NCBI RefSeq assembly: GCF_023698535.1
Contig: NZ_JALJCL010000006.1
Location: 124,001-188,000, forward strand
Source of the DNA: Halorientalis regularis
GTDB taxonomy: Archaea; Halobacteriota; Halobacteria; Halobacteriales; Haloarculaceae
DNA: 64,000 nucleotides
Direction of reading: 5' to 3'
In this document: piece by piece, positions 1 to 64,000 of the stretch
How the letters are laid out: every line of letters starts with the position of its first letter
How positions within the stretch are numbered: position 1 is the stretch's first letter
Position numbers and translations under genes: made by a program
The notes under the pieces: model-generated
What the model saw: the letters and a program-made list of their open reading frames with translations, nothing else
Told to the model about the DNA's origin: nothing
Database searches by the model: none

Positions 1-1
1 G

Positions 2-949
2 AAAAACGAGCCAAAGCGGGTCGTCCTCGCGGAGGGCGACGACGAGAAGATGATCCGCGCGGCCTACCAGATGGACGACCAGGGCATCGCCAAACCCATC
101 CTGATCGGCGACCGCGAGCGCATCTGGGCGATCATGGAGACGCTGGCGCTGGATTTCGACCCCGAGATCGTCGACCCCGGCGAGGGAAGTCTCGAACCCT
201 ACGCCGAGCGGCTGTACGACCTCCGCAAGCGCAAGGGGATCACCCGCCGCGAGGCCGGCGAACTCGTCCAGGACGGCAACTACCTCGGGAGCGTCATGGT
301 CGAAATGGGCGACGCCGACGCCATGCTGACCGGGTTGATGCACAACTACCCATCCGCTCTGAAGCCCCCGCTCCAGGTCGTCGGCACCGCCGAGGACGCC
401 AACTACGCGGCGGGCGTCTACATGCTCACGTTCAAGAACCGCGTCGTGTTCTGTGTCGACACCACCGTCAACCAGAGCCCCGACGCCGAGGTCCTCTCGG
501 AGGTGACCTGCCACACGGCCGAGCTGGCCCGTCGGTTCAACATCGAACCCCGCGCGGCCATGCTGTCGTACTCGAACTTCGGCAGCGTCGACAACGAGGG
601 CACGCGCAAACCGCGAACGGCCGCCGATCTCCTGCGTGACGACCCGCAGGTCGACTTCCCCGTCGACGGGGAGATGCAGGCCGACACCGCCGTCGTCGAG
701 GACATCCTCAACGGCACCTACGAGTTCTCCGACCTCGACGAACCCGCGAACATCCTCGTCTTCCCCAACCTCGAAGCCGGGAACATCGGCTACAAACTGC
801 TTCAGCGCCTCGGCGGCGCGGAGGCCATCGGCCCGATGCTCGTCGGCATGGACAAGCCCGTCCACGTCCTCCAGCGCGGCGACGAGGTCAAAGACATCGT
901 GAACCTGGCGAGCGTCGCCGTCGTCGACGCCCAGCAAAACGACCACTAG
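2..949 (+). CDS. maeB: NADP-dependent malic enzyme, C-terminal phosphotransacetylase-like part (5' end outside window)
   Basis: The frame is open from base 2, so the start and the N-terminal malic domain lie upstream of the window. The visible 315 residues begin with a KRVVLAEGDDEKMIRAA-type segment, the hallmark of the phosphate acetyltransferase fold at the C terminus of MaeB-type malic enzymes, and run through a NFGSVDNEGT motif typical of that domain. In this family the N-terminal part decarboxylates malate to pyruvate with NADP, and the PTA-like part is regulatory (acetyl-CoA sensing) and not a working transferase. A stand-alone phosphotransacetylase is possible, but this sequence ends like the two-domain enzyme. 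The gene is followed by a convergent spacer. Confidence 0.85.
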   Translation, partial: KNEPKRVVLAEGDDEKMIRAAYQMDDQGIAKPILIGDRERIWAIMETLALDFDPEIVDPGEGSLEPYAERLYDLRKRKGITRREAGELVQDGNYLGSVMVEMGDADAMLTGLMHNYPSALKPPLQVVGTAEDANYAAGVYMLTFKNRVVFCVDTTVNQSPDAEVLSEVTCHTAELARRFNIEPRAAMLSYSNFGSVDNEGTRKPRTAADLLRDDPQVDFPVDGEMQADTAVVEDILNGTYEFSDLDEPANILVFPNLEAGNIGYKLLQRLGGAEAIGPMLVGMDKPVHVLQRGDEVKDIVNLASVAVVDAQQNDH

Positions 950-1168
950 TCACCGTTTTGCCGCTCGGGTTCGTCGCGTCGCTCCGAACCACTCGCGGCA
1001 AAAACGTGGAGGAAAAAGATGGGACTCGCGCTCCGTGCGAGTCCCGGGATACCGGCGAGTGACCGCAGGGAACGAGGGGGTGCTCGTCAGAGCGTCGCTC
1101 TGACGGTGACCGGCGCGCCGGGGGCGCGCGGACGCTGGACACAGCATCGCCGTGAATTGATCCGGCAC
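950..1168. other. Convergent intergenic spacer with two perfect hairpins
   Basis: This 219-nt spacer lies between two convergent genes. It holds a perfect 9-bp stem with 7-nt loop at 1021-1045 (GGGACTCGC / GCGAGTCCC) and a second perfect 9-bp stem with 3-nt loop at 1085-1105 (CGTCAGAGC / GCTCTGACG). A GC-only dyad follows near 1110-1131. A short T4 run lies at 955-958. The hairpins could terminate or protect both transcripts. The frames crossing here are arginine-rich and not gene-like. Confidence 0.5.
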
Positions 1169-1564
1169 TCACTCCGGTCCCAGCGACGCCAGCCGCTTCT
1201 CGGTCTCGAAGTAGAACTCGGCGATCACACCCGACCAGAGAAAGGCGAGGACGACGACCGAGACGGCTCCAGGGACGCCGACGGGCGAGAGGAACCTGGC
1301 GACGGCCAGCCCCACGGCCAGCAACGTCACCAGGAAGACGTACTCGTCGAGGGGATCCGTGGCCAGCAGTGCGGTGTCGAAGTAGGCGTAGGTCGCACCG
1401 ACGGTGACCCCGACGACGAGACTGGCCAGGGACAGCGCGACAGGGCCGTCCGGAAACGGACCGCCCCATAGCTCGACGACGACGTAGATCGTCAGCGCGA
1501 GTGTCAACACCCCTGCATGTGCGACTGACGCTGCTGGCTCCCAGAACCCCCCATCACTCCCCAT
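1169..1564 (-). CDS. Small integral membrane protein, unknown function
   Basis: This 131-residue protein has about four hydrophobic segments (roughly residues 12-34, 42-62, 75-92 and 98-116), so it is predicted to sit in the cytoplasmic membrane. Between segments two and three is a short acidic stretch (TDPLDEY). I see no catalytic motif and do not recognise the family. It is convergent with the malic enzyme gene and is read away from the RNase H-like gene region. The base composition and acidic loops match neighbouring genes, which supports it as real. Confidence 0.7.
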   Translation of the reverse strand: MGSDGGFWEPAASVAHAGVLTLALTIYVVVELWGGPFPDGPVALSLASLVVGVTVGATYAYFDTALLATDPLDEYVFLVTLLAVGLAVARFLSPVGVPGAVSVVVLAFLWSGVIAEFYFETEKRLASLGPE

Positions 1565-1716
1565 TGCCCCATCGTGGCAACGCCCAGCGTGTTAAATCTT
1601 TCCGGCTATACTGCCGGATAGCAGTTCGGAACCGTCGGTTTTCGGGAGCGGCAGGAACACCGTCAGTTCCGTCGACAGTGATACACGTCGGATGCAAAAT
1701 GTGCTGTCCGACAGTA

Positions 1717-2358
1717 TCAGTCGCTGGCACCACGGTCCGACCGCGAGGGCGGTGGGACCTGTTCCTCGGTCGGGTCCTCCGGAATCACACACCGGTCGGG
1801 TTCGTGATTGACGTGTGCGTACTGGTCCGGCGCGTTCGCCAGCGGGTGGGCCGGGTTCACGTCACTGGAGATTCGAGCCGCGCGAATCTCGTCGAATCCG
1901 TTGATCCGGGCGCGGATGCCCCGCCAGTGGTAGTTCGTCGCCCGCGGGACGGAGACGGCGGGGTTCCAGTCCGCGCCACGGGAATCGAGGACGGCCTGGT
2001 TGACGTTACCCGCCAGATCGTCGTGGTCGATCAGGACGCCGATGCGAGCGTCGTCGGGCGCTCGCGCCGCGAGGACGTCCAGCCCCAGGTGGAGTGCGCG
2101 GTACTCGGCAACGTTGTTGTCGGGTGCGCTGTCCACGACCGAAAGCCGCGCCACACGCTCCCCGTCGCGTGTCTCGATGACCACGCCGAGACCGCCGTCG
2201 GGGTCGTCCCCGCCCCCGACCGCGCCACTCCGGCCTCTGTAGGAACCGTCTGTGGCGAGATAGAAGTCCCGGTGGTGGGTGCGAGGGGGGTGTGCAATGT
2301 GTGGCGTCGGCGACTCGTCGAACAGGTCCCGAAGGGACGGCCGGCCGTAAGCGGCCAT
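1717..2358 (-). CDS. RNase H-like domain protein
   Basis: This 213-residue protein has an RNase HI-like core: YLATDGSYRG (first acidic residue on strand 1), GGLGVVIE, AEYRALHLGLDVL (E on helix A) and a later DHDD. Such haloarchaeal proteins are predicted to cut RNA in RNA/DNA hybrids; activity here is inferred. I place the start at ATG 2358, not at the in-frame ATG 2382, because the TATA-like ATTTAAAT at about 2383-2391 would put the transcript start within a few bases of 2358 and the longer frame would cross the promoter. The C-terminal 30 residues are rich in proline and charged residues and probably disordered. Confidence 0.8.
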   Translation of the reverse strand: MAAYGRPSLRDLFDESPTPHIAHPPRTHHRDFYLATDGSYRGRSGAVGGGDDPDGGLGVVIETRDGERVARLSVVDSAPDNNVAEYRALHLGLDVLAARAPDDARIGVLIDHDDLAGNVNQAVLDSRGADWNPAVSVPRATNYHWRGIRARINGFDEIRAARISSDVNPAHPLANAPDQYAHVNHEPDRCVIPEDPTEEQVPPPSRSDRGASD

Positions 2359-2382
2359 GTCTCCACTATAGACACGGGACAA

Positions 2383-2391
2383 TTTAAATAT
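2383..2391. promoter_or_regulatory. Palindromic TATA-like element between divergent genes
   Basis: ATTTAAAT lies between the RNase H-like gene (minus) and the CBS gene (plus). Being palindromic it could serve both directions. For the minus gene it sits about 27 nt from the ATG at 2358, giving a leaderless mRNA. For the plus gene it would give a leader of roughly 65 nt before ATG 2479. Confidence 0.6.
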
Positions 2392-2478
2392 ATGGGCCTT
2401 TCGAGGGAAACGACTGGACGCCCGCGGGCGGGGTCGCCCATCGGAAGGCCTACGGCCGGGCCGGCCGTCCCCCGGGAT

Positions 2479-3024
2479 ATGCCCACCGCTCGCGACATCA
2501 TGACGACCGACGTAGTGACGGTCGCCCCCGACGACGACGTGGCCGAGGTGCTCACGAAACTGGCTCAGGCGCGGTTCAACGGCTACCCGGTCACCGACGG
2601 CGACGAACTCGTCGGCATCGTCACGCAGGGTGACCTGGTCGACCTGTTCCAGCCCTCCGACCGGACGCTGTGGATCCCCGTCGGTTTCCCCCCGTTCCTG
2701 GAGAGTCTGACCTACGGGATCGACCTCTCGTGGGACAACTTCGACGTGGGACTGGACATGGTCCGCAACTCCGGGAAGTCGATCAGCGACGTGATGACGG
2801 CCGACGTAGTGACGGTCGCCCCCGACGACGACGTCGACCGCGTGCTGGACCTCCTGGCCGACCGCGACCGGGACATCAACCGCTTGCCGGTCGTCGAGGA
2901 CAGCGAGGCGCGAAGCGCCGCTGGCAGCCGGACACAGTCCGGCGACGGCCGCGTCGTCGGTATCATCGCTCGCCAGGACGTACTGCGGGCGCTACGCGAC
3001 GAGCGAGTCGGAAGCGGGGAGTGA
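2479..3024 (+). CDS. Two-CBS-domain protein
   Basis: This 181-residue protein is a single pair of CBS domains (about residues 7-60 and 100-175). CBS pairs bind adenosyl nucleotides and usually sense cell energy state; the partner here is unknown. Both domains open with the same DVVTVAPDDDV segment, and the underlying DNA is duplicated (2500-2540 and 2794-2834, 41 nt with one mismatch). Between them is a segment with WIPVGFPPFLESLTYGIDL. I chose ATG 2479 because MPTARDIMTTDV is the usual beginning of this type. An in-frame ATG at 2392 would add 29 arginine/proline-rich residues and overlap the promoter. Confidence 0.85.
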   Translation: MPTARDIMTTDVVTVAPDDDVAEVLTKLAQARFNGYPVTDGDELVGIVTQGDLVDLFQPSDRTLWIPVGFPPFLESLTYGIDLSWDNFDVGLDMVRNSGKSISDVMTADVVTVAPDDDVDRVLDLLADRDRDINRLPVVEDSEARSAAGSRTQSGDGRVVGIIARQDVLRALRDERVGSGE

Positions 3025-3027
3025 GAG

Positions 3028-3288
3028 TTAGTCGTGGTAGCGGTGGCCGATGACCGCCGCGACCACGTTCAGGGCGAGCAGGCCGACGAACGCTCCAACG
3101 ATGGAGCTGCTCCGGAGACCGTAGGCCAGCAGCGGGAGGTAGAGGAAAGGCAGGACGATTGCGGACCAGAAGGCGAGACCGGTTACACCGGCTTTCAGAC
3201 CGGTCCCGTACTGCGCCAGTGCAGGGCGGACGTCGCTCACTGGCGGGAACAGTTGCCGTTCGTTACTGGAGGGACTTGACGATGCCAT
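3028..3288 (-). CDS. Small two-helix membrane protein, unknown function
   Basis: The product is 86 residues: a polar N-terminal 30 residues, then two hydrophobic segments (about residues 34-58 and 63-80) and a short HRYHD end. I do not recognise the family. A TATA-like CTTATAA on the minus strand near 3323-3331 lies upstream of ATG 3288 with a short leader. The stop is 4 nt from the end of the convergent CBS gene. Confidence 0.65.
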   Translation of the reverse strand: MASSSPSSNERQLFPPVSDVRPALAQYGTGLKAGVTGLAFWSAIVLPFLYLPLLAYGLRSSSIVGAFVGLLALNVVAAVIGHRYHD

Positions 3289-3542
3289 CGTGTCGTTCTA
3301 CTCCCTTCTTGAACAGCCGACCCCTTATAACCGGTCGAGCCTTCGACCCGTTTCGGCTCATTTCACTCGACTATCGGCAGCATCCGGACCTTTCACGACC
3401 GCCTCAGATCCGCCTATAAATTTTAAACTTCGATTTGACGCCGTAACTCCGGATTACGGCCCGACATTATTTCGCAGCCAGCTGGGCGGAACGAGTGGGA
3501 CAGGCCGGGGGTGTAAGACATCGGTTAACACACGCATGATCG
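3289..3542. promoter_or_regulatory. AT-rich intergenic region with TATA-like element and hairpin
   Basis: This 254-nt spacer between two minus-strand genes contains the promoter of the downstream membrane protein (about 3323-3331). It also has a second strong AT block, TATAAATTTTAAAC at about 3414-3427, followed at 3440-3460 by a perfect 7-bp hairpin (GCCGTAA / TTACGGC) whose 7-nt loop contains TCCGGA. No coding frame with normal composition starts here. The second block could drive a short RNA or be an operator. Confidence 0.4.
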
Positions 3543-3812
3543 CTACTCCGTCGTATCGAGGTCGGCGAGCAGTCGGTCACGGGTCGTCGAGTCGAGGTCG
3601 GCGGCCGCGTCGTCGGTGAACGGGGAGGCCAGGAGTGTCGCGAGCGCGCGGTCGGTCTTCTCCCGGATTCGGTCGATGGCTTTCTCGACGGATTCGACGG
3701 ACTCGTCACGTGCCGCGGCGATCTCGTCGACGGAGTCGTCGTCGTCGAGCATGGCTGCGATCTCTCGTTCGCCGTGGCTCAGAATCGACGAGTGGGGCGT
3801 GGCGTCGGTCAT
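3543..3812 (-). CDS. Small acidic helical protein, unknown function
   Basis: This 89-residue protein is acidic and predicted mostly helical. The segment EREIAAMLDDDDSVDEIAAARDESVESVEKAIDRI, described here by its ends (about residues 15-49), looks like a helix-turn-helix in which IAAARDESVESVEKAI would be the recognition part. It could be a small DNA-binding protein, but the match is by eye only. It is 36 nt downstream of another small minus-strand gene and may share its transcript. Confidence 0.6.
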   Translation of the reverse strand: MTDATPHSSILSHGEREIAAMLDDDDSVDEIAAARDESVESVEKAIDRIREKTDRALATLLASPFTDDAAADLDSTTRDRLLADLDTTE

Positions 3813-3848
3813 ATCGGTGGTTCGGAGCGGGCGGCCAAAACGGTGGCG

Positions 3849-4280
3849 TCAGCCCAGCACGCTGACGGAGACCTCGTGGGGTTCGGATGGGGTGTCGAGC
3901 GTGACGGTGTCGGCGAAGTGATCGGTGACGGCCTCACGCCAGTTGGCGACGGCCTCGGCGTGGCGCTCGCGGTGGCGCTCGCGCGTGTACTCGACGGTCG
4001 GATCGGTTCGGAGGGCGTCCTCGGTCTCGGCCGGTGTGGGGTAGGCGGGTGCGGACTCGGTGACGAAGGCGTCGGGCTCGACGTGGATCGGCGCGGGTTC
4101 GTCCTCGTAGTCGGTGGCACCGTCGCGGTGAATTCGAGCGCGCATCCGCCCACTGAACGGCGGTGTCACGCGCAAGACGGGGTCCTGTCCGCTCCGCCGA
4201 CCCGCCTCCAGGGCGGTGACTACGTCCTCGGCGTCGACCGCAATCGCGTTGATCGCCGTCGGATCGGCTGACCCGGGCAT
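3849..4280 (-). CDS. Conserved haloarchaeal protein of unknown function
   Basis: This 143-residue soluble protein begins MPGSADPTAINAIAVDAEDV and has an RVTPPFSGRMRARIH segment near residues 37-51. Its second half is rich in acidic residues, His and Arg (ERHRERHAEAV). I recall similar short proteins in many haloarchaea annotated only as a DUF (possibly DUF8009, unverified). No catalytic pattern is visible. The gene lies between a small helical protein and a chemoreceptor gene, all on the minus strand. Confidence 0.7.
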   Translation of the reverse strand: MPGSADPTAINAIAVDAEDVVTALEAGRRSGQDPVLRVTPPFSGRMRARIHRDGATDYEDEPAPIHVEPDAFVTESAPAYPTPAETEDALRTDPTVEYTRERHRERHAEAVANWREAVTDHFADTVTLDTPSEPHEVSVSVLG

Positions 4281-4324
4281 AGCGGGAACTATCGGCCCAC
4301 AGTATTGAGGGTTCCCGTCCCCGC

Positions 4325-5293
4325 TCAGTTCCCGGTCGCGCTTTGCCGTTGCACGTCCGCGATCAGCTCGTCGACGGCCCGGTTGATGTCGACCACCTCG
4401 TCGGTCTGATCGTCGAGATCGCCCGTGACCTCTTCGACGGCGTCGACGATCTCGGCAGCGTTCTCGGTCGATTCGTCGATCATGCTGGCGACTTCCTCGG
4501 TCGAGGCGGCCTGCTCGTCGGTCGCCGTCGCGACCTCCTCGATCCCGTTGTTGACTTCCCGGACGGTCTCGCTGATCTCTTCGAGGGTGTCCATCGCGTC
4601 GTCGACGGACTCGATCCCGCGCTCGATGCGCTCGTTGTTCTGTTCGAGACTGCCGACGGCCTGCTCGGTGTTCTCCTGAATCTCGTCGATCATGGCCTCG
4701 ATCTCGCCGGCCTGGGTCTGTGACTCGCCGGCAAGGTCTTTGATCTCGTCGGCCACGACCGCGAAGCCCTCGCCGGCCTGCCCGGCGCGGGCGGCCTCGA
4801 TGGACGCGTTCAGCGCCAGAATGTTGGTCTGGTCGGCGATGTCGTTGATAATCTCGACGATCTCGTCGATCTCCTGGACGCTGTCCTGGATCGTCCGCAC
4901 GTCCTCGGCGACGCTGTCGGCCGCCGCCTGAATTTCCTCCATCGCGTCGACGACCTCCGCCGCCGAGTCCTGGCTCTCGTCGGCGAGGTCTCGGGCCTCC
5001 TTGCTGGCGGCGGCGACCTCCTCCGCCGACGAGGCGATCTCCTCGACGGAGGCCGACAGCGTCGATACCTCGCTGGCCACCTCGGACACCCCCTGGTGTT
5101 GCTCGCGAGCCAGATCCGAGATCTCCCGGGTTCGTTCGGCGATATCGACCGAGGAGTCCTCGAGTTCGGCGATCGACGTCTGAATCTCGCTGGCCGCATC
5201 GTGGTCGTACCCCGCGTTACGGTCTACATCCTGTTCGATATCGTCTTCTATGTCGTCGTCGATCCCGGCGTCGAGACCAGCCTCACGGGACAT
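4325..5293 (-). CDS. Soluble methyl-accepting chemotaxis transducer
   Basis: The 322-residue product is almost entirely the coiled-coil signalling domain of an MCP. The tip motif is clear near residues 165-190 (IEAARAGQAGEGFAVVADEI). Flanking heptads contain Glu/Gln pairs suitable for methylation. No transmembrane segment or HAMP domain is present, and the first 60 residues are a short acidic region that may sense a cytoplasmic signal or bind a partner. It should couple through CheW to CheA and so influence archaellar motility. The adjacent upstream gene on the same strand is a PAS-GAF-bat regulator, so the pair may respond to related cues. Confidence 0.9.
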   Translation of the reverse strand: MSREAGLDAGIDDDIEDDIEQDVDRNAGYDHDAASEIQTSIAELEDSSVDIAERTREISDLAREQHQGVSEVASEVSTLSASVEEIASSAEEVAAASKEARDLADESQDSAAEVVDAMEEIQAAADSVAEDVRTIQDSVQEIDEIVEIINDIADQTNILALNASIEAARAGQAGEGFAVVADEIKDLAGESQTQAGEIEAMIDEIQENTEQAVGSLEQNNERIERGIESVDDAMDTLEEISETVREVNNGIEEVATATDEQAASTEEVASMIDESTENAAEIVDAVEEVTGDLDDQTDEVVDINRAVDELIADVQRQSATGN

Positions 5294-5385
5294 TGTGACG
5301 GGAGAAAGGCAACTTGCAACAAAACGATGCCTACCCGACTGTCAGCATTGATAATCAGTCGGTCAGCCAGGTTACACGTCCGGCG

Positions 5386-7002
5386 CTACTGTCGGTCACG
5401 CTCGAAGAACGAGTCGAGCAGTTTCCGCTCGGCCACCCGGAGGTGCTGGTGGAAGGTCGAGCGGGAGATGTCCATCATCTCGGCGAGTTCGTCGCCGTCG
5501 ACGGCGCGGGGCCAGTCGAAGAAGCCGCTGTAGTACGCCGTCCGGAGGGCGGTGAGCTGTCGGTCGGTGAGTCGCTCTTCGAGGCCGGCACGGAACTCCT
5601 GTCGGGTCTGAACCGGGCGCTCGTGTTCGTGGTAGCTGGCGAGTTCGGTGCCCTCGTACCGGTCCGCGATCAACTCGAAGAGCGATCTGGCGTCGGCCTC
5701 CTGGGAGAGTTCGACGGTAAAGGCCGTCACGCCGCCCTCGCTGGTGACCTCCTTGGTGACCGCACCCCTGTCGACGAGGCGTTCGACGAGCGAGCCCTCG
5801 AGCGTCAACTGCAGGAGACAGCCGTCGTCGTGGTCGGCCAGAACCGTCACGTCGGTGACGGCGTCCTGATCAGTCGCGAACGCGCGGACGGCCTCGGGAT
5901 CACACCCCTCGACGGTGTAGAACTCCCGGAGCGCGCCGTTCGACCCGTAGACAGACCCGGAGTAGGAGAACTGGCAGTCAAGTTCGGTCGAGGCGGCGTT
6001 GAGCAGGAGCGTCGGATCGTCGACGGTGAACTCCATCTCGACGATCCGGTCGGCCGTGAGCGTTCGCTTGCTCTCCAGGGCGTCGATGGCGTTGGCGATG
6101 GCGCGGCCGAGCGCCTCCAGCACGACCTGTTCGCGCTCGTCGAAGGCGTCGGGGTGGCCCGCACAGACGGTGAGGACACCGTACTCGCTCTCACGGTTCC
6201 CGATGGGGACGGATATGACTGCCTCGATCCCGGCATCACCGTAGCGTCGCCCGACGGCAGAGCCGCCGTCGACCGTCGAGACGATGTGGCCGCTCCCGGT
6301 CGCGAACGCCCGTGCGCTCGGCGTCGGTGCGTCGGCGTCCAGCGCGACCGCCTCGTCGGCGAGATCCACGTCGGCCGGCCCGGCGGACGCCCGCACGCGG
6401 AGTCGTTCCTCCGAGATGTCGGCGCTCCCGATCCAGGCGAACAGGTAGGGGTCGGTGTCGGCCAGTCGCTCACAGACGCCGTGTTCGATCTCGTCTCTGG
6501 AGACCGACTCGACGAGCAACCGGGTGATGTCCTGGACGAGGCCATTGATTCGGTCGACGAGGTGTTCGAGCTTCCGGCGCTCCTGCTCGGCCTGGCGGGC
6601 GTTCTCCTGGGCCTCCAGTTCGGCGAGCCGCCGGTCCGTGATGTCGATGTGTGCGACGGTCGCGAAGTTGCCGTCGCCGATGGTGAACGGCGTCGCGCGC
6701 ATCAGGAACCAGCTCTGCTGCTCGGGCGTGTGGCAGGGGTATTCGAGGGTGAACTCCTCACACTCGCCGTCGAGGACGCGTCTGATCCCTCGCACCGCCT
6801 CGATGGCGTAGTCGTCCTCGGTCGGATCGACCGAATCGAAGTAGTTGAACCTCTCCGCGTCCGCTTCGGCCCCGGCGGTCCCGTCACCCGCAGTCCCCCA
6901 GGAACTGTTAGTGAACAGAATGTGTCCCTCCTCGTCCAGCACAGCGACCTGGCTCGACAGCGTATCGAGGGCTGCCCTGGCTATCGATTCGGTGACTTCC
7001 AT
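5386..7002 (-). CDS. PAS-GAF bacterioopsin-activator-type HTH regulator
   Basis: This 538-residue protein has a PAS domain (about residues 10-130), a GAF domain (about 155-310), a bat-specific middle domain (about 320-470) and a C-terminal HTH_10 winged helix (about 480-535) ending in AEMMDISRSTFHQHLRVAE. It is a one-component transcription regulator of the Bat family: a small molecule, redox or light signal is sensed by PAS/GAF and passed to the DNA-binding end. The target cannot be told from sequence. It is the first of two minus-strand genes; the soluble transducer follows after 92 nt. Confidence 0.88.
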   Translation of the reverse strand: MEVTESIARAALDTLSSQVAVLDEEGHILFTNSSWGTAGDGTAGAEADAERFNYFDSVDPTEDDYAIEAVRGIRRVLDGECEEFTLEYPCHTPEQQSWFLMRATPFTIGDGNFATVAHIDITDRRLAELEAQENARQAEQERRKLEHLVDRINGLVQDITRLLVESVSRDEIEHGVCERLADTDPYLFAWIGSADISEERLRVRASAGPADVDLADEAVALDADAPTPSARAFATGSGHIVSTVDGGSAVGRRYGDAGIEAVISVPIGNRESEYGVLTVCAGHPDAFDEREQVVLEALGRAIANAIDALESKRTLTADRIVEMEFTVDDPTLLLNAASTELDCQFSYSGSVYGSNGALREFYTVEGCDPEAVRAFATDQDAVTDVTVLADHDDGCLLQLTLEGSLVERLVDRGAVTKEVTSEGGVTAFTVELSQEADARSLFELIADRYEGTELASYHEHERPVQTRQEFRAGLEERLTDRQLTALRTAYYSGFFDWPRAVDGDELAEMMDISRSTFHQHLRVAERKLLDSFFERDRQ

Positions 7003-7083
7003 TCAATCACTTTCGGAACCGCAGACGCATAAAAATCCCCCCGCCGACCCCGGGCCGTGTCCCCCCTCGCCGCTGGGATGGGG

Positions 7084-7788
7084 TCACTCGGGCGAGACCC
7101 GCGAAAGAACCGGAATCTCGGCCCGACGCTCGTCGGAGAGCAAGGCCCAGTCGATGCCCGCCGGGTTCTCGCCACCACCGGTCCGGACCGTCCGCTCGGG
7201 CGTCACGACCGGATCTAACGGCACGTCGTGGTCCTCCGTCGGCACGTCCGCGTCGACCAGTTGTCGCTCGTGGACCGTCGTCGCGACCGGCGTCGCCCCG
7301 TCGACCAGCCCCAGTTCCCGCAGAACCGCGAACTCCAGGTCACTGTACCCCTCACCCTTGCCGACCCGTGCGCCGTCGGCCGTGACGGCGACGCTCCCCG
7401 AGACGATCAGATCGACCGACCGCAGCTCGTCGGGACCGACCTGGACGCCGACTTCGGCCGACCCACCGACTGTCGTCGCGTGGTCGATGTCTTCGATCTC
7501 CGCGGGATCGAGCCGCAGAAAACACTTCTCGTCGCGGAGCCGCGGCACGGCCATGTAGACCGTCTTCTCCTGTCGCAGGGCCGCGCGCCGAACCGGAAGC
7601 TGTGGCGCGTCCGGGTTGGCCTTGAGCACGTCGGCGTCGGCCCACTCGTCGGTCTCGGCCAGTCGCTCGGCGGCCTCCGCGGCCCCCGCGAAGTTGGGAA
7701 TCCGCCCGTGTGGCGGGAAGGGGAACCGCGCCTCGCCGCTCTCGTCGAGGTCGTCCCAGACGCGTTCGCGGAGCGTCTCCTTGTCCAT
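7084..7788 (-). CDS. 5-formyltetrahydrofolate cyclo-ligase-like protein
   Basis: The 234-residue protein has the 5-FCL fold: an N-terminal helix (KETLRERVWDDL), LKANPDAPQLPVR, then the signature RVGKGEGYSDLEFAVLRE where the KGxGYxD motif binds formyl-THF and ATP. Canonical enzymes turn 5-formyl-THF into methenyl-THF; this archaeal branch (MTHFSD-like) may act on another substrate such as a thiamine or folate-like compound. It has no obvious operon partner. The ATG at 7788 follows an AT-containing segment (CATATTGC at about 7849-7856, minus strand). Confidence 0.8.
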   Translation of the reverse strand: MDKETLRERVWDDLDESGEARFPFPPHGRIPNFAGAAEAAERLAETDEWADADVLKANPDAPQLPVRRAALRQEKTVYMAVPRLRDEKCFLRLDPAEIEDIDHATTVGGSAEVGVQVGPDELRSVDLIVSGSVAVTADGARVGKGEGYSDLEFAVLRELGLVDGATPVATTVHERQLVDADVPTEDHDVPLDPVVTPERTVRTGGGENPAGIDWALLSDERRAEIPVLSRVSPE

Positions 7789-7897
7789 ATCCGACCCAGC
7801 GGTGCCACCGGCTTCAGCCTTCAGGACGACGACGGTGACTTAAACGACCGCAATATGTTCGCACAACAGCTACTCACCAGTCCCGCCACTCGACTGT

Positions 7898-8071
7898 ATG
7901 AGCAGCGTTGACAGGACTGATGGGGACGAGGGGGAACGCAGTGCTACGACCGAGCGGGGACGGCCGACCGTGACGGCGATCGCGGGGGCGTCGGACCGGA
8001 CGGTGTTCACCGAGACGGGTAACACCGACGCATGGATCGCGACCGACTCCGTCAGCGACGTCCAGCGGTAG
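7898..8071 (+). CDS. 57-residue conserved haloarchaeal protein (DUF7331-like)
   Basis: This small frame encodes 57 residues with a charged N terminus (TDGDEGERSATTERGR), a central TVTAIAGASDRTVFTETGN segment and an end reading DAWIATDSVSDVQR. The pattern 'TVF...DAWIATDSV' is one I associate with a haloarchaeal family of very short proteins (DUF7331; recalled, not checked). Function is unknown. Codon use matches the neighbours. The ATG follows the 5-FCL-like gene divergently. It is too short for most gene finders. Confidence 0.7.
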   Translation: MSSVDRTDGDEGERSATTERGRPTVTAIAGASDRTVFTETGNTDAWIATDSVSDVQR

Positions 8072-8293
8072 CGCCCGCTCCCACGCAGCGACGCGAGCGC
8101 GAACAGCCGTCTGCTCGGCTTTCTCACCGCGTTCGAGAGGCTGCCGGGGAGGGCTCGCGAACTACGTCGAGACGCGCAAGGCGCGTCTCGCCGCTTGCAC
8201 GCTCACTGACGTTCGCGTGCAACCTACCGGGTTCTCGCCCACCGCCGGGCATTTCGGAGCAGTCGCTCACACGAGGTTCGCGACGGAAGGAAA
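8072..8293. other. Hairpin-rich spacer beside tRNA-Met
   Basis: Between the 57-residue gene and tRNA-Met are three strong inverted repeats: 8168-8190 (10-bp stem, CGAGACGCGC / GCGCGTCTCG, 3-nt loop), 8195-8222 (8-bp stem, TTGCACGC / GCGTGCAA) and 8245-8255 with 8290-8300 (11-bp stem). The right arm of the third enters the tRNA 3' end. A 13-nt direct copy of tRNA sequence, CCGGGGAGGGCTC, lies at 8144-8156. I see no gene here. Confidence 0.55.
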
Positions 8294-8434
8294 TGCCCGG
8301 GGAGGGCTCCGAACCCTCGATCTCCGCATGTCCCAGGTTCGAGGTTGACGGGCCTCACGGGACCGGGAGCGACGCCGCGCAGAGTCTCGAAAACCCTATG
8401 AGTGCGGCGCTATGTCCAGCTAAGCCACCCGGGC
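8294..8434 (-). tRNA. tRNA-Met(CAT), elongator, with intron
   Basis: Read on the minus strand the 5' exon (8397-8434) starts GCCCGGG and the 3' exon (8294-8329) ends in CCCGGGC plus discriminator A; no CCA is encoded. The anticodon CAT is at 8398-8400. The T arm reads GAGGGTTCGGAGCCCTC. An intron of about 67 nt (8330-8396) lies after position 37, the standard archaeal place, cut by the bulge-helix-bulge endonuclease; exact ends are inferred from the pairing CCGCA/TGCGG. Elongator tRNA-Met introns are known in haloarchaea. A TATA-like GGTTAAAG lies at about 8469-8476. Confidence 0.9.
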
Positions 8435-8491
8435 TCAGTGTGCACCCGGTGCTAAACGAGTGGTCGTCTTTAACCTTCCCATATCCGGCGG

Positions 8492-8980
8492 CTATCCCCG
8501 CCACTGCATGCGAATCCCACACACGAGAAGCGTCACCGCGACGAGTCCGACGACCAGCCCGAGGCTCGCACACTCGGCGTCCGTGACCCAGAGCCCGACG
8601 ACGGTCCCTTCGGGCGTGGCTGCCGTCGTTGTGGCCGTGGCGTTTTCGGCGCCGACCGCCACTGGTGGGCCCACCGCCATCCCGACTCGCGTCCGATCGG
8701 TCGTCGACTGTTGCGTGGCCGTCGTGGGTCGCTCCGGCGTCGACTCCGTGGGCGTGCTATCGGCCGGTTCCGCCGTCGGTGGAGTCGGCTCGGGCGTTCC
8801 CGGGTCGTCGGGTTCCGTGGGGGTGGGGTCCGGTGTCGGCTCCGGTGCGGGCGTGGCCCCGGTGTCGTTCTCCTGCAGCGTGAGTGGTGACGGGGCGTCG
8901 GCCGCGGGGGTGACGGCGACGGCGGCGAAGACACCGAGCGAACACAGTGCGGGGACCGACGGGCCACACCACCCGCGGAT
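8492..8980 (-). CDS. Predicted secreted/anchored Thr-Pro-rich surface protein, start codon unclear
   Basis: The frame is open for 163 codons. Its beginning looks like a signal peptide (ALCSLGVFAAVAVTPAADA), followed by a long Pro-Thr-Glu-rich stretch (about residues 45-90) and a C-terminal hydrophobic helix ending in GIRMQWRG. This is the usual plan of a haloarchaeal exported protein with a C-terminal anchor. No ATG, GTG or TTG occurs until ATG 8680, which would cut away the signal peptide and linker. The natural start is therefore either CTG 8947, the ATC at 8980, or was lost by mutation. Promoter DNA of the divergent gene begins right at 8981. Confidence 0.5.
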   Translation of the reverse strand: MRGWCGPSVPALCSLGVFAAVAVTPAADAPSPLTLQENDTGATPAPEPTPDPTPTEPDDPGTPEPTPPTAEPADSTPTESTPERPTTATQQSTTDRTRVGMAVGPPVAVGAENATATTTAATPEGTVVGLWVTDAECASLGLVVGLVAVTLLVCGIRMQWRG

Positions 8981-8986
8981 TTAAGC
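8978..8986 (+). promoter_or_regulatory. TATA-like box of the 9010 gene
   Basis: GATTTAAGC is centred about 28 nt before ATG 9010, the typical distance for a leaderless haloarchaeal transcript. It supports ATG 9010 over the upstream in-frame ATG 8947, which lies before the box. Confidence 0.65.
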
Positions 8987-9009
8987 CACCCGGCAAGTAC
9001 ACAACGATC

Positions 9010-10071
9010 ATGGAGATTCCTGACCTCGTCCGGGACGCGCTCGGGGACGAGGACGTCGAGTTGGGCGTCAACCTCGGTGACGAAGACGTCGTCTGTCTCA
9101 CGCCGACCCGGACGCTCCTGTACCGGGCCGAAGGGCTGTTAAGCGACGAGAAAGTCCAGGAGTTCCCCCACGACGTGGAGTGGCTGGACGTGGACGAAGG
9201 CCGCCGCAAGACGAAGTTCGTCCTCGAGTACGTCGAGAACACGCGCAAATTCGGCGTCCCGAGCAACAGGGACGGCGCGGTGCTGGAACTGCTGTTGACC
9301 GGTATCCTCCGTGCCGACGGCGTGACCGACCCCGACGAGTCCGTCGCCGGTGCCTTCCGGTTCAGCGAACTCGTGTTGATCGTCACGGACAAGCGAGTCG
9401 TCCGCCACATCGGTTCGGCGGTCTGGACCGAAGATTACGAGGAGTACCCGTTCAGCGACCTCACCGACCTCTCCTTCGAGCAGGGCAACGTCGCCACGGA
9501 GGTCGTTCTCGAGATCGACGGTCGGCCCAAACGAATCAAGACCCCCAACGAGCAGTCACGGAAGGTTCAGCAGGTCGTCGAGGACGCCGTCTTCGACTTC
9601 TACGACGTGGGCAGTCTGGAGGAACTGAACGCCACCATCGGCGTCGAGGAGAGCGAGAAAGCGGACGACGGCGACGCCGGCGGCAGCGACATCGACATCG
9701 GCGGCGGCATCGACCCGCTGGTCTCCGACGACGAGGAGCGGAGTGCGAGCATCGACGGCCCCACGGCGAGTGGCTCGTCCGAGGCTGCCACACAGGCAGA
9801 GTCCCAGTCCCGGAGCGGCGACGACAGCGACGCCGCGTCCGAATCGACCGGCCGACAGGAGCGAAGCGCCGACGCCGGCGGCAGTCGGTCGAGCGCCACC
9901 GAGACGACGACCCGGAGTCGGCAGTCCGGAGCGGCGAGTCAACGCGACCTCGACGCCGTCGAGTCACAGCTCGCGGAGTTGACGACGGCGGTCGAGCGCC
10001 ACAACGAGTTGCTCGAACGGCAACAGCGGACGATCAAGCAGTTGATCGAGGAGTTGCGCGAGGGACGCTAG
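9010..10071 (+). CDS. Conserved haloarchaeal protein with C-terminal coiled coil (DUF7115-like)
   Basis: This 353-residue protein has two similar globular halves (about residues 1-100 and 105-205) with PH-like features: LTPTRTLLYRAEGLL in the first, LVLIVTDKRVVRH in the second, so it may be a tandem PH-like module. Residues 215-320 are Ser/Asp/Glu-rich and likely disordered. The last 40 residues are a coiled coil (QLAELTTAVERHNELLERQQ). I recall the family as a haloarchaeal DUF (DUF7115, unverified); function unknown. The stop overlaps the convergent next gene by 4 nt. Confidence 0.8.
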   Translation: MEIPDLVRDALGDEDVELGVNLGDEDVVCLTPTRTLLYRAEGLLSDEKVQEFPHDVEWLDVDEGRRKTKFVLEYVENTRKFGVPSNRDGAVLELLLTGILRADGVTDPDESVAGAFRFSELVLIVTDKRVVRHIGSAVWTEDYEEYPFSDLTDLSFEQGNVATEVVLEIDGRPKRIKTPNEQSRKVQQVVEDAVFDFYDVGSLEELNATIGVEESEKADDGDAGGSDIDIGGGIDPLVSDDEERSASIDGPTASGSSEAATQAESQSRSGDDSDAASESTGRQERSADAGGSRSSATETTTRSRQSGAASQRDLDAVESQLAELTTAVERHNELLERQQRTIKQLIEELREGR

Positions 10072-10439
10072 GTCTCGCGGCCAGTGACTTTCCGGATACA
10101 CGAGGATCCGAACGGGCCGTGTTCGCCCGCGTCGAACGTGATGAAATAGCCCGTCGAGATTTCGGCACTACAGCGTCGACAGGTGAACTCGCCCTCTTTC
10201 GTGATCACGTCTGTCTCGAAGCTCACGTAGTCGTGACTCGTCGGGCGGACGGTGCCGTCCTCGCGCTCGACGACACCGCGGGCGACAGCGGTGTCGAGAA
10301 TCTCGCGCTGGACGTTGGGATCGGTCGTGATCGTCTCGATCCGGTCGAGCGCCGCGGCGACGGACAGGGCGTCGTGTTCGAGGCTGGCGAGCAACTCCAA
10401 ACCGAGTTCGACCGGGTCCACGTCCTGCACGCCCGACAC
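10068..10439 (-). CDS. Conserved protein with C-terminal zinc-binding segment (DUF5830-like)
   Basis: The 123-residue protein has a helical N-terminal half (VELGLELLASLEHDALSVAAAL, given here as residues 8-29) resembling a winged helix, and a C-terminal CRRCSAEISTGYFITFD...CIRK with three cysteines, likely a zinc site. I recall it as DUF5830-like but cannot verify. There is no ATG at the natural beginning. GTG 10439 is chosen; GTG 10430 is equally compatible with the TATA-like GATTAAG at about 10454-10460. The reading frame further upstream is arginine-rich antisense shadow of the next gene. Confidence 0.7.
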   Translation of the reverse strand: MSGVQDVDPVELGLELLASLEHDALSVAAALDRIETITTDPNVQREILDTAVARGVVEREDGTVRPTSHDYVSFETDVITKEGEFTCRRCSAEISTGYFITFDAGEHGPFGSSCIRKVTGRET

Positions 10440-10513
10440 TGTGACGGCGACCGGATTAAGCGTTGTGAGCCCACCACAAGAGGTATACGGCGCGGGCATC
10501 GCCTCTTGTGTAG

Positions 10514-11182
10514 ATGCGAGGCGTGACGCGCCAGCGGTTCCTCGTCGGGTCGATACTCGTCGCCGTGGCGGCCGTCGCGGTCGCCGGTCGGTCGCCGACC
10601 GCGGTCCTCCGGTGGGCCGAGAGTCTCGCCGGCCAGCCGGTGCTGTTCGCCGTCGCGCTCGCGGGCCTGTATCTGTTTCGCCCGCTCGCGCTCCTGCCCG
10701 TCGCCGTCTGTTCGGTCCTCGTCGGCTACGTGTACGGCCTCGCGGGCATCCCCATCGCGATGGTCGGCGCGGCCGTGACCAACATGCCGGTCTTCCTGCT
10801 GGCCCGCTACACTGACATGAGCGGGCGGCTGGCGTCTTGCTTCGAGAGTCACGCCGGCCGGTTCGTCGCCGCGACGGGTGCGTTCCGGAGCGTTCTGGTG
10901 GCGCGACTCCTGCCGATTCCCTCGGACGCCGTCTCCTACGCGGCCGGGCTGACACGGGTGCCCGTCCGGTACTACGTCCTCGGCTCGACCGTCGGGGAGA
11001 TTCCGTGGATCGTCGCCGCAATCCTCGCGGGGCGGTCGATGCACGACCTCACCGTGTCCGGCGCGAGCGTCGGCCTCGACGTGATCGTCGGCCTCGTGGC
11101 GCTGGCGGCCCTGTTGCTCGCCGGCCCGGCCTATCGGTACCTCACCGAGGGACAGCGACCGGGCACCGCCGACGCTCAGTAG
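10514..11182 (+). CDS. TVP38/TMEM64 (VTT domain) family membrane protein
   Basis: This 222-residue protein has about six hydrophobic segments and the VTT/SNARE-associated core: FRPLALLPVAVCSVLVGYVYG near residue 55 and RLLPIPSDAVSYAAGLTRVP near residue 130, the conserved loops of the DedA/TVP38 superfamily. Members are linked to membrane lipid scrambling or small-molecule export; here the cargo is unknown. A TATA-like GGTATACGG at about 10481-10489 is 27 nt upstream of the ATG. The last 7 nt overlap the convergent zinc-finger gene. Confidence 0.85.
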   Translation: MRGVTRQRFLVGSILVAVAAVAVAGRSPTAVLRWAESLAGQPVLFAVALAGLYLFRPLALLPVAVCSVLVGYVYGLAGIPIAMVGAAVTNMPVFLLARYTDMSGRLASCFESHAGRFVAATGAFRSVLVARLLPIPSDAVSYAAGLTRVPVRYYVLGSTVGEIPWIVAAILAGRSMHDLTVSGASVGLDVIVGLVALAALLLAGPAYRYLTEGQRPGTADAQ

Positions 11183-11334
11183 AAGGTGTCCGCACAGTCG
11201 TAGACGACGCCGTGTTCCGGACAGACGTACTTGCAGTGGCGGCTGTACATCGGCCGCTCACACATCGGACAGGGGCGGCCCCCCGAATCGGAGTCCCGAC
11301 CCTCGGTGTCGACGCCGCCGCTCTCCTCGTCCAT
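11176..11334 (-). CDS. 52-residue zinc finger protein (HVO_2523-like)
   Basis: The product is 52 residues: an acidic, Gly-rich N terminus, then CPMCERP, HCKYVCPEHGVVYDC and the end ADTFY. The two CPxC/C-H knuckles should bind one zinc. Tiny one-domain zinc fingers of this type are common in haloarchaea and, for a few, deletion changes growth or biofilm; the partner here is unknown. Start ATG 11334 gives the conserved length. The longer upstream frame is Arg-rich and rejected. Confidence 0.8.
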   Translation of the reverse strand: MDEESGGVDTEGRDSDSGGRPCPMCERPMYSRHCKYVCPEHGVVYDCADTFY

Positions 11335-11452
11335 GCTTGCCGAGTGAGGGCAGCGCAGGCTTGACTCTTCGGGTCGATCCCGGCCCAATTCTAGAACCAT
11401 CCCGAACGGAGTTCGGACAATCGGTTTCAGTGGGCACCGCCTCCGAACAGGT

Positions 11453-12934
11453 ATGTCACGGTTCCGTGTGCAGGTGTCGAACGCACTGCCGACGCTGGTG
11501 GTCGGCCTAGTCGCCGGGTTCACCGCCGTCGTCGGCTCCTACGCCGCCGCCGGGTTCACTCCGTCGTTCGTCGTCACGCCGGTCACGAACTGGATCCGGG
11601 AGACGAGCCCCGCGGTGGTCACCAACTCGATCATCGAGAACCTCGGGAGTCTCGGTCAGACGCTGCTCTTTCTGAGTGCCGTCGCGCTGTTCGTCGGCGG
11701 CATCGCCGCCCTGGTCGTCGGCTCGCGCTCCCTCGGCCAGCGACTCAACAACCGGGCGCTCCCGGTCGTCGCGACGACGGCCGGCACCTGGGCGTTCGTG
11801 GCGCTCACCACCGGCCAGCCGTTGCTCGCGCTCGGCGCGGCGCTCCCGCCGGGCGCGGTCGTCCTCCTGTTCGTCACCGCGCCGTCGCTCCCGGTGCCCG
11901 AAGCCGTCGACTCGCGCCGCCGACAGGTCCTCTCGAGTGGGGTCGCACTGGCCGGCTTCAGCCTCGCCGGGTACGCCGTCGGCCAGCGTCGCACGCCGGA
12001 TCTGGGCGGCGAACCACTCGCGGAGAACTCGAAACAGCAGCAACTGCTCCAGGGCGCGGCCGAGAAGTCCTTCTCGATGGACGGTGCGGAACCGCTGGTC
12101 AGCGAGAACTTCTACACCGTCGACATCGCCAACGTCGACCCGACCGTCGACGAGTCCGAGTGGAACCTGACGATCACCGGCGAGGTCGACGAGGAGGTGA
12201 CCCTCGGGTATTCGGACCTCAAGGCGATGGAGTCGGTCGACCGTTTCGAGACGCTGCGCTGTGTCGGCGAGGACCTCAACGGGAAGAAGATGGACACCGC
12301 GCTCTGGACCGGCGTCCCGTTGCAGGATCTGGTCGCACGGGCCGGCCCGAACGGCGACTGTGACTGCGTGCGGCTCCGGGCCGCCGACGGCTACTACCAG
12401 GTGTTCCCGATGGACGCGCTCGAAGACAGCCTGCTCGCCTACGGGATGAACGGCAACGCGCTCCCGCGCGGTCACGGCTACCCCGTCAGGGCGCTCATCC
12501 CGGGCCACTGGGGCGAGATCCAGGTCAAGTGGATCAGCGAGATCGAAGTCCTCGATCAGGACGCCGAGGGCTACTGGGAGAAGAAGGGGTGGCACGGGAC
12601 CGGCCCCGTCGAGACCGTCGCGAAGCTCCACGCCGTCAACGACCTCGACGACGGGCGCAAGGAGGTCGGCGGCCACGCTTACGCGGGCGTCCGGGGCATC
12701 CAGCAGGTGGAGGTGTCCACCGACGGTGGCTCGACCTGGAACGCGGCCGAACTCACCGAGCCACTGGAAGGCATCGACACCTGGCGACAGTGGCGGTACC
12801 GCTACGATCCGCCGGGCGGGTCGCACGAAGTCGTCGTCCGCGCCACCGACGGCGAGGGACGGCTCCAACCCAGCGAGGAGAGCGACTCTTATCCCAGCGG
12901 TGCGACCGGGTGGGTGTCGAAGACAGTGCAGTGA
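11453..12934 (+). CDS. Membrane-anchored molybdopterin-dependent oxidoreductase (sulfite oxidase family)
   Basis: This 493-residue protein has an N-terminal membrane part with four or five helices (about residues 8-165), then a SUOX/YedY-type molybdopterin domain (about 215-400) and an immunoglobulin-like C-terminal domain (about 400-493). ETLRCVGEDLNGKKMDT holds the cysteine expected to ligate molybdenum; HGYPVRALIPGHWG is the other conserved core. It should oxidise or reduce a small substrate (sulfite, a sulfoxide or similar), with electrons entering or leaving through the membrane. The substrate is not predictable. The gene stands alone on plus strand after a 118-nt spacer. Confidence 0.85.
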   Translation: MSRFRVQVSNALPTLVVGLVAGFTAVVGSYAAAGFTPSFVVTPVTNWIRETSPAVVTNSIIENLGSLGQTLLFLSAVALFVGGIAALVVGSRSLGQRLNNRALPVVATTAGTWAFVALTTGQPLLALGAALPPGAVVLLFVTAPSLPVPEAVDSRRRQVLSSGVALAGFSLAGYAVGQRRTPDLGGEPLAENSKQQQLLQGAAEKSFSMDGAEPLVSENFYTVDIANVDPTVDESEWNLTITGEVDEEVTLGYSDLKAMESVDRFETLRCVGEDLNGKKMDTALWTGVPLQDLVARAGPNGDCDCVRLRAADGYYQVFPMDALEDSLLAYGMNGNALPRGHGYPVRALIPGHWGEIQVKWISEIEVLDQDAEGYWEKKGWHGTGPVETVAKLHAVNDLDDGRKEVGGHAYAGVRGIQQVEVSTDGGSTWNAAELTEPLEGIDTWRQWRYRYDPPGGSHEVVVRATDGEGRLQPSEESDSYPSGATGWVSKTVQ

Positions 12935-12985
12935 CCGAGACCAGCACGCATAAACGGGAACCGTGAGAACCCCGACCAACTGTCG

Positions 12986-13261
12986 ATGGAGAAGGCCCTG
13001 TGGTACCTGCTGGCCGGCACACGCGGGGGTGAGAACCGCGCCCGGATCATCCGGACGCTCGACGAGCGTCCGCGCAACGCCAACCAGCTCGCCGAACACC
13101 TGGACGTGGACTACAACACCGTCCGGCACCACCTCGACATGCTCGAAGACCACGACGTGGTCGAACCGGGCGGGGACGATTACGGCCAGCTGTACTTCCT
13201 CACGGACCGCTTCGAACACCACCGCGACGCCTTCGAGGAGATCATCGATCACGTGGAGTGA
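12986..13261 (+). CDS. Winged-helix transcription regulator (ArsR-like)
   Basis: This 91-residue protein is one winged helix: RARIIRTLDERPRNANQLAE (helices 1-2), HLDVDYNTVRHHLDMLEDHD (turn and recognition helix) and a wing (GDDYGQLYFLTD). It should bind DNA as a dimer. No metal-binding cysteines are seen. The next gene, a membrane protein, starts 6 nt after the stop, so the two form a transcription unit seen in many haloarchaea; the regulator probably controls that unit. Confidence 0.85.
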   Translation: MEKALWYLLAGTRGGENRARIIRTLDERPRNANQLAEHLDVDYNTVRHHLDMLEDHDVVEPGGDDYGQLYFLTDRFEHHRDAFEEIIDHVE

Positions 13262-13267
13262 CAAATA

Positions 13268-13564
13268 ATGGCAATGAGTACCTGGATCACGGCCGCGAGC
13301 GGACTCGCCGGACTGAACGTGCTGTTGCTGGCGTCGCTTGGCTTCGTCTGGCTACGCAACTACCGGCAGTTCAAATCGCCACTCGTCCTCGGCCTGCTGG
13401 CCTTCTCGGCCGTGATGCTCGTCGAGAACCTCGGCGCCATCTACTTCTTCTTCTCGATGGGCATGCTGTACGCCAGCGATCCCACGGCCCAGCAGTTCGT
13501 CGTCGCCCTGCGCGGACTAGAGACCATCGCCCTGGCCGTCCTGACCTACGTCACCTGGCAGTAG
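13268..13564 (+). CDS. Three-helix membrane protein paired with HTH regulator
   Basis: This 98-residue protein has three hydrophobic segments (about residues 8-28, 38-60 and 70-96) with few charges between. I recall the pair 'winged helix plus DUF7521-like membrane protein' as common in haloarchaea (family name unverified). Function is unknown; the pairing suggests a membrane sensor or a target controlled by the upstream regulator. Two ATGs in frame are possible (13268 and 13274). Confidence 0.75.
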   Translation: MAMSTWITAASGLAGLNVLLLASLGFVWLRNYRQFKSPLVLGLLAFSAVMLVENLGAIYFFFSMGMLYASDPTAQQFVVALRGLETIALAVLTYVTWQ

Positions 13565-13577
13565 CGCGGGGGTCCAG

Positions 13578-14135
13578 TCACGCCGAGTCCTCGCCCGCCT
13601 CGGTCCACGCCGACAGATCCGACACGGCTTCGAGTCCCTCGTGGGCGAGTTCGAGTTCCTCCATCGCGACGCCGGACCGCTCCGCGACCAGTTCCGGCCC
13701 GGTCCACTCGACGGGCGTCGCCGCGAGACACCGCCAGCCCCGGACGGGCCGACCGGCCCCGTCGAGCAGGAAGACGTGGACCGGTCGCGGTTTCACCGTC
13801 CCCGCGACCCAGTCCTGGAGCCAGTCCCACAGCGTCGTGTCGTCGCCGACCCCACGCCGGAGTTCCAGGTTGGGTGACTGGGTGCGCCGGCGCTCGGTCG
13901 TCGGGAGTGACTCGCGATACTGGTCGAACCAGTCGCCGAAGTCCCACCAGGGGCTGTCCCCGGTGTCGCCCGCACCGCTCTCGGCCTCGTCGGGTGCCAC
14001 CTCGACGCGGACGGAGAGCCCGCGGACGGCCGCAAAGCCCAGTCGCTCGCCGGTGCCGATGTCGACCGCGAACCGGTGACGCGGGTACGGGTCCGCCGAC
14101 TCGTCAGCGGCCATCGGTTCGTCCCCGCCGGTCAC
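13578..14135 (-). CDS. Phage tail-tube (T4 gp19-like) protein, second copy
   Basis: This 185-residue protein has the gp19/eCIS tube plan: an opening strand RHRFAVDIGTGERLGF, a loop insertion (about residues 48-85), LELRRGVGDDTTLWDWLQDW, then VHVFLLDGAGRPVRGW and the closing helix MEELELAHEGLEAVS. These are the conserved parts of contractile-tail tube proteins, which stack as hexamer rings inside a sheath. It lies 18 nt downstream of another tube-type gene and ends 13 nt from a convergent membrane-protein gene. ATG 14114 is an alternative start. No sheath, baseplate or ATPase gene is near. Confidence 0.8.
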   Translation of the reverse strand: MTGGDEPMAADESADPYPRHRFAVDIGTGERLGFAAVRGLSVRVEVAPDEAESGAGDTGDSPWWDFGDWFDQYRESLPTTERRRTQSPNLELRRGVGDDTTLWDWLQDWVAGTVKPRPVHVFLLDGAGRPVRGWRCLAATPVEWTGPELVAERSGVAMEELELAHEGLEAVSDLSAWTEAGEDSA

Positions 14136-14153
14136 GCGCCGGTTCGGTGTCCG

Positions 14154-14594
14154 TCATGCCGTGCGCTCGAACCCCTCACAGACGAGTTCGAGCGATTCGA
14201 TGGCCACGTCCTCGCCGGTGGCGTCGAGTCGCGGAGCCTGGTAGGTCGCCGGCCACACGTCCCTAAGTTCCCATCGCGGACCCGCTTCGCCCTCGCGGTC
14301 GAGGACGACGATGGCGACCGTCCGGCGCGCCTCGTCGACCTTGCCCTGCTCGACCAGCTTGCGCCACTCGTACAGGACGATGGAGTCGTCCGTGACGCCG
14401 CTCCGGAGGACGACCCGGCCGTAGCGGTTCAGCCCCGCCAGCTGTCGGACCGTCGGTGGGTCGGTCCCCTCACGGTACTCGATCACATCTGTGCTGCTCG
14501 TGGGCTGGCGACACTCGGCGAAGCCGGCCTTGGCGATCCCGTCGATCTCGAGCAAGAACCGCACGTTCCGGTAGGGCCCGTGTTTGTCCGGCAT
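14154..14594 (-). CDS. Phage tail-tube (T4 gp19-like) protein, first copy
   Basis: The 146-residue protein begins RNVRFLLEIDGIAKAGFAEC, continues with STDVIEYREGTDPPTVRQL and GRVVLRSGVTDDSIVLYEWR, and closes with VAIESLELVCEGFERTA. This is the standard order of the T4 gp19/Afp-type tail-tube family, near its usual length of about 145-150 residues. The family forms the inner tube of contractile phage tails and extracellular contractile injection systems. It is followed after 18 nt by a second tube paralogue. A 212-nt spacer separates it from nrdJ; I see no convincing TATA box close to the ATG. Confidence 0.85.
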   Translation of the reverse strand: MPDKHGPYRNVRFLLEIDGIAKAGFAECRQPTSSTDVIEYREGTDPPTVRQLAGLNRYGRVVLRSGVTDDSIVLYEWRKLVEQGKVDEARRTVAIVVLDREGEAGPRWELRDVWPATYQAPRLDATGEDVAIESLELVCEGFERTA

Positions 14595-14806
14595 GGCTAC
14601 ACCGTGCCCCCCGGTCGAAGTTCGATGTCGACTGTGCGTCTCCCTGGCGCGAGGCGCTGATACATTTCGTTTCGCCTTCAGGTCGGACGTACATAACGAT
14701 ACTGCTGCCGACGACGAGAGAACGAAAATCGGCGCGTCCGCGTTCGGTCGATCGCTCCCCGTAGTGTCACACGCTCCAGGTGCGAAGGGAGGTCCAGCCC
14801 GTCAGC

Positions 14807-17800
14807 TCAGCACTCGGACCAGCCACAGGACTCGCAGGTCTTGCAGCCCTCCGAGTAGTACAGCGTCATCGCGCCACAGTCGGGACACTCCGGACTCTCG
14901 CCGCTGGAGATGAGTTCCTGTGTCGCGTCCTCGCCGGATTTCGTCTGTGCCTTGGCCCCACCGTCAGGCTCGGGCGCGCCCGCGCCGGTGTCGGCGACGG
15001 CCTCGGCGTTGGGATCCTCGGCGGTCTCGGTCTCGGCGGCCGTCTCCTCGAGGGTCTTCTGCTCGGGGTAGCCCTTGTCGATCTCGTCGTCGAGGTAGCG
15101 ACGCAGGGCCGTCCCGATGGCGTCCGGAATGGACTGGATCTGCTCACCCTTGTCCCAGGCGACCTTCGGGCTCCGAGTGCCCTGGAGTTCGTCGACGATC
15201 TCCATCGGGTCGACGCCGCTCCGGAGGGCCGTCGAGATGACCTTCGCCAGCGCCTCGGTGAAGGAGTTGGTGAAGCCACCGGAGTGGCCGATGTTGGCGA
15301 ACAGCTCGAACGGTTCGCCCGTCTCGGGATCCTCGTTGATGGTCACGTACACCTTCCCGTAGCCGGTGTCGATGCGCTGGGAGACGCCCCGGAGCGCGTC
15401 GGGCCGGGAGCGCTTGTCGGCGTACTTGCTGGCGTCCAGGTCGAACAGGTCCTCGGCGGACACGTCCAGTTCGGCCTGCACGTCCTCGTGGTCGAGGAAC
15501 GCGTCGATGCTGCCGAAGATGTCCTGTATCTTCCCCGAGAGAACTTCTGCGGCCTCCTCTTCGTCCATCTCGGCGAACTCGGTGTTGTCCGCCCGCGTCG
15601 TCAGCACCTGCTTCGAGCGGGTGCCGTCGCGGTAGTAGGTGACGCCCTTGCCGCCATGTTCGTAGATGTACTCGAACACTTCCTTGGCGTCCGCGACGGT
15701 GGAGTCGTTGGGCGCGTTGACCGTCTTCGAGATGGCCGAGTCGACGCCCTCCTGGCAGGCCGTCTGGATCGCGGCGTGCTGTTTGGCCGTCAGGTCCTGC
15801 GTGGTGACGAACAGTTCGCCGATGGCGTCCGGCACGGTGTCGAGGCCGTCGATGCCGTCGAACTCGTTCGTGGCCATCTGCTCTTCGGCCTCCTCCTTGA
15901 CGGCGTCCACGTCGATGCCGTTCTCCTCCAGCACGCGGAGGAAGTAGTCGTCGAACTCCACCAGCATCTCGTCGCCCTGCACGTCGTCGGAGACGTTCTT
16001 GTAGTAGGCGACGTTGTAGATGGGTTCACAGCCGCCGGTGGTGTTGCCGACCATGCTGGTCGTCCCGGTCGGCGCGATGGTCGTCGTGTTGTGGTTGCGG
16101 ATAGCGAAGCCGTCGTCCCACTCGTCGGCGTCGAGCCCGGTCTGTTTCTCGAACCACTCCCGGTACTCGGTGGGGTCGGCGTACTTGGACTTGTCCCACT
16201 CGTCGAAGGCGTCACGTTCCTCGGCGAGTTCGTGGGAAGCCCACTTCGAGCCGTGGTTGATGTGACGCATGATCTGGCGCGCGACCTCGTTGGAGGCCTC
16301 GTCGCCGTACTTCATGCCGAGCTGGACGTACAGCTGGGCCAGCCCCATCACGCCGAGCCCGATCTTGCGCATCTCCCGGACCTTCTGTTCGATCTTCTCG
16401 ACCGGGAAGTCGGACATGGTGACCACGTTCTCCAGGAAGCGGGTCCCCATCTCGATGCGGTGGTCGAACTCGTCGGTGTCGAGTGCCTCGGAGAGGAACG
16501 CGTCGACGGCGTCTTCGAGACTGTCGTACTCGTCGAGATGCTCGTCGGACCAGATGCGCCAGTCCGGCGCGTCCTCGGCGGCCAGCGTCGAGAGGTTGAT
16601 GTGGCCCAGGTTGCAGGCCTCGTACTCCTCGAGGGGCTGTTCGCCACAGGGGTTGGTGGCGAGAATCTGGTGGTCGGGGTGCTCCTCCACGTCGAAGGAG
16701 TGTTCCTTGTTCACTCGCTCGAGGTAGATCACGCCGGGTTCGCCGTTCTCGTGGGCGCCCTCGACGATGTGTTCCCAGACCTTCTCCGCGGGAACTGAGA
16801 GGATTTCGCCGACTTCGACGTGCTCGCCCAGCCCGAACATGTCGTACAGTTCCTTGGTCTCGGGCGTGGCGACGTGGGGTTCGTCGGTGCGGGGGTTGGT
16901 GAAGGTAAAGTCCTCGCCCGCCTCGACGGCGTCCATGAAGTCGTCGGTGATCCCGACGGAGATGTTGAAGTTCGAGAGGTGGCCCTCGACGGCGTTGCGG
17001 AGGTGTTCGGGCACCTTGCCGTCGTCGTCGATGAGTTCGCGGGCCTCGTCGAGTGCGTCGGCGAAGGAGTTGTGCGTGAAGTCGTCGGGGTCGTTCAGGC
17101 GCAGCGTCTCGGCCAGACTCACGTCCTTGTTCTTGGCGTGGATGAACTGGATCACGTCCGGATGGGAGACGCGCATGACGCCCATCTGGGCGCCCCGCCG
17201 GGCACCGCCCTGGGCGATTGTCTCGCACATCTGGTCGTACGTGCGCATGAACGTGATGGGGCCGGAGGCGATGCCGCCGGTCGAGCCCACGGCGTCCCCG
17301 TAGGGACGGAGCCGCCAGAAGGCGTAGCCCATGCCGCCGCCGGACTGGAAGACCTGGGCGGCTTCTTTCGCTGTTTCGTGGATATCGTCGATGTCGTCCT
17401 CGGGCGAGTCGACGAAACAGGCCGAGAGCTGCTGGAGCTCGTCGCCCGCGTTCATGAGTGTCGGCGAATTCGGCATGAAGGCGAGTCGCTCCATCAGGTT
17501 CTGGAACTCCTCGGCGGTGTCCTCGACGTGTTCCCGGACCGGATCGGGGAGTTCGGGAACCAGCGTGTCGTAAGCGAACTTGTTGACGTTGTAGATAGAG
17601 AGAGCCGTCTCGGCGTCGGCGTCGGCCGTGACGCCCGCACCGAAGACTTCCGCGGCGAGTTCGTCCCGTCGCGGGTGGTCGGGTTTGAGCTGGTCGGGCG
17701 TGACGGTGATCTCCAGATCCCGCTTCCCGGCCTCGAAGACGGCCTCGGCGAGCGCGATGTTCTTGCCGACGCGCTCGAAGAGGTCTTCCTGCTGTTCGAT

Positions 17801-17947
17801 CAATTCGCCGTCGGCGTCTTTCCGCAGATACCGCGCGGGGAGAATGTTGTGGTAGGCGTTACCGGTCAACCGCTCTTCGAGGGTGTCGCCCTCGGTGCGC
17901 TTGATCGGCAGCGTCACCTCGTCGGTCGAGAGGTCGTGCCGACTCAC
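14807..17947 (-). CDS. nrdJ: Adenosylcobalamin-dependent (class II) ribonucleotide reductase
   Basis: This 1046-residue enzyme reduces ribonucleotides to deoxyribonucleotides using a B12-derived radical. Visible marks are the first redox cysteine in LSACFVDSPEDD, the NPCGEQPLEEYEACNLGHIN active-site loop (Asn, Cys, Glu), TGGCEPIYNVAYY and the C-terminal cysteine-rich tail CPDCGAMTLYY...CKTCESCGWSEC that binds zinc and relays electrons. The PTGTTSMVGNTTG substrate loop is intact. No intein is apparent: the domains run without interruption. The start MSRHDLST follows an AT-poor region; no cobalamin riboswitch is recognisable upstream. Confidence 0.95.
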   Translation of the reverse strand: MSRHDLSTDEVTLPIKRTEGDTLEERLTGNAYHNILPARYLRKDADGELIEQQEDLFERVGKNIALAEAVFEAGKRDLEITVTPDQLKPDHPRRDELAAEVFGAGVTADADAETALSIYNVNKFAYDTLVPELPDPVREHVEDTAEEFQNLMERLAFMPNSPTLMNAGDELQQLSACFVDSPEDDIDDIHETAKEAAQVFQSGGGMGYAFWRLRPYGDAVGSTGGIASGPITFMRTYDQMCETIAQGGARRGAQMGVMRVSHPDVIQFIHAKNKDVSLAETLRLNDPDDFTHNSFADALDEARELIDDDGKVPEHLRNAVEGHLSNFNISVGITDDFMDAVEAGEDFTFTNPRTDEPHVATPETKELYDMFGLGEHVEVGEILSVPAEKVWEHIVEGAHENGEPGVIYLERVNKEHSFDVEEHPDHQILATNPCGEQPLEEYEACNLGHINLSTLAAEDAPDWRIWSDEHLDEYDSLEDAVDAFLSEALDTDEFDHRIEMGTRFLENVVTMSDFPVEKIEQKVREMRKIGLGVMGLAQLYVQLGMKYGDEASNEVARQIMRHINHGSKWASHELAEERDAFDEWDKSKYADPTEYREWFEKQTGLDADEWDDGFAIRNHNTTTIAPTGTTSMVGNTTGGCEPIYNVAYYKNVSDDVQGDEMLVEFDDYFLRVLEENGIDVDAVKEEAEEQMATNEFDGIDGLDTVPDAIGELFVTTQDLTAKQHAAIQTACQEGVDSAISKTVNAPNDSTVADAKEVFEYIYEHGGKGVTYYRDGTRSKQVLTTRADNTEFAEMDEEEAAEVLSGKIQDIFGSIDAFLDHEDVQAELDVSAEDLFDLDASKYADKRSRPDALRGVSQRIDTGYGKVYVTINEDPETGEPFELFANIGHSGGFTNSFTEALAKVISTALRSGVDPMEIVDELQGTRSPKVAWDKGEQIQSIPDAIGTALRRYLDDEIDKGYPEQKTLEETAAETETAEDPNAEAVADTGAGAPEPDGGAKAQTKSGEDATQELISSGESPECPDCGAMTLYYSEGCKTCESCGWSEC

Positions 17948-18463
17948 GGACGCTCCCCCCTCTCCGGCGCTGTCTGGCGTACGATTCGCGACTTGGTCCT
18001 GAGCCTCTGACCTGTCATTTGTAGCGGAACTTGTTTGTCTCGGGTGGCAAATAACCCTTGTCGTTGGGGCGTTTTCCGCGTCGATACAGATGTAACTTGC
18101 TAGTCATTCCGTACCCGCAAGCACCGCTTCGCGGGCGTGATTGCTACGGTCGATAGCGAGGGACGGACACTTCTTAAGCCTGGGCAGACCGGAGTGAAAG
18201 TGAAATCGGCACCTCCGGAACCCAGAGACGGGAGCGGAGTTTCCAGTGGAAATTGGAGGGGGTTCGGGTGTGAGTGCGCCCCCGATCGGGGTAGTTTCTT
18301 TGCCCGCCTCGGGAGCCGAAAAAACGCCTCGGAATCCACAGATGTCGGTGGGATGCGTGGGCCAGTGCGGAACGGCAGGCGCGCGCGGCGCGCGCCGTAA
18401 CCTCGACACGAAAAGCGGGGGCTGGCCAGTACGTTTTATTCCGGGGCGATGGTACTGTCGGCT
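17948..18463. other. 516-nt spacer with origin-recognition-box-like motif
   Basis: No gene is convincing here: the small frames on both strands have mixed composition. The region holds a TATA-like TTCTTAAGCC at about 18171-18180, an ORB-like dyad TTTCCAGTGGAAA at 18240-18252 followed by a G run (18257-18262), and an 8-bp hairpin GGCGCGCG / CGCGCGCC at 18378-18396. The promoter of the following small gene (CGTTTTATT, about 18432-18440) lies at its right end. Confidence 0.5.
18240..18263 (+). other. Candidate origin recognition box (ORB-like)
   Basis: TTTCCAGTGGAAA is a perfect dyad apart from its centre and is followed after four bases by GAGGGGG. Haloarchaeal Orc1/Cdc6 boxes combine a TTCCA..TGGAAA-type dyad with a downstream G string. 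Only one such box is seen and there is no orc1/cdc6 gene in the window, so an active origin is unproven. Confidence 0.4.
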
Positions 18464-18667
18464 ATGCTACCCGTCCAACTAGGTCCGCTGGGGTCCCCGC
18501 CCGCGCTGTTGCTCGGCCTGCTCGCACTGGCCGCCGTGATCGTGGTCGGTCGGCTCCTGTTGCGCCTCGCCTGGAAACTGGTGGTGATCGCCCTCGTGGT
18601 CGTGGCGGCGCTGTGGGTGGTAGGTGCGATCAGCCTCGGTGACGTGCTGATCGCCGCGCCCTACTGA
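18464..18667 (+). CDS. 67-residue membrane protein
   Basis: The product has two hydrophobic segments (about residues 10-30 and 34-60) and almost no charged residues apart from an RLLLRLAWK turn. Family not recognised. A TATA-like CGTTTTATT centred about 27 nt before ATG 18464 fits a leaderless start and rejects the upstream ATG 18449. Its last 7 nt overlap the convergent trpG gene. Confidence 0.7.
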   Translation: MLPVQLGPLGSPPALLLGLLALAAVIVVGRLLLRLAWKLVVIALVVVAALWVVGAISLGDVLIAAPY

Positions 18668-19287
18668 TCGGCCGCCCAGTCGAGGAAGTTCCGGACCACG
18701 TCGTGGCCCGCGGCGGTCAGGACCGACTCCGGATGGAACTGCACGCACTCGATGGGATACTCGCGGTGGCGAATCCCCATCACGAGGTCCTCGCCGTCGT
18801 TCTCGCAGGTCGCTGTCACGTCGAAGCAGCCCGGCACCGCGGTCGCGACCAGCGAGTGGTAGCGGCCGCCCTGGAAGCCCTGGTCCAGGCCGGCGAACAC
18901 GCCCTCGCCGTCGTGGTCGATGGCGAACGCCTTCCCGTGGATCGGTTCCGGCGCGCGCCCGACCGTCCCGCCGTAGACGTGGGCCGCAGCTTCGAGGCCG
19001 AGACAGACGCCCAGCGTCGGCACGTCGGGGCTCACCTCGCGTAACACGTCGTTTGTCACGCCCACGTCCCGTTCGTTCGCGGGGTGGCCGGGCCCGGGAC
19101 TGATCACGATGGCGTCGGGGTCGACCGCGCGCACGTCGTCGAGCGACGCGGTGTTGCGCAACACCTCGGTCTCGGCGTGTTCGCTGACGTACTCGACGAG
19201 GTTGTAGGTGAACGAGTCGAAGTTGTCGACGAAGAGGACCTTCGGGCGATCCGCGTCGGCCGCAGTGGCGTCCTCGGCAGCGCTCAT
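18661..19287 (-). CDS. trpG: Anthranilate synthase, glutamine amidotransferase subunit
   Basis: The 208-residue protein is a class I glutamine amidotransferase: VDNFDSFTYNLVEY at the start, SPGPGHP oxyanion region, catalytic Cys in LGVCLGLEA and the His/Glu pair in FHPES. It releases ammonia from glutamine for TrpE, which makes anthranilate from chorismate. It is the last gene of trpDFEG and overlaps trpE by 4 nt. The end overlaps the convergent membrane-protein gene by 7 nt. Confidence 0.95.
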   Translation of the reverse strand: MSAAEDATAADADRPKVLFVDNFDSFTYNLVEYVSEHAETEVLRNTASLDDVRAVDPDAIVISPGPGHPANERDVGVTNDVLREVSPDVPTLGVCLGLEAAAHVYGGTVGRAPEPIHGKAFAIDHDGEGVFAGLDQGFQGGRYHSLVATAVPGCFDVTATCENDGEDLVMGIRHREYPIECVQFHPESVLTAAGHDVVRNFLDWAADQ

Positions 19288-20945
19288 CGGGACACCTCCT
19301 CGGCCCCCTCTTTTTCACCGGCAGGGCCAGGGTGTGCGTCGGCCTCTACAGGCTCATCGGCGATGGCATCCAGCGCAGTCAACACGCCGTCCATCTTCTT
19401 CTCCGTCTCGTAGTACTCGCTCGCGGGGTCCGAGTCGGCGACGATGCCCGCACCGGCCTGGACGGTGATACGGTCGAGGTCGTCGTCGCGGTCGGCGGTG
19501 TAGGGCCCGGTGCCGCTCTCCACGGTCGCCGTCCGGATCACGATGGCGAAGTCGGTGTCGCCGGTCCAGGAGTAGTAGCCGACGCCGCCGCCGTAGAGGC
19601 CCCGTGGCTCGGGTTCGAGATCGTCGATGATCTCCATGGCGCGGATCTTCGGCGCGCCCGAGAGCGTCCCCGCGGGGAAGGCGGCCCGCGTCGCGTCGAA
19701 CTGGTCGGCGTCGTCGGCGAGCGTCCCCGTCACGGTCGATTCGATGTGCTGCACGTGGCTGTACTTCAGGACGTTCATGAACTCCTCGACGCGGACGCTG
19801 CCGGCCTGTGCCACCCGGCGCACGTCGTTGCGCGCCAGGTCGACCAGCATCGTGTGTTCGGCCCGTTCTTTCCCGTCCGCGAGCATCTCGCCGGCCAGCC
19901 GGCGGTCCTCGACCGGCGAGGTCCCGCGGTCACAGGTCCCCGCGATGGGGTTGGAGACGATCCGGTCGTCCCGGACGGAGATCAGCGTCTCCGGGCTCGC
20001 GCCGACGACGGTCAGCCCGTCGTAGCCCAGCAGGTACATGTACGGCGAGGGGTTCACTTCCCGCAGCGAGTCGTAGAACGCCAGCGGGTCCACGTCGCCG
20101 TCGAGTTCCCGTTTCCGGGAGATCACGCCCTGATAGATGTCCCCGTCGAGGACGTGCTCCTTGGCGCGCTCGACGGCTTGCTCGTAGTCGGCGCGCGGGT
20201 CGGCCCGCTCGGCGTCGAGCGCGAATCCGCCAGTCTCGACGGCCACGTCGGCGTCGAGCAGAGCCGCGACCCGCTCTGCCTCGGCTTCCAGTTCGTCGTA
20301 GCGCTCGCCGGCGTCCTCGTCGGGGGTCACGAGCGGCGTAAACACCAGCGAGACGGTGTCGTCCCTGTCGTCGAAGACCAGCGTCTTCGTGTTCAGGACG
20401 AACTGCGCGTCGGGCAACCGTCCGTCGGGGTGGTCCAGCCCCACCTCGTCGAGCCACATGTCGTAGACGGCGTCGTATGCGAGAAAGCCCACGAGTCCGC
20501 CGTCGAGGTGCTGGCGGTCCGCGCCGTTGAACCCGCGCAGGGTCGCGTCCGGGAGCGCGTGCCGGAGGTGGTCCACCGGGTCGGGGTCGGCGCTCGCATC
20601 GGTCGCAACGAGTCCCGCGTAGCGGTCGTCGAACGTCTCGACGCCTGCGCCCGACGAGTCGACGGTTACGACCGCCTCGGGATCGTACCCGACGAACGAG
20701 TAGCGAGCGTGGCGTTCCTCCTTTGTCGGCGCGAACGCCCCGTCCGGGTCGCTGGAGGCGACCTTCTCGGCACTCTCCAGCAGGAAGGCGTACGGCGCTG
20801 GCTCGGCGTCGGTCGTCCGCCCGGTCAGCGCGGCGTAAGCGGCCAGGGGCTCTACGTCGGCGGGCAGGTCCGCGGCGACACGGACGACCGCTGGCCCGTC
20901 GGTGTCTGCCAGTTCGACGAATTCCTCGCGGCTGGTGTCGATCAT
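19284..20945 (-). CDS. trpE: Anthranilate synthase component I
   Basis: This 553-residue chorismate-utilising enzyme shows the family blocks in order: YMYLLGYDGLTVVGASPETL, NPIAGTCDRG, EHTMLVDLARNDVRRV, HIESTVTG, and FPAGTLSGAPKIRAM near the C terminus. The last motifs bind magnesium and chorismate. It works with TrpG. Residues 15-60 form the regulatory N-terminal part; the LLES motif at about residue 55 is the usual start of the tryptophan feedback site. It overlaps trpF upstream and trpG downstream by 4 nt, so translation is probably coupled. Confidence 0.95.
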   Translation of the reverse strand: MIDTSREEFVELADTDGPAVVRVAADLPADVEPLAAYAALTGRTTDAEPAPYAFLLESAEKVASSDPDGAFAPTKEERHARYSFVGYDPEAVVTVDSSGAGVETFDDRYAGLVATDASADPDPVDHLRHALPDATLRGFNGADRQHLDGGLVGFLAYDAVYDMWLDEVGLDHPDGRLPDAQFVLNTKTLVFDDRDDTVSLVFTPLVTPDEDAGERYDELEAEAERVAALLDADVAVETGGFALDAERADPRADYEQAVERAKEHVLDGDIYQGVISRKRELDGDVDPLAFYDSLREVNPSPYMYLLGYDGLTVVGASPETLISVRDDRIVSNPIAGTCDRGTSPVEDRRLAGEMLADGKERAEHTMLVDLARNDVRRVAQAGSVRVEEFMNVLKYSHVQHIESTVTGTLADDADQFDATRAAFPAGTLSGAPKIRAMEIIDDLEPEPRGLYGGGVGYYSWTGDTDFAIVIRTATVESGTGPYTADRDDDLDRITVQAGAGIVADSDPASEYYETEKKMDGVLTALDAIADEPVEADAHPGPAGEKEGAEEVSR

Positions 20946-21583
20946 GCACTGACCACCGCGCTCTCGGCCCGCTCGACGAACTGTCGGACCGCGTCGTGGT
21001 CCTTGACGCCGCCCTCGGCCTCCACGCCGCTGGCCACGTCGACGGCGAAGGGCCGAACGGTCTCGACCGCCTCGGCGACGTTGTCCGGGGTGAGCCCGCC
21101 GGCGAGGATCACCGGCGTCTGCAGGTCCGCGACCAGGTCCGCCGTGCGCTCCCAGTCGTGTGTCTCGCCAGTCCCGCCACCGCCTTGCTCGTCCACGGAG
21201 TCGACCAGGAGGGCGTCGGCCGCGTCGGCGTACGCGTCCACGGCGGAGTCGGTCGCGTCCACGGCAGCGATCACCTTCACCGGCGCACGCTCACGCACCG
21301 CGGCGATGGCGTCCGGCCTCAGGTTCCCGTGCAACTGCACGGCGTCCGGTTCGACCCGGTCGACCAGTTCGACGGCCCGGTCGACGCTGTCGGGCATCGT
21401 CACCAGCACGCTCGTCACGAACGGTGGGACGGCGGCCGCGAGGTCGGTGGCCCGAGTGATGGAAGTCTCGCGTGGCGTGTCGACGGTGACGGCGGCGGTG
21501 AGCCCGACCGCGTCCGCGCCAGCGGCGACAACGGCGTCGAGGTCCGTCTCGCGCGTGATGCCACAGATCTTCGCCCGCGTCAT
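20942..21583 (-). CDS. trpF: Phosphoribosylanthranilate isomerase
   Basis: This 213-residue TIM-barrel enzyme opens with RAKICGITRETD, the K-x-C-G motif carrying the catalytic cysteine, and has VQLHGN in the middle, the aspartate in VDATDS and the phosphate-binding end LAGGLTPDNVAEA and ASGVEAEGGVKD. It converts phosphoribosylanthranilate to the carboxyphenylamino-deoxyribulose phosphate. It is the second gene of the trp operon and overlaps both neighbours by 4 nt. Confidence 0.94.
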   Translation of the reverse strand: MTRAKICGITRETDLDAVVAAGADAVGLTAAVTVDTPRETSITRATDLAAAVPPFVTSVLVTMPDSVDRAVELVDRVEPDAVQLHGNLRPDAIAAVRERAPVKVIAAVDATDSAVDAYADAADALLVDSVDEQGGGGTGETHDWERTADLVADLQTPVILAGGLTPDNVAEAVETVRPFAVDVASGVEAEGGVKDHDAVRQFVERAESAVVSA

Positions 21584-22581
21584 TGCTCGACCGCACGGAG
21601 ATCCGCGAGTTTCTCGGTGGCCCCGCCCTCGGCGATGGCCTGCCGGGCGCGTTCGACGCCGTCCCGGTGAGAGTCGGCCTCGCCCGCGACGTAGATCGCC
21701 GCCCCCGCGTTCGCGAGGATGATGTCCCGTTTGGGTCCCGTCACCTCACCCTCGACGATACCACGGAGGTCCGCGGCGTTCTCCTCGGGGGACCCGCCGG
21801 CGACCGCCTCGATGTCCGCCCGGTCGAGGCCGAGGTCGGCGGGTGTGATCGTGTACTCCTCGACGGAATCGCCCTGCACCTCCGCGACGACCGTCTCGTC
21901 GTGAATCGCGATCTCGTCCAGTCCGGCCCCGTGGACGACCATCGCGTGGTCGACGGGCATGTGCGTCAGGGAGTTGGCGATCAGCGGCACCAGCTCGGGA
22001 TCGTAGACGCCCAGCACCTGCGCGTCCGCGCCGGCCGGGTTCGTCAGCGGGCCGAGAACGTTGAAGATCGTCCGCATCCCGAGTTCCTTGCGCGGACCGA
22101 TGACCGCCTTCATCGCCGGGTGGAAGACGGGCGCGAGCATGAATCCGATCCCATCGCGCTCGATGGCCGCCTCGACCGCCGGCGGTTCGGCCTCGACGTT
22201 CACGCCCGCAACCTCCAGCACGTCGGCGCTGCCCGACGAGGACGACACCGAGTAGTTGCCGTGCTTGGCGATGGGTACGCCCGCCCCGCTGGCGACGATG
22301 GCGCTGGTCGTCGAGACGTTGATAGTGTTGTAGTCGTCCCCGCCGGTCCCGCAGGTGTCGACCAGCGGCGACCGGTCCGGCGAGATCGTCCGCGCGGCCT
22401 CACGCATCCCCTGGGCGAAGCCCGCGATCTCGTCTTCCGTCTCGCCTTTGGCGCGCAACGCCGCCAGCAGCGCGCCGATCTGTGCCTCCGTCGCCTCCTC
22501 GAAGATCGCCGTCGCGGCCTCGCGTGCCGCCGCGACCGTCAGATCCTCGCCCTCCGTAACTCGTTCGATGTAATCCTGCAT
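21580..22581 (-). CDS. trpD: Anthranilate phosphoribosyltransferase
   Basis: The 333-residue protein has the PRPP-binding loop DTCGTGGDDYNTINVST, KHGNYSVSSSSGSADVLE and the C-terminal NAGAAIYVAG. It joins anthranilate to PRPP. I take ATG 22581 (MQDYIERV) as start; the in-frame ATG at 22620 would add 13 unconserved residues. It is first in trpDFEG. The 101 nt upstream hold a TATA-like GCTTAAGTC on the minus strand (about 22634-22642) and no leader peptide of tryptophan codons. Confidence 0.94.
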   Translation of the reverse strand: MQDYIERVTEGEDLTVAAAREAATAIFEEATEAQIGALLAALRAKGETEDEIAGFAQGMREAARTISPDRSPLVDTCGTGGDDYNTINVSTTSAIVASGAGVPIAKHGNYSVSSSSGSADVLEVAGVNVEAEPPAVEAAIERDGIGFMLAPVFHPAMKAVIGPRKELGMRTIFNVLGPLTNPAGADAQVLGVYDPELVPLIANSLTHMPVDHAMVVHGAGLDEIAIHDETVVAEVQGDSVEEYTITPADLGLDRADIEAVAGGSPEENAADLRGIVEGEVTGPKRDIILANAGAAIYVAGEADSHRDGVERARQAIAEGGATEKLADLRAVEQ

Positions 22582-22682
22582 TGTGGACACCAATGGGCGT
22601 ATTCGCGTTGTGATGTACAAATCCGTTCATCGACTTAAGCGTATCGGGTCCACGGTGGTCCGGACGGCACGACAGGTGCGTG

Positions 22683-23975
22683 TCAGCTACCCACCGCTGA
22701 AGCGGTGGGCTTGTCGGTGGACTCCCGTTCTGCCGACACGGGAGTGTCGGACGCTACGTCAGTCGCGTTCACGGTCATCACCCCCGACTTCAGGGCGTAC
22801 TGACAGAACGCCCCTCCAGCAGGGGACTTCTGCCCCCGCTGGAGTTGAAGCGCGAGCTTCCGGGCGATATTCTTCGCCGCGTTGTAGTCGGCGTTCACCG
22901 AGTACGAACAGTCGAGGCAGGCGAAGCGTTGCCCGTGGCGGTTTTCTTCGAGCGTACAGCCACATTTCGAGCATTGCTGGCTCGTGTAGGACGGTTCGAC
23001 TGTCTCGACCACGATGCCGTGTTCGTCGGCTTTGTACGCAACTTGTTCCTGTAACGCACGGAATGCCCACTGCTGGAATTTCTTGCCGTCGCTGATGCAC
23101 TCTCGAATCTGTGCCAGGTCCTCGAACGCGATGTGCGTACAGCCGTGGTGTTCGGCCTCTGCAACGAGTTCTTTCGAACAACGATGCAGGTAGTCACGGC
23201 TCCAGCGACCGAACCTGTCACCGATGCGCTGATAGGTCAGGTGGGCGCTTCGCGTCCCGGTCTGTTGCAGGCTGGCACGCCGTTTCTCGAACTCGCGGCG
23301 CTCGTGGTTGAGGGAGTCGGCGTTGCCGATGAACGTCCCAGTCGAGGTCACGGCGATGTGGCCATCAACGTTGCAGTCCACGCCAAGGACTCTCGAATCC
23401 TCGGCTTTCTCAGGACTGCTCGCGTCGGGTTCCCGTTCCATCGCGGCGTGCAGGTAGAATTCGTCGGCGTCGCTGTCGTAGTGGACGGTGCTGGTCGAAA
23501 ACGAGTAGGTCTCGTTCAGCAGGTACTCGCCGTGGGGTGTGCCTTCGGGGTCGTCGGGCAGGTCGTACTCGCATTCGACTCTGCCGTTGACGGTAGCGAG
23601 ACTTACCTTGTCGCGGTAGTAGGTAGCGGCTCGCTTGTCGTAGACGATGCTGAACGTGTCGTATTCGGGCTTGCTGGTGGTCTCGCCCTCGGCAAGTCGG
23701 TCAACGCAATTGCCAATATCGTCGGTGGCGCGTTTGATGGCTTTCTGGACGAGGTTCGCGTGCAAGCCGTCCGTTTCGTCGCGGAGGTCGTCGTAGATAC
23801 CGGCTTCCGCTTCACTCTTGTTGGTCACGCAGTCTTCGTCGGGATGGCGCCACGCCCAGTCTGCGGTGCGGTTCGCACAGTACTGGAATTTGGAGTTGGT
23901 AGCGTGGAGGTCGCTCTTTCGGTCGTCGGGCACGTCGAGACGGACGCGAACCGTTCGAGTTACCTCCCACACCAT
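22683..23975 (-). CDS. tnpB: TnpB, RNA-guided nuclease of a solo IS200/IS605-type element
   Basis: This 430-residue protein has a helix-turn-helix N terminus, a split RuvC domain with D200 (LGVDCNVDG), E285 (FEDLAQI) and D363 (NADYNAAKN), and a zinc ribbon (C335, C338, C353, C356). All catalytic residues are present, so it may be active. TnpB proteins cut double-stranded DNA guided by an RNA made from the element's right end. No tnpA transposase accompanies it (IS1341-type arrangement). The last codons (KPTASAVGS) encode the right-end hairpin at 22690-22709, so the guide-RNA scaffold overlaps the gene's 3' end. Confidence 0.92.
   Translation of the reverse strand: MVWEVTRTVRVRLDVPDDRKSDLHATNSKFQYCANRTADWAWRHPDEDCVTNKSEAEAGIYDDLRDETDGLHANLVQKAIKRATDDIGNCVDRLAEGETTSKPEYDTFSIVYDKRAATYYRDKVSLATVNGRVECEYDLPDDPEGTPHGEYLLNETYSFSTSTVHYDSDADEFYLHAAMEREPDASSPEKAEDSRVLGVDCNVDGHIAVTSTGTFIGNADSLNHERREFEKRRASLQQTGTRSAHLTYQRIGDRFGRWSRDYLHRCSKELVAEAEHHGCTHIAFEDLAQIRECISDGKKFQQWAFRALQEQVAYKADEHGIVVETVEPSYTSQQCSKCGCTLEENRHGQRFACLDCSYSVNADYNAAKNIARKLALQLQRGQKSPAGGAFCQYALKSGVMTVNATDVASDTPVSAERESTDKPTASAVGS
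22684..22747 (-). ncRNA. Putative omega (guide) RNA scaffold of TnpB
   Basis: The 3' end of tnpB contains two hairpins in series: ACTCCCGT / ACGGGAGT at 22721-22745 and CCCACCGCT / AGCGGTGGG at 22690-22709. In characterised TnpB systems the RNA ends a few bases beyond the element's right end, and the flanking DNA supplies the guide. By that rule the guide would be read from about 22683 downwards into the spacer before trpD. The RNA itself is inferred. Confidence 0.5.
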
Positions 23976-24206
23976 ACGTCACAGTAGTAGCTATCCTTTA
24001 TTAATATCTTTTATCACGTTGGGGAGTCAGGAATGCTGATACTGGTGGATCGTTGCACGGAGCGTACGCGCTTCCTCCCACGGCTAAAGCCGTGGGCATC
24101 CGCGCTGTATCCGCTGTGACACGGGCACGAGTGCCGGACGGAACGGCTTTCTCCAATCCGAAACCTTCAATTACCACTGCGGGTTACGGTGTGGTGTAGG
24201 CAGCAC

Positions 24207-24281
24207 GGGTTCGTGGTCTAGATCGGTTACGACACCTCCTTGACATGGAGGAGGCCGACGGTTCAAATCCGTCCGGACCCA
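24207..24281 (+). tRNA. tRNA-Val(GAC)
   Basis: The 75-nt gene folds fully: acceptor GGGTTCG / CGGACCC (one G-U pair), D arm TCTAGATCGGTTACGA, anticodon stem CCTCC / GGAGG with loop TTGACAT (anticodon GAC), and T arm GACGGTTCAAATCCGTC. The discriminator is A at 24281 and CCA is not encoded. There is no intron. An AT-containing promoter-like TTCAATTACC lies at about 24166-24175. An HNH endonuclease gene ends 36 nt beyond the 3' end, convergent. Confidence 0.95.
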
Positions 24282-24316
24282 TCTGCCAGTTTTCTGACAT
24301 ATTCTGTCGGAACGTG

Positions 24317-25117
24317 TTACCAGTAGGACTCCAGAGGTTGATCGTCTGGATCAGGCTCAACGGTCGTACCCGGTGCATCAGGGTGATGAGTTCGGCAGAC
24401 AGTGACGAGATTCCGGAGAAGGTGTGCGTGTTCAGGTGGCTTCTCCCAGATTTTGAATAGCCGGACCGGAACAATGTGGTGGACCTCTACACCGCGACCG
24501 AAACGGCGTCGATGTTCTTCGTCGTGAATTCCGCAGACAGTACATCGGTAATCGTCGCGTACGAGAGCTTTTTCGCGCTGTTTGATCCAGTGTGTCGAAT
24601 AGTATCCGCTGGTCTCGACCCTGTTGTCCTGCCCCCAGCACGCCATGGAACAGTACTCGGTATCCAGCGATTGCCGTCGCTCGAAGGTCTCTTCACAGCC
24701 GGAACAGGTGAGTTCGACCTGTCGCCGTCGCGGTTTCCCGGCACAGTCGTTCGAGCAGAACTGTCCGTCACGGACTGACGGGTAGTACCGAAATTCCTCG
24801 CCACAGGTTTCACACGCACTCGTTGCCAGCGATTCCCCATCGGTAATGTCGAGTCGGGCGAGCCAATGGCAGATGGTGGTCTCGGCGACGTTGCACTCGT
24901 CGGCGATGTCCTGTTGGTCACGGCGTTTCTCGACGTACTGCTCGCGGAGCCACTGCCGGTCCTGATACCGACGGTCGTCGTCGATGTCGTGCCGGGCGAG
25001 CCAGCGACGGATCGCACTCGGCGACGTACCGCACATCTCGGCGATCTCCGTCGAGGACTTCCCGCTCTCGACGTACTGAGTTCGGAGAACTTCCGCATCC
25101 TGGTAGCGCCTACTCAT
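24317..25117 (-). CDS. HNH endonuclease with duplicated HTH modules and zinc fingers
   Basis: The 266-residue protein starts with two copies of an HTH module (about residues 4-44 and 50-92; each begins YQD and ends WLAR.DI). Two zinc knuckles follow (CETCGEEF..CSNDC at about 103-124 and CSGCEETF..CSMAC at about 134-157). The nuclease is C-terminal: CTVCGIHDEE, then VEVHHIVPVRLF and LVTVCRTHH (about 194-250). It resembles homing-type HNH proteins of haloarchaea and their viruses. It sits next to a tRNA 3' end, a common place for mobile genes. Composition is less GC-rich than most neighbours. Confidence 0.85.
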   Translation of the reverse strand: MSRRYQDAEVLRTQYVESGKSSTEIAEMCGTSPSAIRRWLARHDIDDDRRYQDRQWLREQYVEKRRDQQDIADECNVAETTICHWLARLDITDGESLATSACETCGEEFRYYPSVRDGQFCSNDCAGKPRRRQVELTCSGCEETFERRQSLDTEYCSMACWGQDNRVETSGYYSTHWIKQREKALVRDDYRCTVCGIHDEEHRRRFGRGVEVHHIVPVRLFKIWEKPPEHAHLLRNLVTVCRTHHPDAPGTTVEPDPDDQPLESYW

Positions 25118-25230
25118 CGGTGGCCACGTGCCAGGTTCGTCCTGTTTCGATACGTGAATGTTCGGGCGAGAATGTCGGGACTCGAACCAGCGCGAACCCT
25201 TTTGCAGGTGGCTTCCGAGTAGAAACTAGG

Positions 25231-26748
25231 ATGGCAGGTGAGGACGCACCGCCGGTCGACGCCGAGAGCGTCGAGGACCTGCTGGACCGGATGACGGACG
25301 CGTTCATGGGTTTGGACGACGAGTGGCGGTTCACCTATCTGAACGAGCAGGGGCGACGCGTCGTCTGTGAGGCCACGGGTACAGATCTGACCGTCGAGGA
25401 GTTGCAGGGCCGGACGATGTGGGACACGATTCCGGCGTTGGAGGGGACGATCTTCGAGGATCGCTACCGCGAGGCGATGGCGTCACAGTCGCCCGTGTCC
25501 TTCGAGGCCGAGTACGAACCGCTGGGCGCGTGGTTCGAGATCAACGTCTACCCCTCTGACTCGGGCCTGTCGGTGTACTTTCGGGACGTGACCGAGCGGC
25601 GACAGCGGCGCAGGGCGCTGGAGAAACGCGAGACGGTGCTCCGGGAGATGTACGAGGTCATCTCGGATCAGGCTCTGTCGTTCGAGGGCCGCGTCGAGGA
25701 GTTGCTGGCCATCGGGTGTCGGGAACTCGGCGTCGAGTACGGGACACTCTCGCGGGTCCGGGACGACGAGTACGTGTTCGAAGTCGTGCAGGCCCCGGGC
25801 GATGTCCTGGAGTCGGGGGACGTGGTCGACCTGGAGGAGACACACTGCGAGCGCGTCGTGTTGAGCGAAGAGCGACTCGTCACGGGTGACGTGGCGGCGG
25901 ATCACCCGGATCTGACCGACGGTGCGGGCTACAGGGAGTGGGGCATCAACTGTTACCTGGGGACGCCCGTCGTCGTCGACGGGGACGTGTACGGAACCTT
26001 CTGTTTCTACGATGCCGAGACGATGACGCGGTCGTTCTCCGAGTGGGAGATTACGCTGGTCGACACCATGGGCCGGTGGATCGGATCGGCGCTGGAACGG
26101 AAACTCGCAACCGAGCGGCTCGGCCGGCAAAACGAGCGGCTCGAACAGTTCGCGACCATCGTCTCCCACGACCTCCGCAATCCACTGGGGGTCGCACAGA
26201 AACGACTCGACCTCGTCACCCAGGACTGCGAGAGCGAGCATCTGGCGGAGGTGGAACGCGCCCACGACCGGATGGAGACGCTGATCGACGACGTACTCGA
26301 GATGACACGGGTGGGCGAGACGGTCGAGAACATCAGCGAGGTGACGATGGCGGCGGTCGCCAGGGACGCCTGGGACAGCGTCCGGACCGGCGACGCGTCA
26401 CTCGACGTCGACGAGGAACTCGTCGTGTCCTGTGACCGGAGCCGGCTCCGGCAGTTGCTGGAGAATCTGTTCCGGAACTCGGTCGAACACGGCACAGAGG
26501 GCGAGGACAGCGTGACGGTCCAGATCGCGGACCGTCCCGGTGGCTTCGTCGTCGCGGACGACGGCTCGGGAATTCCGGAAAGCGAGCGCGACTCCGTGTT
26601 CGAATTCGGCCACTCCGGGTCCGGCGGGAGCGGCGTGGGCCTGGCCATCGTCGAGCAGATCGCGACGGCCCACGGCTGGGAAGTCACGCTCACCGACGAC
26701 TGGGACGGCGGCGCACGCTTCGAGTTCCAGACGACGGCGGATCGGTGA
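25231..26748 (+). CDS. Soluble PAS-GAF histidine kinase
   Basis: This 505-residue cytoplasmic kinase has a PAS domain (about residues 12-125), a GAF domain (about 140-285), the phospho-acceptor H box IVSHDLRNPL (about 305-315) and an ATPase domain with N box NLFRNSVEHG and DDGSGIPE. ATG 25231 is chosen because it starts the conserved acidic N terminus; the upstream frame to 25120 is not conserved in character. No receiver or output gene is adjacent, so the partner is unknown. GAF cysteines suggest redox or ligand sensing is possible but this is inference. Confidence 0.88.
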   Translation: MAGEDAPPVDAESVEDLLDRMTDAFMGLDDEWRFTYLNEQGRRVVCEATGTDLTVEELQGRTMWDTIPALEGTIFEDRYREAMASQSPVSFEAEYEPLGAWFEINVYPSDSGLSVYFRDVTERRQRRRALEKRETVLREMYEVISDQALSFEGRVEELLAIGCRELGVEYGTLSRVRDDEYVFEVVQAPGDVLESGDVVDLEETHCERVVLSEERLVTGDVAADHPDLTDGAGYREWGINCYLGTPVVVDGDVYGTFCFYDAETMTRSFSEWEITLVDTMGRWIGSALERKLATERLGRQNERLEQFATIVSHDLRNPLGVAQKRLDLVTQDCESEHLAEVERAHDRMETLIDDVLEMTRVGETVENISEVTMAAVARDAWDSVRTGDASLDVDEELVVSCDRSRLRQLLENLFRNSVEHGTEGEDSVTVQIADRPGGFVVADDGSGIPESERDSVFEFGHSGSGGSGVGLAIVEQIATAHGWEVTLTDDWDGGARFEFQTTADR

Positions 26749-26811
26749 GCGCGGACGGCGGGCCGCCCAGAGACACGAGGGACGGTGAGAGAGACGTGTA
26801 CCCGGTTACAG

Positions 26812-27306
26812 TTACTCTTCGGCCACCGTAGCGGCCGCGCTGGCCGTCGGCTGGTCGACCAGTCGGCGTTCGAGGGCGTCGAGGTGGTTCACGACGCTGG
26901 TCACGTCGTCTCCGTGGCTGCAAGGTGTAACCTGTTCGAGTTCGTTGCCGTGGTACTCGGCCAGCCCCATCTTCGGCAGGACGATGGTGGTGTGGTCCTG
27001 CCCGGTGATCGACGAGGACTGCTCGCGGGTCTGGTAGAACGATTCGAGGGTGGTGTTGTTGGCCAGCGCCCACTGTTTGAACTCGGCGATCCGGTTGAGG
27101 ATGAACTCGCCCTGGTCGGTCTCGGCGGCGTTGGTCGTCGGGTCGATCTGGCGGCCCCAGACTTTCACGTAGAAGTCGTCGATGTGGCCCTCGTCTTCGA
27201 GGCGCTGGAGCCGTTTGAGTACCTGCTCCTGTCGTGTGCGCGCACCCGGTGGAGAGAGTGTCCGCACGTAGAGTTCGAGTCGTACTGGGTCTGTGTTCGA
27301 TGACAT
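26812..27306 (-). CDS. Conserved haloarchaeal protein with HTH-like N terminus
   Basis: The 164-residue protein begins RLELYVRTLSPPGARTRQEQ, continues with VLKRLQRLEDEGHIDDFYVKVWG, and has a REQSSSITGQDHTTIVLPKM segment. I recall this plan in many haloarchaeal proteins called only 'HTH domain protein'. DNA binding is not shown by a clear helix-turn-helix here. ATG 27306 (MSSNTDP) is preferred; a GGAGG lies about 14 nt upstream. A strong AT block, TATATTAATTA on the minus strand (about 27359-27369), is the probable promoter. Confidence 0.7.
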   Translation of the reverse strand: MSSNTDPVRLELYVRTLSPPGARTRQEQVLKRLQRLEDEGHIDDFYVKVWGRQIDPTTNAAETDQGEFILNRIAEFKQWALANNTTLESFYQTREQSSSITGQDHTTIVLPKMGLAEYHGNELEQVTPCSHGDDVTSVVNHLDALERRLVDQPTASAAATVAEE

Positions 27307-27587
27307 TGTGGATCCCCTCCCATCGAACAATCGTGAACCCCGCTCCTAAAGTGTTCCTCTAATTAATATAATACCACATGGAACGCCTAATACCGATATA
27401 ATGTCCCGCGGCCTGTCAAACCGTTACGTCCGGACTGTTGTCGAGTTCGCATCTAAACGTATCGGTAGCGACCGGGGCGCCGGCGGCGTGTTTCCCGGTT
27501 GGGAATCACTGCCGGCAATCGCCGGGAGCCGGGAACCACCGCTAAGTTTGATTACCCCGGGCAGTCAAGCAAACACGGGAGATTACG
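27307..27587. promoter_or_regulatory. Divergent control region with nested inverted repeats
   Basis: This 281-nt region serves two divergent genes. The minus promoter is the AT block at about 27359-27369. Near the plus gene are inverted repeats: TTCCC / GGGAA at 27492-27505 and TTCCCGG / CCGGGAA at 27492-27498 with 27529-27535. A TATA-like TAAGTTTGATTA lies at about 27543-27555. No separate gene is supported. Confidence 0.45.
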
Positions 27588-28730
27588 ATGGATATTGCTG
27601 ATATCGCCACCAGCGATTATATAGAAGTCGACGCTACCGAGCGGCTGGCGAAGGTCCGCTCTATCTTCGAGCGCAAGAACCCCCGGGGAATCATCGTCAC
27701 GAACGACGGGGCCTACGAGGGAGTGATCGGCCGGCGGCAACTCCTCCAGTCCCACGTGCAAGACGACGCCAAGGCCGAGTCCCTGGTGGTCTCGGCCCCG
27801 CAAGTCGAGCGAACCGACGACGTTCGCGAGGTCGCGCGCGTCCTCGTGGAGGGCGGCACGAAGATCGCCCCCGTGTTCGAGGCCGACCAGCTGTGGGGGA
27901 TCGTCACGACGAACTCGATCCTCGAGGCGGTGCTGGAACACCTCGACGCGCTGACCGTCGGGGACATCTACACCGAGAACGTCGTCACGGTGAGCGAAGA
28001 CACCCACATCGGGCAGGCGATCAACCTCCTGCGCGAACACGGGATCTCGCGGGTGCCCGTCCTCGACGAGGACGGCCTGCTCTCGGGGATGGTCACCACC
28101 CACGACATCGTCGACGTGGTCGTCCGTGACATGGACAAGACGACCCGCGGCGAGCGCGCCGGCGGGAACGACCGCATCCTCGACATCCCGGTGTACGACG
28201 TGATGTCCAGTCCCGTCGCCACGACCGACACCGCCGAGTCGGTCCGGTCGGCCGTCAGCCGGATGCTCGACAACGACTACAACGGCCTGGTCGTCACCCC
28301 CGAGGGCGACGACAGTCAGGTCGTGGGCATCCTCACCAAGACCGACGTACTCCGTGCGTTGACTTACACCGAGGAGGAGCACATGGACGTCCAGATCACG
28401 AACATCACGTTGCTGGACACCATCTCGCGTGAGGACGTGCGCGTGGACATCGAGGGCGTCGTCGACAAGTACAGCGACATGCAGGTCCGACACGCCCACG
28501 TCCGCTTCCACGAACACAAGGAGAAACTGCGGGGCACGCCGCTGATCCAGTGCCAGATCCGCCTGCGCACCACGGAGGGCCAGATCGCCGGCTCCGGCGA
28601 AGGCTACGGCGCGGAACAGTCGTTCAACGTCGCGCTGGACAAACTCGAACGCAACGTCCTCGAGCTGAAAGACGTGCGCTCCGACGAGGAGTACCGCGGG
28701 CAGTTGCTCCGGAAACTCGGCGAGTTGTAG
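27588..28730 (+). CDS. Four-CBS protein with C-terminal hibernation-factor-like domain
   Basis: The 380-residue protein has four CBS domains (about residues 5-55, 65-120, 125-180 and 193-255), each with the usual closing strand-helix (for example GIVTTNSILEAV, GMVTTHDIVDVV, GILTKTDVLRAL). The last 115 residues (MDVQITNITLLD... to GYGAEQSFNVALDKLERNV) resemble the HPF/YfiA fold: an opening strand, HARVRFHEHK-like positively charged strand and a closing long helix. HPF proteins bind and silence 30S ribosomes. The arrangement suggests a nucleotide-sensing ribosome dormancy factor, which is inference from domain order. Confidence 0.85.
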   Translation: MDIADIATSDYIEVDATERLAKVRSIFERKNPRGIIVTNDGAYEGVIGRRQLLQSHVQDDAKAESLVVSAPQVERTDDVREVARVLVEGGTKIAPVFEADQLWGIVTTNSILEAVLEHLDALTVGDIYTENVVTVSEDTHIGQAINLLREHGISRVPVLDEDGLLSGMVTTHDIVDVVVRDMDKTTRGERAGGNDRILDIPVYDVMSSPVATTDTAESVRSAVSRMLDNDYNGLVVTPEGDDSQVVGILTKTDVLRALTYTEEEHMDVQITNITLLDTISREDVRVDIEGVVDKYSDMQVRHAHVRFHEHKEKLRGTPLIQCQIRLRTTEGQIAGSGEGYGAEQSFNVALDKLERNVLELKDVRSDEEYRGQLLRKLGEL

Positions 28731-28745
28731 GCCGAGACTTCGCCG

Positions 28746-29144
28746 TCACTTCGTGTGGAGCCAGGCCCGTGCTTCCGACATATCTTCGGCGAACAGTTGT
28801 TCCAGTGGGACTTCCGTGTCCCTGCGGGCAGTCTTGTCCAGCTCGAACTGCGCGATCCGGTCTTCCGGATAGATGTAGGCCCCGTACTCGACGCTCGTCG
28901 CGAAGAGTCGGGGGGCCCAGTCCTCCAGAAGCCACTCCCGCTGGTCCGGGAACGACTCGAACGCGCGACAGTCGGCGAGGACTTTCGTCGCCCTCCGGTC
29001 TTCGACGAGCGAGAGCAGCGCCTCCTGCCCAGCCCGGAACGATTCCGCCTCGGGTGTGGTGTGCCACTCGAGGACTGCGGCGTCGAGTTCCGGCTCCCAC
29101 CCAACCGTGTACACCTCCGTCTCGTCGTACGGCTCCAGTGGCAT
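28746..29144 (-). CDS. SpoIIAA-like (STAS-fold) protein
   Basis: This 132-residue protein starts YDETEVYTVGWEPELDAAVL and has VEDRRATKVLADCRAFESF and YIYPEDRIAQFELD, the plan of short SpoIIAA-like/STAS proteins. Such proteins are small soluble domains of unclear role. A TATA-like TTACAAATACC on the minus strand about 26 nt upstream of ATG 29144 fits a leaderless mRNA. That promoter lies inside the 3' end of a decayed paralogue immediately upstream. The gene ends 15 nt from the convergent CBS gene. Confidence 0.75.
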   Translation of the reverse strand: MPLEPYDETEVYTVGWEPELDAAVLEWHTTPEAESFRAGQEALLSLVEDRRATKVLADCRAFESFPDQREWLLEDWAPRLFATSVEYGAYIYPEDRIAQFELDKTARRDTEVPLEQLFAEDMSEARAWLHTK

Positions 29145-29199
29145 GGCGAGGGGTACGACCAGCGGGTATTTGTAACTGGACCTCGGTTCCGGATTTCGA

Positions 29200-29626
29200 A
29201 ACTCCAGCGGGCCGGGACGACGTCGTCCCGAGCCAGTTGCGTGCTTCCTCGATGTCGTCGGTAAAGAGTCGTTCGAGGCCGGGGCGTAGGCTGTTTGCGC
29301 GCGGACATGTCGACGGTCGTTCTGGCTGGCCGATCCTCGGGGTAGACGATTGCCTTCTCCGCTAGCCCGGCCTCGACGGCCCGCGGTTGCCAGTCCGCCA
29401 CCGTCCAGTCCCGGTCGACTTCGCTCATCAGTCCCTGCTTCCGGCAGTCCACGAGCGACTTGGTCGCGTCCCGGTCGACGATCCAGTCTATAACGCGTTC
29501 CGTCACGTCCCGATACTCCTCGCCGCCCACGTCGCCGGCCCACTCCACGGTGATCGTTCCGGTCCGTTCGTCCCAGTGTACCGAGTAGACGCCGGACTAG
29601 TCGAGCACCCCCTCGTCCGTACCCAC
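29200..29626 (-). pseudogene. Decayed paralogue of the SpoIIAA-like gene
   Basis: Starting at GTG 29626 the frame reads nine codons, then a TAG at 29597-29599, then GVYSVHWDERTGTITVEW, KSLVDCRKQGLMSEV and IVYPEDRPARTTVDM, closely parallel to the intact neighbour. At about 29290-29302 the frame breaks: the matching C terminus (LERLFTDDIEEARNWL) continues in another frame. So the copy has a nonsense codon and a frameshift and no stop at the family position. Sequencing error could explain one lesion but hardly both. Confidence 0.7.
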
Positions 29627-29745
29627 CCTGGTGGCCGCAGTGTCTTGTATGCCACCCCGCAGGACGAGAAAGCAGGGGCCGCCGGAACGGCCCACGATGC
29701 CCGAGGTCGGTCGACGGCTGTTCGCGGACGGTCCGAAATGGCCTG

Positions 29746-29898
29746 TCAGGCCGCGACGCCACAGCACCGACAGCGTGACTCGCCAGCCGCCTCATCCCAT
29801 ACCAGCGTCCCCTCCTCACAGTTGCGACAGGGAGCGTAGCTCGCGGACGGTGCGTACGAGAGGTCGGTCCCGGTGGACGGGTTCTGCGCCTTCGACAT
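29746..29898 (-). CDS. 50-residue zinc-ribbon protein
   Basis: A 50-residue frame encodes a Ser/Ala-rich start (MSKAQNPSTGTDLSYAPSAS) and a compact zinc ribbon: CRNCEEGTLVWDE then CRCCGVAA at the very end. Spacing CxxC-17-CxxC is right for one zinc. A TATA-like CCTTTATGC on the minus strand at about 29931-29939 precedes ATG 29898 with a leader of roughly 10 nt. Family not recognised. Function unknown. Confidence 0.7.
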   Translation of the reverse strand: MSKAQNPSTGTDLSYAPSASYAPCRNCEEGTLVWDEAAGESRCRCCGVAA

Positions 29899-30136
29899 TA
29901 CAATCAACACTTGCCCACCAATACCGCATAAAGGTTTGGTATAATGAGAGTAATATCGAGATTATACCCTTAGACAAGCAATATTCATCCGTAGCTCTGG
30001 ATTTCTTCAATCTCATTCTGTAGCAGGTTCGGAGAGGGACAGTTCGAGGAGAGCGATGCCGCTCCGGGAGGGAGATCGGAGAGATTCCGCTACGGTCGGT
30101 GGTCGAACCGCGAAAAACGAGTCGGTCGTCGAGTCG
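29899..30136. other. AT-rich spacer between zinc-ribbon gene and CDC48
   Basis: The left half (29899-30010) is unusually AT-rich for this genome and includes TATTATACC-like and AATATCGAG segments on both strands, enough for promoters. The right half is the 3' flank of CDC48. No gene with normal composition is seen. Confidence 0.4.
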
Positions 30137-32362
30137 TTACTGGAAGCCGATGCGGCCGCCGCCACGACCACGGCGCTGGGTTTCGGCACCGCCTTTGAAC
30201 TCGTCTTCCATCTGCTGGAAGTAGTCGCGGATATCCTCGTCGACGGTCGGGCGCACGCCCTCCATCGCCTGCCGGAAGTGGCGCATCTCGACGACTTCGG
30301 CGTCGTCGTCCTCGCGCAGAGCCTCGATGGCCGCCTCGCGGCAGATGCTTTCGAGGTCGGAGCCGACGTAGCCCTCGGAGATTTCGGCGAGTTCACGCAG
30401 GCTCACGTCCGCCGACAGCGGCGTGTCCTGCGTGTGGATGTGGAGGATCTGCTCGCGCCCCTCCACATCGGGCTCGCCGATGTAGGTGAGTCGGTCGAAC
30501 CGCCCCGACCGGATCAGTGCCGGGTCGATCATGTCCGGCCGGTTGGTCGCGCCGATGACCATCACGTCCTCCATCTCTTCGAGTCCGTCGAGTTCCGTCA
30601 GGAGCTGGTTGACGACGCGCTCGGAGACGTTCGAGCCGACGTCGCCACCCCGGCCGGGCGCCAGCGAGTCGAGCTCGTCGAAGAAGATGATCGTCGGCGC
30701 GACCTGCCGGGCCTTCCGGAAGGTCTGCCGGATCGCCTTCTCCGATTCGCCGACCCACTTGCTGAGCAGTTGCGGCCCACGGACCGAGATGAAGTTGGCG
30801 TCGGTCTCGTTGGCCACCGCCTTGGCCATCAGCGTCTTCCCGGTGCCGGGCGGGCCGTACAGCAACACGCCCGATGGCGGGGTCACGCCCATGCGCTCGA
30901 ACTTCTCGGGCTGGTTCATCGGCCACTCGACGGACTCCTGGACCTGCTCTTTGGCGTCCTGCAGGCCACCCACGTGGTCCCAGTTGATCTTGGGGAGTTC
31001 GACGAGGACTTCCCGCATCGCCGAGGGCGAGACCTCGTTCAGTGCGCCCTGGAAGTCGTCGCGCTTGATGATCATCCGGTCGATCAGGCTCGGCGGGATG
31101 TCCTCCTCGTCGAGGTCTATCTCGGGGAGGTACCGCCGCAGGGCTTTCATCGCGGACTCCTTGGTGAGGCTCTCGATGTCCGCACCGACGAACCCGTGGG
31201 TCTCCTCGGCGAGTTTCGAGAGGTTCACGTCGTCGGAGAGGGGCATCCCACGAGTGTGGATCTGGAGGATCTCCTCGCGACCCACCTCGTCGGGGACGCC
31301 GATCTCGATCTCGCGGTCGAACCGGCCCGGCCGCCTGAGCGCAGGGTCGACCGAATCGACACGGTTCGTCGCCGCGATGACGATGACCTGGCCCCTGCTT
31401 TCGAGGCCGTCCATCATCGTCAGCAACTGGGCGACGACCCGGCGTTCGACCTCGCCGGTCACGTCCTCGCGCTTGGGCGCGATGGAGTCGAGTTCGTCGA
31501 TGAAGATGATCGACGGGGCCTCCTCGCTGGCGTCCTCGAAGATCTCACGTAACTGTTGTTCGGACTCGCCGTAGTACTTCGAGATGATCTCCGGGCCGGC
31601 GATGGAGAAGAAACTCGCTGAGGTCTCGTTTGCTACCGCCTTCGCGAGCAAGGTCTTCCCGGTCCCGGGCGGGCCGTGGAGCAAGACGCCCTGCGGGGGC
31701 TCTATCCCCAGTTTCTTGAAGATCTGAGGATGTTTCATCGGGAGTTCGACCATCTCCCGGACCCGCTGGATCTCTTTTTGCAGGCCGCCGATGTCCTCGT
31801 AGGTGATACCGCCACCGGTCTTCTCGAAGCCGCTGATGGGCTCCTCGCGGAGTTCCACGTCGGTATCCTCCGTAATGAGGACGACGTCCTCGGGATCGGT
31901 CTCGACGGCGATCAGCGGGATGGCCTGGCCCGGGGAGCGCATGAACGGGTGGTTCGTGCTGCTCATCACGGGCACGATGTCACGCTCGACGACCGGCCGC
32001 TTGAGGATCTGCCGTTTGACCATGCCGGCGGCGTCGGAGCCAAACTGCACCGATGCCTCCTCGGGCGGTGCCAGCACGAGTTCGTCGGCCTTCTGTGCCT
32101 CTGCCTTGCGGATGGTGACGCGTTCACCGATGCCCACGTCGGCGTTCTGGCGCGTAAACCCGTCGATGCGGACGGTGTCGGTGTTCCAGTCCTGTCGGTC
32201 CGCGCGCCACACCTTCGCGGCGGTGGTGTCGCTCCCTTCGATCTCGATGATGTCGCCCGGAGAGAGCTTGAGATGCAACAACGTATCGGGATCGAGGCGG
32301 GCGATGCCGCGGCCCGAGTCGTTCGGGTACGCCTTCGCCACCTCTAGTTGAACTTCATTCAT
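30137..32362 (-). CDS. cdc48: CDC48/VCP-family AAA+ ATPase
   Basis: The 741-residue protein has the N domain (double-psi barrel plus CDC48_2, about residues 1-190) and two AAA modules. Walker A motifs are [18 protein letters not shown] in D1 and [18 protein letters not shown] in D2; Walker B motifs are [10 protein letters not shown] and [10 protein letters not shown]. It unfolds tagged or complexed proteins and in archaea may feed the proteasome. The C terminus is [12 protein letters not shown], without the usual hydrophobic-Tyr-X proteasome tail. It is monocistronic on the minus strand with a TATA-like AAAGCATATC upstream (about 32399-32408). Confidence 0.94.
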
Positions 32363-32590
32363 ACTCTGTGGGGATGTAACACACTCGGGTACGCCGGGAG
32401 ATATGCTTTTTGCTACCGGTGGTCCACTCGCCGGTTCGTTGCCGCTCGGTTACAGCGGCAGCAGGGCGAAAGCCCACCCACGCGCTTCAGCGGTGGGATG
32501 ACGCCCGGAAGCCTGGTTGACGCTGACCGGAATACGAACACCACGGATACGATCCAAAGATACTTTCGGTTTTTGTGATTCTGTGTGGGT
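32363..32590. other. Divergent spacer carrying a solitary transposon right end
   Basis: This 228-nt region separates cdc48 (minus) from a histidine kinase (plus). It contains the cdc48 promoter near 32400, a 6-bp hairpin (GCCGCT / AGCGGC) near 32441-32459 and a hairpin nearly identical to the TnpB element's right end at 32477-32497. An AT-leaning stretch (32550-32580) probably holds the kinase promoter. No gene is supported. Confidence 0.5.
32477..32497 (+). mobile_element. Orphan IS200/IS605 right-end hairpin
   Basis: CCCACGCGCTTCAGCGGTGGG differs from the right-end hairpin of the full element (22690-22709, read on its coding strand) by one inserted G. The preceding AAGCCCACC context is also shared in part. 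No tnpB or left end is nearby. It is either a remnant, a mini-element, or an orphan guide-RNA gene in plus orientation. Confidence 0.6.
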
Positions 32591-34753
32591 ATGGCCGACA
32601 CCGCGTCGTCGATCCGGGTATTACAGGTCGACGACGACCCCGAGCTCGCGGCCGTGGCCGTCGACTTCCTCGAACAGGCAGACGAGCGTATCACGGCCGA
32701 GGCCGTCGAAGACGCAGATAGCGCCCTCTCGTATCTGGACGACCGCGCCGTCGACTGTATCGTCAGCGACTACGACATGCCGGGAACCGACGGGCTGGAA
32801 CTGCTGGAGGCCGTCCGCGAGACGTACCCCGACCTCCCCTTCATTCTCTTTACCGGGAACGGCAGCGAGGAGATCGCGAGCGAAGCGATCTCGGCTGGCG
32901 TCTCCGACTACCTGCAGAAAGGGACCGGCACCGAACAGTACGAACTGCTCGCCGACCGGATCGGGAACGCGGTCGAACAGTACCGCCCCGCCCGCGCCGT
33001 CGAGCGCGCCGAGGACCGGCTCCGGGAACTCGCCGAGAACTCGAACGACGCCCTGTGGATGTACTCGGGCGACTGGTCGGAACTCGAGTTCGTCAACTCC
33101 GCCTACGAGGATATCTGGGGCCAGTCAGTAGAGCGACTCCGGGAGAACCCGCGGGCCTTCCTCGACGCCGTCCACCCCGAGGACCGCGAGTTCGTCCGGG
33201 AGGCAGTCGAGCGCCTCTCTACCGGCGAATCCGTCGACATCGAGTTCCGCGTCAACGAGTCCGAGGGGTACGGCCGGTGGGCGTGGGTGCAGGCCGAGCC
33301 GATCGTCGATGACGGGACGGTGGCACGGATCGTAGGGTTCACGCGGGATATCACGGAACGCAAGCAGCGCGAACGCGAGCTGGGCCGCTACCGGCGGATC
33401 GTCGAGACCATGGGCGACGGCGTCTACGAACTCGACGAGACGGTCACGTACCTCCACGTCAACGACTACATGACGGAACTGTCCGGGTACGACCGCCAGA
33501 CGTGGCGGGAGAGCGACCCCTCGAAGTTTTTTTCCGCCGAGGACATCGAGGCGTTCGAGGACGCCATCAGGACACTCCTCTCGGAGGACGAGGTGACCGT
33601 GGAGAGCGTCGAGGCCGACCTCCGGACCGCCGCCGGGGAGACGGTACCCATCGAGGCGAACCTCACGCTCCGGCCGACGGAGGACGGCGAGTTCCGCGGC
33701 ACCGTCGGCGTCGTCCGGGACATCTCAGACCGCAAGGAACGCGAGCGCGAACTCGAACGGTACGAGACGATCGTCCGGACGATTCCCGACGAGGTCTACG
33801 CCCTGGACGCCGAGGGGCACCTCGTCACGATCATCCCACCGACCGACGCCGAGGAGACGACGACCGGGTACGAACCGGCGGAGCTGGTCGGCGAACACGT
33901 CTCGGCCATCATGGACGAGGACGACATCGCGACCGGCCAGCGAAAGATTCAGAAACTGATCGAGGACGACGAGCGCCGGAAGGTGTCCTTCGAGATGGAG
34001 ACGATCACCCGCGACGGCGAGCGCATCCCCAACGAGAACCACATCGCCCTGCGCCCGATGGAGGACGGCGAGTTCCGCGGCACCGTCGGCGTCCTGCGGG
34101 ACATTACGGAACGCAAGCGACGCGAGCGCGAACTGCAGCGACAGAACGAACGGCTCGAACGGTTCGTCGGCGTCGTCTCCCACGACCTCCGGAACCCCCT
34201 GAACGTCGCCCAGAACCGCCTGGAGCTCGCAGAGCGGGAGTGTGACAGTGACCACCTCGAACAGGTCGCCCAGAGCCACGAACGCATGGCGACGCTCATC
34301 GACGACCTGCTGACGCTCGCCCGCACCGGCGAGCGAGCGACCGATGTCGGGGCGGTCGACCTGCGAGCGGCCGCCGAGGCGTGCCGGGACGCCGTCGACG
34401 AAACTGCGTCCGTCCGCGTCGAGACGAATCGAACCGTCCTCGCCGACGAGGGACGACTCAAACGCCTGCTGGAGAACCTCTATCGCAACGCAATCGAACA
34501 CGCTGGCCCGGACGTGACCGTCACCGTGGGCGACGTGCCCGGGGGCTTTTTCGTCGAAGACGACGGCCCCGGCATCCCCGAGGACGAGCGCGACGCGGTC
34601 TTCGAGTCAGGGTTCTCGACGGCCGAGGACGGGACCGGCTTCGGCCTCTCCATCGTCGAGGAGATCGCAGAGGCCCACGACTGGTCGGTCTCGGTCGCGG
34701 AGAGCGACGCGGGCGGCGCGCGCTTCGAGTTCACCGGTGTGGCGTTCGCCTGA
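32591..34753 (+). CDS. Receiver-PAS3 hybrid histidine kinase
   Basis: This 720-residue cytoplasmic protein starts with a receiver domain (about residues 8-120; phospho-Asp in VSDYDMPG), then three PAS domains (about 135-255, 260-380 and 385-505), the H box VVSHDLRNPLNV (about 530) and an ATPase with NLYRNAIEHA and DDGPGIPE. Receiver-first kinases are common in haloarchaea and likely take phosphate or input from another kinase. ATG 32591 is chosen; GTG 32585 is also in frame. The 3' end overlaps the convergent MFS gene by 23 nt. Confidence 0.87.
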   Translation: MADTASSIRVLQVDDDPELAAVAVDFLEQADERITAEAVEDADSALSYLDDRAVDCIVSDYDMPGTDGLELLEAVRETYPDLPFILFTGNGSEEIASEAISAGVSDYLQKGTGTEQYELLADRIGNAVEQYRPARAVERAEDRLRELAENSNDALWMYSGDWSELEFVNSAYEDIWGQSVERLRENPRAFLDAVHPEDREFVREAVERLSTGESVDIEFRVNESEGYGRWAWVQAEPIVDDGTVARIVGFTRDITERKQRERELGRYRRIVETMGDGVYELDETVTYLHVNDYMTELSGYDRQTWRESDPSKFFSAEDIEAFEDAIRTLLSEDEVTVESVEADLRTAAGETVPIEANLTLRPTEDGEFRGTVGVVRDISDRKERERELERYETIVRTIPDEVYALDAEGHLVTIIPPTDAEETTTGYEPAELVGEHVSAIMDEDDIATGQRKIQKLIEDDERRKVSFEMETITRDGERIPNENHIALRPMEDGEFRGTVGVLRDITERKRRERELQRQNERLERFVGVVSHDLRNPLNVAQNRLELAERECDSDHLEQVAQSHERMATLIDDLLTLARTGERATDVGAVDLRAAAEACRDAVDETASVRVETNRTVLADEGRLKRLLENLYRNAIEHAGPDVTVTVGDVPGGFFVEDDGPGIPEDERDAVFESGFSTAEDGTGFGLSIVEEIAEAHDWSVSVAESDAGGARFEFTGVAFA

Positions 34754-35963
34754 GCCGCCGGCGAGTCAGTGCCGCGCCCAGCGACAGCACGCCACCGCCG
34801 GCGGCGACGGCGGCGGCCCCGAACACGCCGCGCACGCCGAACAACGGGATCAGCGGGCCGAACAGGACGGGCGAGAGGAACTGCCCGACGTAGCCCGCGG
34901 AGGCGAGGTAGGAACTGAACTGCCCCTGCCGGTCGACGGGCGCGAGCGCCTCGATCCAGGCGAACGCCGAGGGAAAGACCAGTCCCAGTCCGAAACCGAA
35001 GCCGACGACGGGCGGGACAGCCGCGAGCGGCGAGTCGGCGACCGTCGCAGTCGCGAACGCGCCGAGCCACAGGGCGAAGGCCGCTATCACGAGCACGTGC
35101 CGGCGAACCCGCTGTGCGAGCCGGTCGTACAGCGCGGCCGAGACGCCGCCGGCCGCACCGTTGGCCGCCAGGTACAGACTGATCGACAGCGAGGAGGTCG
35201 TGCCGACACCCGCGAGCAACTGGGGATAGAAGACCACGATGCTGTACAGGAGCGCGTTCGCCCCGAAGTAGAGCAGGTACACCGCAAGCAGTGCGGGCCG
35301 CCGCCGGACGACCGCGAGGACACCGGCTACTCCGGCCGCAGGTGTGCCCCCACTCTCCGGGTCGGATCCCCCGTCACCGCTCCCATCCGCGGCCGCCGCA
35401 GCGCGACCGGATTCGGGTATCAGCGCCACCGCCAGCAGGCCGAGCGGCAGCGCGATCAGGTAGACGCCGAAGGGGAGTTGCCAGGAGAGGGTGCCCAGCG
35501 CGCCACCGACCAGCGGCCAGACGGCCGCGCCGGCGCTGTTGGCCCCGCTTCGCAGGCCCAGCGCTCGATCCATCCGCTGGCCCTCGAAGCGCTCGTAGAT
35601 CAACACGGTAATCCCGGTATAGACGAACGCGGTGCCGACGCCCAGCACCGCCCGGGAGAGCAGGAGCGGGCCGAACGCGTCGATCACCAGCCCCGCGCTC
35701 CCGCCGGCGGCGTACAGCAGGAGCCCGGCGACGAACGGCCGGCGCGGCCCCACCCGGTCGATGATCGACCCCGCGACGGGACTCGCGAGGACGATCAACG
35801 CACCGTGGGTCGTGATGATGAGCCCGGCCGCCGACTCGGAGACGCCCAGTCCGTCCTGAATCGCCGGGACGACCGGGCCCAAAATTGCGCCGGCCATCAC
35901 GGTCAGCGTGGCCGCGGCGACGACGATCCACAGCGTCACACGCGTGCCCGACGAGTCCGTCAT
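34731..35963 (-). CDS. MFS transporter
   Basis: This 410-residue protein has twelve hydrophobic segments and the MFS A-like motif between helices 2 and 3 (GSIIDRVGPRRPF) plus a weaker copy (ALYDRLAQRVRRH). The central loop (about residues 190-215) is acidic and Gly-rich. It resembles proton-driven efflux carriers such as multidrug exporters, but the substrate is not known. Two tiny membrane proteins precede it on the same strand (32 nt and about 260 nt upstream), so the three may be co-transcribed. Confidence 0.87.
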   Translation of the reverse strand: MTDSSGTRVTLWIVVAAATLTVMAGAILGPVVPAIQDGLGVSESAAGLIITTHGALIVLASPVAGSIIDRVGPRRPFVAGLLLYAAGGSAGLVIDAFGPLLLSRAVLGVGTAFVYTGITVLIYERFEGQRMDRALGLRSGANSAGAAVWPLVGGALGTLSWQLPFGVYLIALPLGLLAVALIPESGRAAAAADGSGDGGSDPESGGTPAAGVAGVLAVVRRRPALLAVYLLYFGANALLYSIVVFYPQLLAGVGTTSSLSISLYLAANGAAGGVSAALYDRLAQRVRRHVLVIAAFALWLGAFATATVADSPLAAVPPVVGFGFGLGLVFPSAFAWIEALAPVDRQGQFSSYLASAGYVGQFLSPVLFGPLIPLFGVRGVFGAAAVAAGGGVLSLGAALTRRRLRRTPHR

Positions 35964-35995
35964 CGACGGGCCTTGGTGCGCCCGGGTCTACGTGG

Positions 35996-36163
35996 TTACG
36001 GTTCCGCTCCGGGAAGCGACTCGCGCCACCGGGGCCAGTCGGTGCGCCCGAACAGGTGGCCGAGCACGAGACCGAGCGCGAGCGCGATGAGTGGCGGGAA
36101 GTCAGGGCCGCCCGGCTGGGAGGGAAGGAACAGTACTGGATCGATGGGGAGCAGGCCATCCAG
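35996..36163 (-). CDS. 55-residue single-helix membrane protein, CTG start or lost start
   Basis: The frame reads LDGLLPIDPVLFLPSQPGG, then a hydrophobic helix (PPLIALALGLVLGHLF) and a basic end (GRTDWPRWRESLPGAEP). Third codon positions are almost all G or C. Its plan matches the next small gene upstream (LIPTDPTLLVPSLDRPE, then a helix and basic end), so the two look like paralogues. No ATG, GTG or TTG precedes the frame; CTG 36163 lies about 26 nt from a TATA-like GTAAGAAAG (about 36186-36194). The MFS gene starts 32 nt downstream. Confidence 0.5.
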   Translation of the reverse strand: MDGLLPIDPVLFLPSQPGGPDFPPLIALALGLVLGHLFGRTDWPRWRESLPGAEP

Positions 36164-36223
36164 TCCCGACGGTCACGTTGCCGATCTTTCTTACCGGGTC
36201 GACCCTCACCCGCGTCTGCAACG

Positions 36224-36475
36224 CTACGGGGACGCCTCGTCCGGGCTCTCGGTGAGCGGTTCGTCGGGGTCGGGGTTCGCGTCGGCGTCGGACTCGTCGT
36301 CGTGGTCCGCTTGCCCGTCCGGGTCTCGACCGCGCAGCCAACTGCGCTTCACCCCACGGGCGAGCAACAGGAGCGTCAGCAGGACGTACCCGAGCAACAC
36401 GGCCGGCAAGGTGGCCTCGGGCCGGTCGAGCGAGGGGACCAACAGCGTCGGATCGGTCGGGATCAGCGGCGACAT
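36224..36475 (-). CDS. 83-residue single-helix membrane protein
   Basis: The protein has a short N terminus (LIPTDPTLLVPSLDRPEAT), one hydrophobic helix (about residues 22-40), a basic GVKRSWLRGRD stop-transfer and a long acidic tail. It is probably anchored with the tail inside the cell. Function is unknown. It is followed by a similar tiny gene and an MFS exporter on the same strand, suggesting accessory proteins of that transporter. ATG 36475 is the only reasonable start; the longer reading frame that continues upstream is the antisense shadow of larC. Confidence 0.65.
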   Translation of the reverse strand: MSPLIPTDPTLLVPSLDRPEATLPAVLLGYVLLTLLLLARGVKRSWLRGRDPDGQADHDDESDADANPDPDEPLTESPDEASP

Positions 36476-36622
36476 GACGATTACCCCTCCGGTTCTGGGA
36501 GGCCTAAGAGTGACCCCCCATATTGATGGGTACCTACGAGGGGTTGGATACCGGAGCCTGGCCAACCCCGTCAGCGACTGCGGGACCGAACGGTTTTCCC
36601 GGACCGCGACAGTTGCACGGGT

Positions 36623-37990
36623 ATGCGAACACTCGCGTTCGACGGCCGGATGGGGGCCAGCGGCGACATGCTGCTGGGGGCACTGCTCGCGGCCGGTGCC
36701 GACCGCGACGCCCTCGCGCCCGTCGAGGACGCCGCGAGCCTCGACGTGACCTACGCGGTCCGGACCGTCGAGAAGACCGGGATCAGCGCGACCGCGGTCG
36801 ACGTGTTGCTGGCCGACGACGAGACCGACGGCGCTCACGCCCACCACGACCACGATCACCACGACCACACCGGCGACGGCACCCACGACCACTCGCCGGA
36901 CCCCGAACACGGCCACGGCGAGGACGACGACGGAAGCGACGAACACGCTCACGCGCACGACGACCACACACCCGCCGAGGGCCACGGACCCCACCGCACG
37001 TACGCGGAGGTCGTCGAGATCGTCGACGGACTGGACCTGCCCGCCCGCGTCGCGGCCGACGCGCGGTCGATCTTCGAGGTCCTCGGGGAGGCCGAGGCCG
37101 CCGTCCACGGCACGGGCCTCGACGAGACGCACTTCCACGAGGTCGGCGCGGACGACGCCATCGCGGACGTGGTCGGGGCCTGCCTGTTGCTCGACGACCT
37201 CGGCGTGGACCGGGTCGTGACGACGCCGCTGTCGACCGGCGGCGGCGAGGTTGCGATGAGCCACGGGACCTACCCAGTTCCGACGCCCGCCGTCGTCGAG
37301 ATCGCCGAGCGCGCCGACTGGGCACTCCGTGGCGGCCCGGTCGACGCCGAACTCCTGACCCCGACCGGCGCGGCCATCCTCACGCACGTCGCCGAGGGCG
37401 TCGACCGCCTCCCCTCGCTCCGCGTCGACGCCTCCGGGTACGGGGCCGGCGGCTACGATTTCGACGACCACCCGAACGTGTTGCGGGCCGTGGTGGGGGA
37501 CGGCGGTGGCGGCCTCCAGCGCGACGAGATCACCGTGCTGGAGACGAACCTCGACGACGCGCCCCCCGAAGTGCTGGGCGGCCTGCAGGACCGCCTCGCC
37601 GACGCCGGCGCGCGTGACGTGTCCATCGTCCCGCTCACGATGAAGAAATCGCGGCCGGGCCACCTGGTGAAGGTGATCGTCAAGCCCGAGGACGCGGATC
37701 GGGTCGCCCGGCGACTGGCCGAGGAGACCGGGACGCTCGGCGTTCGGGAACACGGCGCGGGTCACCGGTGGGTGGCCGCACGGGACGTGACGACGACGAC
37801 GGTGACGGTTGCGGGCGAGACATACGAGGTGGCCGTCAAAGTCGCCAGCGACGCCGAGGGGACCGTGTACGACGTGAGCGCCGAGTACGACGACTCGCTG
37901 GCGGTCGCCCGCGAGACGGACCTGCCGGTCCGGGACGTGATGCGGCGCGCGGAGGAGGCCGTCCGGGACGAGGGTGGCGGAGAGGACTAG
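36623..37990 (+). CDS. larC: Nickel insertion protein LarC
   Basis: The 455-residue protein opens with LAFDGRMGASGDMLLGALLA and has HFHEVGADDAIADVVG, TYPVPTPAVVEI and ELLTPTGAAIL, all diagnostic of LarC. LarC inserts nickel into the pincer cofactor used by lactate racemase and related enzymes. A His/Asp-rich loop (about residues 72-122) contains more than 20 histidines and probably stores nickel. No larB, larE or larA is in the window. A TATA-like GGTTTTCCC centred about 27 nt before the ATG supports the start. Confidence 0.92.
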   Translation: MRTLAFDGRMGASGDMLLGALLAAGADRDALAPVEDAASLDVTYAVRTVEKTGISATAVDVLLADDETDGAHAHHDHDHHDHTGDGTHDHSPDPEHGHGEDDDGSDEHAHAHDDHTPAEGHGPHRTYAEVVEIVDGLDLPARVAADARSIFEVLGEAEAAVHGTGLDETHFHEVGADDAIADVVGACLLLDDLGVDRVVTTPLSTGGGEVAMSHGTYPVPTPAVVEIAERADWALRGGPVDAELLTPTGAAILTHVAEGVDRLPSLRVDASGYGAGGYDFDDHPNVLRAVVGDGGGGLQRDEITVLETNLDDAPPEVLGGLQDRLADAGARDVSIVPLTMKKSRPGHLVKVIVKPEDADRVARRLAEETGTLGVREHGAGHRWVAARDVTTTTVTVAGETYEVAVKVASDAEGTVYDVSAEYDDSLAVARETDLPVRDVMRRAEEAVRDEGGGED

Positions 37991-38766
37991 GCGTCGCCGT
38001 CGTTCCGTCCAGTTCCGTCTCGGTTGTCGTCGCCGCGGTGTTCGGCCAGCGCCTCCGCGATGGTCAACTCTCCCACCGCGACCCGGCGGGCCAGGTCCTC
38101 GTCGATTGCCCGATTGGTCGCTGACTGTTCGCGGGACCATTCTTTGATCCGCTTGAGTTCGCCGGCGGTGGGTTCGATATCGCGTGACTCGACTTCCTCG
38201 CCCTCGATCCGGGCGATGTTGACCGCCGCGAGTACGTCGCCCATCCCGCGCGCGCCGGTGCCCAGATACGGCGTCGTCCCGGTCTCGTCGACGAGTTCGA
38301 CCGGCACGTCCGGCAGGTCGTCGATGATCCGCGCGCCGGTCGTCCGTGCGCCGTCGCCGATGCGGATCAACGGATCAGCGGCGTCCTCGCACTCGTCGGC
38401 CACCACGTCCGCGGTCTGGGCGGCCGGGACGTGGAAGGCCGCGACCACCGAGCCGCCGACCGTGACCGCGATGCCGGGCCGGTCGCCGGGGTCGATCCCG
38501 ATCACGGTGCGGCCGTCGCCGCCCCGCAGGACGGTCAGCACGTCCTCGACGGCCCGGCGCGGGTCGTCGGGATCGGCGGTGACCACGGGCACGGACACGT
38601 CGGGATCGCCGTCCGGGCCGGTGACGACGACCGACGCGCGGTCGGGGAGGTCCTCGTCGGGTTCGACGGTGGTGAAGGGGACGCCACGGTCGCGGAGCTC
38701 GTTGACCACGCCGTGGTACACCTCGAAGTCCGCGGTGGCGACGACGATCACACCTCGATTTGGCAC
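37987..38766 (-). CDS. RuvC/RNase H-fold protein of unknown function
   Basis: The 259-residue protein has a Rossmann-like N terminus (about residues 1-85) and a central segment TVIGIDPGDRPGIAVTVGG with the strand-1 aspartate of RuvC-like nucleases, followed by RIGDGARTTGARIIDDL and GARGMGDVLAAVNIA. Similar archaeal proteins are annotated only as hypothetical. The full acidic triad is not obvious, so catalysis is uncertain. C-terminal residues 205-259 are helical and charged. The stop overlaps larC by 4 nt, convergent. Confidence 0.75.
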   Translation of the reverse strand: MPNRGVIVVATADFEVYHGVVNELRDRGVPFTTVEPDEDLPDRASVVVTGPDGDPDVSVPVVTADPDDPRRAVEDVLTVLRGGDGRTVIGIDPGDRPGIAVTVGGSVVAAFHVPAAQTADVVADECEDAADPLIRIGDGARTTGARIIDDLPDVPVELVDETGTTPYLGTGARGMGDVLAAVNIARIEGEEVESRDIEPTAGELKRIKEWSREQSATNRAIDEDLARRVAVGELTIAEALAEHRGDDNRDGTGRNDGDA

Positions 38767-38826
38767 GCCGGCGTCTTAGTCCCACCCAACCGCAACCGCT
38801 TTGGGGCGAGGTCCGAATTCCCCGCC

Positions 38827-39234
38827 ATGAGCGTCGAGTTCGAGGCCGGGCCGCCCGACGCCCTGCGCCGGCGGGTGACGATCCTGACCGGAATCCCGGC
38901 CCTGCTGGCGACGGTCGTGGGAACGCTCGGCCCGTTCGTCGTCGACGTGCCGGGCCTCACGAACCTCATCTTCGTCGGCGGCGTGTGGCTCCTGCTCAGC
39001 TGGCTCGTCGGTCACCGCGACAGCTACCGCCTCTCCGAAGCGGGCGTCCGGCGCAGCGGCCGGCTCCGAACTCGCACCTACGACTGGGAGGAGTTCGCGG
39101 GGTACGAGGCCAGCGACGAGGCGATGACCCTCTACCGGTCGGGCCCCTGGCCCGCAGTCCGGTTCTCGCTGTCCGACGTGGCGGAGCCGGATCGGGTGCG
39201 CGAGGTCGTCGCCGACAACCTGTCGGCCGCGTAG
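38827..39234 (+). CDS. Membrane protein with PH-like C-terminal domain
   Basis: This 135-residue protein has two helices (about residues 15-35 and 42-60) and a cytoplasmic domain SYRLSEAGVRRSGRLRTRTYDWEEFAGY (residues about 65-92, quoted in part) resembling bacterial PH-like domains. The domain is related to the end of the next gene product. Function is unknown. It is divergent from the RuvC-like gene with a 60-nt spacer. Confidence 0.72.
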   Translation: MSVEFEAGPPDALRRRVTILTGIPALLATVVGTLGPFVVDVPGLTNLIFVGGVWLLLSWLVGHRDSYRLSEAGVRRSGRLRTRTYDWEEFAGYEASDEAMTLYRSGPWPAVRFSLSDVAEPDRVREVVADNLSAA

Positions 39235-39283
39235 CCCGCCGGAACCCCCAAAGGATTTGCCCGTGTCAGTCGAACGAACGGAC

Positions 39284-40141
39284 ATGCACGAGAGGGTCCA
39301 CCAGCCCGCCCCCCAGTCTCCGGACCGGCCGGACACGGTCTTCGCCCTCGTCGCGGGGCTGTACGCCGCCCTGCTGCTCTCGCCCGCCGTCGTGTTCGCC
39401 GCTGCGGTCGCGTACCCGCTCGGTGCGGGTGCGCTGTACATCGCCCTGCTCGCAGTGCTGACCGCCATCACGACCGCAGGCACGGTGGCGGTCGGTCGAG
39501 TGCGTGGCGTCGTCGAACGGATCGGTGCGTCCCGCGTCGCCCGCGGGCTCGCCGTCCTGCCGGTCCTCGGGATGGTCGGGTACGGCGTCGCCGCGGCCAG
39601 CGTCGACGCCCCGGGAACCGATGGCGTCGTGGCCGCCGGAATCGTCCTGTCGGGCGTCGGAATCGCCACGGGGATGGCCCTCGTCGCGATGTCCCGGACC
39701 CGATACGCGAGAGCAGTCGTCGAGGACGAGAGCGTGCGCGCGGAGTGGAAGGCCGGCTGGCCCCAGCCGCGCCGGATGCGAATCCAGATCGGTGCCGTGA
39801 CCCTCTATCTGGCCGGTGCGGCGCTCCTGTTCGGCGGCGAGTTCGTCGGCCTCGGCGCGTACGAGTGGATCGGCGCGCTGGCGTTCGTTCCGGGCGGCGC
39901 CGGTCTCGGCTGGGGACAGCCCCGAGCCTACCGACTCGCCCCGGCCGGAATCGAACGGAGCAACTACGTCCACCGCCGGCTCTACGAGTGGGACGGCTTC
40001 GCGTCGGTTTCCGTGAGCGAGGACGCGGTCGTTCTGTACCGCGAGTCGTGGTGGCGACCCGCCTTCCGCTGCTGGCGCGAGGAGATCGACGACCCGGACG
40101 CGTTGATCGACGCGCTCGACGATCACCTCCCGCGGGCGTGA
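39284..40141 (+). CDS. Multi-helix membrane protein with PH-like C-terminal domain
   Basis: This 285-residue protein has about six hydrophobic segments and a C-terminal PH-like domain (AYRLAPAGIERSNYVHRRLY then EWDGFASVSVSEDAVVLY) matching the end of the preceding gene product, so the two are partial paralogues. ATG 39284 (MHERVHQ) is supported by a TATA-like AGGATTTGC about 28 nt upstream; the longer frame from 39257 would cover that box. Function unknown. Confidence 0.72.
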   Translation: MHERVHQPAPQSPDRPDTVFALVAGLYAALLLSPAVVFAAAVAYPLGAGALYIALLAVLTAITTAGTVAVGRVRGVVERIGASRVARGLAVLPVLGMVGYGVAAASVDAPGTDGVVAAGIVLSGVGIATGMALVAMSRTRYARAVVEDESVRAEWKAGWPQPRRMRIQIGAVTLYLAGAALLFGGEFVGLGAYEWIGALAFVPGGAGLGWGQPRAYRLAPAGIERSNYVHRRLYEWDGFASVSVSEDAVVLYRESWWRPAFRCWREEIDDPDALIDALDDHLPRA

Positions 40142-40187
40142 GCCGCGAGTGGGAGTGTTTTTGGGGGGTGACGCCCAACCTCGGCAC

Positions 40188-40880
40188 GTGAGCGAGCCGA
40201 TCCCGACCGGCTGCGGGGCCGTCGACGAGTTGCTGGGTGACGGCTTCGAGCGCGGCGTCGTCACGCAACTGTACGGGCCGCCAGCCGCCGGCAAGACGAA
40301 CCTCGCACTGAGCGCGGCCGTCGAGACCGCGGCCCGCGGTGAGTCGGCCCTCTTTATCGACACCGAGGGGATCTCAGTCGACCGGCTCGAACAGCTCGCC
40401 AGCGCCCGCACGGACGACGTGGACGATCTGGCCGCCCGGATCATCGTCTCGGACGTGCTGGACTTCGACCAGCAGGGCGAGGCCGTCCGGGACGCCGAGG
40501 AGTTCGCCGAGCAGGTGGAGCTGATCGTCCTCGACTCGGCGACCGGCTTCTACCGTATCCGCCGGACCGAGGACGAGGAGGCCGGCGACGCCCTCCGGAC
40601 CGTGGCCCACCAGGTGACACACCTGCTCTCGCTGGCCCGCAAGCACGACCTGGCGGTCGTCATCACCAATCAGGTGTTCACCGACCCGGACAGCGACCGC
40701 GCGCGGCCGCTGGGCGGGCACACCCTCACGCACTGGTCGGGTGTGGTCCTCCGACTGGAGCGGTTCCGCGGTGGAAACCGACGGGCGACGCTGGAGAAAC
40801 ATCAGGCCAAGCCCGCGGGCGATTCGGTGCAGTTCAAGATCACCGGCGAGGGACTGCAATCGGTCGAGGACGTGCCGTAG
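40188..40880 (+). CDS. radB: RadB recombinase paralogue
   Basis: The 230-residue protein is a RecA-fold ATPase without the helix-hairpin-helix domain of RadA. Walker A is GPPAAGKTN, Walker B is VELIVLDSATGFY, and ITNQV with LGGHTLTHWS follow as in RadB. RadB aids RadA in homologous recombination. GTG 40188 gives SEPIPTGCGAVDELLG, the family start, and a TATA-like GTGTTTTTGG (about 40155-40164) sits about 27 nt before it. Confidence 0.93.
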   Translation: MSEPIPTGCGAVDELLGDGFERGVVTQLYGPPAAGKTNLALSAAVETAARGESALFIDTEGISVDRLEQLASARTDDVDDLAARIIVSDVLDFDQQGEAVRDAEEFAEQVELIVLDSATGFYRIRRTEDEEAGDALRTVAHQVTHLLSLARKHDLAVVITNQVFTDPDSDRARPLGGHTLTHWSGVVLRLERFRGGNRRATLEKHQAKPAGDSVQFKITGEGLQSVEDVP

Positions 40881-40984
40881 GTTCCGAGTGACCCGTCGCC
40901 GATCGGACCGGTCACGGTCTCGACCCCGCGCGGCCGCCGCTGTGCGGAGTAGCCTTTTGTAGCGTGCGTGTGACGGTTGGTCCC

Positions 40985-42322
40985 ATGTCGAGAGAGTACC
41001 TCAAGGAGGCCGGCGACGCGTCGCTCGAGATCCCGCGTGACGTGACCGAATCGGTGCGGGACATCGTCGACTCCGTCCGCGAGGACGGCGACGAGGGTCT
41101 GCGGGAGCTCACACGGACGTTCGACGACGTCGAGCGCGAGGAGTTGCGGGTCAGCGAGGCGGAAATCGACGCGGCCGCCGGGGAGCTCAGCGAGGCCGAG
41201 CGGCGCACGATCGACAACACCATCGAGAACGTCCAGGAGTTCCACGAGGAACAGCGGTCGAACCTGGACGGGTTCGAGCGGGAGGTCGCCGACGGCGTGA
41301 TCCTCGGGACGCGGCTGGTGCCGATCGAGCGCGCGGGCGTGTACGTCCCCGGCGGGCGGAAGCCGCTGGTGGCCGCCCCGGCCATGACCATCGTCCCGGC
41401 GGTCATCGCGGGCGTCGGCGAGGTCGTCGCCTGTGCACCCCCGCAGAGCGACGGGTCGGTCCAGCCCGCACAGCTGTACGCCATGGATCGGGCTGGGGCC
41501 GACGAGATCTACGTCGCCGGCGGCGCGCAGGCCATCGCCGCGATGGCCTACGGGACCGAGACGATCCCGAGCGTCGACAAGGTGACCGGGCCGGGCAACG
41601 TCTACGTCATCGAGGCGAAGCGGCAGGTGTACGGGCACGTCGGCATCGACTTCCTCGCCGGCCCGACGGAGGTACTGATCGTCGCCGACGAGAGCGCCGA
41701 CCCCGAGATGGTGGCGACCGACCTGCTGGCCCAGGCCGAACACGACCCGCGCTCGCGAGCGGCGCTGGTCGCCACCGACCGCGGGATCGCCGAGGCCGCC
41801 GTCGAGGAGCTTCACGAACAGTTGCCGAGCCTACGGACCGAGGACATCGCCGAGGAGTCCTGGGAAGACAACGGCGAGGTGGTCGTCGTGGACGACCGCG
41901 AGGAGGCCGCCGCGGTCGCGAACGACTGGGCACCCGAACACCTCCAGGTCATGACCGACGACCCTCGGGACCTCGTGGACGACCTCCGCAACTACGGGTC
42001 GCTGTTCCTGGGGCACCACGCCCCGGTCGTGTTCGGCGACAAGGCGGTCGGGACCAACCACACGCTCCCGACGCTGGAGGTCTCGCGGTACAGCGGCGGG
42101 ATCAACGTCACGACGTACCTGAAGGTGCTGACCCATCAGGAACTCACCGCCGAGGGGGCGGACGCCATCGCGCCGTGGGCGGCCAAGATCTGCGAACTGG
42201 AGGGGACCCACGCCCATCAGATCTCCGCGGAGAAGCGGATCACGTCCGACGACGGCCGACAGCTGGCCCGGGACCTCGAACTGGAGTCCAGTGGCGGGGT
42301 CGATCTCTCGGAGGGCGAGTGA
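40985..42322 (+). CDS. hisD: Histidinol dehydrogenase
   Basis: This 445-residue enzyme carries out the last two steps of histidine synthesis (histidinol to histidine with NAD). Motifs include RAGVYVPGGRKPL, VTGPGNVYVIEAKRQVYG, the zinc/catalytic region AEHDPRSRAALV and TNHTLPTLEVSRYSGG, and GTHAHQISAEKR near the end. ATG 40985 is about 28 nt after a TATA-like CCTTTTGTA. It overlaps the next gene by one base (stop TGA shares its A with the ATG), so they are co-transcribed. No other his genes are here, typical of scattered his genes in haloarchaea. Confidence 0.95.
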   Translation: MSREYLKEAGDASLEIPRDVTESVRDIVDSVREDGDEGLRELTRTFDDVEREELRVSEAEIDAAAGELSEAERRTIDNTIENVQEFHEEQRSNLDGFEREVADGVILGTRLVPIERAGVYVPGGRKPLVAAPAMTIVPAVIAGVGEVVACAPPQSDGSVQPAQLYAMDRAGADEIYVAGGAQAIAAMAYGTETIPSVDKVTGPGNVYVIEAKRQVYGHVGIDFLAGPTEVLIVADESADPEMVATDLLAQAEHDPRSRAALVATDRGIAEAAVEELHEQLPSLRTEDIAEESWEDNGEVVVVDDREEAAAVANDWAPEHLQVMTDDPRDLVDDLRNYGSLFLGHHAPVVFGDKAVGTNHTLPTLEVSRYSGGINVTTYLKVLTHQELTAEGADAIAPWAAKICELEGTHAHQISAEKRITSDDGRQLARDLELESSGGVDLSEGE

Positions 42323-43095
42323 TGCTGTCGGGGACGACGGCGTTCGTCACCGGCGCGAGCCAGGGCATCGGCCGGACTATCGCGGTCGAACTCGCCGACG
42401 AGGGGGCGAACGTGGCGCTGGCCGCGCGGAGCGACGGCATCCACGAGACGGCCGCCGAGATCGGCGACGACGAGCGGACCCTCCCGGTCGAGACGGACGT
42501 GACCGACGAGGAGTCGGTCGCCGCGGCGATCGAGGCGACCGTCGACGAGTTCGGCGGGCTCGACTGTCTGGTGAACAACGCGGGGATCGCCGGGCCGACC
42601 GCGCCGGTCGAGGAGGTCGACGTCGAGGGGTTCGAGCGGACGATGGACGTCAACGTCACCGGCGCGTTCCGGTGTGTCAAGCACGCAGCCCCGCACCTCC
42701 GGGCGAGCGACCGCGGGAGCGTGGTCACCATCTCGTCGATCAGCGGCAAGCGACCGCTGGAGAACCGGACGCCCTATGCGGCCTCGAAGATGGCCGTCAT
42801 CGGGCTCACGCGGACGCTGGCCTTCGAGCTGGGCGAGGACGACGTGACCGTGAACGCGGTCTGTCCGGGCGCGACCCGCGGCCCGCGAATCGACGACGTA
42901 ATCGAGGCCCAGGCCGACCAGCGGGACCTCTCCTACGAGGAGGCCAAACGCGAGGTCTTCACCGACGACACCGCCCTGGGGCGACTCACCGAACCCGAGG
43001 ACGTGGCGCGGACGGTGGTCTATCTCGCGAGCGAAGACGCCCGCAACGTGACGGCGCAGGACGTGAACGTCGACGCCGGGACGGTCTGGTACTGA
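42322..43095 (+). CDS. Short-chain dehydrogenase/reductase
   Basis: This 257-residue classical SDR has the cofactor motif TGASQGIG, NNAG, the catalytic Ser in TISSISG and the Tyr-Lys pair in YAASK, then NAVCPGATRGPRI. ARSD after the second strand suggests NADP rather than NAD, but that is weak. The substrate is unknown; FabG-like 3-ketoacyl reductases look like this. It is fused in transcription to hisD by a one-base overlap. Confidence 0.88.
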   Translation: MLSGTTAFVTGASQGIGRTIAVELADEGANVALAARSDGIHETAAEIGDDERTLPVETDVTDEESVAAAIEATVDEFGGLDCLVNNAGIAGPTAPVEEVDVEGFERTMDVNVTGAFRCVKHAAPHLRASDRGSVVTISSISGKRPLENRTPYAASKMAVIGLTRTLAFELGEDDVTVNAVCPGATRGPRIDDVIEAQADQRDLSYEEAKREVFTDDTALGRLTEPEDVARTVVYLASEDARNVTAQDVNVDAGTVWY

Positions 43096-43278
43096 ACGGG
43101 GAGTGCGGTCGGCGGGGCGGTGCGGTGAGGTACGGAGCGGGGCAGGCAGGCATCCGCCGCGCTTCGCGCGGCGGTTCACTCGACGCGAGGCGAAGCCGAG
43201 CGTCGAGAGAGTTTTTCCCCAAGTTTTTGGAGCGGGGGGTTCGCCGGAGGCGAATCCCCCCGCTGTAAAAAGTGGGGG
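43096..43278. other. Convergent spacer with long hairpins, element A
   Basis: The spacer holds a perfect 9-bp hairpin at 43154-43174 (CCGCCGCGC / GCGCGGCGG), a second dyad around 43181-43205, then GTTTTTCCCCAAGTTTTTGG at about 43210-43229 and the 14-bp hairpin described as a terminator. The last part is shared with a second copy 900 bp away (element B), see the terminator entries. Confidence 0.55.
43232..43271 (-). terminator. T5 tract plus 14-bp hairpin after first phoU
   Basis: On the minus strand the phoU stop is followed by TTTTT (43267-43271), then a hairpin with arms at 43232-43245 and 43249-43263 (one bulged base). Archaeal polymerase stops mainly at T tracts, so termination is likely here; the hairpin may stabilise the 3' end. 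Confidence 0.6.
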
Positions 43279-43965
43279 TTAGTAGATCAGGTCGTCGTCG
43301 TTCTCGACCATGTACAGCGTGCGGGCGGCGATGTTGACGGCGTGGTCGCCGACGCGTTCGAGGTCCCGGATGGTCAGCAGGAGTCGCGAGACCTCGGTCA
43401 TGAACGTCTCGATGTCGTCCTCGTCGATGCCCTCGCGTTCGTCGAGTTCGGTCTCGATGAGGTCGCGGACGACGGTCTCGGAGGCGGCCTCGCAGTGGGC
43501 GTCGATGTCGTCGTCGCGCTCGGCGATCTCGAAGCAGTCCTCGGGATCCTGTGCGGCGTAGGCGGCCATAGCGTCCTCGACCATGTCCAGCGTCTCGTCG
43601 CCGATGGACTGGATGTCCACGTCGGGGAACACGTCGCGTTCGGCCTCCAGCGCGTACTCCCCGAGGTTCGTGGCGAGGTCGCCGATCCGTTCGAGGTCGG
43701 TGATGATCTTGAAGGAGGCGGCGATGAATCTGAGGTCGCCGGCGACCGGCTGTTGCAGGGCGAACAGGTCGATACAGTCCTGTTCCAGATCGAGATAGAG
43801 TTCGTTGACCTCGTGGTCGCCCTCGATGACCTCGCGAGCGAGGTCCTCGTCTTTCCGTTCCAGCGCATCGAGTCCCATCCGGAACCGTTCGAGGACGACT
43901 TCGCTCATGTAGAGCACGTCGTCTTCCAGCTCTTCGAGTTGTTCCTGATAGTCTTTCCGTGGCAT
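43279..43965 (-). CDS. phoU: Phosphate uptake regulator PhoU
   Basis: This 228-residue protein is two three-helix PhoU repeats (about residues 8-110 and 120-220). Metal-cluster motifs are ITDLERIGDLATN and IRDLERVGDHAVN. PhoU binds the Pst transporter and restrains uptake when phosphate is high. It is the last gene of pstC-pstA-pstB-phoU-phoU, separated from the preceding paralogue by 217 nt with its own terminator-like element, so it may have its own promoter. ATG 43965 is chosen; the longer frame would run through the element. Confidence 0.92.
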   Translation of the reverse strand: MPRKDYQEQLEELEDDVLYMSEVVLERFRMGLDALERKDEDLAREVIEGDHEVNELYLDLEQDCIDLFALQQPVAGDLRFIAASFKIITDLERIGDLATNLGEYALEAERDVFPDVDIQSIGDETLDMVEDAMAAYAAQDPEDCFEIAERDDDIDAHCEAASETVVRDLIETELDEREGIDEDDIETFMTEVSRLLLTIRDLERVGDHAVNIAARTLYMVENDDDLIY

Positions 43966-44182
43966 GTTGCCCCCGTGACAGCCTGCACAAAAGTGCCTTT
44001 CGTTCGGTCTATATACTCTCAATAGCCGACAATAGGACAGATTGGCCACGGGAGGTTGCCGGAAACACCGGTCGTGGTCGGAGAGCAGCATCCACGCGAA
44101 CGGAGTGAGCGCCGAGCGGTTTTCCCCACGTTTTTGGAAGAGGGGGTGCGCAGAGCGCACCCCCTGTTGTAAAAAGTGGGAG
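43966..44182. other. Spacer between the two phoU genes, element B
   Basis: From left to right it holds a probable promoter for the 43965 start (AT-rich TATATACTCTCAATAG at about 44010-44025), a GC segment, GGTTTTCCCCACGTTTTTGG at about 44118-44137 and the 10-bp hairpin and T5 run listed as terminator. Element B resembles element A at 43210-43271 in order and sequence. Confidence 0.5.
44142..44175 (-). terminator. T5 tract plus perfect 10-bp hairpin after second phoU
   Basis: On the minus strand TTTTT (44171-44175) follows the phoU stop, then a perfect hairpin GGGGGTGCGC / GCGCACCCCC at 44142-44164 with a 3-nt loop. It has the same layout as the element after the other phoU. Confidence 0.6.
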
Positions 44183-44851
44183 CTAGTAGATCAGGGCGTC
44201 GTCGTTCTCGGCCATGTACAGCGTGCGGGCGGCGATGTTGACGGCGTGGTCGCCGATGCGTTCGATATCGCGGATCGTCAGGAGGACACGGGTGACATCG
44301 GTGAGCAGCGGTTCCAATTCGTCGGCATCGGGGTCGCGCTCGACCAGGTGACGGATCACTTGCTGAGCGACCCGCTCACAGCGGCCGTCGAGATCGTCGT
44401 CACTGTCAGCTATCGCCCGACATCGTGTCGAATCGCCTTTCTCGTAGGCGGTCAGCGCGTCGTCGAGCATGCCGACGGCGGTCGTACCGAGATCGATGAG
44501 GCCGAGATCGGGGAACGTCTCGTCCTCGGCAGCGACGACGTACGCCGCGAGGTTCGCGGCGAGATCGGCGATCCGTTCGAGGTCGGTGAGAATCTTGAAC
44601 GAGGCCGCGACGAATCGGAGGTCGCCCGCAACCGGCTGCTGGAGCGCGAAGAGGTCGATACAGTCCTGTTCGAGGTCGAGATACCGCTCGTTGATCTCGG
44701 AGTCTGCGTCGGCGATCCGGGCGGCGACGGACACGTCGTGGCTGTCGAGGGCAGTGATGGCTTTCCGAAGCCGAGTCGATACCACATCGCCGAGCCGGAC
44801 GACGTCGTCCCGGAGCGCATCGAGTTCGCGCTGAAACTCGTCTCGGGCCAT
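44183..44851 (-). CDS. phoU: Phosphate uptake regulator PhoU, paralogue
   Basis: This 222-residue PhoU paralogue has the metal-cluster motifs LTDLERIADLAAN and IRDIERIGDHAVN. In the first, the usual Gly is Ala. It starts 3 nt after pstB and is clearly in its operon. The last 25 codons are nearly identical in DNA to those of the other phoU, while the N-terminal part has diverged. It likely regulates the PstSCAB transporter or senses phosphate state. Confidence 0.92.
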   Translation of the reverse strand: MARDEFQRELDALRDDVVRLGDVVSTRLRKAITALDSHDVSVAARIADADSEINERYLDLEQDCIDLFALQQPVAGDLRFVAASFKILTDLERIADLAANLAAYVVAAEDETFPDLGLIDLGTTAVGMLDDALTAYEKGDSTRCRAIADSDDDLDGRCERVAQQVIRHLVERDPDADELEPLLTDVTRVLLTIRDIERIGDHAVNIAARTLYMAENDDALIY

Positions 44852-44854
44852 CCG

Positions 44855-45820
44855 TCACCCGAACTTGCCGGTGATGTAGTCCTCGACGCGCTGACTCTCG
44901 GGGTTCTCGAAGATCTTGTCGGTGTCGTCGTACTCGACGAGTTCCCCGCCAGTGAGGAAGACGGCGGTCTGATCGGAGATCCGCGCGGCCTGCTGCATGT
45001 TGTGGGTGACGATGACGACGGTGTAGTCCTCGGCCAGATCGGTGACCAGATCCTCGATCTTCGAGGTGGCGATGGGGTCCAGTGCCGAGGCTGGTTCGTC
45101 CATCAGGATGACTTCGGGGTCGACAGCCAGACAGCGGGCGATACAGAGACGCTGCTGTTGCCCACCCGAAAGGCCGAGCGCGTTGTCGTCGAGGCGGTCG
45201 TTGACCTCGTCCCAGAGCGCGGCCTGGCGCAGCGAGCGCTCGACGAGTTCGGCCTCCTTCTCGGAGTCGTCGCGGCCGAACAACCGCGCCAACAGTCCCT
45301 TGTTGATCTCGCCGTGTTTGCGCGGCCCGTAGGAGATGTTGTCACGGATGGACTTGGGGAAGGGATTGGGGGACTGGAACACCATGCCGATACGCTTGCG
45401 GAGTTCCACGAGGTTCGTGTTGGGGTCGTAAATCTCCATCCCATCGAGTTCGACCGAGCCATCGATGCGAGCGGCCTTGATCCGGTCGTTCATGCGGTTG
45501 AGACACCGGAGATAGGTGGACTTCCCACAGCCCGAGGGGCCGATGAGCGCGGTGACGCTCTCCTCGGGTATCTCCATCGAGACGTCTTTCAGCGCGTGAT
45601 CGTCGCCGTACCAGACGTTCAGGTCTTCGACGGAGAGTTTCGCGGGGCTGTCGAACCGATAGTCGGTCCACTCGTCGCGGATTTGCTCTTCGCTCTCGCC
45701 GGCCGTCGTGGTGGTCGAGGTCTCGACCCCGGTGGTGGCACCCAGTTGGCTGTCGGTACTCGTGTCGGTGCTGACGTTCGTGTCTGTATCCGTGTCCGTG
45801 TCGCCGATCTGATTATTCAT
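44855..45820 (-). CDS. pstB: Phosphate ABC transporter ATP-binding protein PstB
   Basis: The 321-residue protein is an ABC ATPase: Walker [11 protein letters not shown] loop [12 protein letters not shown], signature [11 protein letters not shown], Walker [10 protein letters not shown] and switch His in VTHNM. It powers phosphate import through PstCA. The first 50 residues are a Thr/Asp/Gln-rich linker ([16 protein letters not shown]) absent from most PstB proteins. ATG 45820 overlaps the end of pstA by 8 nt. Residues 170-190 contain an insertion ([20 protein letters not shown]) typical of haloarchaeal PstB. Confidence 0.94.
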
Positions 45821-48482
45821 AGTTGATCTTCCTCCTGAAGTAGGTCCGCGCAATGATCCCGACGGCGTAGAACGACAGGACGACCACGAGCAGCATGAAC
45901 GCGGTGGCCCAGCCCTTCGACGTCGAACCGCTGACGCCGGCGGTGATGATACCCCACACCTGAGTCGGGAGCGCCGCGGAACTGTTGAGCAACGCCTCGT
46001 TCGTAATAAACGGCGGTGAGGTGGTGAACGCGAATCCGCCGAGTACGTCGATAGCGTTCGTCGCGTTGATCTCCGATCCGAGCACAAGGATGAGCGGTGC
46101 GGTTTCGCCAGCGATGCGGCCGACACCGAGGATGACCCCGGTCACGACGCCGGGCATCGCTGCGGGGATCACGACGCTCCTGATCGTCGTCCACCGGTCG
46201 ACGCCCAGTGCGGCGCTGGCGTCACGGTACTCGTCGGGGACCGACTTGATGGCTTCGCGACTCGTGATGACCACGAGCGGGAGCAGCATGAACGCGAGTG
46301 TCAACTGGGCGGCCAGCAACGACAGGCTGTTACCGAGTCGTGGGATCAAAAACGCCGCACCGAACAGCCCGAACACGATACTGGGTGTGCTCCAGAGCGC
46401 GTTAGTCGCCGTCTCGACCACTTCGGTGAATCGCCCCTGTTCCGCGTATTCGGTGAGGAACACCGCCGCCCCGAGACCGAGCGGGACCGCGAACAGCGAT
46501 GCTCCGATCACGATCCAGATCGTCCCGACGATGGCCGGGTAGATTCCGCCGGGTGCCTGTCCGAGCGGAATCGCTCCCTGAAGCACGGTCGGCCAGGAGA
46601 GCGATCCGTGAATCGCGACTTCGACCGGTCCGACGGCGAAGGCCGTTTCGCTCGTGGCCGCGACGTGGAGGCCAATCAGGGTGACGAACCCGGCCGCAGC
46701 CGTGAGCGCGAGTGTCACCTCTTCGCCCAGCACCCGGTGTCTGAGCGTGTCGTCCGTCGACCGGCGTGCCCGTGCGGCGAACGCGGCGAGACAGATCGAC
46801 ACGAGTGCCGCGAGCAGCGCGACTGTCGGCACCGGCGCGAGAGGGCCGAGTTGCGGGTTCGAGACGGCCGTCCACTCGAGGACGATGACCGCGAACAGCA
46901 GGGCAACGCCGCTGAAGAGCCCGACGTTGAGTAGCTGTGCGTTCTCGTGTGCGCGCTCGGCGAGGCTCCCCTCGCCGGTCAGCAGGGCACCCAGGGGAGC
47001 GAGTACGAGCGCGGCGACCACGATTGCACCGAGCGTCGCCAGGCCGAGTCCAACCGTGGGACCGATCGGGATACCACCAGGGGCCGGTCCGATACCCACG
47101 AACACCAGGCTCAAAAGGACCAGCAGGCCGATTACGGCTGGCACGGCCTGGCGCACGGGGGAGAGTCGTTCGTACTCGATGCCAACGTCCCGGAGGCTCC
47201 CGTACCGGCGAAGGAAGTACGTGAACAGGAGCGTGCCGGAGACGATCACGAGCAGATTCCCGACGGCCAGCGACGGGGTCACCCGGAACGCCGTGTCGAG
47301 CATGACAGTGCTCCTGTCGACGAGGATCGCGTACTGGTACGGAATCTCGAACGGCGTGCCGGTGACGATGATACCAAGCAGCATCGCAGCGAACGATCCG
47401 ACGGCCGCGAGTGGGAGGACCCGGAAGAACTGACGGGCAGCCGAGTGCCACTCGTCGGTCCCTGCAGGGGCTCTGGCACGTTGGACCGTCAGGACCAGAA
47501 GCGGAGCCAGTACGACGAGCAGCGAGAGGGCACCGATGGAGAAGTCGTGAAACGCCCAGCCGATCCCTTTGACCGCGACGAAGACCACGATCGCGGCCAT
47601 GATCGCGACCATCAGGAACGCGTTGAGGTTGATCACGAAGAAGGCACCGTACTGGCGGCCCCTGGCACCGAAGTCGGCGCGACACTTCGCCGCCGACCAA
47701 CTCGATAGCAACGACCCGAACAACACGAACACCGGAATGACAGAGCCACCGGTGAACCCACCACTGAGATTCTCCGGGGTCCACTGCCAGCCGACGCCGA
47801 TGACCGCCGTCGCGATGGTCGCACCGAGGATACCGATGATCAGCGCCGGCGGGACCGTCGACCCGATATCTTCGCGAGGGGAGACCGTCAGCACGACGAA
47901 GCCGACACCGAACAGGAGACCGCCGAGCGCCCACAGCGGGACGCCCGCAATGACCCCGGGCACACCAGGGAAGGAGGCGACGATAACGGCACCGATAGCT
48001 GCACCGAGCAGACCGAACACGATACCCGCGAGCAGGCCCGCGCTCATGCTCGGGTCCGTCTCGACGAATCCGAACCGTGAACCAGCCCCAGCCGCGACGA
48101 GGAGTCCGGCCTCGACGATCATGACCAGACCGAGCATCGTCGCCAGCGAGACCGGCAGTGCGGCGGCCGCCACGGCCAGGCCGACCAGGCTCACGAGCAG
48201 GCCGAGCGCGACGCCCCGAACCCGCTGTGACGTGATAGGGACGACGTTCGTGTAGGAGAACACGGCGACGATCCCGACGCCGCCGGCGACGACGCCCAGA
48301 AGGATACCGAAGAAGGTCACCAACTCCATCCCGGTGGCCGCCAGCGAGACGCCGTCGGCGAACGTGATCATCCCGACGACGAAAGTGGTGATACTGAGGG
48401 CGATTCCGACGTCCATCGCCCGGTCGTAGAGGTTCGACTCCGCGCTGACGAGTTCGTTCTCGTGTGCGTACCCTTCGCTCAT
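45813..48482 (-). CDS. pstA: Phosphate ABC transporter permease PstA, N-terminally extended
   Basis: The last 290 residues are a normal Pst[13 protein letters not shown], the cytoplasmic ATPase-coupling loop [19 protein letters not shown] and [12 protein letters not shown]. In front of it are nearly 600 residues with more than ten hydrophobic segments and no known domain that I recognise. A standard PstA is about 280-550 residues, so 889 is very long. It forms the membrane channel with PstC. It overlaps pstC (4 nt) and pstB (8 nt), consistent with translational coupling. Confidence 0.9.
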
Positions 48483-49600
48483 TGTTGGCCCTGCAGTTTC
48501 CGGTTGATACGTCGTTCGACGTACTGTGAAATGACACTCATGCCGGCGACGATGACGAACAGCATGACGCCGGCGACGAACAGCACGTCCAGCGTACTCT
48601 CGGTGGCGCTCCCGTAGTTGTGCGCGATGGCGCTGGTCAGCGTCGAACTCGCGTCGAACATGTCGAACAGCGGCACCGTGGGCTGGACGACGGCACCCAA
48701 GATCGCCGCGACGGCCATCGTCTCGCCGATGGCTCGTCCCAGACCGAGGATGATCGCCGCCGAGATGCCCGACGAGGCCGCGGGCACGGAGATGCTCTTC
48801 ATGCTCTGCCAGCTCGTCGCGCCCATGGCAGCGGACCCGTCACGCATCGCGTCCGGGACGCTCGACAGGGCGTCTTCGGAGACGGAGACGACGGTCGGCA
48901 GTGCCATGATGCCGACGACCAGGCCGGCGATGAGGAAGCTGGCTCCGTCGTCGAGGAACGACTTCTGGATGAATCCGTTCAGTACTTTGAATCCGATAAA
49001 CCCGTACACGATAGAGGGGATACCGGCGAGGATCTCGACGCCCGGTTTGATCGCTTCCCGCAGTCGGTCGCTCGCGACCTCGGCGATGAACAGCGCACCG
49101 AGTACGCCCAGCGGCGCGGCGATGAGTCCCGCGATTGTAGTGACGATAACAGTCGCCCAGATGAGCGGTATCAGCGAGTAGACGCCCGCACGCGGGTTCC
49201 AGATCGTCTCGCCGGTCGGCAAGACGAAATCGAGCCAGAAGAACCACTGGGGCCCCGATTCCAGAATCGGGATGGTCAGAAGATCGATCCCATGGGCTGT
49301 AAAGGCGGGGAACGCACTGAAGAAGAGGTAGACAGTGATTAACGTCACCGTGAGGACTGTAAGGATCGTCGCGACCAGCGTCAGCAGTCGCGCGATCTCC
49401 GCCTGGTGGGTCCGCCACCCGAACGCGGTCACGACGACGAAGGCGGCGAGTACGGGGAGCGCGAACCCTGGCGCGAGGAAGATGCAGAGCAGCGACGCCA
49501 CCAGAGAGAGCACCGACAGCCCGACCGTCCGTAGCGCTCCCTCGGATGGGTCCTCACCGAGTATCGCGTCCTGTACCTCCGCCGTGACTGAGCTGAGCAT
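48479..49600 (-). CDS. pstC: Phosphate ABC transporter permease PstC
   Basis: The 373-residue protein has six to eight helices; GIPSIVYGFIGFKVLNGF and the coupling loop EDALSSVPDAMRDGSAAMGA with LGLGRAIGETMAVAAILG mark PstC. It pairs with PstA. The N-terminal 80 residues add two helices before the core. It follows pstS after 94 nt, which includes a T6 tract, and AT-rich DNA that may carry its own promoter. The start codon is ATG 49600. Confidence 0.93.
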   Translation of the reverse strand: MLSSVTAEVQDAILGEDPSEGALRTVGLSVLSLVASLLCIFLAPGFALPVLAAFVVVTAFGWRTHQAEIARLLTLVATILTVLTVTLITVYLFFSAFPAFTAHGIDLLTIPILESGPQWFFWLDFVLPTGETIWNPRAGVYSLIPLIWATVIVTTIAGLIAAPLGVLGALFIAEVASDRLREAIKPGVEILAGIPSIVYGFIGFKVLNGFIQKSFLDDGASFLIAGLVVGIMALPTVVSVSEDALSSVPDAMRDGSAAMGATSWQSMKSISVPAASSGISAAIILGLGRAIGETMAVAAILGAVVQPTVPLFDMFDASSTLTSAIAHNYGSATESTLDVLFVAGVMLFVIVAGMSVISQYVERRINRKLQGQQ

Positions 49601-49675
49601 TTAGGTTACCACCACGTATGCTGCTGTATGCTTTAGCTGTTTTCTAATTCTATCGATTCGGTGCAACCGGTCTCT

Positions 49676-49681
49676 AAAAAA
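49676..49681 (-). terminator. T6 tract after pstS
   Basis: Just after the pstS stop the minus strand reads TTTTTT, sufficient for archaeal termination. It would leave pstS as an abundant short transcript with some read-through into pstCAB. Confidence 0.55.
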
Positions 49682-49694
49682 CAGTCACGGGACC

Positions 49695-50759
49695 TCAGGA
49701 CTGCGACGGGAGCTTGTTCTTCTGTTCTTTCTGCCGGCGGGCCCCGAGCTTGAAGTAGTTGTTCGGGCCGACGAAGGTGTCCTGCCCGAAGTCGTGCAGA
49801 ACCATGTTGATGACCGCGGCTTCCTGCTTGGACGTGCCGTCCCACGTGTAGCAGTGCAGGTCACGCGAGAGTGGGTACTGTTTCGAGTCCAGGCCGTTCT
49901 GGTCGTCCTGGTACTTGTACGTCGTTCCTTCCCACTCCAGCGCGACGGGCGAGAGCCCGCCAGTGTCGACGAACGCGAGCGCGAGGTAGCTGATCGCGTT
50001 GTCGGCCTGCGCGACAGCCGAGGCGAGTTGCTGGTTCTGGCCGTAGCGGTTGGCGACCGTGGTGTTTGCCTTGGGATCGCCGAACACGTTGCTCACGAAG
50101 GAGGTGCGCGTCCCCGAGCCCTTGACGCGACCCAGCACCTGGACGTCTTTGTCCGGCAGGCTGCTGTCGATCTCCGACCACGTGCTGATGCGGCCCTTGT
50201 AGAGGTCCTTGAGCTGCTGGCCCGTGATCTTGCTGAGGCCAGCGTCGGCGATCTCCTGGGAGACGACCAGCGGCTGGCCGTCGACGCCGACCACGTGGTC
50301 GATGAACTTCTCGTAGGAGTCACGCTCCGGGAGCTCGTCCTCGACGTTCCCCGAGGAGTTCCCGATGTCGTACTGGCCGTTCTTGACCTTCTCGACGCCC
50401 GTCCCGGAGTGGGACAGGCCGACGGTGTAGGGGAACGGCGGCTGACCGCTGTCCGAGGGCTCGAAGCCGTAGAGGCCGGCCCAGTAATCGGCCAGGTTCT
50501 TGTCCGTGTCAATGTCGTAGTCGGCCGCGGGCCAGTACTCGGTGTCCGAGGCGGGTCGGTTACCCTGCCAGTAGGACGCCGCGGTGTTCATGATCGGGTA
50601 GACGGTCGAGGACCCACCCGAGGTCAGCGTCCCCGGACCGTCACTCCCACTGCCGTCGCCACCGCCGATACAACCGGCGAGGGCTGTCCCTGCGATCCCA
50701 GTTCCCGCTGCCGCCACGAACTTCCGGCGCGAAAGGCCAGAGTCTGATTCGTGCGTCAT
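49695..50759 (-). CDS. pstS: Phosphate-binding protein PstS, Tat lipoprotein
   Basis: The 354-residue protein starts with a Tat signal and lipobox (SRRKFVAAAGTGIAGTALAGC), so it is exported folded and anchored by lipid at Cys. The substrate-binding fold is typical: LTSGGSSTVYPIM, GNSSGNVEDE, KGSGTRTSFV and ISYLALAFVD. It captures phosphate for PstCA. ATG 50759 is about 27 nt from a TATA-like TATTTATTC (50782-50790). TTG 50765 is in frame but unnecessary. The C terminus is basic (ARRQKEQKNKLPSQS). Confidence 0.95.
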   Translation of the reverse strand: MTHESDSGLSRRKFVAAAGTGIAGTALAGCIGGGDGSGSDGPGTLTSGGSSTVYPIMNTAASYWQGNRPASDTEYWPAADYDIDTDKNLADYWAGLYGFEPSDSGQPPFPYTVGLSHSGTGVEKVKNGQYDIGNSSGNVEDELPERDSYEKFIDHVVGVDGQPLVVSQEIADAGLSKITGQQLKDLYKGRISTWSEIDSSLPDKDVQVLGRVKGSGTRTSFVSNVFGDPKANTTVANRYGQNQQLASAVAQADNAISYLALAFVDTGGLSPVALEWEGTTYKYQDDQNGLDSKQYPLSRDLHCYTWDGTSKQEAAVINMVLHDFGQDTFVGPNNYFKLGARRQKEQKNKLPSQS

Positions 50760-51078
50760 CACCAAATACGGATAGGCAGATGAATAAATACCCTACTATT
50801 ACTTTTACCCCTATATCCATTATCTATATAGAATTACGTATCACTACCTCCTACCGGCCGCTACTCGCCGGTTGTAGCTCCTCTACCCGCGTTTTCGAAC
50901 GCGAGTGGGTCCCAAAGTCGGACTACCACCGGCCGCACGTGACGTCCAATAGCGAGGGTTCGGTGTCGATGTACAGTCCGGATCTACCGACAAGGGACTC
51001 ATCGCGTCCACATGGGTTATTCGTCCGAGCATATATAGATATAGATTGATTTATTGGGGAGAAGTCAGAAGGACGGGT
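50760..51078. promoter_or_regulatory. Shared control region of pstS and the AbrB-PhoU regulator
   Basis: This 319-nt divergent region has the pstS TATA-like box at 50782-50790 and the regulator's at 51048-51057, both about 27 nt from their ATGs. In between are an AT-rich block (50800-50840), five copies of CTACC (50844, 50851, 50883, 50923 and 50984) and a dyad, CGCGTT / AACGCG at 50888-50903. The dyad and repeats are candidate sites for phosphate control. Confidence 0.6.
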
Positions 51079-52074
51079 ATGGAGACGCGCAAGGTGCAGG
51101 TCACGGGCGGGTCGACGTACACCGTGTCGCTCCCGAAGGACTGGGCGACCGAGAACGACGTGAGTGCGGGGAGCATCGTCGAGTTCCACGCCGAGGACGA
51201 CTCGCTGCTGCTCTCGCCGAAGCAAGATGAGGAGCGCACGGAGGGAACCCTCGACGTGAGCGGGCTGGAGGGCGACCAACTCACGCGCGCCGTCATGACG
51301 ATGTACGTCAGCGGGTTCGACATCATTCGGCTGGAGACACCGCGCGTCAGCGCCCAGCAGCGCCGGACCATCCGCCAGGCCACGCAGGGACTGGTCGGAC
51401 TGGAAGTGATCGAGGAGACCAGCGAGCGCGTAGTGTTGCAGGACCTGCTCGATTCCTCGGAGCTGTCGGTCCACAACGCCATCACGCGCATGCGACTGGT
51501 CGCGCTCACGATGCTGTCGGACGCCGTGGATGCCCTCGTAGAGAACGACGACGATCTCGCACACGACGTGCGCGAGCGCGACGACGACGTGGACCGACTC
51601 TGGTACATGATCTCCCGGGTGTTCCGGTCGGTCCTTCGGGACCCGACAGCGGCCTCCCAGATCGGCCTCCCGCGGGAGACCTGTTTCGACTACCAGTCCA
51701 GCGCCCGCCAGCTGGAGCGGATCGCCGACCACGCCTCGAAGATCGCGCGGCTGACGCTGGAAGTCGACGACGTACCCGAGGACATCGGCGAGGGGCTGTA
51801 CGAACTCCGCGAGGAGGCGCTTGCAGTGCCCGAGACGGCGATGGACGCCCTGCTGGAGGACGATGCCGACGAGGCCACCCGGCTGGCCACGGAAGCGCGC
51901 TCGCGTATCCGCCCGATCGACGACAGCGCTCGCGAGATCGACGACCTCATCCACCAGATGGACTCACAGACCGCCCAGGTCCTGGGACTGGTCGTGGACT
52001 CGCTGTCACGGACCGCCGACTACGGCGGCAACATCGCGGAGAGCGCACTGCAGAAAGCGGCACCGCGACCCTGA
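51079..52074 (+). CDS. AbrB-domain PhoU-type regulator
   Basis: This 331-residue protein has an N-terminal AbrB/SpoVT swapped-hairpin domain (METRKVQVTGGSTYTVSLPK, then WATENDVSAGSIVEFH; about residues 1-50) and two PhoU repeats (about 110-215 and 225-325; YQSSARQLERIADHASKIA and VDSLSRTADYGGN). AbrB domains bind DNA, so it is likely a transcription regulator that senses phosphate status through its PhoU half. It is divergent from pstS, which may be its target. ATG 51079 is leaderless by the TATA position. Confidence 0.88.
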   Translation: METRKVQVTGGSTYTVSLPKDWATENDVSAGSIVEFHAEDDSLLLSPKQDEERTEGTLDVSGLEGDQLTRAVMTMYVSGFDIIRLETPRVSAQQRRTIRQATQGLVGLEVIEETSERVVLQDLLDSSELSVHNAITRMRLVALTMLSDAVDALVENDDDLAHDVRERDDDVDRLWYMISRVFRSVLRDPTAASQIGLPRETCFDYQSSARQLERIADHASKIARLTLEVDDVPEDIGEGLYELREEALAVPETAMDALLEDDADEATRLATEARSRIRPIDDSAREIDDLIHQMDSQTAQVLGLVVDSLSRTADYGGNIAESALQKAAPRP

Positions 52075-52078
52075 AACC

Positions 52079-52453
52079 TTACTCGTCGACGAGGACGCCG
52101 TTGACCTGGCCGTCCTGGCCGGGCCGGGAGGTGACGCGGACGCGGCCCTCGCTCGTCTCGAGGATCGCACCCTTCGTGATGATGTTTCGGCGGGCGTAGT
52201 TGGGGTTGGCGTCGTTGGCCTCGACGTTCTCGATCTCGGCGGCGACGACCTCGCCGTCGGTAGCGACGCTGGCGGTGTCGGCCTCGATAGCGCGGATCTT
52301 CTCGGTGTTGCCGCGCTTGTCGACGAACTTCAGCTTCGCGTCGCCAACCTGCGTCTCGGTCGGCTCGTCGCCGAGTTCGTGCTTTTTCTTCTTGTGGTTC
52401 GGTCGCAGTCGACCGCCGGTGCGCTTGCGCGTCGAACGTCCCTGGTCTTTCAT
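52079..52453 (-). CDS. rps8e: 30S ribosomal protein S8e
   Basis: This 124-residue protein begins MKDQGRSTRKRTGGRLRP, followed by HKKKKHELGDEPTETQVG, and ends with NARRNIITKGAILET-like and RVTSRPGQDGQVNGVL strands: the S8e family in full length. It is a structural protein of the small ribosomal subunit. The basic composition contrasts with acidic neighbours. ATG 52453 is chosen as it starts the conserved MKDQGRS. The gene ends 4 nt from the convergent regulator gene. Confidence 0.95.
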   Translation of the reverse strand: MKDQGRSTRKRTGGRLRPNHKKKKHELGDEPTETQVGDAKLKFVDKRGNTEKIRAIEADTASVATDGEVVAAEIENVEANDANPNYARRNIITKGAILETSEGRVRVTSRPGQDGQVNGVLVDE

Positions 52454-52536
52454 ACCCGAGGATTCGCAGGCGTTCACTTGAACCTCTCGACTCGCCAACG
52501 CCGTGGCCGCCACCGGCCGGGACGCGCTGTTCCCGC

Positions 52537-53496
52537 TCACGCAGGCCCGTGGTCGTCGAGTGCGGCCTGGACGGCCCCGAAGTCGACGGGCGGTTCGAAC
52601 TCGTCGAGCGTGGCCTCGACCGCCGATAGAGCCTCGCCGTACTGCTCGCGCCACGCGGGGCGTGCCAGGTCGTCCAACCGGTCGCCGAGTCGCTCCCGGC
52701 GGGATTCGAGGTCGTCGAGCCGGTCGGCGAGTCCGTCGATGTCGGCCGTCTCCTCGCCCGCACGTTCAGCCCAGGTCCGAACGTCGGCGAGTTCGGCGCG
52801 GGCGTCCGCGACGACGAGTTCGTTCACCCGCTGTCGCTGGGTCACCGCGAACCACTGGGTGGCCGGGTCGGGTTCGTCCGCGCCGATCACGTCGGGCTCT
52901 TCGAGGCGGTCGGCGGCCGTTTTGAGGTCGTCGAACGCGGCCTCGATTGCGCCGACATCGGCGGACAGTTCGCCGACGCGGGTCTCGTGGCTGTCCAGCC
53001 AGCGCTCGAGTTCGTCTGCGTCGGTCGCGAGTTGCTGTGCGTCCCCGTGGAGGGCGTCGGCGTCCTGGCCCAGATCCCGGAGGTCGCGAACGTACTCGTA
53101 GACGGATTCGCTGTACTCGCGCCGATGGATGAGTTCGTGGAGGCGGTCGGCCAGGTCCAGCGCCCGCGACTCGACGGACTCGGCACGGGCCGCGAACTCG
53201 TCCAACCGCGCCGCGACGGTTTCGAGGTCGGGGGCCTCTGCGGCGGCCGCCTCGACTTCGTCGACCCGCATGGTCGCGTACTCGGCGCGGTTCTCTGCGT
53301 TCGAGACCGCCATCGACGTGTCGGATTCGAGTTCGGTGATGCCGTCCTCGGAGACGATGCGTTCGACCGCGACCTCCGCGAGAACCGTCCGGATCGTCTC
53401 CTCGTCCGGTCGGTCGTCGCGGGCCGCGATCCGTTCGGCGGCCTCCATCAGCGACAGTCCCGTCACGTCCCCTGGCGCATCGTCGTCCTGCTCCAT
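52537..53496 (-). CDS. Long coiled-coil protein (halo transducer-like)
   Basis: This 319-residue protein has an acidic N terminus (EQDDDAPGDVTGLSLMEAAE), an HTH-like DEETIRTVLAEVAVERIV and then about 220 residues of predicted coiled coil (ARLDEFAARAESVESRALDL, LADRLDDLESRRERLGDRLD). Such proteins are often named 'halo transducer protein' but contain no methyl-accepting tip. ATG 53496 is about 28 nt from a TATA-like CTAATCGG region on the minus strand, so the in-frame start at 53541 is rejected. Function unknown; scaffolding is a guess. Confidence 0.75.
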   Translation of the reverse strand: MEQDDDAPGDVTGLSLMEAAERIAARDDRPDEETIRTVLAEVAVERIVSEDGITELESDTSMAVSNAENRAEYATMRVDEVEAAAAEAPDLETVAARLDEFAARAESVESRALDLADRLHELIHRREYSESVYEYVRDLRDLGQDADALHGDAQQLATDADELERWLDSHETRVGELSADVGAIEAAFDDLKTAADRLEEPDVIGADEPDPATQWFAVTQRQRVNELVVADARAELADVRTWAERAGEETADIDGLADRLDDLESRRERLGDRLDDLARPAWREQYGEALSAVEATLDEFEPPVDFGAVQAALDDHGPA

Positions 53497-53585
53497 GCGG
53501 GAGCGATAGAGCGGCGGCCCGATTAGCGTTTCCGTCGACACGGGTTCCGATGGGTTTAGGACCGTCCCGGTCGCCGGAAGTGACG

Positions 53586-54026
53586 ATGAGTCTTCGGACA
53601 GCCGTCGCCGCCCCGTTCCGCCAGCAGGGCACGACCGCGATGGGAGAAAGCGAGTTCGTCGTCGCCCTCTCGCTGGACCGGGACTGGTTCACGCCCGACC
53701 AGGCCAAGCGCCTGCTCGACGTGGCCGCCGGCGAGGGGCTGGTCACCCGCGACGCGGGCGAGGTCGAGGTCGAGTTCGACCCCGACGGCGTCGACGTGCC
53801 CGAGGGGTTCGTCCCCGACGAGTCGATCCTCCAGCAGCGCTCGACGTTCGAGCGCATCCTCGACGCCGTCGTGGAGGCCGGGACCGAGAAACAGACCGCC
53901 GTCGCCGAGATCAACTCCCTCCAGGCGGATCTGGGCGTGACCGTCGAGGCCGCGGCCGTCGTCTACGCCAAACGGGAGGGGCTGGACGTGGCAGACACCG
54001 CCGAGCGCGCACTGGGTGAACTCTGA
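53586..54026 (+). CDS. DUF2240 family protein
   Basis: The 146-residue protein begins SLRTAVAAPFRQQGTTAMGE and has DRDWFTPDQAKRLLDVAAGE and GFVPDESILQQRSTFERIL, the order found in the archaeal DUF2240 family. It is helical and may bind nucleic acid, but no function is known. The stop overlaps the next start by 1 nt (TGATG), so the two are co-transcribed. Confidence 0.82.
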   Translation: MSLRTAVAAPFRQQGTTAMGESEFVVALSLDRDWFTPDQAKRLLDVAAGEGLVTRDAGEVEVEFDPDGVDVPEGFVPDESILQQRSTFERILDAVVEAGTEKQTAVAEINSLQADLGVTVEAAAVVYAKREGLDVADTAERALGEL

Positions 54027-54406
54027 TGGTCGAGGATACGATCACGGACGGCAAACGGATCGCACAACTGCTGGCCTCCGAAATCACGGGCCGGGAGACG
54101 GGGCCGCTGGCCGCGATGGCAGTCGTCGACGCCGACCCGGACGTGGAGCCGACCGCCGACGGAGCCGTCGCCTACGGCGTCGACCGCGACGGCGAGCGCG
54201 TGGCCGACGTGGCCGTCCAGCCCGAGCGCGTGTATCTGGAACTCCGAACGGGCGTGGACACGGGTGCGGAAGCGGCCGCCGACGCCGACCTTCGGGTACG
54301 GCCCAAGGCCGTCGAACCGCCCCGCACCCTCGTGTTCGTCGAGTCCGGTGCGGCGGTGAAGACGGCAGTGGACGTGCTCGTCGCGGCCGCTGGCGGCGAG
54401 TCTTGA
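54026..54406 (+). CDS. Conserved haloarchaeal protein of unknown function
   Basis: This 126-residue acidic protein has a helical start (ITDGKRIAQLLASEITG), a strand-rich middle (YGVDRDGERVADVAVQPERV) and ends VFVESGAAVKTAVDVLVAAA. I recall it as a haloarchaeal DUF (number uncertain). It is translationally coupled to the DUF2240 gene, which suggests a joint role. No catalytic pattern is seen. Confidence 0.75.
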   Translation: MVEDTITDGKRIAQLLASEITGRETGPLAAMAVVDADPDVEPTADGAVAYGVDRDGERVADVAVQPERVYLELRTGVDTGAEAAADADLRVRPKAVEPPRTLVFVESGAAVKTAVDVLVAAAGGES

Positions 54407-54415
54407 GTCAGCGGA

Positions 54416-55069
54416 TTACAGCGAGTCGAGAATCGCGGGCAGTCGCGCGACCAGTTCCTCGCGGTCGACTGCGGCGTCGGCCGCCGGGTGTGGCTCGGGT
54501 CCATCTGGATACAGCACCTGCACAGTGGCGAGACCGGCGTCGGCCGCACCCTGCACGTCGACTTCGGGACGGTCCCCGACGTAGACCGTCGCGGCGGGGT
54601 CGACACTCAGTTCCTCACAGATCGCGGCGAACGCCCGCTCGTCGGGCTTGCCGGTCGGGAGCGAGCCCGTGATGACGACGGCGTCGAACAGGTCGGCCCA
54701 GCCGAGCGTCCCGAGTTTGCCCCGCTGGGCGACCAGCGGGCCGTCCGTCAGCAGGCCGGCGCGGTAGGACTCGCGCAGGGCCGCGAGCAGGTCCGGGACG
54801 CCCGCGACGGGTTCGAGGGCGTCCTCGATGGCCAGCCGGTAGGCCGTCGCCACGGCCTCGGGGTCGGTGTCGTCGGTCAGCAGTCGCTCGAAGATGGGGG
54901 CGCGGGTCTCGGTCGCCGCGACTTCGCCGTGGGCGTCGAGGTAGTCCGCCCGCTCGATGGCGTGGGTGTCGGCCCGCTCGGTCGCGTCGTCGAGCAAGGC
55001 CTGACGGTCGCGGTCGGTGACCGCCAGCGTGTAGTCCAGATCGAACACGACGGCGTCGAACGACGGCAT
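54416..55069 (-). CDS. HAD-superfamily hydrolase
   Basis: The 217-residue protein has the HAD motifs: VFDLDYTLAVTD (nucleophile Asp), LLTDGPL (motif II Thr, with D), GKPDERAF (motif III Lys) and YVGDRPEVDVQGAADAG (motif IV). A helical cap lies at residues 20-100. It is probably a small phosphatase of the DL-haloacid dehalogenase/phosphoglycolate type; the substrate is unknown. ATG 55069 (MPSFDAV) is preferred over 55111. In motif I the position usually Asp+2 is Asp (D-L-D), consistent with phosphatase activity. Confidence 0.87.
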   Translation of the reverse strand: MPSFDAVVFDLDYTLAVTDRDRQALLDDATERADTHAIERADYLDAHGEVAATETRAPIFERLLTDDTDPEAVATAYRLAIEDALEPVAGVPDLLAALRESYRAGLLTDGPLVAQRGKLGTLGWADLFDAVVITGSLPTGKPDERAFAAICEELSVDPAATVYVGDRPEVDVQGAADAGLATVQVLYPDGPEPHPAADAAVDREELVARLPAILDSL

Positions 55070-55174
55070 TCCGTCGACCGTAGCGGCCCGTCGGGTTTGA
55101 GTGTTCCCCAAGAGTCAAACCGGCGTTTGACTCTACGGCGAGTATTCATACGGGGCCGGTGAACTGACGGGTGC

Positions 55175-55933
55175 ATGCGAAAGACGATTGCCCTGGCGCT
55201 CGCCGCCGCCGTCGTCCTGACCGTCGGCGCGGCGGGCACAGTCCTCGCGATGGGTGGCACCGGCTCGCAACCAGCACAGACCACCGCCGACACCGGTGGC
55301 CAGACGATCACCGTCTCGGGCGATGGCTCGGCCAGCGCCCAGCCCGATCAGGCCGTCCTCCGCTTCGCCGTGACCGCCGAGGGTGACGATCCGGCCGCGA
55401 TCCGCTCCGAACTCGCCAGCGGTGCCAGCGACCTGCGGACCGCACTCTCGGAGGCTGGCGTCGCCGACGACGCCATCGAGACCACCGGCTACAGCATCGA
55501 GGAACCGCTGCGGCGCGTGCCGCCGGGTCGTGACGGCGGCGAGACCGGTCCGGAACTGCGCGGCGTCCACGTCTTCGAGGTAACCCTTTCCGACACCGAC
55601 CGCGCCGGCGCAGTCGTCGACGCGGCGGCCGGCGCGGGCGCGGCAGTCCAGTCCGTCCAGTTCACGCTGGCGGCCGACACCCGCGAGGACCTCCGGAACC
55701 AGGCGCTCGAAAACGCGATGGACAACGCTCGCAGTCAGGCCGACACGCTCGCCAGCGCGGGCGGGCTGTCGGTGACCGGCGTCGCCAGCATCGACGCGAC
55801 GGGCACCAACTACCGCCCCGTGGCCTACGACGCCGAACGGGCCCAGGCGGCCAGCGGTGGCACGACCATCGAGACCGGCGACGTGTCCGTCGAGACCAGC
55901 GTGCGGGTCGTCTACGAAGCGAGCGGCCAATAG
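55175..55933 (+). CDS. SIMPL-domain (DUF541) secreted protein
   Basis: The 252-residue protein has a signal peptide (RKTIALALAAAVVLTVGAAG) and then the SIMPL domain: ITVSGDGSASAQPDQAVLRF, SEAGVADDAIETTGYSIEE and DNARSQADTLASAGG. SIMPL proteins are periplasmic or membrane-bound with unclear roles, some linked to surface structures or stress. The ATG is about 28 nt from a TATA-like GTATTCATAC. The N-terminal 30-45 residues after the signal are Thr/Gln-rich, so it may be anchored by the uncleaved helix. Confidence 0.87.
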   Translation: MRKTIALALAAAVVLTVGAAGTVLAMGGTGSQPAQTTADTGGQTITVSGDGSASAQPDQAVLRFAVTAEGDDPAAIRSELASGASDLRTALSEAGVADDAIETTGYSIEEPLRRVPPGRDGGETGPELRGVHVFEVTLSDTDRAGAVVDAAAGAGAAVQSVQFTLAADTREDLRNQALENAMDNARSQADTLASAGGLSVTGVASIDATGTNYRPVAYDAERAQAASGGTTIETGDVSVETSVRVVYEASGQ

Positions 55934-55968
55934 GAACCTTGTAGTGAGTCCCGGGCCAGCGCCCGGTA

Positions 55969-56808
55969 ATGACCTTCTTCGACCGACTGGCCGACCGCAT
56001 CGACGCCGTCGACAGCGTCGTCTCCGTCGGCCTCGATCCCGATATGGACCGGTTGCCCGAGCACCTGCTGGACCGTGACCTCCCGCGGTGGGCGTTCAAC
56101 CGCCGGATCATCGACGCGACCCACGAACACGCCGCCTGCTACAAGCCCAACGCGGCCTTCTACGAGGACCCAGACGGCTGGCGGGCACTGGAGGAGACCA
56201 TCGCCTACGCCCACGGGAAAGACGTCCCCGTCCTGCTCGACGCGAAACGGGGCGACATCGGCAACACCGCCCGCCAGTACGCCGACCTGCTCGACCGCGC
56301 GGACGCCATCACCGCCAACCCCTACATGGGCCGGGACTCGCTGGAGCCGTTCCTGGAACGCACCGATTCGGGCGTGTTCCTGCTCTGTCGCACTTCCAAC
56401 CCTGGCGGCGCGGACATCCAGAACCTCGAACTCGCCTCGGGCGAACCGGTCTACGAGCGCGTGGCCGCGCTGGCCGACACCTGGAACCGCAACGGCAACG
56501 TCGGCCTCGTCGTCGGCGCGACACAGCCCGACGAACTGGCGGAGATCCGCGAGATCGTCCCCGACCTCCCCTTCCTCGTCCCCGGCGTCGGCGCACAGGG
56601 CGGGGACGCCGAGGCCGCGGTGGAACACGGGCTGGCCGAGCTGGACGAGCGGAGCTCGCCGAACCGGTCGCGGTCCGGTATCGGCGTGGGACTGGTCAAC
56701 TCCTCGCGCGGCATCATCTTTGCTGGTGAGGACCAGGGCGAGGACTTCCACAAGGCCAGTGGGCAGGCGGCGAAGCAACTGAAACAGCGACTCAATCAGT
56801 ATCGCTGA
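55969..56808 (+). CDS. pyrF: Orotidine 5'-phosphate decarboxylase
   Basis: This 279-residue enzyme makes UMP in pyrimidine synthesis. The catalytic D-K-x-x-D region appears as VLLDAKRGDIGNT, with VSVGLDPDMDRLPEHL and CYKPNAAFYE before it and LVPGVGAQGGD plus GVGLVNSSRGIIFA (phosphate site) after it. It is the long (subfamily 2) type. It lies alone on the plus strand, 35 nt after the SIMPL gene, and may be read from its own promoter (TTGTAGTG near 55938). Confidence 0.95.
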   Translation: MTFFDRLADRIDAVDSVVSVGLDPDMDRLPEHLLDRDLPRWAFNRRIIDATHEHAACYKPNAAFYEDPDGWRALEETIAYAHGKDVPVLLDAKRGDIGNTARQYADLLDRADAITANPYMGRDSLEPFLERTDSGVFLLCRTSNPGGADIQNLELASGEPVYERVAALADTWNRNGNVGLVVGATQPDELAEIREIVPDLPFLVPGVGAQGGDAEAAVEHGLAELDERSSPNRSRSGIGVGLVNSSRGIIFAGEDQGEDFHKASGQAAKQLKQRLNQYR

Positions 56809-56981
56809 GGCCCGGTCTCCGAAGTTACCTGATCGTCCCGCGATACGAACGCACGGTCGAGTGCGACGGTGCCCGGTTCGTCTGTGACCCTGCCGGTCGG
56901 CACCATCCCGCCCGATTTCGTCCCAACATCCATGAGTATATGCCCGCCTATCGACAAGGAAGTCGTCTGCCTGCAAGACCT

Positions 56982-59015
56982 ATGAAAACTCGCTATGCAT
57001 TTTTCCTCGTCTTGCTGTTCGTGACGGCAGTTCTCTCAGGCGCGATCTTCGTCGGGTTTCAGGAGTACAAGGCGACACTCTACGAGGAGAGTCGCGAGGA
57101 CACGACACAGACGGCGGTCCACGTCGGTTCGGAGCTCGCCTCGGAGTTCTCGGGACGGCGACAGACCGTCCGGTTGGTCGCGGCGACGCCAGCGGTCACC
57201 CGGCACGGGACCGACGCCCAGCGAGCAACGCTCCAGCGACTGGTCGATGAGACCCAGTTCTCCGGGGCATCGGTCGTCGCCAGCAACGGGACGATGACGA
57301 ACATCGTGTCGGACCTGACGCCGGCCGAGCGGGCCGAACTGATCGGGGCGGACTTCAGCGACCGGACCTACTTCCAGCGGGCGATGGCTGGCGAGACGTA
57401 CCTGGGCGAGCCCATCACGGCCGAGTCGGGCAACGACATCGTGACCGTCAGCACGCCCATCCGACACAACGGGACGATCGTGGGGACGCTCAACGGTGCG
57501 TACCACGTCCCCGAGACGTGGTTCGCGGACGGCGTGACGGCCTCGCTGGGACGCGAGGACGGGCTGACGATCTACGCACGGTCGGGCAAGGAGGTCTACT
57601 CGGAGCCACCGGAACCGGGGGCCAACATCATCGTCAGAAACGCCACCATCGGCGACACCGGCTGGACGGTGAGCATCCAGTCGAGTCAGCGCCACGTCCA
57701 GTCGACGATCCAGACGGTGACGTACCTGCAGACCGGGAGCATCCTGGCAGTAGTGTTCACGATCGTCGGGTTCGGCTGGTGGGTCTACCGGCGGAACCTC
57801 CACCAGGTCGAGCACCTGCTGGACGGGTTCACGCGCCTCGAAAACCGGGAGTACGGGACCGATATCGACGTACAGGGCGGCGAGGAGTGGCAGCAGATCG
57901 AAGCGGGGTTCAACGAGATGAGCCGGTCGCTGGCCCGGTTCGAGCACGAGCGCAGGGAGCGCGAGCAGTCGCTCCGGGAGTTCAAACGCGCCGTCGAACA
58001 CGCCGGCTACGCGGTGTTCATCACCGACACCGAGGGACGGATCGAGTACGTGAACCCGGCGTTCGAGGAGATCACGGGCTACCCGGCGGCCGAAGCGGTC
58101 GGCGCGACGCCGGACATCCTGAACTCGGGGGAGATGTCCGAAGACTACTTCGCCCGACAGTGGGAGACGCTGCTGGCCGGCGAGGAGTGGGACGAGGAGA
58201 TCGTCAACGAGCGCCGCAGCGGGACGCGATACGTCGCCCGGCAGACGATCACGCCGCTGACTGGCGAGGACGGGTCGGTCGAGAAGTTCGTCGCCATCCA
58301 GACGGATATCACGGCACTCAAAGACCGCGAACGGCACCTGCAGACACTCAGTCGCGTGTTGCGCCACAACCTCCGAAACAAGATCGGCGTGGTCGTCGGC
58401 TCGGCGGAACTGCTCGTCGGCGACGGCGATGCCGGCGTCGACGAGGCGGTGATCGGCAACCGGATCGTCGACGCGAGCCAGCAGCTCACGGACCTCGCCG
58501 AGAAGGAACGGCGGATCGTCACACTCCTGACCTCCGACCCGCGCCGCAAGCGGATCGATCTCGCGGCGACGGTCGAGTCGGTCGCGACACGCGTCCGGCA
58601 CGAACATCCCGACAGTCGGATCACGGTGACCTGCCCCGACGACGTGACTGTCACCGGGATCGACGAACTCCAGCGGGGACTGTACGAACTCGTCGAGAAC
58701 AGCGTCGTTCACGCCGACGACCGGGCGACAGTCGAGGTCACCGTCGACCCATGTGACCGGAGCGTCGCGGTCACGGTCGAAGACGACGGCCCCGGGATCC
58801 CGTCGAACGAGCAACCGATCCTGACAGGGGGTGCCGACATCGAACCCCTCTCGCACGGGAGCGGCCTCGGACTCTGGCTGGTGTATCACATCGTCCGGCT
58901 GTCCGATGGCGTCGTCACCTACGCCGACGGCACGCCGACGGGCAGTGTCGTCACCGTCGAACTCCCGCGGGCAGACCCCCGCTCGGAACGGGACGAGGAC
59001 AGTCAGAACCGATAG
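56982..59015 (+). CDS. Membrane histidine kinase with extracellular Cache, HAMP and PAS domains
   Basis: The 677-residue protein has a first helix (YAFFLVLLFVTAVLSGAIF), an extracellular Cache sensor (about residues 35-245), a second helix (ILAVVFTIVGFGWWVY), HAMP (about 275-330), PAS (about 345-460), the H box VLRHNLRNKIGVV and an ATPase domain with YELVENSVVHA and DDGPGIPS. It senses an external small ligand. ATG 56982 begins the signal-anchor helix; ATG 56940 would add 14 basic residues. Its 3' end overlaps the convergent zinc-finger gene by 13 nt. No partner regulator is adjacent. Confidence 0.88.
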   Translation: MKTRYAFFLVLLFVTAVLSGAIFVGFQEYKATLYEESREDTTQTAVHVGSELASEFSGRRQTVRLVAATPAVTRHGTDAQRATLQRLVDETQFSGASVVASNGTMTNIVSDLTPAERAELIGADFSDRTYFQRAMAGETYLGEPITAESGNDIVTVSTPIRHNGTIVGTLNGAYHVPETWFADGVTASLGREDGLTIYARSGKEVYSEPPEPGANIIVRNATIGDTGWTVSIQSSQRHVQSTIQTVTYLQTGSILAVVFTIVGFGWWVYRRNLHQVEHLLDGFTRLENREYGTDIDVQGGEEWQQIEAGFNEMSRSLARFEHERREREQSLREFKRAVEHAGYAVFITDTEGRIEYVNPAFEEITGYPAAEAVGATPDILNSGEMSEDYFARQWETLLAGEEWDEEIVNERRSGTRYVARQTITPLTGEDGSVEKFVAIQTDITALKDRERHLQTLSRVLRHNLRNKIGVVVGSAELLVGDGDAGVDEAVIGNRIVDASQQLTDLAEKERRIVTLLTSDPRRKRIDLAATVESVATRVRHEHPDSRITVTCPDDVTVTGIDELQRGLYELVENSVVHADDRATVEVTVDPCDRSVAVTVEDDGPGIPSNEQPILTGGADIEPLSHGSGLGLWLVYHIVRLSDGVVTYADGTPTGSVVTVELPRADPRSERDEDSQNR

Positions 59016-59200
59016 GTGTCCACACCGTCGGGCATATTTTCCGGCTGGCGCTCGCCGCGACCACCCACGTCGGAGAGGCACTCGACGCAGAGTCCGGTCT
59101 CCTCGTCGAAATGCTCGTCACAGACCATCTGGGCACATCGCGAGCAGGTGTGACTGACTTCGCCCGTGACACAGATCTCGCAGTTCCCGGAGACGCTCAT
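59003..59200 (-). CDS. 65-residue zinc-binding protein (B-box-like)
   Basis: The protein reads CEICVTGEVSHTCSRC, MVCDEHFDEETGLCVEC, then a polar tail ending DTYRF. Cys/His spacing (CxxC, CxxC, CxxxH, CxxC) fits a two-zinc B-box-like or ZZ-like finger. It is probably a small regulator or adaptor; function unknown. ATG 59200 is used; ATG 59221 is in frame but adds a non-conserved leader. It overlaps the convergent kinase gene by 13 nt. Confidence 0.75.
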   Translation of the reverse strand: MSVSGNCEICVTGEVSHTCSRCAQMVCDEHFDEETGLCVECLSDVGGRGERQPENMPDGVDTYRF

Positions 59201-59315
59201 GTGAGCTGATAGCACGGCCACGGGTTTGAATCCTGCGCGGAGACGGAGGAGCGCGCTGACGGCAGTCAGGGCCGCAGTCGAGAGGCTTACGAGGGTGGGG
59301 ACCCAATCGAAGCGC

Positions 59316-59855
59316 GTGGATCACGACCGGCTCATCACGGGCATCGCGGCCGCGCTGGCGGGGTGTGCAGTCGTGCTGACCCTCCTCGCGTTCGTCTACA
59401 ACCTCGCGATCCTCGCGGTCGCGGCCGGTCTCGGTGCCGCCGCCTACTTCATGTGGTACCAGGCCAGCGGCCGACTCGCCTCCAGGCTCTACCAGTCGGT
59501 CGAGGACCGGGCGCGGCAGAACGGCGCACGAGGACGCTCGCGGACCCGCGAGACTGGGGGGTTCGGCGCTGGACCGCGCGAAGAGTGGACCGCCCCGGGG
59601 GGTCGCGGCGGGCAGAGCCGTCAGCGTGCGGGCCAGCAACGGCAACAACAGCGCCAGCGCCGTCGGCCACCCTCGGCCGACGACGGCCCCAGCCGGAGCG
59701 AGGCGTACCGGATCCTCGGACTGGACACGGACGCCGACGAGTCCGAGGTCAAGCGAGCCTACCGGCAGAAGGTCAAGGAGGTCCACCCGGACACCGACGG
59801 CGGCGACGAGGAGCGGTTCAAGAAGGTCAACGCGGCCTACGAGCGACTCACCTGA
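59316..59855 (+). CDS. Membrane-anchored J-domain protein
   Basis: This 179-residue protein has two helices (about residues 8-28 and 32-50), a Gln/Arg/Gly-rich linker and a C-terminal J domain with the HPD motif (VKEVHPDTDGG) between helices II and III. J domains activate DnaK; here it would recruit it to the membrane. GTG 59316 is selected because a TATA-like GGCTTACGA is centred about 27 nt upstream; the frame upstream of it is Arg-rich and overlaps that box. Confidence 0.83.
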   Translation: MDHDRLITGIAAALAGCAVVLTLLAFVYNLAILAVAAGLGAAAYFMWYQASGRLASRLYQSVEDRARQNGARGRSRTRETGGFGAGPREEWTAPGGRGGQSRQRAGQQRQQQRQRRRPPSADDGPSRSEAYRILGLDTDADESEVKRAYRQKVKEVHPDTDGGDEERFKKVNAAYERLT

Positions 59856-60734
59856 TCACTGCGTGTCGAGATACCGGCAGACGCCGACCACGTCCCGGCG
59901 AAGGGTCGGGCTCTCCCACTCCGGGCGCAACGCGTCGAGCATCGCGTCCAGATCGTCGTCGGTCTCGGCTCTGACCCGTTCGACCGTCTCGACGAACTCC
60001 GGCAGAATCTCCGCGTATGCGTGCAGTTCCGCCGTGGCTTCGCCGCGCTCGCCGGGCCCGAAGTGGCTGTACAGCGTCCGCGACGGCTCCAGGTCGAGCA
60101 GGCGGTCGACCGTGTCGAGGTTCGCTTCGAGGTCGAAACTCGGCGGCGGCGTCGTGGGGGCCACGGTGTCCGAGCGCGGGTCGAACGCGCCGACGGCGTC
60201 GGCACCGAACAGCGTCCCGCTGTCGGGTTCCAGCGCCACGTAGTGGTGGGGCGCGTGACCCGGCGCGTCGTAGAGTTCCAGTTCGCGGTCCCCGAGATCG
60301 AGGACCTCGCCGCCCGAGACGGCGCGACAGCGGTCCTCGGGGACCAGTTCGGGGTCGCCGTAAGGGGCTTCCATCCCGATAGCAGCCTCGACGCTCTCGA
60401 CTAGCCGGTCCAGGCGCTCGGCGTCGGTGAGGTAAGAGAGGCCGCGCTCGTGGACGACGACGGTGGCGTTCTCACAGGCCGCCAGCAGACGGGCGGTGCC
60501 GGCGGCGTGGTCGAGGTGGACGTGACTGACGAGGAGTGTCTCGACCGCGGCGGGGTCGATGCCCACGGTGTCCATGGCGTCGAGGATGCGCTCGGCACCG
60601 GCGACCGTGCCGGCGTCGAGAATCGCCGGGTCGGCGGCGTCGAGCAGGTAGGTCGCGAGCAGATTCGGCGTGCCGAACAGTGCGTTGTCGACGAGGTAGG
60701 TGTCGGGACAGCCGTCGACGTGTGGCGCGTCCAT
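59856..60734 (-). CDS. Metallo-beta-lactamase-fold hydrolase
   Basis: The 292-residue protein has the metal motif SHVHLDHAAG (HxHxDH), a second histidine in APGHAPHHYV, an Asp in LFGADAVGAF and a distal His in YSHFGPGE. Such enzymes hydrolyse thioesters, lactones or phosphodiesters with two metal ions; the glyoxalase II/SoxH-type group is closest by eye. ATG 60734 is about 28 nt from a TATA-like ATATGATAAG on the minus strand. It ends directly at the convergent J-domain gene's stop, with no spacer. Confidence 0.88.
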   Translation of the reverse strand: MDAPHVDGCPDTYLVDNALFGTPNLLATYLLDAADPAILDAGTVAGAERILDAMDTVGIDPAAVETLLVSHVHLDHAAGTARLLAACENATVVVHERGLSYLTDAERLDRLVESVEAAIGMEAPYGDPELVPEDRCRAVSGGEVLDLGDRELELYDAPGHAPHHYVALEPDSGTLFGADAVGAFDPRSDTVAPTTPPPSFDLEANLDTVDRLLDLEPSRTLYSHFGPGERGEATAELHAYAEILPEFVETVERVRAETDDDLDAMLDALRPEWESPTLRRDVVGVCRYLDTQ

Positions 60735-60825
60735 ACCCCCGAGTAGGACTGCGGTCACTTATCATATACGAGCCACTACTCGGTGGCATGGATCGGACAA
60801 GCGACCGAGTCTGGAGGGCGACATC

Positions 60826-61497
60826 GTGACGCCGCCGCTGGCCGTCGACATCGACGGGACGCTGACGGGGCCGAGCCGGGCCATCGACCCGCGCGTGATG
60901 CGTGTCCTGCGGGAGTGGGACGATCACGTGGTCGTGGCGACCGGGAAGGCCTTTCCCTATCCCGTGGCGCTCTGTGAGTTCCTCGGGATTCCGATCACCG
61001 TGATCGCCGAGAACGGCGGCGTCGTCGCCGTCGCGGGCGAGGAGATCGTCTTCACCGGCGACCCCGACAGCGCCTGGGCCGTCGCCGAGGAATACGAAGC
61101 CGCCGGCTACGGGTTGGGCTGGGAGGAACCGGACTTCGTCAACCGCTGGCGCGAAACCGAGATCGCCGTCGCGCTCGATCAGCCCCTCGATCCCCTCGAA
61201 CGGATCGCGGCCGACCACGGCCTCGAAGTCGTCGACACAGGCTTCGCCTACCACGTCAAGACGCCAGACGTGGACAAGGGCAAGGGGCTGGAGGCCGTCG
61301 CGCGCACGCTCGACCGCGATCCCGCCGAGTTCGTCGCGGTGGGGGACTCCGAGAACGACGTGGCGACCTTCGAGACCGCCGGACGCTCCGTCGCCGTCGC
61401 CAACGCCGACGACAGCGCGCTCGCGGCGGCCGACGAGGTGACCGAGGCCAGCTACGCCGACGGCTTTCTGGCGGCGGTCGACCGGATCGATGGATAA
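60826..61497 (+). CDS. Phosphoglycolate phosphatase (archaeal HAD, Cof type)
   Basis: The 223-residue protein has HAD motifs LAVDIDGTLTGP, VVATGKAFPY, the C-terminal lysine in DVDKGKGLEAVA and VGDSENDVATFETAG. This is the archaeal phosphoglycolate phosphatase layout, which removes phosphate from 2-phosphoglycolate. GTG 60826 has a good GGAGGG 8 nt upstream, one of few genes in the window with a clear Shine-Dalgarno. It is divergent from the metallo-hydrolase gene. Confidence 0.87.
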   Translation: MTPPLAVDIDGTLTGPSRAIDPRVMRVLREWDDHVVVATGKAFPYPVALCEFLGIPITVIAENGGVVAVAGEEIVFTGDPDSAWAVAEEYEAAGYGLGWEEPDFVNRWRETEIAVALDQPLDPLERIAADHGLEVVDTGFAYHVKTPDVDKGKGLEAVARTLDRDPAEFVAVGDSENDVATFETAGRSVAVANADDSALAAADEVTEASYADGFLAAVDRIDG

Positions 61498-61573
61498 CCC
61501 GCCTCGCGAGCGCCGTGCTATCGTGCAACACGATCCGAGAAAGCTTTTGATAGTGGTCCCCTAACGCGAACGT

Positions 61574-63220
61574 ATGAGCCCCGACCGGGCCGTCCTCGAG
61601 CGCGCCATCGAGCGCGGCGAACAGGAGGGCGGCAGCGTCGAGTTCAAAGAGCGGCTCACGAAAGACCTCCACGCGACGGAGGGACGGTTCGAGAGCCTCG
61701 CGGCACAGCTCCGCCACCGCGTCCTCTCGGGCGACGGTGAGGCCACCTACGTCGTCGGCGTCACCGACGACGGCGGTCTCGCCGGGATCGAGCCCGAGAC
61801 GTTCTCCGAGTCGATGGACGTCCTCTCCCTGCTGGCCGAAGAGGCCGGCGCACACATCGACGACGTGGAGACGTGGGGTGTCGACGAGGCGACCAGTACG
61901 GCGGCGAACGGCGACGCCGGAACGGGCGGCATCGTCGGCGTCGCCACCATCCGCGAAGGTGCGGTCATGGGAGACGACGAGCACATCGTCGTCGGGACCG
62001 CCGGCCACGTCGACCACGGCAAGAGCACCCTCGTCGGGTCGCTCGTCACGGGCGACGCCGACGACGGGGAAGGCGGCACCCGATCCTTCCTCGACGTGCA
62101 ACCCCACGAGGTCGAACGCGGCCTCTCGGCGGACCTGTCCTACGGCGTCTACGGCTTCGACGACGACGGCCCGGTCCGGATGGACAACCCGCACCGGAAA
62201 TCGGATCGCGCCCGCGTCGTCGAAGAGGCCGACCGCCTCGTGAGCTTCGTCGACACCGTGGGTCACGAGCCGTGGCTGCGCACGACGATCCGCGGCCTGG
62301 TCGGGCAGAAACTCGACTACGGACTGCTCACCGTCGCGGCCGACGACGGCCCCACCAAGACCACTCGCGAACACCTCGGCATCCTGCTGGCGACGGACCT
62401 CCCCACGATGGTTGCCATCACGAAGGCCGACCTCGTCGACGAAGATCGACTGCGGGAGGTCGAACGCGAAGTCGAGCGCCTGCTCCGAGAGGTCGGGAAG
62501 ACGCCACTGCGCGTCGAGCGCCACGGCGTCGACGCGGCACTGGAAGAGATCAGCGAGACCGTCGTGCCGGTCCTCACGACGAGCGCGGTCACGATGGACG
62601 GCCTCGACCAGCTGGACGAACTGTTCGAGCGCCTCCCCAAAACCGCCGGCAGTGACCGCACCGACGAGGACTTCACGATGTACGTCGACCGCACGTACAA
62701 CGTCACCGGCGTCGGCGCGGTCGCGTCCGGGACCATCAGGTCCGGGACCGTGGAGGCCGGCGACGAACTCCTGCTCGGGCCGATGCAGGACGGCTCCTTC
62801 CGCGAGGTCGAGGTCCGGTCCATCGAAATGCACTACCACCGCGTCGACGAAGCCCAGGCCGGCCGCATCGTCGGCATCGCGCTGAAAGGCATCGCCGAGG
62901 TCGACATCGACCGCGGGATGGTCCTGCTTCCGCGCGAGGCCGATCCGACGCCCGTCCGGGAGTTCGAGGCCGAGGTGATGGTGCTGAATCACCCGACCCG
63001 GATCGGTGACGGCTACGAGCCGGTCGTCCACATCGAGACCGTCAGCGAGGCCGCCGCGTTCTACCCCGAGGGCGGGCAGCTCCTGCCGGGCGACTCCGGC
63101 GAGGCTCGCGTCCGCTTCAAGTTCCACCCCTACTACGTCGAGGAGGGCCAGCGGTTCGTCTTCCGCGAGGGGAGTTCGAAGGGCGTCGGCACCGTGACCG
63201 ACGTGACGCCGGTGGAGTGA
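61574..63220 (+). CDS. GTPBP1-type translational GTPase
   Basis: This 548-residue protein has a 130-residue N-terminal domain (VLERAIERGEQEGGSVEFKE), then an EF-Tu-like G domain: GTAGHVDHGKST (G1), FVDTVGHE (G3) and ITKADLV (G4), followed by two beta-barrel domains. It belongs to the GTPBP1/GTPBP2-like group, close to EF-1A/SelB. Eukaryotic members act in translation quality control and mRNA decay; the archaeal role is unknown. ATG 61574 is about 28 nt after a TATA-like GCTTTTGATA. Confidence 0.87.
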   Translation: MSPDRAVLERAIERGEQEGGSVEFKERLTKDLHATEGRFESLAAQLRHRVLSGDGEATYVVGVTDDGGLAGIEPETFSESMDVLSLLAEEAGAHIDDVETWGVDEATSTAANGDAGTGGIVGVATIREGAVMGDDEHIVVGTAGHVDHGKSTLVGSLVTGDADDGEGGTRSFLDVQPHEVERGLSADLSYGVYGFDDDGPVRMDNPHRKSDRARVVEEADRLVSFVDTVGHEPWLRTTIRGLVGQKLDYGLLTVAADDGPTKTTREHLGILLATDLPTMVAITKADLVDEDRLREVEREVERLLREVGKTPLRVERHGVDAALEEISETVVPVLTTSAVTMDGLDQLDELFERLPKTAGSDRTDEDFTMYVDRTYNVTGVGAVASGTIRSGTVEAGDELLLGPMQDGSFREVEVRSIEMHYHRVDEAQAGRIVGIALKGIAEVDIDRGMVLLPREADPTPVREFEAEVMVLNHPTRIGDGYEPVVHIETVSEAAAFYPEGGQLLPGDSGEARVRFKFHPYYVEEGQRFVFREGSSKGVGTVTDVTPVE

Positions 63221-63267
63221 GTGGGGGGTCCTCGACTTTTTCACCCAAGGGAACGGAATCGAACACC

Positions 63268-63861
63268 ATGGAGTTCACTGACGACGGTATCCACATCGAC
63301 AAAGAGCCCAACGCGCTCGACGAGTTGATTCTCGACGTGGCCGACGTACTCGATTCGGTCGGGGTGGACTACGCTGTCGTCAGTGGCTACGTCGTCGTAC
63401 TCCTCGGACGTGCCCGCGCAACCGAGGACATCGACGTACTCGTCGAGCGGTTCGACGAGGGAACGGCCGATGAGATAGCACAGCAACTGTGGGACGCCGG
63501 ATACTGGGGGTCGACGATGCCACTCGAGGAGATGCACGCGACGCTCGCGGACGGTCTCCCGATTCGTATCGCTAGGGACGGCCATCGCGTTCCGAACGTC
63601 GAACTCAAGTTCCCGAGCGACGAGTTCGACAGAGCGTCCCTCGAAAACACGGTTCAAATACGGTTCGACGGGAACGAACTTACCGCTGGCTCCGTGGAAC
63701 TACAGATAGCATACAAGCTCAGTATGGGCGCACAGAAAGACGCGGAGGACGCACTGTACCTCTACGAAGTCACCGAGGGAACGCTTAACACAGACACACT
63801 CGAAGGGTACGTCGACCGGCTCGGTGTTCGGGACGAATATGAGCAACTCAAAGGATCTTGA
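63268..63861 (+). CDS. Nucleotidyltransferase-fold protein (DUF6036-like), first gene of a pair
   Basis: This 197-residue protein has a pol-beta NT core: VDYAVVSGYVVVLLGRARAT then EDIDVLVERF, where the Asp pair would bind metal, and a later ELKFPSDEF strand. Such stand-alone transferases often pair with small helical proteins in toxin-antitoxin or defence modules. The next gene starts inside this one (23-nt overlap). Codons are less GC-biased than the chromosome (more A/T third positions), suggesting recent gain. Confidence 0.8.
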   Translation: MEFTDDGIHIDKEPNALDELILDVADVLDSVGVDYAVVSGYVVVLLGRARATEDIDVLVERFDEGTADEIAQQLWDAGYWGSTMPLEEMHATLADGLPIRIARDGHRVPNVELKFPSDEFDRASLENTVQIRFDGNELTAGSVELQIAYKLSMGAQKDAEDALYLYEVTEGTLNTDTLEGYVDRLGVRDEYEQLKGS

Positions 63862-64000
63862 CCGAAAACACGAGCGAAACCTGGCGGATCGTCGTGAGCA
63901 GATCAAACGATGGGCCGAGTACGTCCGGACGCATCCGGACAGAGATTGGAGCCAACAGGTGAACACCCTCGTGAACGCCCAAATTCAGTCGGCCCGGGCC
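63839..64000 (+). CDS. Helical charged protein, partner of nucleotidyltransferase (3' end outside window)
   Basis: The visible 54 residues read MSNSKDLDRKHERNLADRRE, then IKRWAEYVRTHPDRDW and SQQVNTLVNAQIQSARA. They are highly charged and helical, with a basic repeated pattern. The frame is open to the window end. It overlaps the nucleotidyltransferase gene by 23 nt, which implies translational coupling. Family not recognised. Confidence 0.75.
   Translation, partial: MSNSKDLDRKHERNLADRREQIKRWAEYVRTHPDRDWSQQVNTLVNAQIQSARA

Follow-up and report, generated by a model that had tools for sequence, protein, structure and literature searches.

A sheathless two-gene tube unit of haloarchaea, possibly domesticated from a contractile injection system

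The window, i.e., the whole stretch of 64,000 nucleotides of the Halorientalis regularis genome that was analysed, contains two adjacent genes, here called T1 and T2, which encode proteins related to the tube of contractile injection systems (CIS). The relevant features are:

14154..14594, minus strand: T1, Cis1-type tube protein of 146 aa with the full-length gp19 fold
within 14154..14594, minus strand: inter-ring loop of T1, present (..DVIEYREGTDPPTVRQLAGL..)
13578..14114, minus strand: T2, Cis5-type tube-adaptor protein of 178 aa in which the tube loop is replaced
13878..14009 (approximate), minus strand: the replaced β2-β3 loop of T2, RVEVAPDEAESGAGDTGDSPWWDFGDWFDQYRESLPTTERRRTQ, 44 residues
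14595..14806, minus strand: upstream region, 212 nt between the stop codon of the ribonucleotide reductase gene and T1

The first start listed for T2 is a GTG at 14135, which gives an open reading frame of 185 aa (13578-14135); the starts of homologues favor the in-frame ATG at 14114 (178 aa), which is presumably the one used. Neither a signal peptide nor a membrane segment was seen in T1 or T2 upon inspection by eye. In the genus to which the window belongs, T1 and T2 come after the ribonucleotide reductase gene and are followed in turn by genes for a 98-aa membrane protein, a winged-helix protein and a molybdopterin oxidoreductase.

The first-pass annotation had recognized the gp19 tube plan in both genes, and the profile search it proposed bears this out. 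PF06841 (gathering score 28.2) matches T1 with E=6.9e-37 and 126.7 bits and T2 with E=2e-23 and 83.2 bits, the match of T2 being confined to profile positions 47-134. Both proteins also score above the cut-off of 62.4 bits of TIGR02241 (124.3 bits for T1 and 70.8 for T2). Among the NCBIfam models, CIS1_fam outscores CIS5_fam for T1, and CIS5_fam is the best model for T2. Scores against the CIS1 and CIS5 equivalogs NF053769 and NF053770 stay below the cut-offs (95 vs. 220 for T1; 77 vs. 260 for T2), as do those of Cis1 and Cis5 from a haloarchaeal CIS (113 and 125 bits). A sequence search of the PDB gave matches to CIS tube chains; entries 9r9h and 9rce also match by sequence. In AF2 predictions, which were made as single-chain models, T1 (pLDDT 84.8) has CIS tube and adaptor chains as its best PDB matches (Z 12-13.6), and T2 (pLDDT 82.3) has Pvc5 as its top match (Z 12.7), tied with Afp5 and Pvc1/Afp1. 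The pLDDT of T2 drops to 58-70 over residues 51-80, the region of the replaced loop.

Strands 2 and 3 of both Cis1 and Cis5 are connected by a Y.EG-type loop, which in Cis5 takes the form Y.EGG.N...H.LP. In tube proteins, this β2-β3 loop makes the largest contact between successive rings; when it is deleted, tubes of T5 and SPP1 no longer grow, and YSD1 forms hexameric rings (PMC8718954). The loop is retained in T1 of all 27 pairs of the kind found in the window. A Y.EGG-type loop is present in 67 of the 70 rows from CIS and in none of the 27 T2 proteins. As T2 is devoid of the inter-ring loop, it is a derived gp19 homologue and not a typical tube protein. The segment that takes the place of the loop is variable and of low complexity, with ~26-54 residues across species. 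The 40-residue acidic loop that had been noted in the second gene does exist in the genus of the window, where it has 44 residues, is rich in Trp and carries a net charge of -6; rather than being an insertion, however, it replaces the ancestral loop, and in genus g60 the segment is basic and rich in Arg and Pro (net +5 to +9).

An acidic C-terminal tail containing LPDLDFPVGEGLPQGID is conserved in T1 of loci L063-L066, L070, L075, L076 and L117, and T1 of L077 has the shorter form LPRGVGVPQGID, suggesting a docking motif. In g60, the mean charge is -18 for the T1 tail and +6.5 for the T2 loop. This charge coupling is strong through that single genus only, i.e., through one evolutionary event, and was rejected.

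The apparent isolation of the pair in the window is borne out at the level of the genome. The H. regularis assembly (4.03 Mb, 99.99% complete) contains exactly two gp19 matches, T1 and T2, and genome-wide searches found no sheath (PF04984), no GPW_gp25 (PF04965), no spike (Phage_base_V, PF04717) and no match to the N-terminal part of the haloarchaeal Cis15 ATPase, taken from L088. The sheath was likewise absent from all 26 pair genomes searched (that of the window and 25 others), whereas the control genomes with CIS do contain it; spike and gp25 were found in 0/22 pair genomes and in 3/3 CIS controls, and the N-terminal part of the Cis15 ATPase in 0/22 and 4/4, respectively. These four components constituted the search set. 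Thus, for sheath, gp25, spike and the Cis15 N-terminal part, the isolation of T1 and T2 is real and not an effect of the window's borders, and a complete cluster just beyond these borders, which would have explained the isolation, is excluded.

A profile search detected gp19 proteins in 77 of the 392 genomes of the order. Their genes occur in a CIS-type arrangement, as a tight pair like that of the window, or, in a few cases, as single genes. In the CIS-type arrangement, two tube genes lie ~1-1.5 kb apart, and a sheath was present in every such genome tested. The tight pair is found in at least 27 haloarchaeal species of six genera and two families (22 species from the 392-genome survey, four more, and Halorientalis pallida), and T1 directly precedes T2 in all of them. 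Several of these loci are located on multi-megabase contigs, indicating that the pair is chromosomal in those species.

The first-pass annotation had raised the question whether the pair keeps the same neighbors in related genera. It does so within a genus, but not between genera, where the pair is found in several unrelated neighborhoods. The flanking genes encode, depending on the genus, ribonucleotide reductase, a threonine dehydratase-like protein, a copper-ATPase-like protein or a glycosidase, or a GMC oxidoreductase and a HisC-like protein (names read from the sequence except for ribonucleotide reductase). Because the neighbors vary in this way, no conserved partner or cargo gene was found across the tight-pair neighborhoods; neither were defense-island neighbors found around the pair. 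Blocks upstream of the pair are conserved within genera. One of these, TAT.TA.G..CTG.AG..GAAACGAAATG, is conserved in four species of the Halorientalis clade in a MAFFT alignment, and the 212-nt region at 14595..14806 likely carries the pair's own promoter.

Several other gp19-type proteins of haloarchaea deserve mention. Single proteins encoded at L083:9464-10087, L084:8950-9609 and L082:9156-9758 have, as judged by eye, an N-terminal Tat-like signal (GRRTVLQTIGVAGAL..), to which a lipobox, LSGC, is added in the L082 protein; they are apparently exported tube-domain proteins, and no sheath was found in the genomes concerned. At a Natronosalvus-type locus (L085:9203-9721, genome G100, in which no sheath was found either), a lone gp19 protein adjoins a Peptidase_S74 (fiber chaperone) protein, and the locus also encodes two apparently exported proteins of ~2000 aa with hydrophobic C-terminal anchors. 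Another family of sheathless single gp19 proteins (L081:9174-9962 and L087:9261-9977) occurs in two haloarchaeal families and lies nearer to bacterial and viral tubes in the tree discussed below. The ATPase of a haloarchaeal CIS (L088:10477-12690) has the anti-phage ATPase IteA as its best NCBIfam match (106 bits, below the cut-off).

The origin of the pair was addressed by a phylogeny (IQ-TREE) in which, out of 161 tube domains, 23 rows each are tight-pair T1 and T2. The T1 proteins form one clade (100/99), which is nested in haloarchaeal Cis1 and adjoins the Cis1 proteins of L007, L017, L023 and L024. The T2 proteins, too, group in a single clade (100/98), located on the side of Cis5. T1 of the window shares 53-66% identity with the nearest haloarchaeal Cis1 proteins. 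Since each protein forms a single clade, placed with Cis1 and Cis5, respectively, the pair most likely results from a single extraction of both genes from a haloarchaeal CIS. The inner nodes of the tree are weak, which bears on later transfers at the family level. A phage origin was also considered and rejected, as only distant tubes of Streptomyces phages (<30% identity) and three IMG/VR contigs were retrieved.

The pair has been both maintained and lost. The reading frames of both genes are open in 27/27 tight pairs, and dN/dS (NG86) is below 1 in 96 of the 96 within-genus comparisons, with values of 0.02-0.51 for T1 and 0.14-0.58 for T2. Judged from these sequence comparisons, the pair is under purifying selection and functional rather than a decaying remnant. 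In the sister species G339 (L112), the flanks are as in the genus of the window and the pair is missing. There, a gap of 222 bp (L112:9115-9336, read by eye) contains codons for IEAVSDLSAW, corresponding to the C-terminus of T2, and T1 and most of T2 are gone; the gap is a deletion scar. Profile searches gave no match to remains of the pair at the matching site in the pair-less relatives L111-L115. The scar and the shared flanks imply that the pair is probably ancestral in the window's clade, self-contained and dispensable.

How might two tube proteins function without a machine? By analogy with loop-deleted tube proteins, T2 should form rings whose extension is blocked on one face because the β2-β3 loop is missing, the basis of the analogy being phage tube proteins rather than Cis5. 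We propose, with a probability of about one half, that the pair is a domesticated, sheathless and self-capping ring or short barrel in the cell, with T1 providing the rings and T2 the cap; this is an inference with respect to both assembly and purpose. The genes for Cis1 and Cis5 would have been taken once from a haloarchaeal CIS and turned into a two-gene operon, which was retained without sheath, baseplate, spike and ATPase. T1 would form hexameric rings that can be stacked via the retained β2-β3 loop, and the loop-less T2 would join as a non-extendable ring and cap the T1 stack. The resulting ring or barrel would be cytoplasmic, short, closed and non-contractile. A partner protein might be held in its lumen or by the disordered extensions of T2 and T1, comparable to Hcp rings and their effectors, and no contraction-driven injection would be involved. 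The dispensability of the pair and the lack of a conserved neighbor or cargo gene in the neighborhoods speak against this proposal. Of the options listed in the first-pass annotation, i.e., a remnant, the tube part of a dispersed system, or a sheathless tube with a new use, the data favor the last one. More broadly, we tentatively suggest that haloarchaea have made a CIS tube into a ring or barrel that stands alone, lacks a sheath, terminates itself and has a cellular role of its own, with T2 as a natural loop-deleted cap, perhaps in one of several independent domestications that include the Tat-exported single tube proteins of relatives.

The main rival explanation is that T1 and T2 act as decoys in defense or interference. 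They would be incorporated into the tail of an invading contractile-tailed virus during its assembly, or into a CIS, either the cell's own or that of a competitor, where the loop-less T2 would poison the structure by halting its growth. A ring-forming tube subunit without the loop is, indeed, a natural chain terminator (PMC8718954), none of the genomes tested combines the pair with a CIS sheath, and the patchy presence of the pair with loss in sister species is reminiscent of defense genes. However, the non-overlap of the pair and CIS is not significant, with p ~0.055 before correction for relatedness and with the number of CIS genomes (47) estimated from tube counts. Moreover, the pair has no defense-island neighbors, and the nearest phage tubes, those of Streptomyces phages, are distant. 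The decoy explanation is unlikely.

Slightly less likely, the short tube could serve as a structural scaffold or as a chaperone of nucleic acids or proteins by means of its extensions, which in g60 are the Arg/Pro-rich T2 loop and the acidic T1 tail. The opposite charges of these segments in g60 suggest that they contact each other, but this charge pairing represents one evolutionary event, and the T1 tail is lacking in the window's own species. That the pair is the tube part of a dispersed system, with sheath and baseplate encoded elsewhere in the genomes and too diverged for the profiles, is improbable. Diverged proteins can escape profiles, and the fast-evolving tape-measure and cap proteins lie outside the four-component search set; yet sheath, gp25, spike and the Cis15 N-terminal part were found in 0/22 pair genomes and were detected by the same searches in haloarchaea with CIS. 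Considering the identity of 53-66% between T1 and its nearest haloarchaeal Cis1 relatives, the partners should not have diverged past detection. Finally, a degenerate CIS on its way out would account for T1 and T2 being single clades nested among CIS genes and for the scar in G339, which shows that the pair can be lost, but it is highly improbable given the open frames in 27 species of six genera, the dN/dS values below 1, the conserved upstream blocks and the retention of the identical two genes everywhere.

A sheathless, self-capping ring or barrel would be at odds with the general view that tube proteins of contractile machines function solely as machine parts. A two-gene unit that is under selection in 27 species, without a sheath and with one of its stacking loops removed, would show that a tube can have an independent life, and T1 and T2 offer a small and readily expressed system to study the arrest of tube growth. 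The survey of haloarchaeal CIS used the sheath protein Cis2 as the query (PMC11566945), by which a sheathless pair would go unseen. Sheath-based surveys are blind to such units, which may thus be common. No description of sheathless tube pairs was found in the open-access literature searched.

Among known systems, the haloarchaeal CIS, or archaeal T6SS, of Halogeometricum borinquense (PMC11566945) resembles the pair in the fold of the proteins and in gene order, with the tube first and the adaptor second. It possesses, however, a sheath, a spike, a baseplate, an ATPase and the Cis5 loop, whereas the pair comes without these components and T2 has lost its loop. The tube proteins Afp1/Pvc1 and adaptors Afp5/Pvc5 of AFP and PVC share the fold of T1 and T2, and both models have them among their top matches in VIA-align, but identity is only ~20-25%, and they belong to a complete contractile particle. 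In T6SS, orphan hcp genes encode tube-ring proteins away from the apparatus, and in Hcp2-Hcp3 heterohexamers (e.g., PDB 9vne, retrieved in the structure search with T2) two paralogues share one ring. The pair is comparable to the former in being encoded without an apparatus and to the latter in consisting of paired paralogues; however, the cells that produce Hcp own a T6SS, whereas no apparatus was found in the genome that contains the window. The loop-deleted major tail proteins of YSD1 and SPP1 (PMC8718954) miss the same loop as T2 and predict non-extending rings, but they are laboratory mutants of phages, whereas T2 is a natural paralogue. Thus, the kind of protein and the fold of T1 and T2 are known, and the sheathless two-gene unit is new as a variant.

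What the first reader, a model, noticed from the sequence alone, without database searches (positions are those of the whole stretch)
22683..24100. Solo TnpB element with intact nuclease and guide scaffold
All three RuvC acids and the four zinc cysteines are present. The last codons of tnpB themselves form the right-end hairpin, and a second hairpin lies 12 nt inside. There is no tnpA, so transposition would need a helper or the nuclease has been kept for another job. The predicted guide would come from the spacer before trpD, so the element could protect its own site by cutting the empty copy.
Basis: partly seen in the sequence, partly recalled or inferred. Interest (0 to 1): 0.6.

Follow-up and report, generated by a model that had tools for sequence, protein, structure and literature searches.

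The report
Hitchhiking TnpB element with embedded hairpin
A salt-loving archaeon carries a small jumping element that encodes only an RNA-guided DNA cutter and probably borrows another element's transposase to move; its ends and empty sites show that it moves, and its gene holds a second conserved hairpin that we did not find described.

Summary
The element is window 22682-24115 (-), 1434 bp, in a Halorientalis genome. It carries an intact 430-aa TnpB and no tnpA. It is a non-autonomous IS200/IS605 (IS1341-type) element rather than a domesticated nuclease. We found 45 distinct insertions. Of the 36 with both ends, 33 follow TCAC; all 43 readable right ends stop in TGAC; the sites differ. All seven congeners lack it in the trpD/tRNA-Val spacer. 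Both ends fit the IS608 guide/cleavage-site pairing, and resident tnpA+ elements share the left-end layout. A 71-nt scar 31 kb away, at the site where a congener keeps the full element, records a past loss with an exact right edge. The predicted guide has no other target in its genome within 3 mismatches.

New: the ORF overlaps two RNA structures, the guide scaffold (last 50 codons) and a covarying hairpin just before RuvC-I (23376-23416). The hairpin recurs in related haloarchaeal tnpB families, and its 5' arm encodes a disordered linker. Our paper searches found no report of it. Its cis-acting role is inferred. Neither expression nor cleavage was tested.

The parts
22682..24115 (-). whole element, 1434 bp, left end at 24115 and right end at 22682
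   Evidence: Ends shared by relatives at unrelated sites; spacer without it in 7 of 7 congeners
22683..23975 (-). tnpB, 430 aa; stop codon TGA lies inside the last four bases (TGAC) of the element
   Evidence: dN/dS 0.086 over the ORF body in 33 relatives
24116..24119 (-). TCAC target site, predicted TAM and left cleavage site
   Evidence: 33 of 36 full-ended insertions are preceded by TCAC
24097..24100 (-). left guide tetranucleotide GATG (GAAG in most relatives)
   Evidence: Fits the TCAC pairing rule; 28 of 36 relatives fit at all three positions; IS608 rule from PMC5934647
24077..24096 (-). left-end hairpin CCCACGGCTTTAGCCGTGGG
23376..23416 (-). internal hairpin before RuvC-I: inner 9-bp stem 23382-23405 plus outer 4-bp stem
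   Evidence: Second best RNAalifold z in the ORF, -6.07; synonymous divergence 0.198 against 0.918; covariation in 55 distinct hairpins; three further families
22682..22846 (-). guide-RNA scaffold, overlaps the 3' end of tnpB (constraint starts near codon 381)
22733..22750 (-). conserved inner scaffold hairpin CCGACAC/GTGTCGG
   Evidence: 93.1% of cells paired in 33 sequences
22710..22713 (-). right guide tetranucleotide CAAG
   Evidence: Fits TGAC in 34 of 35 relatives that could be parsed
22690..22709 (-). right-end hairpin
   Evidence: 97.0% paired, 3 of 8 pairs with both-side changes
22682..22685 (-). right cleavage site TGAC
   Evidence: 43 of 43 readable right ends
22662..22681 (-). predicted guide sequence, from the spacer before trpD
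   Evidence: Flank directly after the right end; position by analogy to known TnpB guides

Best explanation
This is a non-autonomous IS200/IS605-family (IS1341-type) element that moves by single-strand excision and insertion with a Y1 transposase supplied in trans. It inserts after TCAC. The TnpB mRNA ends in a scaffold RNA whose guide is read from the 3' flank; TnpB with this RNA would cut an empty allele next to TCAC and so promote copying back of the element. Shown: the ends, the target, empty sites, different sites in many genomes, a loss scar with an exact right edge, selection on the protein, overlap of coding and RNA structure. Inferred: helper TnpA, guide-RNA production, cleavage, copying back. 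A second RNA-level structure inside the ORF before RuvC-I probably acts in cis on tnpB or its guide RNA; that role is inferred.
For: Family at different sites: 45 distinct insertions of 61 loci after removal of duplicates, 33 of 36 full-ended ones after TCAC, 43 of 43 right ends TGAC. Empty site in 7 of 7 congeners. IS608-type guide/cleavage pairing at both ends (rule taken from the IS608 sequences in PMC5934647). Three resident tnpA+ elements share the left-end layout, with TTAC/AAAG in place of TCAC/GAAG. 21 of 24 tested carriers have a Y1 transposase elsewhere. Scar: first 71 nt of the element, identical to the window copy, joined to the flank that follows the full element in the congener G007. 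dN/dS 0.086. Catalytic residues 33 of 33.
Against: Three carriers (G033, G114, G305) show no Y1 transposase, so a helper may have been lost or need not be resident. PMC3119063 reports strain-specific insertions in Haloquadratum where nearly all tnpA genes are broken (passages). Right-end spacing differs between this element (8 nt from hairpin to cleavage) and the resident tnpA+ elements (10 nt). No RNA, cleavage or transposition data. The scar also shows 2 bp of microhomology and could be an ordinary deletion.
Confidence: 0.85

Rival explanations
1. TnpB has been domesticated at this site for a host job such as regulating trpD or the tRNA gene.
For: Strong purifying selection (dN/dS 0.086); intact active site; near a biosynthesis gene.
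Against: Absent from this site in 7 of 7 congeners; relatives at 45 sites; active-site residues kept, unlike nuclease-dead repressors known from the literature (recalled); intact ends.
Confidence: 0.06
2. The internal hairpin acts in the single-stranded DNA intermediate (for example as a transposase or polymerase landing site), not in the mRNA.
For: The strand that carries it is the same strand that bears the terminal hairpins; DNA hairpins matter in this family.
Against: G-T pairs (47) outnumber A-C (11), as expected for RNA, though this also holds weakly for that DNA strand. tnpA+ elements of the same genome lack it, so a transposase does not generally need it.
Confidence: 0.25
3. The internal hairpin is a by-product of conserved protein sequence and codon bias (AE-x-x-VLGVD).
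For: The protein sequence alone already favours pairing: 5.99 of 9 pairs expected with synonymous codons shuffled against about 1.4-4.2 for shifted partners.
Against: Observed 7.49 of 9; covariation 0.133 against shuffle maximum 0.072; the 5' arm encodes a disordered, variable linker, residues 184-192 with pLDDT under 50; GAT with GTC, CAT with GTG codon coupling.
Confidence: 0.12

Closest known systems
IS200/IS605 family, IS1341-type tnpB-only elements of haloarchaea (PMC3119063, passages read)
   Same: tnpB without tnpA, subterminal palindromes, no target duplication, high diversity at low copy number; core-deleted derivatives (PATEs)
   Different: Here the exact target, guide tetranucleotides, empty sites and donor scar are defined; the hairpin before RuvC-I was not mentioned in the passages read
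IS608 and ISDra2 (PMC5934647, PMC8612924)
   Same: Guide/cleavage-site pairing at both ends; tnpB ahead of a right end whose flank supplies the guide
   Different: Those carry tnpA; here TCAC/GAAG and TGAC/CAAG instead of TTAC/AAAG and TCAA/GAAT
Haloarchaeal sotRNAs / omega RNAs, Rfam sot0042 and sot2652 (PMC8303175, PMC12558985)
   Same: Guide scaffold transcribed in sense from the tnpB 3' end
   Different: The window scaffold matches no Rfam omega-RNA family at E up to 1 or 0.1; another TnpB of the genome does match sot0042, below its gathering score
Inhibitory mRNA region of AmaTnpB (PMC10278001, section 12 read)
   Same: A stretch inside tnpB mRNA that may act in cis on nuclease activity
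   Different: That lies by RuvC-II and is proposed to pair with the guide RNA; ours lies by RuvC-I, is a self-contained conserved hairpin, and is not the best partner of the scaffold

Membership tests
TnpB nucleases | RuvC D-E-D and four zinc cysteines | tested here: met
TnpB nucleases | RNA-guided cleavage next to a TAM | not testable with these tools
   Needs an assay; TCAC predicted from insertion sites
TnpB nucleases | Guide scaffold at the right end, overlapping or following the ORF | tested here: met
   Structure and synonymous constraint; transcription not tested
IS200/IS605 elements | Subterminal hairpins and no target duplication | tested here: met
IS200/IS605 elements | Insertion after a fixed short target, matched by guide tetranucleotides | tested here: met
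   33 of 36 after TCAC; pairing rule fits at all positions in 28 of 36 left ends and 34 of 35 right ends
IS200/IS605 elements | Y1 transposase TnpA | tested here: not met
   Absent in the element; no neighbour match in 139 loci with three usable TnpA queries; present elsewhere in the genome. Filed therefore as a non-autonomous (IS1341-type) member
TldR-type nuclease-dead TnpB repressors (recalled) | Lost RuvC residues | tested here: not met
   Active-site residues intact, 33 of 33

The most novel reading that the evidence does not exclude
tnpA-less haloarchaeal tnpB genes carry, besides the guide scaffold, a second overlapping RNA element just before the RuvC-I codons. It uses the disordered linker between the N-terminal half and the nuclease domain as free coding space and controls in cis how much nuclease or guide RNA is made, which could help explain how such elements persist at about one copy per genome.
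Probability: 0.4. Interest if true: 0.65.

Novelty: new variant of a known kind. Interest (0 to 1): 0.45.

Why it matters
Most haloarchaeal tnpB genes have no tnpA beside them, and it has been unclear whether they still move. This family gives a clean case: exact ends, target, both guide tetranucleotides, empty sites, a donor scar, and named candidate helpers, so trans-mobilisation and self-protection can be tested directly in a culturable halophile. The internal hairpin would be a second RNA gene-within-a-gene in a very abundant protein family, and it can be tested with synonymous mutants.

Tried and rejected
Domestication at this site: rejected, since the site is empty in 7 of 7 congeners. 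Pairing of the internal hairpin region with the scaffold, as proposed for AmaTnpB: not supported. In ten sequences that I picked out of 33, the window starting at codon 196 averaged -38.8 against a mean of -35.3 (sd 3.0), and at least ten other windows were stronger. Known Rfam guide-RNA families: no match to the window scaffold; the Acido-Lenti-1 row there is below its gathering score and covers the terminal hairpin. Scar as palindrome-mediated core deletion, as in Haloquadratum (PMC3119063): does not fit, because no right-end sequence is left; a short-microhomology deletion remains possible.

Limits and mishaps. In one search two of five TnpA queries (L009, C45) were read in a wrong frame, so the negative rests on L010, L012 and L011; the single hit came from a wrong-frame query and is discarded. 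In one search the two added rows L091 and L092 were mis-anchored; that alignment was not used for counts. The 98 blocks are only TnpB ORFs that matched a RuvC-I/zinc-finger motif, not all TnpBs held. The codon analysis uses 33 of 45 insertions; the other 12 are truncated or frame-broken. Copy number outside the genus rests on searches that scored only the best 12 or 4 candidates per genome.

Full report
What is there. The window lies in a 4.03-Mb haloarchaeal genome. The ORF 22683-23975 (-) encodes a 430-aa TnpB with intact RuvC and zinc residues. Its own genome has 33 rows for the TnpB C-terminal domain (two of them below the cut-off) and 5 Y1-transposase rows.

Ends. Searches with the protein found close relatives in 4 of 8 genus genomes including its own, 19 of 146 family genomes, 26 of 392 genomes drawn from the order and further named genomes. 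I took 61 loci; 16 were the same insertion seen twice, leaving 45 distinct insertions. Thirty-six have both ends. TCAC precedes the left end in 33 of 36; the exceptions read AGTC, GGAC and TCAT. All 43 readable right ends finish in TGAC, and flanks beyond them are unrelated. The AGTC case (G007) sits next to a rearranged flank: the orthologous site in the window's genome has about 418 bp more there and reads TCAC. The window element therefore spans 22682-24115.

Empty site. The trpD gene was found in 8 of 8 genus genomes. In the 7 others the tRNA-Val and trpD are joined by a spacer without the element. In G006 and G001 the bases at the junction are TCAC followed by ACG, just as expected for clean insertion after TCAC. 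The blocks next to tRNA-Val and next to trpD that are conserved among the eight genomes lie on either side of the insertion, so it probably left both promoters whole (inference).

Transposase substrate. In IS608 the left cleavage site TTAC is read by the guide AAAG and the right site TCAA by GAAT (PMC5934647, passages). From these two pairs I derived a rule: site base 1 with guide base 2, base 2 with guide base 1, base 4 with guide base 4. The window element has TCAC with GATG and TGAC with CAAG, and both fit. In the family 28 of 36 left ends and 34 of 35 parsable right ends fit at all three positions. Most of these share one guide/site combination, so this is consistency, not 36 independent tests. 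Three tnpA+tnpB elements in the same genome have TTAC with AAAG at an otherwise closely similar left end, and TCAG with GAAC at the right. Changing the target with the guide is what trans-mobilisation would predict. No tnpA lies beside any of 139 relatives by three usable queries. Of 24 carriers tested, 21 have a Y1 transposase somewhere; G033, G114 and G305 have none.

A scar. About 31 kb from the element on the same contig, outside the window, the genome holds TTCAC followed by the first 71 nt of the element (100% identical to the window copy) and then directly the sequence that follows the full element in G007. Flanking DNA matches G007 at 94% and 87%. So the element was at this site in an ancestor and was lost from there, with the right edge exactly at the cleavage site and the left edge after CCAC, one base off TCAC. 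An aberrant transposase excision explains this well; a deletion through the shared AC is possible. Because the window copy keeps its full left end, it did not come from that last event.

Guide. The 20 nt after TGAC, with TCAC in front, were searched in the 8 genus genomes at up to 3 mismatches. In the window's genome the only match is the element's own right junction, where TGAC replaces TCAC. The two other matches in the genus, in G001 and G004, have 3 mismatches each and lie elsewhere. This fits self-sparing, but was not tested.

Two RNA layers in one ORF. Over 33 intact relatives the ORF body has median dN 0.079 and dS 0.918. In the last 50 codons dS falls to 0.186, and in codons 187-203 to 0.198. 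A permutation of columns never reached the observed minimum in 5000 trials. An RNAalifold scan with phase-keeping column shuffles ranks codons 411-430 first (z -8.55) and 181-200 second (z -6.07). The second structure is GCCGAGGAT-TCGAGA-GTCCTTGGC with an outer GTCC/GGAC stem (for its place). Where the residue is His (CAT) the Val codon is GTG, and where it is Asp (GAT) it is GTC.

Breadth. In 98 TnpB blocks anchored without gaps at the RuvC-I motif, forming 27 clusters, the mean is 7.49 of 9 pairs against 5.99 with synonymous codons shuffled; no single cluster is decisive on its own. In 55 distinct hairpins 87.9% of cells pair (shuffles 82.0, maximum 84.2) and the covariation score is 0.133 (shuffles 0.038, maximum 0.072). 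Related sequences can exceed such shuffles without structure, so the independent families matter: in three others the 8-codon hairpin window ranks 4th of 359, 2nd of 300 and 7th of 333 for low synonymous divergence. Other low windows exist in the third family. TnpBs that sit with tnpA in this genome, and several other paralogues, lack the hairpin.

Fit with the protein. An AlphaFold model from 19 sequences (mean pLDDT 74.3, pTM 0.46) has only three stretches under 50: residues 1-4, 184-192 and 381-430. The last two are the linker that encodes the 5' arm of the internal hairpin and the tail that encodes the scaffold. The RNA structures thus use stretches where the protein is free; the 3' arm of the internal hairpin lies in the RuvC-I strand.

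Literature. Papers were searched. Unlinked tnpB genes, PATEs and tight copy number in haloarchaea are described in PMC3119063 (passages). Sense transcripts over the tnpB 3' end are described in PMC8303175 (passages) and PMC12558985 (abstract and two sections). Self-processing, and an inhibitory region in the mRNA of one TnpB, are in PMC10278001 (passages and section 12). A gene-drive use in plasmids is in PMC11870625 (abstract). The 2015 sotRNA paper is not held. None of what I read mentions a hairpin before RuvC-I; that is no proof that it is unreported.

Verdict. The element is a well-defined new family of a known kind. The internal hairpin makes its gene unusual, and its role is open. Interest 0.45.

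Noticed in passing
G000:C44 about 192690-192960 (L196, L202), outside the window: A short element without an ORF: a left-end-like start after ATCAC, a right end 98% identical to this element over 46 nt, ending GCTGAC. It looks like a PATE-type derivative.
   Followed up: partly
G000:C42 about 116270-116350 (L182, L201), outside the window: Scar of the same element: 71 nt of left end joined to the flank that follows the full element in G007.
   Followed up: yes
L092, L093, L098 and relatives, around the RuvC-I codons: By eye, the 51%-identical tnpB family seems to have an additional outer stem of up to 10 bp (GCCAGTCACG/CGTGACTGGC) around the inner hairpin; low synonymous divergence at +5 to +8 codons agrees.
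   Followed up: partly
window 24207-24281; L166 5027-5098; L168 1271-1344: tRNA genes lie near three of the six TnpB or element loci scanned with Rfam; no background rate was measured.
   Followed up: no
window 24317-25117 (-): 266-aa ORF with helix-turn-helix and HNH_2 matches beside tRNA-Val.
   Followed up: no
G000:C43, C16, C44 (L160, L161, L163): The right-end hairpin of the tnpA+ elements is near-identical, over about 24 nt, to the left-end hairpin of the window element.
   Followed up: no
G033, G305 (L060, L153): Two of the three carriers without a Y1 transposase also have a damaged tnpB frame; numbers are too small to conclude.
   Followed up: no
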